Made by a program: the position numbers and the translations under genes. The notes under the pieces are model-generated. The model ran no database searches. It was not told the DNA's origin and saw only the letters and a program-made list of their open reading frames with translations. Source: Tetrahymena thermophila SB210 (taxonomy: Eukaryota > Ciliophora > Oligohymenophorea > Hymenostomatida > Tetrahymenidae). From it: 64,000 bases of DNA. Location of the stretch: the NCBI RefSeq assembly GCF_000189635.1, contig NW_002476372.1:100298-164297 (forward strand), read 5' to 3'. Positions 1 to 64,000 of the stretch are shown piece after piece (positions within the stretch are counted from its first letter, which is position 1; each line of letters begins with the position of its first letter).

Positions 1-168
1 CAGTTACTGAAGTAAATGAATTAAGTACAGAAGCAGATATATATAATGAAATGAGGTGATGCTTTAACTAATAATATTCTTGATGTTTGTTGTAATAGAC
101 CTTTCTTATTTACAATAATCTATATATCTACTCATACAATACTATTTTTTAGAATAATAAATGATTGA
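1..168 (+). pseudogene. Decayed 3' end of a serpin gene (relic 1)
   Basis: The window opens inside a sequence that matches the reactive-loop hinge and C-terminal strand of the three intact serpins downstream: a hinge-like VTEVNELSTEA, then after a frame break CNRPFLFTI and STHTILFF. An in-frame TGA and frameshifts between the two blocks rule out a functional product. It lies upstream of an intact serpin, as does a second relic near 2.9 kb, which suggests a tandem array with older, eroded members. The 5' part of the relic lies outside the window. Confidence 0.75.
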
Positions 169-964
169 TAAAATCTCAAATTATTGATTGATTATGAGTT
201 AACAATAAATTATTTTTTTAAAGTAAAAAATTTTATAAATAAGTGTATGAATGAATGAATAAATAAATAAATTTACATATTTAAAAAAATGATTTATTTT
301 AGTAAATATGTTTTTTTATTATAGAATTAAATAAATAAATAACTTTGTTTTTTTGAAAATATGAAAAGTTTATAGCATGAGACTATGTCAGGTTTTCTTT
401 TGAATTACGATTATAAGTAAATTGGATATGTTTAATTATTCTTTTGATTATTGTAGATGCTTGATGTAGAAGATTTTGTATGATCATAAATAAATTAATC
501 AATATTTATCGATTTTATTAATACATTGATTACTATATATTAATGAAGCGCAATACATTCTTTTTTGCTTGGAGTGCTTTAGAAAATATGTAAGAAAAAA
601 TTTTGAAGAAAAAATTTTTAGAAATAAAATTAGGCTCAAAAAGGTGAGGCTGGAATCCTACCAGAATTTAGTTAAAATTTGAAATAGATTCTCATGATTT
701 GAAAAGAAAACAAATCTTTTAATTTTATTGTAGAGGTAATCATATTGTAGACTGAATTTGATCATAAATTAATTAATATTTATCTATTTGATATAATAAA
801 ATATTGATTAACAATGTTTGATAAAAGATTTATAAAATTCTTATTTTTGATATAAAGATTAGGATTTATTTACTTATTTGTATAATTTATTAATTAAAAA
901 TAAAAATAAAAAGTGCATAATACATTTTACAAATATAGAAAGATAGATAAATATAAATAGAAAA
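169..964 (+). promoter_or_regulatory. Intergenic and probable promoter of serpin 1; part of a duplicated unit
   Basis: No gene is visible. The stretch from about 600 to 964 is closely repeated at about 5795-6162 upstream of the third serpin, so the upstream control region was duplicated with the gene. The stretch from about 180 to 480, with its TGAA/AAAT microsatellite, is repeated at about 3030-3360. No promoter element can be named with confidence. Confidence 0.5.
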
Positions 965-2086
965 ATGGACGTAAAATCTCATCCTATTAGCAACTTCTCT
1001 CTCAATTACTTTAAATTAATCTCTGAAAAAAATAACTTCTTCTTTTCCCCTGCTTCTATATACCTAGCATTAAGCTTAACTGCTGCTGGCTCTGCAGGTT
1101 AAACCCTCAAAGAATTCTAAAATGTATTAAATTTTTAGAATGTAGAAGAAATGGGAAAATAAATAAGTTCATTAAGTGAATAGCTTTAGCAATCTTCTTA
1201 GTCATTCACTGTTTCTTCAGCTAATAGAATCTATACCGGAGTTTCAGAAATAGTAAACGATTATAAATAATTTGTTGAAAAATATTATAAATCAGGATTT
1301 GAATAAGTTGACTTCAGCTAAACCGAAGCTGTTAGGTAAAACATAAACTAATGGGTCTCCAAACAAACAAGAGAAAAAATCTAAGAACTTTTACCAAAAG
1401 ATAGTATTAATGCTGCAACTAGAATGGTATTAGTAAATGCTCAATACTTAAAAGCAGATTGGCTAAACAAATTCCAAAGCAATAAAACAGCTGACTAATA
1501 CTTTTATCTTGAGCCAAACAATTAATAAAAAAAAGTAAAAATAAAAATGATGAGTAATGAAGGAATTTATGGGTATGGCAAGTTTAATGACTTTGAATAT
1601 GTTTAGCTTCCTTACTAAAATCTAAATTTTGCTATGGAAATATTTTTGCCTAGTAATAATATCTAAGATCTAGAGTCTTAATTAACTGCAGAATAAATGC
1701 AAAATGCTTTGAAAAAATCATAAAAGACTAATATAAAACTCTCCATTCCTAAGTTCAAAATGAGTGGAATCTCTCATAAAGTATTAGAGGTTCTAAAAAC
1801 TTTAGGGATTAATGAAGCTCTGACAGGTAATGCTGACTTCAGCAAACTATGTGAAACAGAGAGTCTTTTCATATCAGATGTAATTCATCAAGCAGTTATT
1901 GAAGTAAATGAATTAGGTACAGAAGCAGCAGCTGCAACAGCAGTTATTATGAAAAATTGTAGTCTTAAAGTTAATAAAACTCCTTTAATTTGTTGCGATA
2001 GACCTTTCTTATTTACAATCACTCATATTCCTACTCACACAATACTATTTATGGGAAGAATAACTGATCCATCAAAAATTAATTGA
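965..2086 (+). CDS. Serpin 1 (serine/cysteine protease inhibitor family)
   Basis: Single-exon ORF of 373 residues under the ciliate code, the usual length of a serpin core. Visible signatures in order are FSPASIYLALSLTAAG near residue 30 (helix B), FAMEIFLP, PKFKMSG, the hinge NELGTEAAAAT from about residue 315, and the C-terminal RPFLFTITHIPTHTILFMGRI. The small-residue hinge (GTEAAAATA) is that of inhibitory serpins, whose loop inserts into sheet A after cleavage. There is no signal peptide, so a cytosolic clade-B-like role is inferred, with unknown target protease. It is almost identical to serpin 3 except in the loop after AVIM, where 14 residues rich in Lys, Asn and Cys precede CDRPF. 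The start is the first ATG, MDVKSHP, shared with the paralogues. Confidence 0.93.
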
Positions 2087-2902
2087 ATAATAATATATAA
2101 ATAAATTAAAATTATTAACTTTTTAAGAGTTTTAATGAATGGAAAATGATTGAGCAATAGTATAAATCATTTTTTTTAATTAAAACTTTTTTATTTTTTA
2201 AGTATCAAATTAATAAATTTCTCATTTAAATATATTTCAACATTTTGTATGATTAAATAAAATTTTATTTTAATACTAGAAATATTTAAAGAATTATATT
2301 GCTTAATAATAAAGTATTTATTTCATAATAATGTATTTTTATTCAACATTGTATACATTTAACCAAATAATTTGTTTATTTTCAGCAAATTTAATTTTTA
2401 TTAATGAAGACGCATAGGGTGTTAAAATATAATATTAAACAAACATAAAAAATATTAAATGAATAAATATTTTCTGACAATGTGAATATTAACAACTTAC
2501 AAAATATTTATTTTGTTTTCAAAATTTTCTCTAAATAGTAAAAGTAAAAAGGATTAAACTAAAATTATATATCAAACAAAAAGTGCGTTTAATTCTAAAA
2601 TAAATCAAGCAATCTGATTTATAGAATCTATTTATTTTAAATATCTAAAGTTATTTAATAGAATTAATTTATTTTCTTAATAATTTTTTAATTTAATTAT
2701 TTTATTAAAATATTAAATAACTAATTTGATATAAATTTTAAAGATTATTTAGTTATCAAATAATAAAATTTATCAATAAAATAAGTATTTCGTTTTAAAA
2801 TAATATCTTTATTATGCATGTATATTTATGTCTGTTTATCTATCAGCTTTTTTTATTTATATATCAATAATCAATATGGGTAGAGTAGAATGAATCGTTG
2901 AA
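2087..2902. repeat. Spacer 3' of serpin 1, repeated 3' of serpin 3
   Basis: No gene is seen. The spacer is AT-rich and parallels 7282-8240, with matching blocks around 2400/7610 (a short GACG...ATAGGGTG block) and 2580-2890/7910-8230. The duplicated unit therefore extends well beyond the coding region. Confidence 0.6.
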
Positions 2903-2910
2903 ATTTTAAA

Positions 2911-3025
2911 TATATAATGATATGAGGTGTTACTATAATTAATACAATTTTTGAGGCTCTTTACAAGAACCCATATACTTATTAATACAATACTATTTTT
3001 GGATAGAATAAATGGTCAATAAAAT
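2911..3025 (+). pseudogene. Decayed 3' end of a serpin gene (relic 2)
   Basis: Short remnant alignable with relic 1 at 60-180: an ATATAATGA...ATGAGGTG block followed by the remains of the TNTILFF-type terminal strand and the same trailing ATAAAATCTCAAAT. It is more degraded than relic 1 and has no open frame. It is recognised mainly through relic 1. Confidence 0.5.
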
Positions 3026-3064
3026 CTCAAATGATTGATTGATTGATTCTGAATTAACAAGTGT

Positions 3065-3130
3065 ATGAATGAATGAATGAATGAATGAATGAATGAATGA
3101 ATGAATGAATGAATAAATAAATAAATAAAT
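3065..3130. repeat. TGAA/AAAT microsatellite
   Basis: An uninterrupted run of about a dozen TGAA tetramers grades into AAAT tetramers. A shorter version sits at about 243-275 in the homologous spacer, so the tract has expanded or contracted since the unit was duplicated. Confidence 0.9.
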
Positions 3131-3571
3131 TTACATATTTAAAAAATTTGATTATCTTAGAAAATATGTTTTTTTATTTCAGAATTAAATAAATAAATTT
3201 GCTTTTTTTGAAAATATCTAAACTTTAAAGAATTAGAATATGTAAGGTTTTTCTTTTGAATTACTATTGTAAATTGGATATAGATATTTTTAATTATCAA
3301 AAAATATCTTTTGATTACTGTAGATGCTTGAAGTAGAAGATTTTGTATGATCATAAATAAATTAATAAATATTTATCTATTTTCTTATATTAAGATATTG
3401 ATTATTATTATTGGAAGAGGAATTAATCAAAAAATTTCATTAAAAAATTACAAATATTTTTGATATTAATAGATGGTTAATCCTTATCTTTTCATTTGCA
3501 TAATTAATTAATAAATATAAATAAAAGATATCTCATTATTTTAAAATTAAAATTGAATACTAACAACGAAT

Positions 3572-4696
3572 ATGGACTTAAAATCTCATCCTGTTAGCAG
3601 CTTCTCTCTCAATTACTTTAAGTTAATCTCTGAGAAAAATAATTTCTTCTTTTCTCCTGCTTCTATATATCTAGCATTAAGCTTAACTGCTGCTGGCTCT
3701 GCAGGTTAAACCCTCAAAGAATTCTAAAATGTATTGAATTTTTAGAATGTAGAAGAAATGGGCAAATAAATAAGTTCATTAAACTAATAGCTTTAGTAAT
3801 CTTCCTAGTCCTTCACTATCTCTTCTGCTAATAGAATTTACAGTGGAGTTTAAGCAGTAACAAACGATTACAAATAATTTGTAGAAAAATATTTTCAATC
3901 AGGATTTGAAAATGTTAACTTCAACCAAGCTGAAGCTGTGAGGGAAAATATTAACGAATGGGTTTCCTAATAAACAAGAGAAAAAATTAAAGAGCTTTTA
4001 AAATAAGGCACTATCGATGCCTCAACTAGAATGGTACTAGTAAATGCTCTTTACTTAAAAGCAGACTGGTTATACAAGTTTTAAGGTAATAATACAGCTG
4101 ATAGATACTTCTACATTGAGCCAAACAACGAATAAAAAAAAGTTTTAACAAAGATGATGAGTAACTCAGCAACATATGGCTATGGCAAGTTTGATGGCTT
4201 TGAATATGTTTAGCTTCCTTACTAAAATAAAGATTTTGCTATGGAAATATTCTTGCCCAGCAATAGTATTTATGATCTAGAGTCTAAATTAACTGTAGAA
4301 TAAATGCAAAATGCTATGAATAATTCTTAAAAGACTAAAATAAAATTATTCTTGCCAAAATTTAAAATGAATGGAATTTCTCATAAAGCATTAGATATTC
4401 TACAAAACTTGGGTATTGTTGAAGCTCTAACTCCTTAAGCTAATTTTAGCAATTTGTGTTAAACTGAGAATCTTTACATATCAGATGTTATTCACCAAGC
4501 AGTTATTGAGGTGAATGAATAAGGAACAGAAGCAGCAGCAGCAACAGCAGTCCTTATGAGGGAAAGGTGTGCTTTAATAATTAATGAAACCCCTGAAGTC
4601 CATTGTGATAGACCCTTCTTATTTACTATTACTCATGTTCCTACTCACACTGTATTATTTTTAGGTAGAATAACAAATCCATAAAATATTAATTGA
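3572..4696 (+). CDS. Serpin 2
   Basis: Single-exon, 374-residue serpin, read codon by codon with no internal TGA. It has the same architecture as its neighbours: MDLKSHPVSSFSLNYF start, helix B FSPASIYLAL, FAMEIFLP, LPKFKMNG, hinge NEQGTEAAAATA, terminal RPFLFTITHVPTHTVLFLGRI. It is the most diverged of the three over the whole body. Its loop between AVLM and CDRPF is 15 residues, against 14 and 13 in the paralogues, and begins with an Arg/Glu/Arg/Cys cluster. There is no signal peptide, so an intracellular inhibitor is inferred. The specificity site (P1) cannot be fixed from sequence because the loop length varies. Confidence 0.93.
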
Positions 4697-6162
4697 TTGA
4701 ATAATTGATTAATTATTAATAGCACAATAATTGTTTTATAAAAATTAAAAAAATAATATGTATTTGTACTATAAATATTTTAGTTAAAATCGATTATTAA
4801 AGAAAATATAAAATTTTTAAATAAATAAATAAAGTATTTATTATTATTTTTGCTATAACTTTATTTTTTACTTTTTAAATAAAATAATATTTTTAGAATT
4901 TTTAATCGAATATATATCCTAAAATTAAATTTAAAAAGATTTTAAAATGAAAAAGTATGAAGAATATTTTTCAAATATTGTTAGGAAATATATTAAATAA
5001 TAGTTTTAAGATATTAGAAAATATTATTTTTGATTCAAAATATATCTTGAAAATTATATGTAATTTTTAATAAGTATCAGCAATAATAAATAGATTAGCT
5101 AGAATGAAATTTATACCAATAAAAATAGATTTTAATATAAAATTTAACTCTTTGTTAACTCTTTTTAAGTTTTATTTTTTTATTTTTTATTTTTAAAGTT
5201 TAATAAGTTGGCTAGCTATTCACATTCATTTTCGTTCATATAATTTGCAACTATTTATTTAATTATTACCATAAATCATCATTAATATAAGTGATTCATT
5301 TTTTATATAACTAAAGCTAAAAGTTAATATTGCATTTATAATTTTTTACTAATATCCAATAAATTATTCATTAATTTACATCAATAAAATTTATTCATCA
5401 ATCAGACAGAATTAAGATATTTTCACCATAAAAATAATCCATAAAAATATAATCAAAAAACTTAATCTAATTATTTATTATTTACCCGGATCTATCAATA
5501 ACATCAATTGAATTCCTCAAAAAATAGTAAACTATTATTGGCTTTACTTTTCATTTTCTATTTTTATTTATTAATTCATAATACTAACTATTTATTTATT
5601 TATTTTTGTAGATAAAAGTTTTCATAAATAAAACTATAATTCTTAAATAATAAATTTAAAATTATTTTTGTGTCTCTTCATTTTTTATTTTTAATATTAT
5701 TAAGTATATTCTACATTATTGTTAATCAAGACATACAGGGGGAGGGAAGCTAAAAATCAAATGGATCTATAAAAATCTATGATAACTCTTAAAAAGTTTT
5801 TAGAAATAAAATTATGCTCAAAAATTTGAGGCTGAAATCCTACCTAGTATTTAGTGAAAATTTGAAATAGATTCTCGCAATTTATAAAGAAAACAAATCT
5901 TTTAATTATTTATTGTAGAGGTAATTATATTGTAGACTCAAATTGATCATAAATTAGTTAATATTTATCTATTTGATATACTAAAATATTGATTAAGATT
6001 GCTTGATAAAAGATTTATAACTTAAATTAATATCATTCTTATTTTTGATATAAAGATTAGGATTTATTTACTTATTTGTATAATTTATTAATTAATAATA
6101 AAAATAAAAAGTGCGTATTAAATAATACAAATATAGAAAGATAGATAAATATAAATAGAAAG
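4697..6162. promoter_or_regulatory. Spacer between serpins 2 and 3, ending in a copied promoter region
   Basis: No gene is seen in 4697-5790, which is AT-rich apart from a short G-rich patch at 5740-5750. The stretch 5795-6162 is a close copy of 600-964 and immediately precedes the serpin 3 start, so it is probably the promoter/5' UTR duplicated with the gene. Confidence 0.5.
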
Positions 6163-7281
6163 ATGGACGTAAAATCTCATCCTGTTAGCAGCTTCTCTCT
6201 CAATTACTTTAAATTAATCTCTGAGAAAAATAACTTCTTCTTTTCCCCTGCTTCTATATACCTAGCATTAAGCTTAACTGCTGCAGGCTCTGCAGGTTAA
6301 ACCCTCAAAGAATTCTAAAATGTATTGCATTTTTAGAATGTAGAAGAAATGGGAAAATAAATAAGTTCATTAAGCGAATAGCTTTAGCAATCTTCCTAGT
6401 CCTTCACTGTTTCTTCAGCTAATAGAATCTATACCGGAGTTTCAGCAGTAGTAAACGATTATAAATAATTTGTTGAAAAATATTTTCAATCAGGATTTGA
6501 ATAAGTTGACTTCAGCTAAACCGAAGCTGTTAGGTAAAACATAAACTAATGGGTCTCCAAACAAACAAGAGAAAAAATCTAAGAACTTTTATCAAAAGAT
6601 AGTATTAATGCTGCAACTAGAATGGTATTAGTAAATGCTCTATACTTAAAAGCAGATTGGCTAAACAAATTCCAAAGCAATAAAACAGCTGACTCATACT
6701 TTTATCTTGAGCCAAACAATTAATAAAAAAAAGTAATGATAAAAATGATGAATAATGATGGAATTTATGGATATGGCAAGTTTGATAACTTTGAATATGT
6801 TTAGCTTCCTTACTAAAATCTAAACTTTGCTATGGAAATATTTTTGCCTAGTAATAATATCTAAGATCTAGAGTCTTAATTAACTGCAGAATAAATGCAA
6901 AATGCTTTGAAAAAATCATAAAAGACTAATATCAAACTATCCATCCCTAAGTTCAAAATGAGTGGAATCTCTCATAAAGTATTAGATGTTCTAAAAACTT
7001 TAGGGATCAATGAAGCTCTGACAGGAAATGCTGACTTCAGCAAACTATGTGAAACAGAGAGTCTTTTCATATCAGATGTAATTCATCAAGCAGTTATTGA
7101 AGTAAATGAATTAGGTACAGAAGCAGCAGCAGCAACAGCAGTTATTATGTCAAGAAGTGCTATGATTAATAAAAATCCAGAAGTTCGTTGTGATAGACCT
7201 TTCATATTTACAATCACCCATATCCCTACTCACACAATACTATTTATGGGAAGAATAACTGATCCATCAAAAATTAATTGA
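6163..7281 (+). CDS. Serpin 3
   Basis: Single-exon, 372-residue serpin whose body is nearly identical to serpin 1 (MDVKSHPVSSFSLNYF start, FSPASIYLAL, LAMEIF-type strand, PKFKMSG, hinge NELGTEAAAATAVIM, terminal RPFIFTITHIPTHTILFMGRI). The difference is concentrated in the reactive loop: 13 residues between AVIM and CDRPF, starting Ser-Arg-Ser-Ala-Met, against 14 unrelated residues in serpin 1. Upstream and downstream flanks are also shared with serpin 1, which implies a recent duplication followed by rapid change of the bait region. The product is inferred to be a cytosolic inhibitor; the target is unknown. Confidence 0.93.
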
Positions 7282-8393
7282 TTAATAATATATAAATAAA
7301 TAAATAATATTTTATAAATATTAAAAACTTTTAAGTGTATGAGTGAATGGAAAATGTTTGAATAATAGTAAAAAATCATTTTTTTTAATTAAAACTTTTT
7401 ATGTTTTAAGTATCAAATAAATAAATTTCTCTTTTAAATATATACTAACATTTTTTGATTAAATAAATGCTTTTTGTTTATAATAAAAATATTTAAAAAA
7501 TTATTTTGTTTAAGAATAAAAAGTATTTTTTGCAAAATAATAATTTTTTATTTAATATTCTGTATGTTTAAATAAATGATTTGTCTTGAATAAATTTAAT
7601 TTTTATTGATAAAGACGACATAGGGTGGTATATTATCCAAAAGTAAAAAATATTAAGGAAGAACCAAAATATTTAACTCTAAAAATTAAATGTTTGATTA
7701 AAAATTTAGATTTCTTCATCAAAAAATTAAATCTTTGATTAAACATTTTTTACTTATTTTTTTTGTTTGTTTGTTTATGTTCAAAGCCTATTTCGATATA
7801 TTCTTTATTATTTTATATTTTCATTAAATAATAATATTTACTATTATACTCCTTATTTATTTCCTACTAAAGAAATAATTATTAGAGAATTGCAATGCTT
7901 ATCTAACAAAAAATTATGTGTTAATTCTAAAATAAAACAAGCAATCTGATTTAGAGAATCTATTTATTTTAAATATCTAAATTTATTTAATATAATTAAT
8001 TTGTTTTTTATAAAACATTTTAAATTAATTATTTTATCAAAATATTAAATAACTAATTTGATAGCAATTTTAAAAGATTATTTCATTATTAAATAATAAA
8101 ATTTACCAATAAAATAAGGCTTTAGTTTTAAAATAATATCTTTATTATACGTGTATATGTCTTTTTATCTATCAATCTTTTTATTTTATTTATACATCAA
8201 AAAAAAAAATCTATAAAGGTATAGTAGAATGAATCATTAAAATATTGAAAAGATGAGAATTTAATTGTTGATTTAATTAATCAAAAAAGATATTTAGTTG
8301 CCAAATAATATATTTAATTAACTATGTGTTATTTAACATTAAAAAAAGTTAAAAAATTGTTAATTTTTGATATCTACTACTGAAAATTAAAAA
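7282..8393. other. Spacer between serpin 3 and the LRR gene
   Basis: 7282-8240 repeats the 3' flank of serpin 1 (2087-2900), ending in a trace of the relic-type block at about 8240-8260. Short runs open in the standard code (for example 7767-7949) are AT-driven noise. The promoter of the downstream gene must lie in the last 150 bases, but no motif is recognisable. Confidence 0.55.
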
Positions 8394-11300
8394 ATGACTG
8401 ATAGATTATAAATCAAGCAAGCTAAAGAATCAATACCAAGATATGAAGTTCTTGATGATTCATAAACACTAAACCTAATTTTTGATGCTTTAAATTAGAT
8501 TCATCATTAAAAGGATTTGTTAATCAACTAAAATTTAGATTAATTTTTAGATGTCATAAATCTTAATATTTTCGTGAAGTAATTCGAGCATTTAATCATT
8601 GAGGATTAGCAATCATTTTTATAACTATTAGAAAATATGAATAAGGTTAAATGTTTTAAACTTATTGTTGAGTCCTAATCTTTTATAGAATAGGATAGCT
8701 TTTTTAAGATAGTTTAAGTAATCCAAAATAAGGAATAGTTAGAAGAAATAGAGTTAGACTTGAATACAGCAATATAATTCAACTTTTTAGAAAAAATTGG
8801 CATTTGTTTATAAAATAAATCTAATTTAAACAAAATTAGCATTAAAGTTTAAAAAAATATCTTTGAGGAAGATTAATTCTAATGTATAATAGAATAAATA
8901 GCTAAGTTAGAACAACTTTCATCACTTAGTTTAGAGTTAGATTTCTCAAAACTCGTAGTGAATGGAATTACTATTCTTTCTTAAAATTTAAAATGCTTGA
9001 AGAATTTGAAAAGTTTGAGCCTTTCTTTGAAGACTTCTGATATCTTTTTACGAGGATTTTCTGAATTTTTTAAGATTTTAAAAGAATTAAACATGCTCGA
9101 TTCTTTGAAGATTAAAGTATCTGAGCCACCTGTTTTTAGCTCTGAAGAAATCGATTTATTTATTGAAGGATTCTAAAAATTAAATTAGATCAAATCTTTA
9201 GATTTATCGAATTTTTTTGGAAATGTATTTTTGGATGATGAAATTAGAATATTAGATGCCATCAAAGAAAAATAATTAAAAAGCATTTCATTGCATTTTG
9301 GTTTATTTGGGAAATTAAATGAGAAATAAAAATCTGTAATTGGATAGTTTCTACAGAAAGCCAAATAAACAACTCAAGAATTTGAATTAGGATTCAGTAA
9401 AATTGCATAAATAGACACTGATTTTGCAAATTAAATATCTTAATAAATTTAAAATTTTTAAGAAATCAAGTAATTAACTTTAATTTTCAATGGAAACTTT
9501 TCTACGAAGGGACTTGAATTTATTTTATCTTCTCTATAAAATTTAACAAGCCTAAATACATTGAATTTGCAGTTCTCTATGATATTAAGTTTCTACAACT
9601 TCAAATAATTATTTAACAGTATTTCATAGCTAGTGAATTTAAAAAAATTAGATTTAGCATTTGATAATATAAACTTTGAGAAGAGCTATTTTAATGGAGT
9701 TATTCATCCTTTTTATAAGCTATAGAATTTAACAGAACTTACATTCAATTTTACTCATTCAGAGTAAGTAGAAATTTTAGAGTTTTTTTTCGAAGGATTG
9801 CAATATTTGCATTAATTAAAGTATCTTTCTCTTGATGCTATCTTTTTAAGCAGACATTTAAATGAAAGAATATTTGTAAACTTAATTAATTCCTTAAGTT
9901 AAATAACTTAACTGAAATATCTTAAATTTAAAATAATTTCTAATCCTTTTGATGATGAGATAATATTAGTAAATATGTTTGAGTAGCTAGGGTATTTGGA
10001 GAAGCTAGAACATATTGAGTTTGAAATAAATACTAACTATACAATTGACATTATTTCAGGATTTGGAGGTTGGTTGAAGAAATTATAATTGTTGAAATAT
10101 CTGGACATCACATTCAAAAATGTAGTTTCTATAGAGGAACTTCATTGTTTGATGTCTTATTTGAATCTTTCAAACTTAACTAATTTATACTTGAAATTTG
10201 AAAAGTTGAATAGCGATGATGTCAGAGAAAACATATTAGAATCAGACTTTTAACCTCTAAAAAAACTAAATGTTTTATAAATTAGCTCCCAAGCTTAGAA
10301 AAAATAAAATATAAATCTATATGTGCTATTCTTGAAAGCAATTTAATATTTATAAAATTTATAATTCCTAGACTTAAATTTAGGGTCATGTATGCCTATC
10401 GTGGACCAAGCAACATTTTATTTAAAATAATGTTTTAATGCTTTAAAAAACCTCAAAGAATTAAGGCTAGTTGTTTATTTCCCAGACAATAATTTGAAAA
10501 AGCAAGGATTTTAAGATTTTTGCATATCTTTTTCATACTTGGAAGAACTAACAATTTTATCTGGAATATTTTCTTTCCCTAATAACATAAGCTCAAATAT
10601 AATTTAATCATTTTAAAGTTTAAAAAATATCAAAGAACTAAATTTAAAATTGGAATCATATCAATATTCTAAAGGGAATCCTTATATCTAATATGCAATT
10701 TTAGATAATCCTTAGTAATTCTCTAAACTAACTAAAATGTAATTAACATTTAACTATTCATAGAGTGATTACTCTCTTTCGAATTTTTTGAAGATCCTAT
10801 CTAATCAAAGGTAATTAACTTCTTTCCTTTTACAAGTTGAAGAGAAATATCAGTTAAGCAATGAAGAAATAGAATAACTTGGTAAAACACTTTTAAATTT
10901 GACTTAATTAAAATAATTTGATTGCTATTTATTTTCTGACTGCTAAATTGAAGAAGAGTCATTTAAAATTCTTTCTAATGGTGTTTCATAGCTGTAAAAT
11001 TTACATTCGCTTTCTTTTTAAACTGATCATTATATGAGAATTCCTTCATTAGCAATCGATAGCTTTTATTAGTATGTCACAAAATTAGAATACCTAAAAT
11101 TCTTAAATCTAGAATTAAATGACAATCTTGGTTTATCAAATTTTTCATTTGATAAATTTATACCTAACTCTAATTATATCCCTCTTTTAGAATTAGAATT
11201 TATAGCTACTAAGAAATAAAAATTTATAAATATTTTAAGTGACTTCTTAATTTGTACTCTATAAAGATCTAAAAATATGTAAAAACTTACTATTTCTTTT

Positions 11301-12314
11301 GAAGGAGATAATTATTTGGGGAGTTAATCAATCGATAATCTTGCTCAATGTATTTCTAATTTACATAATTTGCAGTAAATAGATATTGAAATAAAAGCAT
11401 AGAATTATCATAATGTAAATGACGAAAATATGCAAAAGCTTGTTTAATCATTAAATAATTTGAAAAAACTTCATTCGTTAGAATTTAATTTTAGCACTTC
11501 AATTTCATAGTCTGCTTTAACTTTCCTAAGTATTAAAGAATTGTTAGTCACTTAATAAAATATCAACAAATTATCAACTAGAGTTTCTTTTGATAGACCA
11601 ATAACTTTGGAAAAAATTAATGATTTTGGTCTTTTCTTGGTTGGAAAGTAAATAAGCATAATGGAATTAAACCTAAACAAAGTAGATGAATGGTTTATAT
11701 TTGACTTCAATTTTAAATCTATTTAAAATTAATAATTTAATGTAAAAGTAATATTTAAAGATGAATAATTACCATGCTTTCTATTTATGTATGAGATATT
11801 AAAACGCATTCCAGAAAATTGCTCTGTTGCACTACATATTAATCCTAAATTTTACAATGAATTAAAATAGAATGATTTAGATATTCTAGCAACGCAAGAG
11901 AAGATAATCAAATTAAAAAAAATATTAATTAATTTAAATAAAATGAATTAAGAAATATTAGTTATGCTTTAACCGATATTATCAGCTAATAGGATTTAAA
12001 ATATTGAATTTATATTTGATTTAAGTTAGTACCATACCACTTAATAAGAGCTATAATAAATTTTTGATAATCTCATGTTAATAGAGCATCCAATAAAACT
12101 ATCATTAGATATCATATTTTATAATGGAAATTAAATGCAATTTCTTAAAAATTTAGTTATTTTATTAATGAAGAAATTAAAATAATTAAGAATATTTTAA
12201 TTATCAATTTTTTATTTTCCTTTTCACGATAAAACAATTCAAGGTGAAATCAGATAAAAGATAATCAAAACTAATCCTAGATTAGTTGATTTAAAATCAA
12301 AATTGAATAGTTGA
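8394..12314 (+). CDS. Large leucine-rich-repeat-like protein
   Basis: Intronless ORF of 1306 residues with TGA only at its end. The protein is built of irregular repeats of about 25-50 residues with the pattern L..L..L.L..N/F, for example LKNLKSLSLSL, LVNLKKLDLAF, LKYLDITF and LKNIKELNLKL, over nearly its whole length. This is the spacing of ribonuclease-inhibitor-like LRRs. No signal peptide, membrane segment or catalytic domain is seen, so a protein-protein interaction scaffold is inferred. Such large lineage-expanded LRR proteins are common in ciliates, but no specific orthologue is recognised. It is convergent with the membrane protein gene at 12660-14417. Confidence 0.85.
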
Positions 12315-12659
12315 GCTCATAAATAATTTATTATTTAATTTAATTTAATAAATGTATATTCTTTTTATTTATTTATTTAAAAATTTCTTTTTTTTACATT
12401 TTCAATATTTATTATTTTTTCTTTTTTTTCAGTTTTTAAATTTTAATAAATTTTATAAATTTAAACAAAAATGTTATATAAAACAAAAAATTAAAAATTA
12501 TCTATTAGAGTTTGACTGTTGTTTAATTAAATGAATAAATAAACAAATAATTAAAAATTTATACTTAAATATGTTAATTTTAAATTTAGTTATTTGTTTT
12601 TTTATTATAAATTCTTGGTATAGAATGTATTTTTAGGTACTTTCAAACTCAATTTTGAC
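12315..12659. other. Intergenic region between convergent genes
   Basis: T- and A-rich sequence between the stop codons of two convergent genes, presumably holding both 3' UTRs and polyadenylation signals. An apparent 60-codon frame at 12352-12534 is low-complexity Phe/Leu/Tyr and is not supported. Confidence 0.5.
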
Positions 12660-14417
12660 TCAGAGAAGCTTTATTATATGTTGTTTTGGAGTGTATATTG
12701 AGTGTTTGTTACTGTATAAAGTATTCCTGTGAGTATTTTCGAATAAGTCTATCAAAATTTTAGTTTTATCTAAGTAAAATGATTGTATGTTATCTGCTAC
12801 AATTTGTTTTTCAAACACCAAAATAGAATAAAAATATGAATTAATTGATTTCATTTATTTTTAAATTTGTTTTGAGCAATCTAATTTTGTAAGAGTAGAT
12901 TAATTAATCAACCCATATCTGAAAAATCTTTCAAAAAGAATCTAGCTTCTGCTCAATGGAGATATTTAAATTTTGATGCCACTAGGGAAAATTTGTGTTT
13001 CGCTTAAAAATTGAACCATCATCTATTCAGATATTCTAAGCTTTTAAATATTCAAAAAGAATTGACTTTTACTGACTGAGATAATTTCATGAACATGGAA
13101 GAAACCTTTATCTACTTAAACTCTCACCAATCTTGATAAAAAGCGAATGGAATTCATGGCATTTAAAAATTATGAATCATATTTCACGAGCATCCTTTCT
13201 TTGAGGGCTTTTTCATTCTCAAGTTCATCTTCATCCATGAGCTGCATTAAATCTTAAGACAATCTAAATTACTCAAGCTCTTAAGACTCAAACTTGTCTT
13301 TGGCTACTTAAAAGATGATTACGAATTGTACGTTAGAGTTATTAAGTATATGAATGATGATGCTATCAATGGTCATATCTCCTTAATGAACTATCCAAAT
13401 ACTTCTTGATATATAGAAAGCAAATATAAATTTCATAACTATATAAGTAGCTACTATAATTAGTATTGCAGCGTTCTAGTAAAGCAAAAAGGTTTCTTTG
13501 AAAGATTAATAGACATCACTAGACTTATCTGAGATGAAGCTTACTTCTGCAACAAATAAAATAATGCAGACATGAACAGTAATATCAATAATTCCTGAAA
13601 AGTTTAATGCATTCTTTATATAATTTGGGATATCTAGATCTTTTTCTATTTAAAAAGCCTTTAACACACCTGTGCTTCTTATGAAATTTAAGGTCCCATA
13701 TTCATTCCAGTTCAAAGAAAAATTTAAAAACTTTTTTAATAATTCAATAGAAACTTAGTAAGCAATGCCATAAAGTACTACACAAACTCCAAAAAATCTG
13801 TCACTCATTTAAACCTGAATTGTATATAAATTATATAAACAAAGCTAATAGCCAAAAGGACTCATAAGCAAGGAAAGAAACCTAAATTTATTTAATGCAT
13901 AGTTAAGTTCCTCAGAAGAATTATCTACACTTAATTGATACAGACAAAAGGAGTATGCCAATACAGTGATATTACTTATAATAGTGAAATCCATTACTGC
14001 TGGTCTCCACCAGCCATACTACTTATAGTCTTTCTCAATGAGCTAATACCCAAAATAAAACCACATCTATAAATACACTATAGGAATAATGCTTAAATAG
14101 AATTTGGCAATGAAAAATGTGCATATATCTCTAACTTTCTTTTGCTTGCTTAAATAAAGGAATCCTAAGTTCAATATATCAGTCATTACAAGCTATTCAG
14201 GTTTCTCATATCCCATTCTTCTTAGAAAGAAGAGCAAAATTATTTTTTCTAATACATAAAAAGTCGTAAAATAGATAAAATAGAAATAATGCCTATTGAG
14301 TAGTTAAAGTATTGCCATAAGGACATTCAAAGCGGATACAAAATAATACAAAACGCAAAAGAAAATAGACATTTTCCTAAACAAATCCTCTCTTAACTCT
14401 TTATTATACATCGTCAT
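12660..14417 (-). CDS. Multi-pass transmembrane protein, unknown function
   Basis: Continuous 585-residue ORF on the minus strand starting MTMYNKELREDLF. The N-terminal 350 residues contain a series of hydrophobic helices (for example IFFCVLYYFVSALNVLMAIL, YFIYFTTFYVLEKIILLFFL, FYLSIIPIVYLQMWFYFGY, ITVHVCIILFVAEVSF, AAILIIVATYIVMKFIFAFY), about seven in all. The C-terminal 230 residues are polar and probably cytosolic, with a short acidic stretch (LMDEDELENEKAL). There is no signal peptide and no family motif that I recognise. The 65-codon frame visible at 12660-12854 in the standard code is simply its C-terminus. It is divergent from the methyltransferase gene across a 1-kb spacer. Confidence 0.85.
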
Positions 14418-15468
14418 TTTGCTAAGTTTGCTATTTAACTAAGAATATATACAAAATTCCCTTAATTTCTAAAGATATTATAATTTATTTACTGCTACTT
14501 TCTCAACTTTTAAATTAATTCAAAAAAAATAAATAATATCTAATGATCGCATAAAAAATAATTAAAATTGCGATTTTAAATGCTAATCAAATCAAGCAAT
14601 AAAACCAACCAACAATTTTCTAACTAAGTATAAAAATAATTCAATTAATTATTATTTATTTTTACTTTAAAATTATTTCTAAAGTATTTTCTAACAAAAA
14701 ATACTAAAATATTATAATTTTAAATTATTTCTGCAATAAATTTCTTTATTTACTTAGTTAAATTAGTTTTTTGATTAAAAACATTTTTATAAAAATTTAT
14801 TTTTATATTTTGTAATCTATTTTAAAAAATTATTTTTGATTATTAATAGTTTAACCTTAATTAATGAGATACTAAAGTATATTATAAGCAAAATTAATTG
14901 AAGTTTTTGAATTAAATCATATATATTTTATTTATTATTAATAGTACTTAGTTATAACAATAAAATATATTTGAATGATTATTATTTTTTATTTATAAAT
15001 TTATAATTAAAAATTATTTTAAAAATTAAAACATATTTAAAAATAAATAAGCATACAAGTAAGCATCATAGTAAGTAGAAGCAAAAAAGTATTCGTTAAC
15101 TTTTGAATGAAGAATAAAAAGCAATTATTTATATGAAAAAGAATCAATTTATGTTTAATTAATTTTAAGCATTTTAATGATTTTGCATATGAAAATCTGC
15201 AAAGAAATAGTTGATTAAGATTGGTTCTTACAATAAATGAATGATCTGTTTATTTTAGAAAGATAATGCGAAGCAATAAATTAAGGGTAAAATTAAAATA
15301 GTAGAAAGTAAATTAATTAATAGAAGCAAAGATTTATAATTAATTGTTTGAATAATCAAAAATTATCATTATAAAAATAGATAAGGTTTTGTTTAATCAA
15401 TATAGCGAATAGCCCATTATTAATTATTTAATATATACAAAAGCTTAATCAAATTAAACTTAATAAAA
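14418..15468. promoter_or_regulatory. Divergent intergenic region (putative bidirectional promoter)
   Basis: About 1 kb of AT-rich DNA between two divergently transcribed genes, so it must hold both promoters. No convincing ORF, RNA gene or repeat is visible. Confidence 0.45.
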
Positions 15469-18400
15469 ATGCCTAGAAAAGAGAAGAAGGGAAAGACAAG
15501 AAAGGATGTCCATTATTATATGGCCAAGGAATACGGTTACCGTTCTAGAGCCTGTTTCAAATTGATTTAGATTAATAAAAAATATGGTTTTTTAGAAAAG
15601 GCTAATGCCGTTATTGATCTCTGTGCTGCTCCTGGTGGTTGGTAAGCATTTACTTTCACCATTCTTTTTATTAAATCATCAATTTGCTTTACAAACTATT
15701 AAAATATTTTGATTTGTCTTATCATTTTTTCTATTCCTATAGGTTATAAGTTGCTGCTAAATTTTGTCCTGTTACTTGTACAAAAATAGGTCTCGATCTT
15801 GTTCCTATTAAGCCTATTCCAGGAGTTAAAACCTACGTTTAAGATATTACCGCACCTGTTACCTATTAATTGGTAATTATAAATTTATTTTTAAGAATGA
15901 AAACTATAAAATAGTCAATAGCCCAACATACATTTTAGAATTATCAATAAAGCTATTTATTATTTATCGATGCTTATTTTTATTAATTGATGATATCATT
16001 TCTCATTTTATTAACTAATTATTTTGTTATAAATTTAGCTTAAAAGAGAATTAAAGGGAGGTAAAGCAGATGTTGTACTTAACGATGGTGCCCCTAACGT
16101 CGGTGCTAACTGGTAAAAAGATGCCTTCAATTAAATTGAACTTACATTAGCTGCACTTAAACTTGCAGTCAACTTCTTAAGAAGAGGTGGTACTTTTGTT
16201 ACTAAAGTTTTTAGATCTAAGGATTACAATGCTCTTATTTGGGTTTGCAACAAGTTCTTTAGAAAGATAGAAGCCAATAAACCTAAGGCTTCTCGTTTCA
16301 CTTCTGCAGAAATTTTTATTGTCTGTACTGATTTCATTGATCCAGATTTTATTGATGATAAACTTTTCGATGCTAAGTATATCTTCAAGGTAAAAATAAA
16401 TTTATTTAATATAAAAATCAAGTATGTATCTATATATCAATCAGTTTATGTAGAAATACATGAATAAATATATTATCCTACTTTATTTATTAATTTGTAT
16501 CTTTATTAGAAAATTAGAAATAAATTAAAATAGATTTGCAATTATTGTTTTATTTTAATAGGATACTGAAGATGATTATTATACATAACAAGTTGAACAT
16601 GAAGTTAATTCTATTGATAAAATTATGGCAAAGAGAAGAAAGAGAGTTGGTTATGGTGACGATGTTAAACAAACTGTTTTCCAACCAATAACATTTGAAG
16701 AATTTGTTAATATAGATAATCCTTTTGCAGTTTTCTTGACTCATAATTCTATTTCCTTCCCTAAAGACTAGTTAGAAAAATATATTCCCATGACAGATCC
16801 CCCTAAAGACTGGGAAATAATATGCGAAGATATTTTAGTTATTGGTAAAAGAGAAATAGCTTAACTTATTAAATGGAGAAATAAAATTTTGCATATCTAA
16901 AGAAAAAATAAAGAATAAGAAAAAAAAAATAAGCTGAAAGCTATCACTGACGGAGATCAATAAGGTGATGAAAAATAAGATTAAGAGTAATCTAGTGAAA
17001 TGGATGTTGAAGAAAATGAAGAAGATTGGGAAGATGAAAAAGGTAATAGTGAAGAAGAAGAAGATGATGATGAAGAAGAAGAAGATGATGATGAGGAAGA
17101 AGACGAAGAAGAAGAAGATGTAGACGAAGATGTCGAAGAAGGTGATGATGAAAAAGAAGATGATGAAGAAGAAGAATAAGAAAATAAAGAAGATGTTGAT
17201 GAATAATTAGCAAAAGAAATTAGAGAAGACCAAAAGAAATAATTAAAGAAATAGAGAAAATAAAAAGAAAAATTATTAAAGGGTATCGCAAAGAAAGCTA
17301 TCGGTGTTGAGTTTGCAAACGATATTGTTGATGAAGAATTGTACAACATGAATTAACACAAGGAAGTCATGAATATGGAATATGTTGAAATGTCCGATGA
17401 AGATAATAAGACAAAAGAAAAAATCGTAAACAAATAATTAAATAAAATAATTTTATAATTAACAAATAAAATAATAAATAGCCTAATAAGATTTCATTCA
17501 AGAATAGTAAAGAATTAGAATAAAATTTAGAAGCTATGTATGAATAAAAGTAATTGAGATAGTAAATTTCTAAGAAGAAGAAAGCTAATAAGGTAAATAA
17601 ATCTACTAATTTTAACTTCTAGCCAAATAATTAAACCAAATTTTATTATTAAGGATGAAGCATAAATGGATGATAGCAAGATTTAGGTTTAATCTCTTAA
17701 TGAAAATAAATTTAAAAATCCTCATCTCAAAGAAAATGAAGAAATGCTCGAAAGCGGTATTAAGAGAAGAAAGTGGTTTGATAAGGGAGTATTCAATGAT
17801 GATTTTTCTGATGATTCTAGCATGTAAAGTGAAGATGCAGGTGAATTAGATGTTCCTGATGATTCTGAAATCGATAATGATTCTCTTTATGATGAAGAAG
17901 ATAAATCTAAGAATAAAGGTTTCATTAATCCTTTGAAAAAATCTCATTTATCTTCAAGATAAAATGGGGACGACGATGATGATGAAGAATTTAACTTTGG
18001 AAGTGAAGATGAACAAGATGATGATTAAAATAATGGATACATTGATATGTATGATGATACTATTTACATCGGTAAGAGACCCAAGAGTGCTCACGATGAT
18101 ATTGATCCTAATGAAAAAGTACCAGGAGAACTTTCAGATGATGATGCATATATTATTTAAGTAATAAATTAAACCCATTAATGATTTAACTAAAAAATAT
18201 TAATTTTATTCCTAATTAGGTACCTAAATCTGATATGGAAAAAAGAAGAAGAGCTATGAAGAGAGCTGAAAAGAAAAAATTGAAAAAGGAAGAAAACCCA
18301 TAAGTGAAAGATGATGGTTTTGAAATTGTCCCTAAATAAGAAGATTACGATATTGATAATTTAGCAGAAACATTAGCTTTAGCAAAGAAAATGCAAAGAA

Positions 18401-19154
18401 AAAGAGCAAGAGAAGATATTATTGACTCTACTTATTCTCGTTATGCCTTTGAAGACCAAGATAATCTCCCTACATGGTTTATCGAAGATGAAAAGCAACA
18501 CAACTTTAAGCATCTCCCAATTACTAAGGAAGAAATATAAGCTGAAAAAGAAAGATTGATGGCTATTAATAGAAGAGCTCCTAAAAAGGTAAAAAATTTA
18601 ATTTTATTATTTGAATAAATATATCCCAAAACTATACTTTAGATATAATCAGGATAAAATCTATTGATTAATTGTAAAATATTTGTTAAAAAGCAATTTA
18701 AACGAAATATATTTTTAAATTTTGGATCATCAGGTTATCCATTAATCTATTTTAATATTTTTAAAAAATAATATTTAAAAATAACTAATTAATTATTTCG
18801 TTAATTTAAAAATAGATTATAGAAGCTAAGATCAGAAACTATAAAAGAATGGAAAAGAAGATGAAGAAGGCTAAGAATAAAGCAAACTAAATTATGGAGA
18901 CTGAAGGTATTTCTGAATAAATGAAAATAAAATAAGTTAAAAGTCTATACGCTAAAGAAAAAAGAGGACTTAAGTAAGAAAAGAAATATATAGTTGGTAA
19001 AAAAGGTACTGCTCCTGGTAAGAATTCTAGATTTGTCAAACACGTTGATAATAGATTAAAAAAAGATAGAAAGGCTCTTTCCAGATTGTATACAAATAAA
19101 GGATCTAGAAAAAGACAAGTTAAGCGTCATAAAGGAAAGAAATAAAAAAGTTGA
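15469..19154 (+). CDS. SPB1: FtsJ-type 2'-O-ribose rRNA methyltransferase, Spb1/FTSJ3 family
   Basis: Eight exons: 15469-15641, 15743-15872, 16039-16389, 16562-17425, 17482-17592, 17654-18160, 18220-18588 and 18816-19154; 947 residues (yeast and human forms are about 840). The N-terminus [20 protein letters not shown] and the SAM motif [13 protein letters not shown] are diagnostic. The FtsJ catalytic tetrad is visible as K31 (RACFK), D117 (LNDGAPN), K157 (VTKVF) and E192 (SAEIF). A long Asp/Glu-rich tract follows at about 17000-17190, then the Spb1 C-terminal domain ([44 protein letters not shown]). The family methylates 25S/28S rRNA in nucleolar pre-60S particles. Exon joins keep frame throughout; the 17592/17654 join (acceptor ATTAAG) is the least certain. 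Confidence 0.95.
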
Positions 19155-20266
19155 TTAAATAATAAATAAATAAATAATTAATTAATAGTAAAGCCATGCT
19201 TTTATTTTAAAATTACATGTATATATTTGCAGTATGTATGTGCTCTATCAAAAATCTTTCATTCTAATTCTAATCATTTACTTATTTATTTGTTCATCAA
19301 CTCATTCATTCATATGAATTATCCCATCATAATCGTAATAAACTCGAAACAATATTAAAAAATAACAAAATTTTATTTTAATTTCAAAAATTTTGACCAG
19401 TTATTTATTTAGTCAGACCGAATAATTATATATTATTGTTTTGTACTAAAAGTGAGTGCCCACCAATTATAATAAAAGTTTAGAGAAACCTACATTTATT
19501 ATTTAAAATATTCAATCTTAAAATTTTCATTTTTGGAAAAGAAAAACGAAAGGGTAAGTTGATAGGTAAGTTCATTTATATTAATAAAATATATAAATAT
19601 TTAACTCTAAATTAGCTTAATTTATTTAAATCGAATAAAGAGAAAGACATAAAATGAATAGATAAAATTATATTCTTACACATAAAATGTTATACATTTA
19701 ATTATTTTAAATTTGTAGACTTATTAATTAGCTAGTGGTCGAATAGAATTAAATTGTATTATTCTGATAAAACTCTATTTAAAAAAGAGATTTAATAAAA
19801 TTTTCCTCCTTTCTTCCAAAAAAGCAGTTTTTATTAATCCAAAATTTTCCAGAATTTTTCTATTTCAATAAAAATAAATTGTTTTTTAATTTATATTTAA
19901 AATCACGTAATAAAATATCTAAAATGAAAATTATATTGAATCTGATTTATTATTTCGACATTAAAATGAGAAAAATAAAATTTATATTATTTGTTTCATT
20001 TTTCTCATTAACTTAGTTAGCTCATATTTTTGGAAATTTTTGAAATATTGTTTATGGAATAGAAATTTGTATAATTAATTTGATATTATAAATTAATTTA
20101 TTACTGGCGATAAATTTAAAAAGGATAATTTAAAAGCAAAGATAAACTTAAAAACTTAATAATAATAAATTATAAATAGATAAATAAATTAAATTTACTT
20201 TTAATAAAATAAATAATTCTTATTTATTTCTAGCAAGTATAAATAGAATCAAAGTTTAGTTACTTT
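19155..20266. other. Intergenic region
   Basis: AT-rich, no gene recognised. The only compositionally unusual block is GTGAGTGCCCACCAATT near 19451-19467, a GC-richer island whose core recurs inverted at about 40258-40271. Any 5' exon of the downstream kinase gene would lie here. Confidence 0.45.
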
Positions 20267-23163
20267 ATGAACAGATTAAATTATAGAGATACAATTCTGA
20301 AGAAATAAAATTATGCTAATAGGAGTTTGTTAAAAGAAATTTCTTTAAAAAACAAAAAAAATTCAAGGGAAATCTTAAACAATTAAGAATATAGCAAAGC
20401 TTAGACTATTTTAATAAATAAATTTAATTAAATTAGCATAAGAAATGCACTAGAAAGTAAGATAAATATTACAGTAAATTATTCTGGTTTGACCATCAAT
20501 AAAAAACACAAATAAAAACAGACATTAATTAATCAATAAAAGCTTTAAAGCTTTCGCCAAGAGTATGCTGAGAATAAAGTTATAAACAGAAATGATTATT
20601 TAACTTATAATGAGTTCAATATATCAGAGGATTAGTTATACTATAGCGATTAAGTAAAGTTAATCAAGATAGGATCTACAATTAAAGTTGAAGCTTTTGA
20701 AATGAAAAAGCTTTTAATTTTGATAAATCATTTACTTTTTTTTGTTTACTTAAAATTTCTTTCAATTTTCAACATACTAAAATAAATTTATTTAAAGAAG
20801 CATTTTAAAAATTAAAAAACATAAACTTTACATGCAGTAAATCAATAAATTTAATAAAAATTAAAAGTAAAAAACTACATAGTAAGCTAAATACTTTATT
20901 AATCAGAAGAATAAAATATTTTTGGTGGTTTTTAGATTAACTCAGATCAGTAAAAATAAGAATTTATTTTCTAAGAAATTAAACCCTCTTAAATATAGTG
21001 TGTCCATAGAGATTCTGCTATTATTTTTTTGGAAAAATAACTAAGTCTCAAACAAGTAGAAAAAATTAAGATTGAAGAAAATCAAATAATCGTCTTTAAT
21101 AAATGTGATATTTAATTAATACTGGATATACCTAAACAAGTTTGGAATAAATAATGGTTTGAGGTATTGAATGAAAATATTCGTTTTCCAAAAATAAAAA
21201 GTTAGCTATAAAATATTTTAAGCTAACTGGAATAGAAGAATTATTATCTTTGTCAGTATATAGCAAATGGAGGAGAAGGAGTTGTTTTCAAAGGATATCA
21301 AGTTAAAGATGGTAAATATGTGAATTTGGCTTTCAAAATTTATAATTTAGGAGATACAAAAGATGAAAAAGAGATTGAAGAGGAGATAAATATTATGAGT
21401 ATATTTGAGAAAACAATAAATGTAGTTTAAATATTTGATTTCATTAAAATTTCTTAAAAAGTATATATCCTCGTTTTCGAATTATGCCATAAAAGTTTAA
21501 AAGATGAATTAAATCAAATAGAATAAGGTGAATTTTCCTTATTTAAATTGCTGAAAATTATTTTTGATTTAATTGATGGATTAATAGAGCTAAGAATTTA
21601 TAATATTTTACATCTTGATATTAAACCTGATAACATATTAATTAATAGTGATGGCAACTATGTTTATGCTGATTTTGGTCTCTCATCACTGAAAACAAAT
21701 AAAGAATAATAGTATATTAAAGGATATTCCAAATCTTATTCTCCTAGTGAAATAATGAAATTGGAAAACGATTTAATTGATTTTAAATCTGATGTCTATT
21801 CCTATGGATAAACTCTGTTATATATAATAAAAATTTTTTTAAAAAGTTGTCATGCTTCTGATAAAATAATAGCTGAAAGCATTGAAAACATTCTTCGATG
21901 TCATGTTGTTTAAGAAAATATAAATTAGAGATTAGATTGTTTTGAATTACACACAAAGTTCTTAGATTTTTTATTTAAAGTTAATTGTAAGCCATTTTTG
22001 GAATAATATTTAAATAAAATTCCAAAAATCTTAAAATTATCTCCTTACGATAAAAATAAAGATTCAAAATTTTTTCTAAAAATAGAACTATATTTCCACA
22101 CCAACATTTTAAACTTGTAAAAGTAGTAAATTCATTTTAATTTTATAATTATTTAAATTAATTAATTAATTAAAACACTAGGTATTTATATGAAGGAAAC
22201 AATGCTGATATTGCTAGAACTTTGAATAATGTTGGACTATGCTACAAAAACCTCGGAGATAACAAGAGATCAATGTTATATTTGTAGGAATCTCTTGAAA
22301 TGAGGAGATAAATTTACAGCAAAAACCACCCTGAATTAGCTAGATCATATAATAATGTTGGGATATGCTATTAAAACCTAGAAAATAATGATAAAGCTTT
22401 AATTTATCTTAAAAAATCTCTGAAAATGAGAAATTAAATAATTTAGGGAAATCATTCAGATGTAGCCAAATCTTTAAATAATTTAGCTTTATGTTATATA
22501 AATAAGAAATAATATGATAAAGCTTTAAAGAAGTTGGAGAAATCACTAGAAATTAAAAAAAAAGATCACATAGAATAGCATCCCTGTGTTGCAACTACTC
22601 TAAATAACATAGGTACCTGTCATTTTAAACTGAAAGATTATGAAAAAGCTCTAGAAAACTAGTAAAAATCTTTAAATATCTATAAAATAGCATATAAACA
22701 AAATTCGAATCATGTAGATATAGCAAACACTCTAAATAATGTAGGATTATGTTATTTAAATAGTGGCAAAATAGATCAAGCCTTAATAAACTTTGAAGAG
22801 TCTCTTAATATTTATTAAAAAGTTTATTAAAATAATCATACTTAAATAGCAATTCTTCTATATAATATTAGTTTATGCTATAAGGCAACAGCCAATCAAA
22901 ATGAGCAAATAAATAACCTAGATAAGAGTTTCAATAACATTTAGTAAAAAGTATATAATAAATAAACTGCCGTTTTATATAATGATATTGGGTTATGTTT
23001 TTTCGATTTAGGGTTACAGAATTAATAGAAGGAACACTTTAGCAAATCTTTGTTATGCTTCATAAAATCCTTAGAAATAGTTTAAAAAGTAATTTAAAAC
23101 GATGTTTCCTTAAAAAACACTTGCTTGAATAATATTTATTAAGTAAATTTGAAAATCTCATGA
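20267..23163 (+). CDS. Protein kinase fused to TPR (kinesin-light-chain-type) repeats
   Basis: Two exons, 20267-22116 and 22182-23163, giving 943 residues. Residues from about 330 to 560 are a protein kinase: glycine loop GGEGVVF (about 335), a lysine in AFKIY, catalytic loop HLDIKPDN (about 449), DFG (about 469), SPSE in place of APE, and SDVYSYG. The usual HRD is HLD, so the activation-loop-binding Arg is absent, although Asp, Lys and Asn are kept. From residue 617, TPR units of 42-44 residues repeat (ARTLNNVGLCYKNLGD..., ARSYNNVGICYQ..., AKSLNNLALCY..., ANTLNNVGLCY). A hydrophobic stretch at about 146-172 could be a membrane segment. The start is the first good ATG; an upstream exon is possible. 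Kinase-TPR fusions are an expanded ciliate family; the substrate is unknown. Confidence 0.88.
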
Positions 23164-23805
23164 TTTCTTTTTAACTAAAGTGTATCTAAATACTTTAATT
23201 AAAATGTATTTGTTATAAAAATGAAGGATTCAATAAATCAAATATTGCTTATTATTATATAAATAAATAATTTAAATTTCATTAAATTATTTTTGTTGCT
23301 AATTCATTTTATTTTATTTTTTATGTCTATTTATGTTCATTCTAAATGCTAGATATTAAAAAAAATATTTTAAAGATGATATAATCTAAATCTTCATGAA
23401 TTATCTTTAATGTCTCCCCAACTTTTTTAAGCATTAATTAATCCCGCAACTAAATTTTGTAAAATTTTGTAGGAGGTGATGAATAAGATACTTAATAAAA
23501 AATTATTTACCTTTTGATATTAATTTAATAAAAATATTTTTACTTAAATGTGAGAATTATTGGTTAAAGCAATAAAAAAGATTAATTATGAGTAGATTTA
23601 TTTGTTCGTAAAAAAACAAAGAAAAAAAATTAATATTGTTCAATGAAAAGATATATTTATGTATTATATATTTATTAGATTATATATTGTGTATCTATCT
23701 AACAATTTATTTATATTGATATTTAATTAATTAATTATTATTAGTCAGATTTAGTTAATAAAAAAACACATTTATATTTATTTAGAAAAAGGAATAAAGT
23801 AATTA
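23164..23805. other. Intergenic region
   Basis: AT-rich spacer between two genes on the same strand. Nothing recognisable apart from a short G-rich patch near 23470. Confidence 0.45.
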
Positions 23806-25846
23806 ATGGTAATTACAACTTATTAATTATCAACAAACACATATTTTTTAAACAACATTTATAAAATAGAGCTCAATAGTTTAAAAAGAATAAATTGATT
23901 TACAAGAATGTATTTCTTCAATTGATTTTAGTCCTTCAGGAGAATACGTAGCAGTTGGTTTAATCGATGAGAGCGTAAAAGTTTGGTAAATCTATATAAT
24001 TTGACTTTAATGGAGAATTTAATCTTTAGTAGAGTCTGATGGTAATTTATATATATATTATAAATAGGAAGGCTGATTTTTCACAAGATATTTCAAAGCA
24101 AAAATTACATTCTTTTGAAGGCCATATGATGGGAGTAGTAGATGTTAAGTTTAATTCAACTGGAAATAGTAAATTTAAAAGCCATAAAACTAGTTAAAAC
24201 AATTTTTATATCTATTTTCTTTAGGATTAGCAGTTAGCTCATTAGATTCCATGATTAGAGTATGGAATGTAGATGATGGAGAAAAGGTTTGTGAATTATA
24301 GTGCAACCCAAGTAATAAATTTGCATTTTATAAATTTTATTTAACTTTAATTAACTTAACATAGTGGAAAACTGGAAATTAGCATTTAGAGATACAAATA
24401 CTCTTCTTACTGCAGGTGAATAAGGTAAAGTATCTGAATATAACATAAATTCTAAGTCTTTAATTATCACTCACTAAACAAGAGATATATTTGCAACAGC
24501 TATTGCATCAGTAAAATTTATTCAATAACTTTTTAATATTACCTACCTTATTTTGATAGCCTTTTAGAAAATATTCTTCTTAAGAATTGATTAGATTTAA
24601 AGATATTTAATTATAAAAATATTTTATTTTAAGAAACCAATAATAATGTTTATCAATAAAAATAATCTAATCTATTAATTAATAATTTAAAAATAGTCAA
24701 AAGACAATAGCAAGTTTGTTGCTATTGGTAATAACGATGGTTAGCTTTTTATTATAAACTATACTAATAATAAACATATTACTACTTCCAACTATCACGA
24801 TAAGAAGATCAGATCAATCTGCTTTTCTAATGATGATATGAAGTTATTAACTGCATCTGATGATGGTTCTGCTAAGCTAATTGATCTTACTAAAAATGAA
24901 GCAATATTTACATTTAATGGACACTCAGGTAATGTTAACTGTGTAGACTACTGCCCCATAGATGAAAAATTATTCGTTACTTGGTAAATAAAATATTAAT
25001 TACTTCATCTATATTTAATTAATAGATTTCTGCAATTAGAGTTAAATTAAATTGCACATTAAATAAATTGGTATAAAATATGATTGTGAATTATTTTAGC
25101 AAATATTAAGAAACTCATTTAAGAATCTACAATTTAAGTCGCTTTAGTTTATAACTTGAAAAATTAGTTAATATTGAAAGAGAATTATTCATAAATTAAA
25201 TTAGATTATCCAAAACAACCTTAACTAATATTAACTATTAAAAGCAATTAAAATTTAAAAAATAAATAATTATTTCTCATTTATTTTTTGACTAATATTT
25301 TCATTAATATAAAAAGGAATAAATTTTTTATTTCAAAGGATTTAAGTATATAAAAAAAGACTTTTATGAAATAAAGCAAAAAAAACTTTTTTAAAATATT
25401 TAACAAACATAATTTAAAATGAATAAAAACTAAAATATTGAGAAAATTAATAAACTATATTTTAGATTTAGTAAATTATTTAATTTTCATAAAAAATTTG
25501 ATAGAATATTCTTTGATTGAAAGATATTTCCTTTGTTAAATTTTAAAAATGAAAATATCTTTAATTTTATAAAATAGCTCATATGATTAGACTGTTAAGG
25601 TTTGGGATATAAATAAAAAGAGTTGTATTGAAACAATAAAATTCCATTAGGACAATGTTTGGGCTGCTAAATTCCATCCTACTAAAAAGATTATTGGTTC
25701 AGGTAAATAAAAATATTTTAATTTTTATATGTTCATTCTTTCTGAATAATTAAAAAAATTTATTTCTCATTCAAAATTATTAATTTAATAAAAATAAAAT
25801 AATAGTTTCTGATGATGGCTTGTTAGCTTTCCATGAACTTAAATGA
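23806..25846 (+). CDS. SKI8: WD40 protein of the WDR61/Ski8 family
   Basis: Eight exons: 23806-23808 (the ATG alone), 23870-23985, 24068-24168, 24225-24311, 24365-24510, 24697-24983, 25578-25702 and 25806-25846. The product is 301 residues, against about 305 in human WDR61. WD repeats end in VKVW, IRVW, VKVWD and similar; repeats such as SIDFSPSGEYVAVG, SICFSNDDMKLLTASDDG and GHSGNVNCVDYCP give about seven blades. Length, propeller-only architecture and repeat order fit WDR61/Ski8, which scaffolds the Ski complex for 3'-5' mRNA decay and in animals joins Paf1C. The phase-0 intron directly after ATG is inferred because the exon 2 frame has no upstream ATG and 23809-23869 has GT...TAG ends. The 594-base sixth intron is unusually long here. 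Confidence 0.88.
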
Positions 25847-26571
25847 TAGAATTAATAATGGCTAATATGAATATTTCTTTTAAAATTAATAATTGGATTA
25901 AAAGTGTATGTTTATATGTTTACTAATAAAATGTAATCATTTAATAAATATTCTTCTACTTATATATTTTGATTGCAAAAGCCTCTCGCATTTATCAAAG
26001 AAAGAATATATTATAATTTTGTTTGAATGTATATTAATTGTTTCTTACTTAATATTTTTACACGCACTTCTATTTATTTTTTCTAGTCAATAAAACTTGA
26101 AAGAATTAAGAATAATATGGACATTTAGAAAGGATTTATTATTAAGAGAAAGAATTTTAATGCATCTAGAATCATTCTAAGATTTTTGTATATATATTTA
26201 ATTTGTCTTTTTGAGTTTTCATTAGTTTTCTATTCCCTTTATTTGCTTATTAATATAACAAGAATTAAATGGAATTTTATTTGTTTCTCTTTTTCTTTCA
26301 TTTATTATTCATTTTGTTTATTTATTTATTTAATTTTTTGCATATATGTTTTTTCTTTATCATTTTAAAATTAAAAGAAGAGTCACCGAAATAAACAATA
26401 AACAAATAAACAAAAAAAATCTGAACATACTCATTTAATAATTAAATAATAATTTAGTTAAATTAAAAATAAGAAAAAAAGATTTGTTAAATATATAGAT
26501 AGAATTAACTATTCATTTGTTCTTTCTAAGCAATTATTAATAAGTAGTCAAGCAATCAATTAACATATAAA
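25847..26571. other. Intergenic region
   Basis: AT-rich spacer. The apparent 60-codon frames at 25908-26093 and 26186-26368 are Phe/Leu/Ile/Ser/Tyr-rich translations of T-rich DNA without any family features and were not called. Confidence 0.5.
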
Positions 26572-29500
26572 ATGGCTGAATCTAAAAAAAAAGAGTGTGT
26601 ACTTTGTTACGATGAGATTTAATACATCGGTTTAGGTTAGTGCAATCACAAGGAAATGTGCTATAAATGTCACTACAAGATGAGAACATTTACTTAAAAT
26701 ATTTCTTGTCCTTTGTGCAATGTAAACTATCGCGCTATTTTTTTCATAATCAAACTTACTTAAAGCATTTAAATTTGTATTAATTTCTGGTTATTAAAAT
26801 AATTAGAGTTTGAATGGTGATTTGATTATTACAGATGATTTTAATGCTGACTTTGATGACTTTGAGTTAGATGGCTTAGAAGTATTTGATGTAAGTCATT
26901 ATTTTATATCTATCTATTCCAAATAGCTAATTGATCTATTTATTTTGTAAAAATATAGTAAAAAGCAGGAATTTATGCTACTACTGAAGAAATTTATCAT
27001 GAACTGAAAAAAGTAAATGAAAATAGTAAATTTAATATCATTTTAACTTATTCTCTATTTAAAATAGCTTGTAGAAATTAAGTGTTTCGCATCTGGATGC
27101 AAAGAAGAAAATAATACATTTTAGAGTCTTGCAAATTTAAAAAAGCATTTGAAGGAAAAGCATTAGCGTTTTTTATGGTAACTTAATTTTTAATGAAATT
27201 ATTGAGACAAATTTATAAACTACATCTTTAATACATAGTGACATCTGTTTAGAATACAAAACATGCGTCTTGTCTGAATAGAAATTGTACACATAGCCAG
27301 GTTTAGAAAAACATACCAAAAAGGGAGACTTCGATGAAGATGGAAATGTTTATTTCTTCCATCCCGAATGCAAAGTAAAATATGACAAAAATATAAGAAG
27401 ATGTTAAAATAAATTCTTTTTGAATGATAATAGTTTTGCTTGAAGTAATTTTATGATGAAGAAGCTATCGTAAAACATATGCCTGATCACTTTACATGTC
27501 ATGTTTGTGGTCCTGATTACAAATACATTTATTATAAGAACTACTAAACTTTAGAAAAGCACTTTAGAATGTCTCACTATCTTTGTGAAGACTAATCTTG
27601 TAGAAGCAATTCATTTATCGTTTTTAAAACAGCTCCTGAATTAGAAATGCATAATTGTAAAGTTCATAACTAAAGCAATTCCAAAAAGCACACTGTTAAG
27701 TAAATAAATTAAAAGAAAAAAAAAATATTACCTATTTTAATTTTAATTCTTAGCTAAATTAATCTTACAACTATGACTGGTTTTGATTTCGGAAACGGTA
27801 CTGAAATCAAAACAAAAAGCAAGGATGATTAAATTAAAGATAAGGAAGGTTTGGATTTTGAAAGTCAATTCCTTTCTTTAAGAAAAACCAAAATGAAAAA
27901 TACTTAAATTGATTCTCATGAAGATGAACCTATTGATTACAGAGACTTCTACTGCTAAAAGTATGACGAAAAGTATATCAAAGAAGAAACAGAAATCTTG
28001 CAACAATATTATGAAGAACACTATGGTGAATAGAAATAATAAAAAGGTGGTAGAAATAATAATAGATCCAAAACTAATACCAAAAGAAAATCTTCGTAAT
28101 ATTAATTCATTTTTTTTAAATTTAATTTATTTATTCTTAATAATGTAATCTTTGTCAAAAAATCAGTCAAATAATTAAAATTTTTAAATTTTTGATAAAG
28201 TTAAAATATCTACTATTTTATAATTATGATAATAAGTGAAAAAGGTTTATTAATTATATATAAGGTATATTTAAATATGCTTAATTATTAAAATATTTTT
28301 AATATAAAATAAGTACTAAAAACGATGAAGTATTTTAAGAAGATATTCCACTTCTAAGATATCATTAAATTCATCATTTAGATGATGATTAAATATTAGG
28401 AAAACTTGGATTTGTTTTAGATTAAGAAAAATATGATTAAGTTGAATAAGCAAAAAGTTTGATGTAGAAGAAGAAAATAACTGCTCTTGAATTCTATAAT
28501 AAATTTGAATCTTGTGTAGGAAAAGCAATAGCATTAAGATTACTTCCAGTTTTGGCAGCAAGTTTAAATTCAAAGTATGAATCTATTTAAAAAGAATTAG
28601 ATGATGTTTACATGGCTTAAATTAAATTATTACCAGCAAAGGTATACATTTTTATTATTTTTCAAATAAAAGATATTAAAAAATAACAAATATTTTTTAA
28701 AAACTTAAATTTAGAATTAAAATTTGATAAACAGCTCCACTACTTATAAAGAATTTTTCTCTAAATTTAGAACCATTATTGAGGATTAGCTTTCTAGTCG
28801 TATTAAAAGTGGTGCACTAAAATTAAACTTAAAAGATTTAAAAATGGATAGATCAAGAAGATTCTAGCTCATTGAAATTTTAAGAAGAGTTAAAACAAAA
28901 GAAATGGCTAAGCTTAAGTTTATTTCCAACTTTGGTGTCTCTGTTGATGTCAATTCTATGATTTTAAGAAAACTTTTCTTCTCTGACTTTAAAAAAATAA
29001 ACGATCATTTGGATAAGATTCCCAACCATGAAATACTTCACCTCTACGTATACGTGTAAGCTTTCTCTTTCTGATTATGCTTAATTCTCAATAAAACAAT
29101 TTCTAAAGCTACTTTTAAAAAACAAAAAAATTAATATATAAAATTAATTTATTTATTTCATTAATTTATAAATAAATAAATATAGGAGCTATTGTGATGA
29201 TTTATTACATGGAAAAGATATTCATAAAGATAAATAGCAAATTTCAGTTAATATGTTAAAAGATTACTTCTCTACTCATCCAGAAATATATAACCAATTC
29301 TACCCTAAGGGAGAAAATGTTGACGAAGAGTACTAAGAAGAAGAATAAAAATAATAAATAGGTATTATATAAAAAACAAGCGTCATTTCAAAATCAAGTG
29401 GCCAATCTAAAGCATAGCAAATTGATACTTAAGATATTTATGAGTTCCCATCTATGAATCCTTAATAAAAGAAGGTTGTTCCTGCATCTTAAATTAAACC

Positions 29501-30010
29501 AGAACCTACTCTACCTGTAGAAAAGCCTAAAAATGAAAAAGAAATATAAAAAAAACTAAATGTTTAGAATAATTGGGAAAAAGCAAATGAAAATCCTTTC
29601 CTCTATGAATCTTAAGATACCAAAATTAGAGTTAATTAAGTTTTAAAAGAAGAATTCCCCACTTTAGGTGGAGGAAAACCTCTTCAACCATTCACTGTTC
29701 CTAAAAGTAACTCATTTATTTCCAAATAATATTTAATTATGAATATGTAAAACAAATTTATTAAATTACATTTTAATAAATAAATATAATAGAAAAATAA
29801 CCAACATTATTTACTGAAGAGGAGAAACCTTAACCTAAAAGTCAAGCAAAAAACAATGGTAATCCTACTAAATAAGAGTCTAATTAATGGAATGGCCCAG
29901 GTAGCGAAGATGTAAATGAACACGATATAGCTAACTTAAAAGTTGTTGGAGTTAAGAAGAAAGGTAAAAAGGGATAAGTTCAAGTATCTCTTGCTGGTTA
30001 CTTTAAATGA
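26572..30010 (+). CDS. ZNF598: E3 ubiquitin ligase of the ZNF598/Hel2 family (ribosome-collision sensor)
   Basis: Eleven exons: 26572-26721, 26807-26890, 26959-27012, 27068-27177, 27239-27374, 27434-27699, 27754-28095, 28314-28641, 28715-29055, 29186-29706 and 29793-30010; 849 residues (human about 900). The N-terminal RING is CVLCYDEI...GQCNHKEMCYKCHYKM...CPLC. It is followed by the family's C2H2 series: KCFASGCKEE...LKKHLKEKH, CDICLEYKTCVLSEQKLYT, CKFCLKQFYDEEAIVKH, FTCHVCGPDY, and HYLCEDQSCRSNSFIVF. The C-terminal part has an EEFPTLGGG motif (EFPALG-like in relatives) and ends KKGKKGQVQVSLAGYFK. The family ubiquitinates 40S proteins of collided ribosomes and starts ribosome-associated quality control. 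Exon phases are consistent; the join at 28095/28314 is inferred from frame. It lies directly downstream of Ski8. Confidence 0.93.
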
Positions 30011-30874
30011 AACTAATTAATCTGATAAATTTTAATAAACGAAGATATTTAAGAGCATTAATTAAATATCTTTCTAATAAACTATTAACAAAAACAATGG
30101 CAAAGACTATCTATCAATTACTTACTTAATCAATCAATCAATCACGCTCACTCACTCACTGTAAAATATTATATAGAACACAAATTAATAATTCCATAAA
30201 TTATGAAAAAGCAGATAAATGAGTGAATTTGTAAGCTAATTAGTTTTTATGCTATCCTTTAATAGTATTTATAAAATAAATCTATTTTAATAACATAACA
30301 AAATATAAATAATACAATAAGCAAACAATTTTTGGTAGATAGATAGGTTAATTATATTTATGTTTTATCTAATATTAATCAATTTAAATACAATTGCTGT
30401 ATGTATCAATAAATCAATTAATGAATGAATGGTATTTTTTATTTGCTAGGTAAATAAATCTAGTTTATTTTATATTTATTGCAAATATCTATTTAATTTA
30501 ATATTATCACAAATAATCTTTCTAATCCCTAAAAAATTAACAAAATAAATATTTTTTTGAAATTTAATTATTTTTTTGCTTAATATTTTAACATACCTAC
30601 CTATCTATTGTCTATTTCTTACATGTTAAATTTTATAAAATTATTTTTTTTATCATCCTCTTTAGGAGACTTTAACAAAAACCCCAAAAATTTGAAAAAA
30701 TATAGAATATTGTATTTAAACGCTTTATACACTATATATATAGATATTATATTAAATTTACGAATTTATTGATTGATTAGTGCCTTTATTTACTTTATCA
30801 TAAATATTTTTTCATTTATTTTCATTTTAAATTAAACCTACCAGGATAAGAAATATTTCAAATGATTAATTTCT
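30011..30874. other. Intergenic region between convergent genes
   Basis: AT-rich, no gene. Contains short TCAA/TCAC simple repeats near 30120-30160. It presumably holds both 3' UTRs. Confidence 0.45.
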
Positions 30875-31198
30875 TCAAAATTTGCCGCATTCTTCAGCTT
30901 CTTCAATAGTATAAGGTTTTTCATTAGCTCTTTTTACTGATTTCTTATGGACCTTAGTAGTCTAGTGTGTCTTTAAAGATTCATCATTATTGAAATATCT
31001 AGCGCATGGAATACAATAATATTGACCAAGACCAGGTAAGTCTTCGTTAACTTCTTAATTGAGCCACTTTTCTTGATTTTCAGGTTTTATATCTTCATGG
31101 ACTTGGTCCTAATCTCTTTTATAATGTCTAGTTTTAAATGTTCTGTGGAAATTTTTATTCTTTCCCTTAGTTCCCTTTCTTCTTTAAACTCCTCCCAT
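30875..31198 (-). CDS. BUD20: Bud20/ZNF593-type C2H2 zinc finger, pre-60S factor
   Basis: Intronless 107-residue protein. The basic N-terminus MGGVQRRKGTKGKNKNFHRTFKTRHYKRDQDQ is the conserved nuclear-import and ribosome-binding segment of this family. It is followed by the single U1-like C2H2 finger YYCIPCARYFNNDESLKTHQTTKVHKKSVK (Cys, Cys, His, His all present) and a YTIEEAEEC tail matching Y(S/T)xxEAExA. Bud20 shuttles with pre-60S particles and aids their nuclear export. Length matches the family (about 115-165). It is divergent from the membrane-protein gene at 31940. Confidence 0.93.
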
Positions 31199-31939
31199 TT
31201 ATTTTTACTTAGTTGATTTAATAATATTGGTCAAAAATAATTAATGAATTAATAGAATAAATAATTGTTTGCCAATAAATTCAATCTCTAATTAAATTTA
31301 AAACAACTGAGGTTGATAAGAAATATTATCATTATTTATTAAATTCTTATCTTTAATCACTAATAGCAATTTTAATCTGTACTTTAACAAATTTATATTC
31401 TATTACTTCAAATATTAACTTATTCTATTCAAAACCCAATTTAAAAATTCATTTATTATATTTAGTCTAATTAAATCATCTTTTTTCTTTTTAAATATTT
31501 TGCTATTCTAATAAAATTAAATATAATTATTTTTATTTTCAAATTACTATTAAATATTTTATTCTTTATTTTTGAAAAAATAATAAATTTAAGTTTTATT
31601 TAATTTTCCTGATTAAAAAATAAATCAAATAATTTTTTGTTTTGATATTTATTATAATTTAAATTTAAATATTTTAATTATTTTATAAATGTCTCATAAA
31701 AGTTTTTAAAAAAAATCTAATACGTGGCTTTAAAATTTTAAAAGAAAAAGTTAGTAAAAAGATAATTAATAAAAATATTAATGATATTTTATTTATTGAC
31801 TTGTCTAACAAAAAAGATACAGACACATAAAAAACAATTTGTTGTTAATTTAAAAGCTTTCTTTTCAAATTTTTAATGTTTGATTTTGATAATTAATTAA
31901 TTTATCAAATAATTAAAATACTCAAATATTAAATCCGAA
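31199..31939. promoter_or_regulatory. Divergent intergenic region
   Basis: About 740 bases of AT-rich DNA between two divergent genes, so it must contain both promoters. No motif or RNA gene is recognisable. Confidence 0.45.
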
Positions 31940-32788
31940 ATGTTTTAGAAGGCTGTTACAACATTAGTTTTTGCTTTATTAGCAATAAAAGGTATTACTT
32001 TCATTAATTTTGAATAGTAATCATAAACAGAGCTCTATACCTAGTCATGGAATTTATCATTGACTAGAATCAACAGTCTTTAGCAAGTTGTTTTGGGTGA
32101 ACAAAAGTTTGATATGACTAAGTATCAATTAGTAAGCGATTAAGCTCAAAAGCAATTTATGGTCAATGTAGGTTTATTCTATATAATTGCAGGTTTCTCA
32201 ATTTAATACAGAGCTGTATTATTCAGATATTTATCAGGATTGATATTTATGATCATTTTCTTTGTTTACGGCATTAACAAGAAATAATTCGAAACCAATG
32301 AATATCTTGAAAAATATTATCATTTTGCTCTTTCTTTGGTCTTTTTCTTCTAACATTTGATTGAACCTAAGCTATTTAGTGAAAAAATGGTTTATAAATT
32401 ACTTGATGACGAAAAAGAAAGAATGCTTAAATAAATTGAAGCCAGCAAAGTAAAGAAAGTTAAAAAGAATAAAGATAAGCAAGATTAATAAGAAACCAAA
32501 GAAGAAACTCAAAAAAGAGATATCCTTTAAGAATAATAGAATTAAAAAGAAGAAGTTTAATAAGAGGAAGAATAGGAAGAAGTTGAATCCAAGAATTAAG
32601 ATGCAGTAAAATCAGATAAGAAAGAAGTCAATAAAAAAGAAAGCGATGATGATAATTAATAAGAAGAAAAAAGAAAGTTTTAAGTTGATGAAGATGGTTT
32701 TTCTGTTGTCCCTAAAAAGAATATTAAAAAAGTGTAAGAAAATAGAAAAAATGCTAAAGAGAAAAAGAAATAAATGTATGATATTTGA
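31940..32788 (+). CDS. Small polytopic membrane protein with charged coiled-coil tail
   Basis: Intronless, 282 residues. It has a signal-anchor-like N-terminal hydrophobic helix (AVTTLVFALLAIKGITFI) and further hydrophobic segments at about 75-115 (FMVNVGLFYIIAGFSI, LFRYLSGLIFMIIFFVYG) and about 130-147 (YYHFALSLVFFFQHLI), giving about four membrane passes. After residue 155 the protein becomes a long Lys/Glu/Gln-rich, probably coiled or disordered, cytosolic tail ending DEDGFSVVPKKNIKKVQENRK. I do not recognise the family; the general layout resembles small ER membrane proteins, but that is only a guess. Confidence 0.85.
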
Positions 32789-33154
32789 TTAGTATTAAAC
32801 ACTATCTCAAAAACTATTTTTGAATAATTATTTAACTGTTATTATTTATATTTTACTTGTTTGTTAAAACAATAAATTAAATTTATTTATAAATCTTAGT
32901 TTTTCAATTTTAAATTATTTTTTAAATTTTAATTGCATTTTATTCATACAATATCAATCTTCAGACAAAAAAAAAAATAAATCTTAAAATTTAAGTTTAA
33001 AATATGTATAAGCTAAAGTAGATTTTATTTAGATTTTAAAAAATTTATTATTTATATACACGTACAATAAATATATTTGTTGGTCATTTAAACAAAATTG
33101 AGTTAGTTTCTATGCTTTTAATATATTTTATAATAAAATTAACTTATTTTAAAT
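32789..33154. other. Intergenic region between convergent genes
   Basis: AT-rich sequence between two convergent stop codons; nothing recognisable. Confidence 0.45.
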
Positions 33155-34485
33155 TCAATCTAAATCAACTGCAATTTAATGAGTATTAAAAAGCCATTCA
33201 ACAAACAAATTTTGCTATTTATAAATACTAGCTTTGTGAATGCTTTGAACTAATTCTATATCTATCTCAAAACTATTTAAGTATTCTAAAAATGCCTCTT
33301 ACAGTTTCTTAAATAATTAGTGATAAAAATTTATTTTACTTAAAAATATTTAATTTAATAAATTACTTCAGATAAATTTATGAACTTGGGCTTATATACT
33401 TTGCTAATATTTAATCTAATATCATGCTTTTGCTCTGAAATATATTTAAATTTTAAAATATCTTCAATTTAACTATGACTTTCATATATTCCAATATTTT
33501 TAATAGTAATTTCTCCAAAAGATTCTTCGCATTCATAAACAACATATTATTCTACTTCTGGCTTATCTTTAACAATTACCTAAGCAAAAAAACAATTAAA
33601 TAAATTAAAATATATTTTCTGTGCTTAATTAATTACTAAAAATGTGAAACTGTACTCTTCAAGAGGATTTCCTAAAGGGTTTTCTTAATCTAGGATGAGG
33701 TCTCTAGCTATTTTTTCTCTTTCTTAGTGTAAAGAGTTAAAATATTGATTTTCAAATCTAATATCTAAAATATCCTTAGCTTAATCCAATTCATTATAAT
33801 ATAAAAATCTTTAATCGTTTGGATTTAATACATGATATCTTTCACTAAAATAATTAAAAATAATTTATAGCAAAAGTTTATTAACATAAATAAATAAATA
33901 ATTAATAATATAAAATTTTTACTTAGCTCTAAATAGAATTTCTACTTATTTTGATCCTATTCTTTTAATCAATTGCATAACAGGTTTTCTTGAATTTTCT
34001 AATAGGAGAAATCCTTTCTCTGAAAAGCATTTCTATTATATTAACAATCAATAAAAACATATCATTTTAATGAATTTAGTTAAGTAGTAAGTAAAATTTT
34101 ATTGAAAACAAAATAAAATCTTACCAAAAGATCTTGCTTTGTTTTATCTATAATTTATTAATTTTTTAAGTAATCTTTGATTTCATATTATAAAACTCTT
34201 CTTAAAGATGTCGCAACGGCACATTTTGCTTTTATAGTACTCATAAATTATTAATATTTTTTATTTTAACTTACTTTTGATTTCATAGTTTGTAGGATCG
34301 CTATCTAATTCTTCAATTAGCTCCTTTTCATTTTCTTTCATCTAATTACAAAGACCTTATAGATCGCTATCGAGAACATTAATTTCTTTGACTTCCTCTT
34401 TCTATCTGAGAAAGCTAATTTAAAACTTCTAGGCATATGAAAAAAATCTTTTTATAGAATACCTAGATTTGTTTAAAGAAATCAT
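33155..34485 (-). CDS. Mam33/C1QBP-family mitochondrial matrix protein
   Basis: Minus-strand exons 34275-34485, 34125-34228, 33923-34032, 33637-33844, 33367-33579 and 33155-33307; 332 residues. The N-terminus MISLNKSRYSIKRFFSYAQKF is rich in basic and hydroxyl residues and lacks acids, as in a matrix-targeting presequence. The body follows the p32 fold order: helix LRRVLQYEIKDYL, strands KGFLLLENSRKPVMQLIKRIGSKQVEILFRA, later YVVYECEESFGEITIKNIGIYES, and the C-terminal helices LSEKLQEAFLEYLNSFEI...LVQSIHKASIYKQQNLFVEWL. The family forms acidic doughnut trimers that assist mitochondrial ribosome assembly and translation. An alternative start at 34244 (MSTIKAKCAVATSLRR), skipping the 46-base first intron, would give 267 residues. 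Confidence 0.85.
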
Positions 34486-35007
34486 CTTAAAATTTAAATT
34501 GTGCTTTTTTATTTATTGTATAAAAAAATATTTGGTGCTATGTAGATATTTAATATTTTAGCTTTAAAATAAATATATTAATTATATTAATACACAATTT
34601 TAATTATTTGGTTATGTAATAACTAAGCAAATCAATTAATTTTTGAAAACTAAGTAAATATCTTCAAAATTATCAAGAAAGAAGAGATCATAATTTTATT
34701 GTTTAATATTGGTTTATTTTAAATATGATTTTAAAATAATTAAAATATTTTAATTAGAAGTTTATTAAGTTTAGATTGATAATATGGCTTTTATTAAAAT
34801 TTAAATATAATTAAATATTTGAACATTTTACTAAGTATTTCGTTAAGTGCATATTACTACGAATTAGATGAAGAAATTTATATAGCTGTTTAGATATGGT
34901 GAAATAATTAAATTTTGGAGCAAAAATATTACAAAAACGAATAAAAATATCTACAAAACCATAGAGAAATAATTATATTATAAACAAACAATATTTTATG
35001 ACAGTAA
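34486..35007. promoter_or_regulatory. Intergenic region upstream of the Mam33-type gene
   Basis: About 520 bases of AT-rich DNA between two minus-strand genes. It should hold the promoter of the Mam33-type gene and the 3' UTR of the Cwc2-type gene. No motif is recognisable. Confidence 0.4.
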
Positions 35008-37057
35008 TCACTTTTTCTTACTAAACTCGAGTGGTTTTTCAGTATCTTAATTTTATTATGAATACTGATAATACTATTAGTAATACATTTATTGATTTTA
35101 GTACTGTTGTTAATAATAAGATGCAAATTCTTGTTGCTATTGTTAACTGTACTGCCCATACTGTGGGTATTAAGATATTAATGGATATTATTATTCTTAT
35201 CCACTTTTTTCTTAAATTTCATACTCATGTCCTTCTCTACCTTTAGTTTTTTTCAACTCTCTATCTTTGCTTCTACTTCTACTTCTGCTTCTACTTTTGC
35301 TATCTTCATAACCAGAATATTTATCTCCTTCATCATCATCATCGTCATCAGCAAAAACTTAATTCAATAACTGAACATTCTATTTCATTAATTGCTATTC
35401 TTAATTAAACTTTTTTTAAGCCAAATACTATTGCCTTTTTGCAAGGTGCTATTATTTTTTGAGGTTAGCTTCTTCAACTTTTGATCTTATTTCTTAATCT
35501 CTCTTTTATTTTTCAACTACCCTTTTGAGCTACTCGTAATGCTCTTTATTATATTTTTCTTAATTTTCTGTATCGAGATGCTCTAAAAACCATTTAATAT
35601 TAATTACTTCACCTTCATCTAAAGCTTAATGTTGCATAGCTTCTTTAGCATATTCAGCCATACATCTGTGTACATATCTAATGATAGCTCTACCTTAATT
35701 AGGAAGATATTTAATATCTTCTATATCACCCCATTCACTAAAATGACGATATAATATTTCATACATTTAAGTTATTACACCAATACCCTCAGTTGGAGCT
35801 TTAAAATCTTTAATTTCAATGCTACGAGTTTCATGCATAAATGAACCAACACCTCCTCTATCTTCTCTGTGCTTGTCATGCCTTTATCTTCCGAAAACAT
35901 CACGACTGTTATCTATTGTCATGCATTCAGCAAGAGATGGAACACGATGAAAATATCTAATATTATTTATAAATAAAATAGTGTTTATAAGTATTGTAAA
36001 CTCTAATTAAAAGAAAAAAATTTTAAGGTTTGAAATTCTCAATGAAAATTAATTACTTTAAAATATTTAAATTTAAAACAAATTAAAAATTATTGAATTT
36101 TTATTAATCATGAATGATAAAATTTCTAATAATACATTATTTATTTTTATTATTCTAATAATCCAAAATTAAATAAATGTTGATACATTAATCTATAATG
36201 ACATAGCTACTAATTAATTACCTGCAATTTTAGCCTTCAGAGCAGCAGCCCTTTGCCCAGTGGTGACAATAGTAGGCACTGTAGCGATCAGTAAGATCTG
36301 CTTTAGTGTATCCTGAATCAAGTTCTGTATTACAACGAGTTTCTGCAGGAGTCTTATGATCTCTTACAGTATCTCTAGTATCAGATAAATGCTTTCCGTA
36401 CCAAATATTATATTCTTGATCACCTTCTTTGTAAGCATATTTATCTGCCAAAGACTGCTCAATTTATTTTCTTGATGGTCTAAGAAGTATTTTAGAAATA
36501 TCCTTTTCACCTCTTTTAGAAATCTACTATTGCATTCCTTTTGGTATATATTTGTCTAAAGTGTTTAAATTATCTTCTATATTGTTTTGTTAAACACTCA
36601 TTTATTAATTATTTTCATCTGCTTCTTAATTGTCTTCATAATTAACTTCCTAGCTGTCAGATTAAGATCTTGAACGATTTTATTTTTCTCCTTCTGATTC
36701 CAAATTTTTTTGTTATCCTTCATCTTAATCATCTACATTTTTTTTAAGCTTTTCTTTTTAAATCTACACTTTTACCATTTCTAATAATTTAGAATCATTT
36801 AATTCAGATTATGTTTCTTTTGTATTATTAACATCATCTTTTTTACTTTCATTAGATGAAATATCATTTGAATTTGAATCTTTTTACTTTTCTTATTTAT
36901 ACACTTTTTCAAATACCTTGAGCTTTTCTAAAACTTCAGAAGGCAATTCCCATAAAGATTGACTTGTAATTGGATTATAATAAAAATATCTATTATATGC
37001 TTCATTAAAATGCTATTCAAAAGGCTTAATTAATTCTTGAAAAACCTTTTAATCCAT
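35008..37057 (-). CDS. CWC2: Cwc2-type spliceosome protein with WW-like and Q/Y-rich extensions
   Basis: Two exons, 36222-37057 and 35008-35956, 594 residues against about 340 in yeast. The core matches Cwc2: the Torus segment EYNIWYGKHLSDTR...ETRCNTELDSGYTKAD, a CCCH zinc finger YYCHHWAKGCCSEGQNCRYFH split by the intron, then an RRM (IEIKDF, HFSEWGDIEDIKYLP, GRAIIRYVHRCMAEYAKEAM). Cwc2 belongs to the Prp19 complex and contacts U6 snRNA in the activated spliceosome. Unusual additions are an N-terminal WW-like module (YNRYFYYNPITSQSLWELP, first Trp replaced), a long acidic/Gln linker, an RS tract (SRSRSRSRS), and a terminal region rich in Gln and Tyr (35010-35160 on the complement) resembling prion-like low-complexity domains. 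Confidence 0.92.
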
Positions 37058-37945
37058 TTCTTTCACTCACTATTAATCCTATTATATTATATTTCCCCTT
37101 GTTATTTGTTTATCCAAGTATTTCAATATTTTAAAGCGCTAAAATTATAATAAATTTTAATCTTTTTACTAGAATTTTTGTAAATTTGATAAGAATTTAA
37201 AATAATTCAAAGGTTTTTCGAACTAATTTAATTGAAATAAATAAATAGTTATTTATATAATTAATAAGATGACTTGAAAAAAATTGATTAATTTTTATAA
37301 TAATGCATCTATCTATTCCAATTATAAAAATTAAGAAGATATGCAAAAAAAATATTGAAAATATTTCAATAAATTGATAACTTACCTACCTATCTGTCAT
37401 ATCCATATTCTATCTAATATACTCTAAAAATTATATTTATTACTTAAATTAGAAATGAATAAAACAAAATTAAAATTGATATAAAATTAATCATTTCAGA
37501 TAATTGTTTATTGATTAAACTTAATTTTATAAAATATTTTGTTCTATTTAGTTTATAATTAATATTTGCACTTAATACATTAAATAATATAAATTTATAA
37601 ATAAATACACAAATGTATAATTTATATATTGTAGTAAGTAGATTATGTTTAGCTACATCAAATACTCCATCTAAAAAATCATTTTTCAGTTTTTGTAGTT
37701 TAAATTCCATTAAGATTATAATTGATATATTTTGATTAGATTGATGGATAATACAGTATTATTTGTTATCAAAAATTTTATGAAATTAAAGATTAAGAAT
37801 TTTAATCAAATTTTAAATTTTCTTTCTTTTGTTTATTAAATTTTTTTGAATATTGAAAGGAAATCAGTCAAAAATATTAATAATTTAAGATTAAGTATTA
37901 TTTTTTAGTTAGTGTTCTAAATTCATTAAAATAAAAGACTTTAAA
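37058..37945. promoter_or_regulatory. Divergent intergenic region
   Basis: About 890 bases between divergent genes. AT-rich; the frame at 37444-37710 is hydrophobic noise from AT-rich DNA. It must contain two promoters, but none is recognisable. Confidence 0.45.
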
Positions 37946-38955
37946 ATGAATGAAGATTTTTTTAAGTAGCTAAGCATAAATGAATTGAAGGCATATAAAT
38001 AGCGCTTACAAATTAGGAATAATGGTAAATCAATTTTTATCAGATAATAAATATCTTTTACTCTTAACTATTTAAAAATATCAGATATGAATAATATGGT
38101 TGAATATATGAAAAAAGAAAATGAAAATTTAGAGGAAATGAAATCGTTTTTGTCTAACCACTAGTAGCATATTACTCTCCTTCTTAAAAGATAAGAAACT
38201 AGAGAATTTGAAAAGTATCTATTTTACCAAATTGCTTTTTGAATTTAAGTAATAATTTAATATATAAACAAATAGGAAAGCACGCAACAAAATATTTACT
38301 ACGATTATATAAAATGGAGTGAATATGCTTCCTACAAATTTAAATCCAAAGAACTTGATAAACTATTTCTCAAATCTGTAAATAATTAAAATTTTGAATA
38401 GTAAGATATCTTATTTTCTAAATAAAAATTATAAAGCCAAAATAATGATGTGCCTGATTAACAAATATCTAATGATGAAGATTATTAGAAAAAAATATCA
38501 AATCAACCTAGTAAATATTTATTAAATACTAATCAAATTAAAAATAATATATTGAATATTTTAACTAATTTTAAAAAGATGTTGATGAGATTATATACAA
38601 TCCCAAACAAAATTTATCATAAATACTAGCATCAAATAATAACCTTCCTCAATAGAACTAAACAGGATAAAGATAAAGAAAAAAAATCTTTGAGGAGCAA
38701 AAACCTTTGTATAATCCGCTAGCATCAATACCATCATTTATTTAGTAGAATTAACAAATATAATAGTAGTAAAAGGAGTAATAGCTAATATAGTAATCCA
38801 ATCAAGCTCAACAAAATCAATAAAATGAAAAAGAAAATGAAACTAATGAAAAAAAAAAACAATAGCAATAATAAAAACAGTAATAGCAACCACAAAAGTA
38901 ATAAAAACACTTTGAAGAAGATGAGTGCTATAATATTGAATAAGATTCAATATGA
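37946..38955 (+). CDS. Glutamine-rich orphan protein
   Basis: Four exons, 37946-38024, 38085-38214, 38281-38510 and 38579-38955, giving 271 residues. The N-terminal 120 residues are charged and helical (FFKQLSINELKAYKQRL, MVEYMKKENENLEEMKSFL), followed by DYIKWSEYASYKFKSKELDKLFLKS. The C-terminal half is polyglutamine-like, encoded mostly by TAA/TAG/CAA, and closes with an acidic HFEEDECYNIEQDSI. The frame shifts needed at 38215-38280 and 38511-38578 are both explained by AT-rich GT...AG introns that preserve phase; the acceptor GGAAAG at 38280 is preferred to TAG at 38275 because only it keeps the coding frame. No known domain was recognised. Confidence 0.7.
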
Positions 38956-40816
38956 AAATATTTATGCAAGTTTAAAATATATTTTTACATTTTATTAACT
39001 AAATAAATATTACAAAAATTGGTTAAAATTCATTTGAAATAACGTTTTTAAGAAACTAAAATCTATCTTTCTTAAATTATTAATTATTTTAATTAATTTT
39101 TTTATAAAAATAACAAAGTTTTTATTAAATTTATTTTACTGCTAAATATGTATTATGTATATTTATTTACTTTAAGAGTTAAATGTTAAATTGAGTCTTT
39201 AGAAAATTTAAATAAATTAAAAATTTTTAAAAATTAAATTATTATTTTGCTTTAAATTAATATATTTTTATCATTAAAAAAATATTAATATCACTTTATT
39301 TAAAGAATTAATTGAGTTTTTCCAAATATTTATAATTATCATCAGTAATAATAATAAATAATTTCTTTAGGGATCATTAAGATTTGTTTCAGAGTTTGCA
39401 AAATTAAAAAATTAACAAATTTTTTGCTTTACAACAAACTAAAAATAATTGTATGAAATTTTAGAAATTTATTTCAATGAAGAGTATAAATTTAGATTGA
39501 TATTAATTTTTTAGATTTAAAATTGGTTCAACTTCAACTTTATTTAAGTAAAAATTGTATTTATTTAATTTCAATTTTTATTTACTGATTATTTTTTGTT
39601 TAATAATTCATTTATTTTAATTATCTATATATTATTATATCTATAAAATTAAATTATATATATGTTTGTTGTTAAATCCTCAGATTATAGCTATTTTCAG
39701 AAAATTATTTCTTGAGTTAGAATTATGGGAGCAGTTAGAATTGAATCAATTTTTTAATGAAAAGGGTCTGAACACATGGACACACTTATATTCGATTACA
39801 TTGATATTTTAGTTGAGATATTGGATCACTAAATTAATTAAATATTATTTTTGTGAAATTTATCAATTTTTAATCACTCAATAGAACATTTTGTAGCTAT
39901 TATTTCGAAATAATACTCACATATTTAATAAATAACTTTTTTATTTTCGTATATTATTTTACTAACTACGTGTAAATTATTTTTGAACTATTCTTTCATA
40001 CTTTATTGTATTTATTTTGTATCTTTAAAAAAGTAAATAGGATTGTTCAAAATTAAATTACAAAATATTTTAGGAGGGATTTAGTTACATTTATGAAAAA
40101 AGTAGTTTTCTTTTGAGATATTTGTAAAGAGAGTCTTCAATTTTCACTCTTTTTTCTAGAAAATTTGATTTAGTGAAAAAAGGTATCTAGTAATGAAATA
40201 GGTTAAGTTTATTAAGCTAAAAAGATATTTTTATTTAAAATTACGTAATATGTATGAATTGGTGGGTACTTTTGTCGAAATAAGGATGATCTATTGTAAA
40301 ATCAAAAAATAAAAATGAAATTTAATTAAATTAATATTGAGAGTTGATAAAAAATATGAATGCATATGTATATAAATGAATTTATCATATTAAAAATTAA
40401 TTTTTAGAAAAAAATTCATCATTAAAGGTAAAAAATATACGTCACATTTCTCCTGGAAAAGATTAATTGAATTAAAGATATGTTCCTATTTTGATTAATT
40501 AACAATTTAATTAAAACTCCTATCAGTGTTTTTGTTATTAGTATTATAAATTCTGTATTAAAAAACAAAAGTTACAGCATGTAGTTTTTAAAAATAAATT
40601 AGTGAAAGAAAAATGATCGTCATTCTTGCAAAGTTGCTTTAAAAACTGAAATAAACAACAAAAAAATTAATTAAAAATATATCTTTAATAATATATTAAA
40701 AAAATCAACTTAAGGAAATAACAAACCTTTTCAATAAGCAAGTCGTTCTAAAAATGTAAAATTATTGAGATCCTTTCAAACTGTTATTAAAAATTCTTTT
40801 TTTGTTTTACTAAGCC
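38956..40816. other. Long intergenic region
   Basis: About 1.9 kb without a convincing gene. A weak open stretch at about 39700-39990 (ciliate code) has no ATG and no family features. A GC-richer block AATTGGTGGGTACTTTT at 40257-40273 is the inverse of a motif near 19451. The OGDH promoter should lie in the final few hundred bases. Confidence 0.4.
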
Positions 40817-43800
40817 ATGCAAAGACTTCTAAATAAAGCATTTAAATAAACTTCACCTTCATTAGTTAGCAAGTAGGTGAATAACTTCGCTGTCATTTAT
40901 GGGCCTCTAGCTGATGTTAAGTTTGATCTTGAACACTTAAACAAGCAAAGCACAAAGATTTAACAATTCATCAACATATATCGTAAGCACGGTCACTAGT
41001 TTGCTTCTATTGATCCTCTTAATCTAGTTAACAGGTAAATTCTTAGCCATATTTCTATTCTATAATATATCTTCACTTTTCAGATCCACTTCCCTATCAC
41101 ATAAAATGTAAAAATCAAATAAAAAAATAACATTTTAAATCAAAAGATCTTCAGAATTTGTAAATCCACTTGATTTTGGTATTAAGTATACTGAAAACTA
41201 TTAGAAGGACATTGATAAAGATTCTTCTTACATTTCTACCCTTCCTGAAGCCTAGGAAGTAGCTTCATTAGAATAATACTTGAAGAGAGTCTACTAAGAC
41301 ACTGTCGGTGTAGAGTTCGAGCATGTCAACGATCCAGCTGAAAGAACTTGGCTTTACTATAATTTCGAAAGACACTAGCTGACTGAATTAACTAGCTTTG
41401 AAAAAGTTAACATCCACTCTCTTCTCAGTCAAACTGAAGCTTTAGATCATTTCCTACATAAGAAATTCTAAACTTTCGTAAAAAATACTTTTCAAAAAAT
41501 AAAAAATAACCATTCAACATTTGCTTATTCAAATAGAAAAGATATGCAGGTGAAGGAGCAGAGTCTTCTATTGTAGGTTTAAAAACTATCTTGGCCAAGG
41601 CTAGCGAAATGGGTGTAAAAATAAAAATTTTCTATTTTTTATTATTACGTTATCATATTAAAAACTGAAATAAACAATCAAATAGAATTTCATAAAAAAT
41701 TAATTAAACAGGGCTTAAAAATTAATAGTTTTATTTAAAAAAATATAGCAAATAAAAGAAAAAAGGAAATAATAAAGGAATTTGCATAAAAAAATATTAA
41801 AATTATTAATTTTTACAATAATATAAAAGCAGTTTATCAAATAGATTTTTCTTTTTTTTAATTATTAATTATTTAATGTTTAGGTTGAAGATGCAGTTAT
41901 TGGCATGCCTCATAGAGGTAGATTAAATGTTTTATGCAACTTATTAGATTATCCTGTTGCTGATTTACTTAGAAAGATTAGTGGACATCCTGATTTACCA
42001 AATGAGTTATACAACTATATTGATGATGTCGTCTCTCATATTGCAGTTTCAAAGAAAGGTAAATTATACGCTGGTACTGGCTGTAAAGAAAGACCTATTA
42101 ACGTTTCTTTACTTCATAATCCTTCTCATTTAGAAGCTGTCAATCCAGTTAGCATGGGTAAGGCTCGTGCTAAAATGGATGAAAAAACTAAAACAGAAGT
42201 CCTCAACATTTAATTGCATGGTGATGCTGCTTTTTCTGCTCAAGGTGTTGTTTATGAATCATTTGCTTTAGGAAAAGTTCCTAAATTCTCTGTTGGTGGT
42301 ACCATTCATATGATAGTCAACAATCAAATAGGTTTTACAACCAATCCTATTGATGGTAGAGGTGGTTTTTACTGCAGTGATATTGCAAAGGCTTTCGATA
42401 CACCTATTATCCATGTAAATTCTGATGATCCTGAAGCTATTCACAGAGTTTGCAAATTTGCTGTTGAATATCGTCAACGTTTCTAAAAGGATATTTTAAT
42501 CGATGTCATTGGATATCGTCGTTATGGACATAATGAACTTGATGAACCTGAATTCACTTAACCTCACATGTACAATCATATTAAAAATACCTAAAAGACA
42601 TGCCCTCAATTGTATGATTCCAAACTTATTGAATCTAAAATTGTAAAAGAAGGTACTTATTAAAAGATTAGAGAAAAAACCTTTGCCTATTGTGAGACAG
42701 AATTTGAAAAAATTCCTTCTATCAAAAAAACTGTTGAGGAATACAAAGCTGATAAGCATAATTCAGCATCTGCTTTCCGTTAAAACTGGAAAAATATGGA
42801 TTTCAGTTAGTATGGAGATAACAGTAGACCTACTGGCTATAATGCTGATATTTTACGTCAACTTGCAAGATAAAGTGTTGTGTTACCAAATGGATTTTAA
42901 GTTCACAACCGTTTACAAAAGAACTTCATCTAATCTCGTATGAAAGCTGTTGAAAACAACTCTCTTGATTGGTAAAAAAATAAAAACATTTTTTATTTCT
43001 TTAAAAATTATTTTCGATACTAACTTTCTAAATAAGTTTTAATATATAATAAATAAACACTCCTTATAGATTTATAGATGAATAAATAAATTTAATTTAA
43101 ATAATTAAATAAATAGGGCAACCTGTGAAGCTTTAGCTGCAATGACTTTGTTGGAAGAAGGTCACACTATCCGTTTCACTGGTGAAGATGTTGAAAGAGG
43201 TACTTTTTCTCAAAGACATTGGGTATTCACTGATTAAATTACTCACAAGCACTGGAATCCTATTTAAGTAAATTATAATTAAAATTTAAAATAGTCAATC
43301 AATAAAAATTTATATGTAGGAGTTATATGAAGGCTTCAACAAAGGTAAATTGTATGTATATAACAGTCCTTTAAGTGAAATCGGTGCTCTTTCTTATGAA
43401 TATGGCTATTCTTTGGAGTCTGAAAGAATCTTTTCTATTTGGGAAGCTTAGTTTGGTGATTTTAACAACAGTGCTTAAGTAGCAATTGACACTTTCTTGA
43501 CTTGCAGTGAACATAAATGGGCTAGATAATCATCTCTAACTCTTTTATTGCCTCATGGTATGGATGGTGCTGGTCCTGAACACTCCAGTTGTCGTATGGA
43601 AAGATTCTTATAAATGGGTAACACTGATGGTATTGACAGAAATCTCACTTACGCAGGATACAATCCTAATAGAAGTCCCTCAAAAGTAGAAGATCAATAA
43701 TTCTACATGAGCCACTAAGATGTTAACTTCTAATTAATTAATCCAACCACTCCTGCAAACTATTTCCATGCTTTAAGAAGATAAATGCACAGAAATTACA

Positions 43801-44684
43801 GAAAGCCACTAGTTGTAGTTGGACCTAAAACTTGTAATTTTATTTTATTTAAATATATATATATAGTTTAATCAACAAACCAGCCAATCAATCAAAAATA
43901 AATAGATCAATAGCGCTTAAAAATTTTTAATTTAAAAATAAATTTTAATCATAAAAAGTATACTAACATAATTACTTATTGATGACCATATATAATAAAA
44001 AATTAAAATTTTAGATTTATAGGAATAAATTAGCATCAAAATTATCATGATTTTTTAATTTATTTCTTTACAATTGATTTTACATAATTAACTGAATTAG
44101 AATGAAATTATTTTAAATTTTTATATAATTTTTAATATTTAAAAGTGATAAGACATTAATTGGCTAAATCTACTTTTGAAGATATGGGTGAATAAACAAG
44201 ATTCAAAGAAATCATTTAAAGATTAGAAGTTAATCACAAAACCAAAAACATTATTATTATGACAGGAAAGTTCTAATATGATGTTTATAATTAAATTGAA
44301 TAAGCTAACAAATAGGATACCACAGCTCTTGTAGTCTTAGAAGAATTACTTCCTTTCCCTGAAGAATAGCTTAAAACTATTCTTGCTAAAGCTGATGCTC
44401 ATCATGCAAATGTAATTATTTATTAGTTAATTAATTTATTTTTTCAATTGTTTATTTTTAAATTTTAGATTTATTGGGTACAAGAAGAACATATTAACTC
44501 AGGAGCTTATGTTTATAGTGAACCACATATAGCAAGAATAATTAGAGAACTTAAATTTAAAAACCAAAAAATAACTTACGTTGGTAGAAAGGCTTCTCCA
44601 GCCACTGCTACTGGTAGATCAAAAGAACATCCTCAAGAATTAAAACAAATACATGCTTATATTGAAAAAATTATTTCTTAATGA
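40817..44684 (+). CDS. OGDH: 2-oxoglutarate dehydrogenase E1 component (thiamine-dependent), with apparent frameshift
   Basis: Eight exons, 40817-41034, 41147-41477, 41537-41613, 41884-42971, 43117-43267, 43320-43833, 44146-44411 and 44469-44684; about 953 residues, typical for the family. It decarboxylates 2-oxoglutarate in the mitochondrial TCA cycle and passes the succinyl group to E2. Visible motifs: [69 protein letters not shown] and [11 protein letters not shown] (thiamine diphosphate/Mg site), [34 protein letters not shown] and [22 protein letters not shown]. The N-terminus [20 protein letters not shown] resembles a presequence. In exon 3 the conserved frame is lost after the run TTTAAAA (41578-41584): one extra A, or a -1 slip, is needed to continue into the conserved [11 protein letters not shown]. 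Confidence 0.95.
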
Positions 44685-46420
44685 TTCCTTCTTTCTCATA
44701 TGTCTCTATCTATCTATCTAAATAAATAAATAACTTACTAATTAAATATTTTTCTATCTATCTATTTATTTTATGGATTGTAAACCATTAACTAAATAAT
44801 TTAAGCTTAATTATTTCATTCTTAAATAAGTAACCAAAAATATTAAAAATTAATTCTATTGCTAAAAAGACCAAATTAAAGTTTTGTAAAATTCTTTAAT
44901 TAAATTGGGTTTAAATAAGGCATTTATTTATTTTTTTAGATTTATTAAATTTATAATATTTCGTATATAATTAAATTTTATTTTAAGTTTTTGTTTCTTC
45001 TTATTGATTAGCTTTTATATTTTTTTATCAGCTTTACTGAAAATAAAAAAAATTAAATTTGTCTTAAAAATTGGTTTTGCATAGAAGTAAATTTTAAATA
45101 ATCAAAAGTATTTATTTAGTTAAGTTTTATTATATGTTTTATCATTCATCAGAAATATGTATTGTATAAATTGACAAAGTAATGTTTTAATTTAAAAATA
45201 TCTTAAAATTTTTAATAATCTGCATGAGGATAAATAAAATATTGTCAAAATTATGGATCTAAAAATATTTTTACTATTATTAATCGAAAGGAAATAATAG
45301 ATCTAATTAAAGAAACCTATATAAAAAATTAAATTAAATCGCTTTTAGGATTATTTTTATTTCAAAAAACTAAGGCGAATTAAGTGATCTTTTTGACCCT
45401 TTTATTTGAATATAATCGAATTCATACTATGATAGTGTTTCTTTATTTCTATAAATTTATTTTTTTAATTGTAATATTTTTAACATTAAGACTTGATTTA
45501 AAATATAAAAAGATTATGACCATATATTAATTAGTGTTTAATGAATCGATTTACTTATATAAAATTAATTGATAAATTTTAAGAATAAAAATGTGGGAAT
45601 ATTATAAGCATATAAAATGCTATTAATTACTTTCTTCAAATAAACTTTTTTATTTAAATATTTTTTATTTTTTGGATGCAGTAGATTAAACTTGATATTT
45701 GATTGAGAAAAAATTACTTTTAAATTATATAATTGCATAGAATTAAAATAAGTTAATGAGAGAGTGAAATTAGCTATAGAGAAAGAAATATAGTCATAGA
45801 GAGTACTAGTTTATAAATATTCTTAAAGTGTTTTTATTTATTTATTTATTTATTTGTTTGTTAATTACTTGCCTAAAAAATTTCTAATTAGTTTGTAGTT
45901 TGCAGATTAAAGTAAAATTTGCTCTAAAATTTAAAAAATCAAAATGAATTAATCATTCATTATAGATTATTTAATTGGTAAAAATAGATGCCGATGAAAA
46001 GAAATAAAATTTGAAAGCAAATAAATAAAGGTCGAGTTAATATTATTATTTTCAATATTTGATTAATTAAGTAAATAAAATAAAAATGATTGAATAGTAA
46101 ATAGGATTAATAAAAGCGATTACTAGTTTATTAATGAATAAATTAATAAATAAATGAATGAACGAACGAAGGGTTAAGAGATTATTAATCTATAATTTTA
46201 AAAGAAAGGAACTTGGTTGTATTTTTTTATTAGTTTTTTTAATCAATTAAATATCTTTACTTACCCTTAATATTAGTTAGTCAATTTAATTAGCAATATA
46301 CTGAATAAATAAATAAACAATCTAGCAAGCAAGCATAGAAGCTAATTTATAGAGAGGTGTTTGTAAATTGATTAACTCTTATATAGGTGCAAGAGCAAGA
46401 ACATTCATCAGTAATTAAGG
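44685..46420. other. Long intergenic region
   Basis: About 1.7 kb of AT-rich DNA with short TTTA/TGAA simple repeats near 45840 and 46150. A possible intron acceptor (TATATAG) at about 46386 leaves open the chance that the next gene has an upstream exon. No other gene is seen. Confidence 0.4.
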
Positions 46421-47671
46421 ATGAAGAGTAGCAAAATTAACAGCCAAAAGAGTTAAGAATATAAGGATGAAAATTTGACTACATTAAATACTGAGTAAAG
46501 TGCTCATAATCACACTCAAAAGAGATAGTCAGTCAAAAATTCTACATTAAAGAGCTAGCAAAAAATTGGAGATAGCAGCAAACCAATAATTTCTACTAAG
46601 ACAAATATTGAAAATTTTAGTGGAAATTCAGCAACTATTGGGCAAAATCATAGTGGTTCATAAAATGCTGCTAGTTTTTAGCCATCTAAAACATTTTCTA
46701 TTATGAGCAGGATCTTTTAGAAATAAGGGAATAATGCAAGTTCTAATGTCAAAAGCAGAGTTAATTTTGATAGCAAGACACAAGTTAACTTCATTTAGAA
46801 ATAACATTCTCTTAAGAAAATAGACCTTCATACAGACTCAATCATGCGAGATCCACTTGTAAATGTATTCCCTGAAGGAATGCCCAGAAAACATATTCTA
46901 TATAAAGAATTACTATAAGCCTATTTTAACGGTGATATTACTATGAATGAGCTGATTGATTTGCGCAATAAGTATACTATGAAAAGAGAGAGAGTTGTTT
47001 CCTTGCCTTTGAAGGACGATGAATAGCAGCTTCAGCAATTGAATGAAAAACAAGATTAAAAAGCAAATAAAAAGTTATGGGAGCAAATCCGTCAACTTAG
47101 ATAAAAGTAATTAAACAAATTCAAGAATAATGAAAAAAGAGCTTAAAGGTCAAGCATAGTTATCAATTCTCCTGGAGGAATGATCTTAATGAGAGCAGAC
47201 TCAATTCAGTCTGGAGGACTTTAATCATAAAATTCTTTTTCTTAAGCGACTTTGTCAAGATAAGATACAAAATAAGATATAGGAATGGAGTAAATAGATG
47301 AAAAGGAAGAGAATTAAAAATTCTATGAAGATGAGATTACTCAAAAAAATAGTAACAGCTAGTCTGATCAGCAGGGAGTTAAAAAGATTACAAAATTTGG
47401 TTCTATAATATTTGATAAATTGCTTAATATTAAAGATAAAGTAGAGCACAAAAAAGTAATATAAATGAAACAAAACAAGCAAAACTAGAATTAGTTTTTA
47501 ACTCAATTTGAAGAAGCTTAGTAGGAAGTTATAGAAAAAATTAAAAGAGGAGACCTTTTGCAAAATGATCTCTCTCACAAGTATTATGTAAAACAGTTCA
47601 TAGAAAGAAAAAATTTAAATCATCTCAAGATTCTTGCAGATAAAACTGCCTAAAGTAATAAATTAAAATGA
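46421..47671 (+). CDS. Basic, Gln/Ser-rich coiled-coil orphan protein
   Basis: Single-exon 416-residue ORF ending at TGA. The N-terminal 150 residues are Ser/Lys/Gln/Asn-rich and probably disordered. A more ordered block follows (MRDPLVNVFPEGMPRKHILYKELLQAYFNGDITMNELIDLRNKY), then charged helical segments (LNEKQDQKANKKLWEQIRQLRQKQLNKF) and a C-terminal helix-rich tail. No catalytic motif, signal peptide or membrane segment is seen. The frame is open upstream of the chosen ATG back to a possible splice acceptor near 46386, so the start is not certain. Its similar composition and orientation to the next gene suggest related low-complexity proteins, but no direct homology was seen. Confidence 0.72.
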
Positions 47672-48372
47672 TTATTAGTTAATTAATTCTTTCATTAATA
47701 TTTTTCTTCTTATTACAAATTAATTGGAGATTTTAATTTTTATAAGCACATTTTCTATCTAATTCTATCTTCAACTTTCTATAATATGAATCAAAATGAT
47801 TCAATCAATAATTATCATTAATAACATTTAATTTTTAGTATTAGCAATTTAAAATAAAATAATTTTAAGATTATTAATTATTCTTCATATTTAATAATCA
47901 CAATAAATAATGCTCAAAGCATAAACATAATTTAATATGAATATATTAATCAGTTGAAATAATTTTATTGATTTATTGAAAAGAAAATTTTAAATAATAT
48001 TATTGATTACCATAGTTTAATTTATTTAAATATAAATATAAAATACAAATATAAACTAATATCTTATGCTAATATCTCAAAAAAACTTAAATAACTACTT
48101 TCTCTAAAGAAAGTTTGAATATAACTATTCGATACTTTAGTTAAATTATCAAAAATACCATCCTTTTAAAAAAAATTTATATTCTATTCATTAATAACAT
48201 TGCTTTGAATTGTAGGAGGGTAGAATTTTTTGGATTATAATTTTTTAATGTTATATTGATTTTTTAAATTGAAATATCCTTAAACGATCAAACAATTAAA
48301 ATTTTTAATTTAATTTCATTTAATATAATAAAATAAGTTGAAAGCTTAGTAACAGCCAAGACTGTTAAAAAA
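47672..48372. other. Intergenic region
   Basis: AT-rich spacer. The last 45 bases before the next start are open in its frame, so the true ATG or an upstream exon could lie slightly further 5'. Confidence 0.4.
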
Positions 48373-50404
48373 ATGAATGAAGATTTCAAAGCTAACAAAC
48401 ATAAGATTTTTAAAGAAATAGAAAATGCTGCTGATGAATATTTAAATAAATTACAACTAAAAAGAAATTTACTAGAACTCTTTTCTCAAAGTAATACAAA
48501 TAAGTACGAAGAACTTGAACAGCTAAAGAACTGGAGATAGCAAAATTCTAAGAAAATACTGAAGGAATAGTAAGAAAAACACATGCATTAATATCAATTT
48601 GAAAAAGAATAAAAAGAATTAGAGTAAGAAATAAAGAAATAAAGGCTACTTTAAAGTAGACTTATGAGAAATAGCATGGATAACATTTCAAATACCAATT
48701 CAAAATAGGAAAATAGTTCATCTGTTGAAAATATTAAAAATAATTATTTCACTTCGGCTTAGAGATTGCAATCAAATTCATTAAGCTATAATAAAAATTT
48801 TAGTTTATAACAACCTTCTATTATCGGACAGTTTCTCAAAAAAGAAATGAGTTCTCCATCAATTTTTACTTAGTAAAGGAATTTAAATTCAATAAACACA
48901 TAGAATGGATATGGTATCATTAACAATATTAACCCAAAATCATTAAGTATCCCTTTCAGTAATTAAAATAATATAAACTTCAACTAAAATACTACAAATT
49001 CAACAATTTTGCATGTAAGCAGGACTTCAATGACTGATTATAACTCGATTCTTGGAAATACAACAAATATAGGAAAATAGGCTTAAATCACTTAGAGCTA
49101 TTAAAATTAAAAGCCACATAGAACAAATATTTTGTAAAGAAAGCAAACTGATGGACTATTAACAGCTAAGGGAGGCTAGAGATACATTGAAGATTACATG
49201 AATATAAATGGAACTGCTTCATCAACAGCTACTACTTCAAATTCAAACAAAATTAATAATTTATTCTCACCGTAAAAGAATAAGGGCTTCCATCTTCCTT
49301 AGAATATTTCGCAAATTGGACCTTACGGATAAAAGGTAGTTGATCTTGATCATAAAAATAATAATTAAAAATAGACATCAGAGTCTAAAAGGAAGAATTA
49401 TTAAAAAAATGAAGTAGATTAATTATCAAAATCTGCTTTAATTGAACAAAGTAAACAAGATGATCAATAAAACTAGAAGTAAAAGGAAAATTAAAAAATA
49501 ACAATAAATTACCTGAACAAATCTAAAATTATTAATGAGCATAATAAGCAAAACAAGTAAACGATCTTCTTGAAAGATTTATATGATTTATATTCACAAG
49601 AAGAGTTATATAGAAACACAAACTAGCTTCGTACTAGAAGTAAAATGCTTGTATCAGATAAAGAGAACTTATAAAACTTTTACAAGAGTGAATATGAATA
49701 CAAAATAATTAAAAGAAATGCCAATTCATAAACAGACAGATAAAATTCATTCTATAAAACAGAAGGAGATAAATCAGTAAGCACTCTGGCTATTCCAGAA
49801 ATAAAGTAAAATAGAGTGAAAAGTGAGTCTAATTGTTTAAATTCTACCAATATGAATAAGCAAAACTACTATCAAATATAAGGTCACAACCAAAATGAAG
49901 ATAGCTTGATTGAAAAAAGTAACAGTTAAAATTTCAACAACATGAAAAATAATAACAATAATTTGGATGATTCTGAAAGTGGAGACTCTTCATTACCTTC
50001 TATCACTGAAGCTTAGCTGGATTCATATTATTCTCAAAGTAAACATATCTAAAAAATGATACTAAAAACAAAAGGAAATACCTAGCTATTTGCAAGGAGA
50101 ATGAAGAATGTTATTAAGCTTAAAGAAATTAATGAGTAAGTTATTTATTTATTTCACTACTTAACCAATAAAATAATATTAAAAAAAAGATATAAACTTT
50201 AAAAAATTCAACTTTCATTGATTTTAAATAATTTAGTTAATAACTTTTGTAAAATGCTTTTTATTTAAATAAAATAAATTTTAATAAAGAGCTTTTACAA
50301 TTTAATAATTTTTTTTCTTTCTTAATTTGAATTTAATATTTAATAGGGGTATTAATAAATGTACAAAGATGAAGTTGAATCACAAAAGCATTAAAAATTA
50401 TTGA
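48373..50404 (+). CDS. Asn/Ser/Gln-rich orphan protein with N-terminal coiled coil
   Basis: Two exons, 48373-50135 and 50347-50404, giving 606 residues. The N-terminus (residues 1-95) is a strongly charged helix likely to form a coiled coil (EELEQLKNWRQQNSKKILKEQ..., FEKEQKELEQEIKKQRLL). The rest is low complexity, rich in Asn, Ser, Gln and Thr, with a Ser/Asp segment DDSESGDSSLPSITEAQLDS near the end and a short basic C-terminus (INKCTKMKLNHKSIKNY) encoded by the second exon. No known domain was recognised. Its last 670 bases, including the intron and final exon, are duplicated as a pseudogene at 55675-56348. Confidence 0.75.
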
Positions 50405-51355
50405 TTTTTCTTAATAAAAATTTGAATATTAGACTAAAATTATTTTAAAGTATTAAATAAAAATAAATATGTAAATAATCAATCAATCACAAATATACAA
50501 ATAATTTCTTTTTAACAAAAATAAGTTAATATTAAAACTACTTTTTCCTCTTTAAATTAAATAAAATAATTTAAGATAAAAAATATATTAAAGATAAATA
50601 AATAAACTGTAAAAATTGAAATGAACTTCAATTGCTTCCTTGCTTTTATGTTTATAAACCAAATTAATAAAAGTAATAAAAGCATTTATTTTTTTGTACA
50701 CTTATTTAATGTATAATTATTCTTCAAAACAGATAAAATTTAAAATATGATAGTCTTATTTCAAATTTTTGCAATTCTTTAGATTGGTTGTTTGTTTGCT
50801 CTGCTAGATTAAAAATACTTCAAATAATTTAGTAAAATCATTATAAAATATTCGATTGTTTTAATAACAGAAAGATATATATTTCATTAGTTGAGTATGT
50901 CTTCCTTACTATATATTAAGCTAAATATATCAAAAATGATAAAAGATTTTTAAATAAATACAAAGTATTATTTTTAGAATCATAATCTTATTAATTTTCA
51001 CAATAAAATACATAAAATCTTTTACTAAAATTTTTTGCTGCTCAAATTATTAAATTTGATTAAAAGGGAGATTCAAGCATTTGCTAGCAATTTTTATAGT
51101 GAGAATTTTGTATTTATTAATTTAAGACTATTGTCTTTTAAATTAGGATGAATTATGAAATAATTTGTTTTTTTTTTTAATTCTAGAAAGTATTTAAAAA
51201 TACAAAATTTGCCCCTACCAAAAGTTTGAAATTTTTACATTAAAATTAAAATAAAATACCAATTTTTTTTATTAATAGGAAAATCATCATTAATAAATCT
51301 ATTATAATTATTTTTATAATTTATTTGTTGCTGTTAAAAATATGTCAATTTAAAT
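50405..51355. other. Spacer of duplication copy 1, upstream of the inserted element
   Basis: No gene is seen. It matches about 56349-57220 in copy 2 over most of its length, with small indels only, including the block around AATGAACTTCAATTGCTTCC and the TTTGCCCCTACC patch at 51207. Confidence 0.5.
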
Positions 51356-51581
51356 TATAGTGAGAGAACTTAACATCCATCCGGGATATTTTGTCACAGA
51401 TATAGATATGGAAAATCATTTAATTTTTTTATTGTGAAATGAGTACGATTNNNNNNNNNNNNNNNNNNNNNNNNNNNNNNNNNNNNNNNNNNNNNNNNNN
51501 NNNNNNNNNNNNNNNNNNNNNNNNNNNNNNNNNNNNNNNNNNNNNNNNNNTCCCGGATGGATGTTAAGTTCTCTATAATGA
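51356..51581. mobile_element. Terminal-inverted-repeat insertion spanning an assembly gap
   Basis: A 23-bp sequence GAGAACTTAACATCCATCC... at 51364-51386 is present as a perfect reverse complement at 51551-51573. Outside the inverted repeats lie near-identical 8-bp direct repeats, TATAGTGA (51356-51363) and TATAATGA (51574-51581), as expected of a target-site duplication. Copy 2 of the segmental duplication has a single TATAGTTT followed by the same CATC flank at about 57216-57227, so it shows the empty site. Sixty-four bases of interior are visible on the left; the rest is hidden by the N run. Eight-base duplications are typical of hAT- and P-type transposons, but without the interior the class is unknown. 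A retained internal eliminated sequence is the alternative. Confidence 0.8.
51451..51550. other. Assembly gap (100 N)
   Basis: Exactly 100 N, the conventional placeholder for a gap of unknown size. It ends just where the right inverted repeat becomes readable, so the inverted repeat could extend further inside. Confidence 0.99.
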
Positions 51582-52212
51582 CATCTAAATGATTAAAAAA
51601 CTATATTTTTTCTGGCATATTTCAATAATTAAAGTTATTGAATTATTTATAAGAATAGGATTCATCTTCTTTTGTTAATTTGTGTAACTAAAATTTTTTA
51701 ATTAACAATAATACATAAAAGTCGTCATATAATAATAACTTAAATTAAAATTGCTTATTTTTTATTTTCACTAGAAAAAAATATTACTAGATTTTTATAA
51801 ACAAAAAATTCAAATATATATTTCTTTTATTTTACGTTTGGTATTAATTTTAGTTTTAAAATAGAATACAATCTTTATAATTATAAATATTAATCAATAA
51901 AATAAAATTGCTTATGAAAAGATGCAATTTTAATTAAATTAAGTTCAATAAAATATTCAAAAATTTAAAGAATAGAAAGGTTCTGATAAAAAATAATTAT
52001 TTACATTAAATTAAATACGTCATATTCATATTTTAATTACTTCATTTTTATCTAATCCTTATAAAAATAGAGCTATTTCTGACGATTACACTACTTTACT
52101 TTATCAATATTTTTATGATATTTTTTGTTATAGAAATATAAATATATAATAATTTTTTTTTTTAATTCAGATAAAAAGTAAACTAATTAAATAAATCATT
52201 CAATAAATAGAA
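51582..52212. promoter_or_regulatory. Upstream region of cysteine-rich gene 1
   Basis: AT-rich; parallels about 57222-57871 upstream of the paralogue, with a conserved block around AAAAATAGAGCTATTTCTGA (52063 and 57710), so shared promoter/5' UTR elements are likely in the last few hundred bases. Confidence 0.5.
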
Positions 52213-55200
52213 ATGGTTTAATAATAGATTATATGCTTAATAATCTGTCACTCAATTTTTAGAATTTGCTTTGCTTAAACTTATTATGTAAATATGCCTA
52301 ATTAAAATATAACAATTTAAAATGTTGATCTCATTGACATAAATACAACAGTTGTTTTGAATTAATAAATAAATAATTGCCCTTTCATAAAGAATTATTT
52401 GATAAGCACTAATATGGTTGATCACCATTATCATTAACCAAATCAGTTTAATGTTAGTATGACATAGAGTGGAAGCTAGGTTACTTTTAGTATAACAAAT
52501 GAAAATGAGATAAAATTTTAAGTGGCTGAAATTTGTTTAGAGGATGTGTATGTCTAATAAGTATCAATAAAAAATCCTATATTTGATTAAAATAAATAAT
52601 TTTTATATTAAGATCTTCCTCCTAATTTTAATATAGAAATGAAAGCTGTTGCTTTCTTAACAGGGTATGTTTCAAATCAAAATGCAATTATAAGTTTATT
52701 CTTAGATTAAGTAATTATTGCTAATTAAAATGGATTTTCTTTTCAATTTTTTACCTAGTCTACAGTAAATATCTAAGAAATAAATTTTAATTATATCTAT
52801 TTCCCTAGCAATTACTTACAAAACTATTTTAATCTACAATCTTTTTAAGATCAATAGCTCTAATTTAATTCAAATACGCATCAAGCAAATCTAAGTATTT
52901 TAACAAACTCAAGTACTTTAATAGGAATAAATGGATTTTCTTTGTGCTATGAAAGTTAGTGTGATGGGGTAAGAATGTAAGTTATTTTATACAATGATAA
53001 TTTTTATTATTGGACATGGTGGACTTCTTAAGTTTATGCAATAGGGAGCTAATTTTTATAATTTCAAATGTAAAATTGCTAGCTTAGTAATTAAATCAAT
53101 TAAATTAATTACAATAATTAATGTGTTCCATAATGTCCAGATGAATTTTATATGGCATAAGACCCATTAATAAATATAAAAATATGCATAAAATGTCCTG
53201 AAGAATGCTAACTATGCTAGGATGCTGATACTTGTTTAAGCTGTTAACAAGACTATCCTTTTTTATATAAAAATTTTTGTTATAGGTAATAATAGGACAA
53301 TACTCAGTGCTAATAGATTGATAATGAATATTACTAATGCAAAGACTGTTAATCTAACTGCCCATTTTATTGTGATATTAATGATAAGTGCACATAATGC
53401 CCAGAAGGCATGGAAAGTATTAATTTTAAATGCTAATGCAAGCAAACTACTGGACTAAAAAATGGAATTTGTGTAGCTTGTGAAATTTAAGGTTGTTTAA
53501 ACTGTGCTGAAAATAGTTCATCTTGCTCATAATGTTAATAAGATATGTATTTAAGTCAAAATTAATGCTTTTGTTCGAACTAATCTTTCTATTTTAGCAG
53601 TTTTTTAGGTTAATGCGTAGAATTAAAGAATTGTTAAAAGGCCAACTAATTTTAGCCAGCATGTTTGGATTGCTTGTAAGGATTTTTAAGAAATGATGGA
53701 GTTTGTTTGTACTGTGAAAAGTAATTTTTTTTAATTCATATTAAAAATAAATTTTAACATTTAAAATTTGAATAAAATTTTAATATGTTTTATTTTAGAT
53801 AATATAAATTTAATAAATAATTTATGTTATTTTACAATTAATAATTGATTAATATTCAAATATCAATTATTTGCTGTTTAATATCTTCTATTTTTAAATT
53901 GATTTTTTTAAATAATTTTTAAAAGTGGAAAATATGCAGATTCAAATAACAATTGTAGTTTAAAGTGTCCCTAATATTGTTAATTATGCAGTAATAGCAC
54001 ATCTTGTGTGGAGTATTATTAAGACATTCCTTGCTACTATACTTGTTCTCAATGCTCAATGCCAGGTTCTGTAAATTCATGCACTTCTTGCATTTCTAAT
54101 ACAAGATTTTTAAACTAAACTTCGAATACATGTGATTGTTTAGCAGAATATGAAGAAATAGGTTAAGTAGACTGCTAAAAAATTGCTGATAATATTAGTA
54201 GCTAATAAATAAATTTTATTGAAAACTATTTCTATACCTCTTTCTATATTTAAATTCCTTTTATTTTTCTACCAATATATACTCACTAATAATATTCATT
54301 TAAGCTTTAATAAGTAATTGGAATTTTGGGATTATTATAAGCAACAAATAATAAGAATTTAAGAATATAAGCTATGAGTAATTATAACATTTACAATTTT
54401 TATAATTTTTCCTATGGAGAAATAAGCTAATAGTCAAATACTTTACTAATGTATTTAGAAATCTACTCTATTATTTATTTAGCCTTCTTTTTAGTTACTT
54501 TGGTATTAAAAATCACAAGAGTCAATAAAAGCAAATTTACTATTTTGAGATTAATATAAGATAATTCATTTATTACTTGTGGTAGATTTCTTTCCACTTT
54601 TAGTATTTTCTTGTTAATTCACTGTTTTGATTATTTAATAGAATAGTAAAAACTAACTTTAGTATTTTTGACAGTCTTACTTACAATGTACTTGTTTTAT
54701 TTGATAAATATTTTAATAGTAGTTTACTAAATCTGGAAGAAAGAAAGGCAGGTTGTATTTGGTACTAGTGAAGATTTTATTTAAGAATAGATTGAAGCTA
54801 AATTTAAATTTTAAATATTAACCATGAATATCTGTTAAAAATAATCATTAAGAACTTTAATTTGGATATTTCTGGAGCTTCGATAAATTGCTACTATTTT
54901 TCTGCTAAACTACTTTAAAAATAGCTATATAGGATTTGTTTCTGTATTTGGAATTAGTATTTTGTTTTTGATACTTCATCTCTACTATAGATACTTTAGC
55001 ATTAGTAGCCATCATATTTTTGTAGTATCTGCTGAGATAAAATTCTTAATTATTTTAATACTAAACACAGTTTTAACATTACTTCAATAGCCTCAATAGT
55101 AATAAAGTATATCAATTTACCCAAAGTTAACTATTTTAGATATACTGAATATCTCACTATTAATTATATGGCAGTCAATAAATATATTACTATCGGTTTA

Positions 55201-55366
55201 CACATATTATAGATTAATATAATAAATAATAAAATTATACTCTAATTAAAATAGTAAGAATTTTTCAAAGTCTGAAATACCTGAATTCCCAATAGAATTA
55301 AATGAAAGTAAATTTAAAACCTTAATTTAATTTAAAATAAAAATATATTTTTATTTAAAATATTGA
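52213..55366 (+). CDS. Cysteine-rich polytopic membrane protein (paralogue 1)
   Basis: Two exons, 52213-53720 and 53926-55366, 982 residues. A hydrophobic N-terminus (IICLIICHSIFRICFA) may be a signal peptide. About 300 residues of extracellular-type domain follow, then some 250 residues of CxxC-type repeats (CPEECQLCQDADTCLSCQ, CPQYCQLCSNSTSC, CSQCSMPGSVNSCTSC) like growth-factor-receptor/furin cysteine-rich modules. The C-terminal half has about seven to eight hydrophobic helices (YSIIYLAFFLVTLVLKI, LVFLTVLLTMYLFYLINILIVVYQIW, FVSVFGISILFLILHLYY, IKFLIILILNTVLTLL). The layout is that of a large surface or vacuolar membrane protein family common in ciliates; ligand and function are unknown. 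An 8-bp-flanked insertion lies 0.6 kb upstream. Confidence 0.9.
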
Positions 55367-55674
55367 TTTTAAAAATACTTTTTAAACAAATATAAGGTAA
55401 TATAAACTAAATACTAAGCCAGACTCTCAGTAAGAAATAATATTTATCCAGAATAAATAAAAATTTATGATATTTGTTTTTATATTTTTATATTCTAAAA
55501 ATCTATAATCAATTAATTTCTATATTTTATTATTTATTTTAACACCATAAATCCCTTTATTTTAACACAGACCCTTGATTAATATTTTTTTAGAAATTAG
55601 TTCTTTTTTTAAATTTAATATTTTTAAGATTTCAGTTTTTTAAAAAGTTTTAGATCATTAATTTAATGGGTAAT
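55367..55674. other. 3' flank of paralogue 1 and duplication junction
   Basis: 55367-55597 matches the 3' flank of paralogue 2 (61178-61432). 55598-55674 is unique and represents the join between the two copies. No gene is seen. Confidence 0.5.
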
Positions 55675-56348
55675 AGATAAAATTCATTCTATAAAACGGA
55701 AGGAGATAAATCAGTAAGCACTCTGGCTATTCCAGAAATAAAGTAAAATAGAGTGAAAAGTGAGTCTAATTCTTTAAATTCTTCCAATATGAATAAACAA
55801 ACAAAGCTATTATCAAATATAAGGTCACAACCAAAATGAAGAAATCTTGATTGAAAAAAGTAACAGTTAAAATTTAAAAAACATGAAAAATAATAACAAT
55901 AATTTGGATGATTCTGGAAGTGGAGACTCTTCATTACCTTCTATCACTGAAGCTTAGCTGGATTCATATTATTCTCAAAGTAAATATATCTAAAAAACGG
56001 TCCTAAAATAAAAGAAAGGAAATACCTAGCTATTTGCAAGGAGAATGAAAAATCTGATTAAGCTTAAAGAAATTAATGAGTAAGTATTTTATTTATTTCA
56101 CCACCTATTAAAAAAAAGATATAAACTTTAAAAAATTCAACTTTCATTGATTTTAAATAATTTAGTTCATAACTTTTGTAAAATACTTTTTATTTAAATA
56201 AAATAAATTTTAATAAGAGCTTTAAATTAAAGTGGTTTAAAAATTTATTAATTTTTTTCTTCTTCTTAATTTGAATTTAATATTTAATAGGGGAATTAAT
56301 AAATGTACAAAGATGAAGTTGAATCACAAAAGCATTAAAAATTATTGA
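55675..56348 (+). pseudogene. Truncated duplicate of the 3' end of the orphan gene at 48373-50404
   Basis: Copies the last part of the orphan gene, including its Ser/Asp segment, intron (GTAAG...TTTAATAG) and final exon with the same TGA. A 4-base net insertion near 55798 shifts the frame, followed by an in-frame TGA about 14 codons later, and the 5' two thirds are missing. An ATG (ATGGGTAATAG) fortuitously precedes the fragment at 55666, but the frame breaks make a product unlikely. Confidence 0.85.
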
Positions 56349-57871
56349 TTTTTCTTAATAAAAATTCGAAAAATAAATAAAAATTATTTTAAAGTATAAA
56401 ATAAAAATATGTAAAAAAAAAAAAAAAATAAACAAATACTTTCTTTTTAAAAAAAATAAGTTATATTAAAACTAATTTTTCCTCTTTAAATTAAATAAAA
56501 TAATTTAAGATAAAAAAATATATTCAAGATATAAAAATAATTAGTAAAAATTGAAATGAACTTCAATTGCTTCCTTGCTTTTATGTTTAGAAACCAAATT
56601 ATTAAAAGTAATAAACATAATAATTATTTTTTTTGTACACTATTTAATGTAAAATTATTCTTCAAAACTGTGTTTAAAATATAATAGTCTTCTTTATTTA
56701 AATTATGATTGGTTGTTTGTTTGCTTTGTAATTGAAATAATTTTGTAAAATCATTATAAATATACTATCGCTTTAATAAAACAAAAGTAAATGTTTCATA
56801 AGTTGAGAATGTCATCCTTACTGTATATTAAGCTAAATATATCAAAAATAATAAAGGAAATTTATAAATGCAAATTAATATATTTTTAGTTTTATAATCT
56901 TAATAATTTTCTCAATTAAATAAATACAATTTTTTACTGAAATTTTTTTGCTTCCAAATTATTTTTATAGAGAGGCGGAATTTTTTATATATTAATTTTA
57001 AGACTACAGTCTTTTAAATTAGGATGAATTGTGAAATAGTTCGTTTAATCTTTAAAAATTAATTGAAAATAAAAAATTTGCCCCTACCCTAACTTTGAAA
57101 ATTTCACTTTAAAAACTAAAATGAAAAACCAAATTTATAGATTAATAGGAAAATCATCATTAATAAATCTATTATAATTTATTTGTTGTGGTTAAAAATA
57201 TGTCAATTTAAATTATAGTTTCATCCAAACAAATCACAACTATATTTTTTATGGCATATTCATATTTCAATAGTTAAAATTATTGAATTATTCATAAGAA
57301 TATGTATGATTCATCTTCTTTTGTAAATTTATGTAACTAAATTTTTAAAAATCAATCATATTGCATAAAAGTCGTCATATACTAATAATATAAATTAAAA
57401 CTAATTATTTTTGATTTTTACACTTTTAGAAAAAAATTTTTTTCAAACAAAAAATATAAATATTAGTATTTATTTTATGTTTCGCATTTATTTTAGTTTT
57501 AAAATAGAATATCCTCTTTATATTTAAAAATATTAATTGATAAAAAAAAATTAATTATGAAAAGATGTGATTTTATTATCAAGCTCTATAAAAAATTCAA
57601 TAATTTAAAAATTAGAAAGGTTCTGATAAAAAATTATTATTTACATTAAATTAAATTCGTCATAATCATCACATTTAAATTACCTAATTTTTATCTAATC
57701 TTTATAAAAATAGAGCTATTTCTGATGATTGCGCAGCTCTATTTTAAAAAATTGATCTATGTTTAATTATTTTTATGATATTTTTTATTATAAAAATATA
57801 TAAATAATAATTAATATACTTCTTTTAATTCAGATAAAAAGTAAACTAATTCATTCAAAAAATAAATAGAA
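56349..57871. promoter_or_regulatory. Spacer upstream of cysteine-rich gene 2 (empty-site version)
   Basis: No gene. Homologous to 50405-52212 but lacking the inverted-repeat insertion; the empty site is at about 57216-57227. A poly(A) run lies at about 56413-56428. The promoter of paralogue 2 should lie near its 3' end. Confidence 0.5.
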
Positions 57872-60800
57872 ATGATTTAATAATAGATTATATGCTTTAT
57901 AATCTATCACTCAATTTTTAGTATATGCTTTGCTTAACCTTATTATATAAATATACCTAACTAAAATGTTACTATTTAAAATTTTGACCTCACAAATTCT
58001 AATACAAGTGCTGTTATAAATTAATAAATAAATAATTGTCTTTTCTAAAAGAATTATTTGATAAGCATTTCATTTATTGATCACTTTTATCACAATCCAA
58101 ATAAGTTTAATGTTAGTAAGACATAGAGTGGAAGCTAGGTTACTTTTAGTATAACAAATGAAAATGAGATTAAATTTTAAGTGGCTGAAATTTGTTTAGA
58201 GGACGTGTATGTCTAATAAGTATAAATTAAAAATCCTTAATTTGATGCAAATAACTATCTTTTACATACAGATCTTCCTCCTCATTTTAATATAGAAATG
58301 AATGCTGTTGCTTTCTTAACAGGGTATGTTTCTAATCAAAATACAAATTTAAGTTTATTTTTGGATTAAGTAACTACTAATTAATATGGATTTTCTTTTC
58401 AATTTTTTACCTAATCTACAGCAGATATTAAAGAAATAAATTTTAATTATATTTACTTCCCAAGCAATTACTAGCAAAGCTATTTTAATCTACAATATTT
58501 CAAAGATCAATAGCTCTAATTTAATTCAGATTTACATCGCTCTTGGCAACCTGTGTTCACAAGCTCTAATACTTTAATTGGAATAAACTAATTTACTGTA
58601 TGCAATTGGAAATGTGATGGGGTTAGAATGTTAGTTACTTTTGACTAATAGACTAATAGTTTTAATTATTGGACATGGTATGTTTCTTATATATATGCAA
58701 TAGGAGGCTAATCTTTATAATTTTAAATGAAAAATTGCTTGCTCAGTCATTAAATCTAGCATATTAATTATAATAATTAATGTGTTTCATAATGTCCAGA
58801 TGGATTTTTTGTAGCATAAGATCCATAAATAAATATAAATATATGTAAAAAATGTTCTGAAGAATGTTAATTATGCTAGGATGCTCTTACTTGTTAAAGT
58901 TGTTAGCAAAACTACCCTTTTTTTTATAAAAATTTTTGTTATAGCCATTAATAGAACAACACTCAGTGCTAATAGATTGATAATTATTATTATTAATGTA
59001 AAGACTGTTAATCTAGCTGCCAATTTTTTTGTGATATTTATGATAAGTGCACATAATGCCCAATAGGCATGGAAAGCATTAATTCTTAATGCTAATGCAA
59101 GCAAACTACTGGACTAAAAAATGGACTTTGTGTAGCTTGTGAAGTTTAAGGTTGCTTAAACTGTGCTGAAAATAGTTCATCTTGCTCATAATGTTAATAA
59201 GATATGTATTTAAGTCAAAATTAATGCATTTGTTTGAATTAATCTTTCTATTTTAGCAGTTTTTTAAGTAAATGCGTAGAATTAAAGAATTGTTAAAAAG
59301 CCAATTAATCTTAACCAGCATGTTTGGAATGTTTATAAGGATTTTTAAGAAATAATGGAGTATGCTAGTACTGTGGAAAGTAATTTTTTTTTTCACATTA
59401 AAATTAAGTTTTAATTTTTTTAAAAAAATAATAATTTTCTTGGTTTTAAAAGCTCAAGAAACGATCGATATTCATGTATAAATTTTATATTTAATAAAAA
59501 TTAAATAAAACTACAATAAAAATTTTGTGAGTTGTGAGCACCAAACTTAAATTATCTTAAAAATGAAATTTTAATATCTATTTTATTTTAACAAATATAA
59601 ATTATACATTATGTTATTTTTTAAATAGTAATTTAATCAATATTCTAATATTAATTATTGACAACTTAATATCTTCTATTTTTTAATTAGCTTTCTTTTA
59701 TATTTTTGATAATTTATTATTTTAAATAATTTTTAAAAGTGGAAAATACGCAGATTCAAATAACAATTGTAGTTTAATGTGTCCCCAATATTGTTAATTA
59801 TGCAATAATAACACATCTTGTGTGATGTTTAATTAAGACATTCCTTGCTATTATACTTGTTCTTAATGCTCAAAGCCAAATTCTGTAAATTCATGCACTT
59901 CTTGCATTTCTAATACAAGATTTTTAAATTAAACTTCAAATACGTGTGATTGTTTAGCAGAATATGAAGAGATAGGTTAAGTAGACTGCTAAAAAATAGC
60001 TGATAACATTAGTAGCTAATAAATAAATTTTATTGAAAATTATTTCTATGCCTCTTTCTATATTTAAATTCCTTTTATTTTTTTACCAATATATACTCAC
60101 TAATAATATTCATTTAAACTTTAATAAGTGATTGGAATTTTGGGATTATTATAAACTACAAATAAAAAGAATATGAGAATATAAGTTATGAGTAATTATA
60201 ACATTTACAATTTTTATAATTCTTCCTATGGAGATATAAATTAATAGTCTAATGCTTTATTAATGTATTTATAAATCTACTCTATTATTTTTTTAGCCTT
60301 CTTTGTAGTTACTTTGGCATTAAAAATCATAAGAGTCAATAAAAGCAGATTTGTTATTTTGAGATTAATATAAGATAACGCATTTATAACCTGTGGTAGA
60401 TTTCTTTCCACTTTTAGTATTTTCTTGTTAATTCACTATTTAGATTATTTAGTATTGTAGTAAAAACTATCTTTAGTATTTTTGGCAGTCTTACTTTCAA
60501 TGTATTTGTTTTATTTGATAAATATTTTACTAGCAGTTTACTAAATCTGGAAGAAAGAAGGGTAGTTAGTATTTGGTACTTGTGAAGATTTTATTTAATA
60601 ATAGATTGAAGGGAAATTTAAATTTTAAATATTAACCATGAATATCTGTTAAAAATAATCATCAAGAACTTTAATTTGGATATTTCTGGAGCTTAGATAA
60701 ATTACTACTATTTTTCTGCTAAACTACTTTAAAAATAGCTATATAGGATTTGTTTCTGTATTTGGAATTAGTATTTTGTTTTTGATACTTCATCTCTACT

Positions 60801-61177
60801 TAAGATACTTTAAGATTAGTACTCATCATATATTTGTAGTATCTGCAGAGATAAAATTCTTAATTATTCTAATACTAAACATAGTTTTAACATTATTTCA
60901 ATAGCCTTAATAGCAATAAAGTATATCAATTTACCCAAAGTTAACTATTTTAGATGTACTGAGTATTTCACTATTATGTATATGGCAGTCAATAAATATT
61001 TTATAAGCAATTTACACATATTATAGATTAATATAATAAATAATAAAATTTTACTCTAATTAAAATAAGTATTGTCCAAAGACTGAAATATCTTAGTTAC
61101 CAATAGAATTAAATGAAAGTAAATTTATAACCTTAATTTAATTTATAATAAAAATACATTTTTATTTAAAATATTGA
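57872..61177 (+). CDS. Cysteine-rich polytopic membrane protein (paralogue 2)
   Basis: Two exons, 57872-59379 and 59740-61177, giving 981 residues. Exon 1 is exactly as long as in paralogue 1 (1508 bases), and no frameshift or stop occurs. It has the same plan: hydrophobic N-terminus, about 300-residue ectodomain (EICLEDVYVQQV...), CxxC repeats (CSEECQLCQDALTCQSCQ, CPQYCQLCNNNTSC), then seven to eight membrane helices and a short polar tail. Substitutions are spread along the protein and are denser in the N-terminal ectodomain than in the membrane half. The intron is 360 bases, 155 longer than in paralogue 1, because of an insertion. Function unknown; a surface receptor or antigen-like protein is only a guess. 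Confidence 0.9.
59437..59565. other. Insertion within the intron of paralogue 2
   Basis: The intron of paralogue 1 (53721-53925) lacks this stretch, which contains less AT-rich words such as GCTCAAGAAACGATCGATA and GTTGTGAGCACC. Boundaries are approximate, and no terminal repeats were recognised. Confidence 0.5.
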
Positions 61178-63399
61178 TTTTAAAATACTTTTTAAACAAA
61201 TATAAGGTACTATTAACTAAATACTTAGCCAGTCTCTCAGTAAGAAATAATATCTAAACAGAATAAATAAAAAATAATGATATTTGTATTTATATTTTTA
61301 TACTCTATAAGCCTGAAATCAATTAATTTTGTATTTTATTATTCATTGATTTACTTATTTTATTATTTTTTTATTGACCATAAATCCCTTTATTTTAACA
61401 TAAACCCTTGATTAATATTTTTTAGAAATTACTGCTTATAATAAAATAAATAGTGATAAAATTTATAAAACAATATTAAAGAAAGAAATATTAAATTAGT
61501 AATGTATAATTAATAATTTAATGGTTTCGATTCCACAAAAGCTTAGTTTCAATATTTTAAATAATAATAAAAAAAACTTTTAAAAATATTTTTATAGATT
61601 TTATTATTATTATAAATATTATTGTTACTTAAAATTATGTGTTTTAACTATCAAATAAATAATTTAAAATTGAGCAATTAATACAATTTAAATTTTTTAT
61701 TTTCTAAAATAAATGTTAAATCAAATATTTAATCTTCAATTAATTTTTTTACAAATAGAGTGAAATATATTTAACTCTAAAAATTAAATATTGATTAAAA
61801 ATTTAGATTCCTTTATTAATCATATTTAAAATATTATCTTTTATTTAAAATTTTTTTTATCTATTTCTTAATTTTTATTTTAATATGAATATATTTTTTA
61901 TATTTAAACATAAATTAAACTAAGTTTTTAGTCATTTTCAATAATTTTTAATACTTATTTATTTTAAATGTTATATGATAAAATAAAAATAATTATCTAA
62001 ATGTTGTTAATTATAACTTTAAAAATAATTTTAAATCCTTGATTTTAAACATTTATAATATATTTTATTATGAAGACCTTTTGCATCTTTGATTATTTTC
62101 AAATATATCCATTTATTTAAAAATTAATTCTAATTTAATAAATAAAATTTAATTTTCTCAAAGATTAATTTTTTATTTATTCTACTTAAATATTTTTTTA
62201 TTATAAACATTTTTTATTGTTCTTCTTATTATTATTATATTATAATTAAATATTTTAATTTTATTAAAGTTTTTTTCTTTCTAATATTTTTTATTTTATT
62301 TTAAAACTTAAATATTTAAAAACTTCTGCTTTTATTTTCAAATAGTCACTTTCATTATTTAAATGATTTTCAATATTTAAATAATAATTTAATCATATAT
62401 TTTTTAAAATATTTATTTATTTCTAATTTTTCAACTACTTTAACTTTAAAAATTCTTTTAAAAAATATGTAATTTTAATTATTATAATTTATTTAAATTG
62501 AGAATTAAATGGATTAAAAATTTTAAATCATTAAAATTAAGAATTTTATACTAATGTTATTATGCGTAAATAATTTTTTATTCAATTAATTAATTATTTA
62601 AAAATTTTTTTAATTTCATTTTCAATTAAATTCTTTGGAAAATAAAATTGATTAAGAAAATAAATTTTTAAATTTAATATTTACATGATTAATAAATACT
62701 TTAAATTTTTTATTATTTTATGAATAATTAAATAAATAAAAAATATAGAAATTTATGAAATTTTACTTTTTAATGAAATTTTCTAGCTTAAAATAATATT
62801 ATTAAATATTTTAAATTTGTTTTCAAAAATTTTTAATTATTTTGATAACAATAATTAAATTAATCCAAATTTTAATATTTTTATACTTAGTGATATATTT
62901 TAAATAATTATTAATTCTCATATTTTTATGTATTGATAATTTTTTAAATTCGAATTATTCTTTCTTTACATTTTTAAAGAAATTTAAATTTTATATTTTT
63001 TAATGTAGGCTTATTTATTGTGTATGGTAAATATAATTATTAAAATTAAATAATACTTACTAAAATGTATGAACTTTCTAATTTGGTTTTAGTCTTCAGT
63101 TGAATTATTAAATTCAAGAAAATTAATTACATGAAAAATTAAATAAATAAATTTTAATAAACATAGTGAGTAAATTAATATGAATAAGATTATTAATGAT
63201 ATTAAAATTTTGATAACAGTTGTTCTTGTATTTCAAAATATTAACAACTATTATTTTATAATTTATTAAATTTCATTTTAACACTTTTTCTTCTTCATCT
63301 GAATTTTTTTTTAATATTTATTTTTAAAATGCTTCTAAAAATAGAAAACCTTTATCTAATTTTGAGAGTAAAAATATTTTTAAAAACATTAATTAATAA

Positions 63400-63442
<43 letters not shown>

Positions 63443-64000
63443 ATGTATGATTATTATTATAAATATTTAATAATAAGATTTTATGATAAAAAAAGATTAA
63501 AGATTTAAAATTAAAAGAAATTTAACATAAAAATATGAATGATCAGTAATTGTAGAATTTTAAATTTCTGAGAATCTATTGAATTTAGCATTTTGAAAAT
63601 TAGCAGAATTTAGAAAATAAAATAATACAGAAATTTGAAAATTTTTAGAAAGATTAGAATTAGAATTTTTAAAAATATTTAAATTATGTTATCACATCTT
63701 CTGTATTAAATATAATGAACTCTTTAATTTTTATCTCAGAAATAAATAGTTTGAATTAAAAAAATAGTTTTAATTAATATGGAGTTTAAACAATATTTAA
63801 ATTTACTTACACTTTATTTCAATAACGAAAAGTTATCAAATTTTTGATTTAAGAAAATATTTGACACAATAATATTTTTTTAATTCTGAAAAATCGAAAT
63901 TTTCTAAAAATAATATTTTTCTCATAAATACTTTATTAAAATGAGAAGTAAATTTTTTTATCAAATAATCAAATTTTTTTTATTTAAAATTTGATCCAAA
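61178..64000. other. Gene-free AT-rich region
   Basis: 61178-61432 belongs to the duplication flank. The remaining 2.6 kb has no convincing ORF in any frame with the ciliate code, no RNA gene and no telomeric GGGGTT repeat. It is close to pure A/T in long stretches. Confidence 0.5.
63399..63444. repeat. AAAT microsatellite
   Basis: About eleven consecutive AAAT (TAAA) tetramers, in an otherwise unremarkable AT-rich region. Confidence 0.9.

Follow-up and report, generated by a model that had tools for sequence, protein, structure and literature searches.

Fold-back elements and MITEs are short, non-autonomous DNA elements. The insertion described here resembles them in being short, in having two inverted ends and a target duplication, and in leaving no room for a gene. 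It differs from them in that one paired copy was found, the dispersed relatives are single-ended, and no transposase partner is known. The repeat family from which the insertion derives also recalls SINE-like retroposons: it is dispersed, it has a constant end, and several copies end in short tandem repeats. Unlike such retroposons, the copy studied here has no tail, single copies lack convincing target duplications, and there is no known RNA parent (Rfam). We take the assembly carrying the insertion to be macronuclear (somatic). The T. thermophila macronucleus keeps ~1 Mb of transposon-related sequence, with some instances biased to terminal regions, according to PMC5182062. Relative to the transposon ends described there, our insertion is likewise a germline-type insertion in a somatic assembly, but carries no evidence of an excised interior. 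More broadly, the somatic genome of this ciliate, said in PMC2612030 to be low in repeats, has a dispersed family of short repeats.

An insertion with an empty paralogous site

The window, i.e. the whole stretch of DNA analysed, is the last 64 kb of a contig of 164,297 bases, in an assembly of 101,022,631 bases and 445 contigs; reading frames were assigned with ciliate code 6. The window's sole run of N (51451-51550, 100 N) is enclosed by a perfect inverted repeat. The initial annotation gave this repeat 23 bp; it was right that the repeat is perfect and surrounds the gap, and the actual length is 24 bp (51363-51386 with 51551-51574), the outermost base being also part of the direct repeats described below. 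On either side of the gap, the window has no other perfect inverted repeat of at least 16 bp that spans up to 300 bp. At 16 bp, simulated sequences (five per length) gave 0, 2, 0, 1 and 1 perfect inverted repeats, and at 18 bp they gave none; hence, the 24-bp repeat is not due to chance.

The inverted repeat is flanked, as had been claimed, by 8-bp direct repeats, TATAGTGA at 51356-51363 and TATAATGA at 51574-51581, although these are identical at only 7 of 8 bases. Two more 8-mers with no more than one mismatch to TATAGTGA occur inside 51001-52000, at 51095 (exact) and 51430 (one mismatch). As an 8-mer alone, TATAGTGA/TATAATGA is therefore weak evidence, and the weight falls on its exact flanking position together with the empty site, which are strong evidence.

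The empty site, also proposed initially, is borne out by collinear alignment. The paralogous spacer, 5.9 kb away, reads AAATTATAGTTTCATC, with TATAGTTT at 57214-57221 followed by CATC, and has no insert. The two spacers are collinear on the left (49738-51361 versus 55675-57219, 82.9% identity) and on the right (51599-53797 versus 57238-59448, 83.5% identity). A genome-wide search with the right flank returned two matches, itself and the paralogue, and no third copy; the left flank returned seven. One of these seven is the left flank itself, and among the rest only the paralogue is near full length. Thus, two features of the DNA transposon/MITE class are present: inverted termini (24 bp perfect, 55 bp inferred) and a target duplication with an empty site (7/8 bases, paralogue collinear). 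An in-frame ATG of the first duplicated gene, at 52213, lies ~0.63 kb downstream of the end of the insertion. A Pfam search of both paralogous frames gave no match, and a tRNA search of the window found none.

The termini belong to a dispersed repeat family

A search of the genome for the inverted repeat, suggested in the initial annotation, revealed many other copies; the refuting outcome named there, a repeat with no further copies, did not occur. Nor is the repeat a transposon terminus peculiar to this locus. Both arms match the AGAG end of a dispersed family with units of 140-290 bp. The left-side query alone gave 16 matches; with further queries, we compiled at least 43 places in the genome, including the window, from searches that score best candidates only. 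Of the 42 places outside the window, 34 were read as sequence and eight are known as search rows only. The AGAG start is at the aligned position in 28 of the 34 copies read (motifs were picked by eye), and is absent, or its region is missing, in the other six (L037, L038, L040, L084, L087 and L088). The flanks outside the aligned unit differ between loci, except at five of 26 (L012, L014, L015, L025 and L040), which adjoin related tandem repeats (period roughly 340-360 bp).

Copies fall into three loose groups that have in common the end and an inner block, ATATCCATA. Group A units are 230-290 bp long, and six of eight (L009-L013 and L015) have at their end 8-bp tandem repeats of the form ACTTNNNN, the unit varying by copy; L082 has a short 8-bp tandem tail of the ACTTNNNN type as well. 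Groups B and C stop near 140-160 bp. The family could be a set of RNA genes or a mobile repeat. We recognised no paper as describing it, and we do not claim that the family is unpublished.

Two outward-facing ends occur in the window only, i.e. at one of the 43 places compiled from these lower-bound searches. None of the other 42 compiled places shows paired ends: the nearest neighbours on opposite strands are 88 kb apart, and the nearest on the same strand are 307 bp and 6 kb apart. A 12-base test of 23 loci detected no second inverted end; L083 and L085 have short TCTCT ends, without matching 8-bp flanks. Target duplications at single copies are not above background, since a near-matching 8-mer lies 140-164 bp from the end in 5 of 23 copies, and the other 31 bins of 25 bp score 0-5, with two of them also reaching 5.

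The sequence reverses ahead of the gap

The left arm (51363-51417, 55 nt, forward strand) is the AGAG end of the family in the sense orientation. It is followed by 29 nt (51418-51446, reverse strand) that are the reverse complement of the family sequence just inside the arm, and then by GATT (51447-51450, reverse strand), the first four bases of the right arm, which pair with AATC at 51414-51417. Beyond the gap is the outer 24 bp of the right arm (51551-51574, reverse strand). When reverse-complemented, the 33 bases before the gap (51418-51450) match L012 and L013 with no mismatch, and L009, L010 and L011 with one mismatch in 33. This match starts with the four bases at the inner end of the left arm. 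The reversal, in other words, precedes the gap.

The 27 bases at 51387-51413 of the left arm have no visible partner. In L009 and L010, exactly these 27 bases come next after the 33-base match. If the stem is continuous, the gap would contain 27 bp, the remainder of the right arm, and the insert would be 139 bp long, with arms of 55 bp and a loop of 29 nt. A content of 26 bp is also possible because this stretch is one base shorter in L012 and L013. A run of exactly 100 N is a common placeholder for a gap whose size is not known. The 139-nt strand is predicted to fold with -61.2 kcal/mol (DNA parameters), compared to -8.7 ± 2.4 kcal/mol for 200 mononucleotide shuffles. The 27 gap bases in this calculation were set by the complement of the left arm, so that the mid-stem pairs are there by construction; hence, the fold describes the behaviour of the inferred molecule and does not prove its existence.

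The initial annotation read the locus as a transposon-like insertion or a retained internal eliminated sequence. Our results agree with it on the insertion as such, on its short target duplication and on the empty site in the paralogous spacer. They do not support a larger DNA transposon spanning the gap, since the sequence reverses direction ahead of it and single ends are what the other 42 compiled places show (34 read, eight as search rows). Such a transposon is also unnecessary if ~27 bp of continuous stem is all that is missing. To judge from the flanking letters, the gap most likely hides only that much stem and not a whole jumping gene. A palindrome alone is enough to explain an assembly break, and we infer that it caused this one, without a transposase-bearing interior or a retained internal eliminated sequence. 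The cause of the confirmed insertion is more ordinary than first proposed: it is a palindromic copy of a short repeat. A short palindrome thereby replaces a transposon in the gap, and with it comes an exact prediction, a gap content of ~27 bp.

Origin of the double end

Both arms carry ATCC twice (CATCCATCCGGG), whereas the copies compared have it once. A 20-base pattern around this duplication has a single genomic match with two mismatches or fewer, in the left arm, in searches that score best candidates only; the right arm's copy of the pattern extends into the gap. Since both arms have the same private duplication, two independent insertions are unlikely, and the double end is likely to have arisen in one event. 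Overall, we consider it probable, in terms of both structure and origin, that the locus contains a fold-back of a predicted 139 bp, with two inverted AGAG termini of the dispersed family. It would have been inserted with an 8-bp target duplication into the spacer of the first of the two duplicated genes, either later than the gene duplication or in a single copy. If both arms do derive from one end in one event, the locus bears on the origins of fold-back elements.

How was the fold-back inserted? Outward-facing paired ends with an 8-bp duplication are as expected from a cut-and-paste enzyme. Our preferred mechanism, which we put forward tentatively, is that the fold-back was mobilised by its two ends. 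An enzyme recognising the exact AGAG end of the family would have acted on a molecule with that end on both sides, and this double-ended molecule would have been joined to a cut staggered by 8 bp. With no room for a gene, the element is probably an inert passenger. Against this account, target duplications at other copies do not exceed background, there is no second fold-back among the compiled places, and no microhomology is evident by reading at the inner junction.

Alternatively, the two sides of an 8-bp staggered break may have captured the same RNA or DNA end in a single event, by two-sided priming or joining, yielding a perfect fold-back from a family whose copies normally have one end. 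The locus would then be a snapshot of the birth of an inverted-repeat element. We regard this route as unlikely, if conceivable.

We think it rather unlikely that the arms are the ends of a germline DNA transposon with long terminal inverted repeats, whose interior was excised in the macronucleus as an internal eliminated sequence, the excision borders lying inside both ends, such that the ends were joined. Excision of this kind would account for the arms, their common private duplication and the target duplication, and also for the unequal inner junction, where the left arm ends at nt 55 and the right stretch starts further in. The idea stays alive because PMC5182062 reports that the T. thermophila macronucleus retains terminal remnants of transposons. 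However, paired ends are restricted to the window among the 43 compiled places, and the L009 and L010 units stop at the same base on the inner side, with a repeat tail, which looks like the end of a unit and not a random excision border.

We consider two-sided reverse transcription improbable. Each end of a staggered break would have served as a primer on an RNA with the 3' end ...GTTCTCT, and the two resulting cDNAs, with the same exact end and truncated at ~55 and ~84 nt, would have been joined. This would explain the exact common end at both borders, the unequal inner ends and the presence of one private duplication in both arms. Nonetheless, there is no Rfam match and no transcript is known; the copy-specific 8-bp repeats at the other side of the units would fit a tail there instead; and the ends of several family groups lie close to one common point, which gives no evident sign of random truncation.

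It is doubtful that we are dealing with a family of small non-coding RNA genes, with the window copy as a rearranged pseudogene. The suggestion comes from a strongly conserved, upstream-like block, TATGGATATTTAAAGGTATGTA, which looks like a promoter and whose distance to a more variable, structured body changes rather little. A search with the upstream-block pattern gave 21 matches, compared to 11 with a reversed control pattern. We kept 15 (14 with at most two mismatches, and one on C60 with three); four with three mismatches were dropped after inspection, and L069 and L070 were left unviewed. Some copies form hairpins (-15.9 kcal/mol for L024, -11.8 kcal/mol for L027) in which the sides have changed and still pair. 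However, RNAalifold found no common pair. The stem of one group has 62.2% paired cells versus 31-51% in slid versions, but changes on both sides occur in only one of eight pairs, and 36 of 500 shuffles reach the stem's score. Rfam searches gave no match at the element, be it in 14 loci (E up to 10), in 12 loci (E up to 5; a single tRNA in L038 lies away from the element) or in window positions 48000-56000 (E up to 1). Lastly, the ACCCATAAAA/ACCATAAAA box seen here upstream of U2 and telomerase RNA, which we take to be the PSE, is not at the matching place.

An assembly artefact, in which two contig ends, each with a copy of the repeat, were wrongly scaffolded, would explain why the gap is exactly at this site, but is highly improbable given that both flanks align collinearly to the paralogue and have matching target duplications at their ends.

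Other observations

Nine matches to U2 snRNA exceed the cut-off, at C329:199766-209036 and C3:47902-48695; five of them represent a divergent variant (99-104 bits versus 146-150) clustered at C329:205-209 kb. A telomerase RNA match is on C67 and appears to agree with the T. thermophila sequence. Elsewhere in the window, positions 41896-42849 are part of a dehydrogenase E1 gene (PF00676, E 1.1e-49), and positions 109-8281 contain a second duplicated set, in which, for example, 609-2458 and 5791-7656 are 90% identical.
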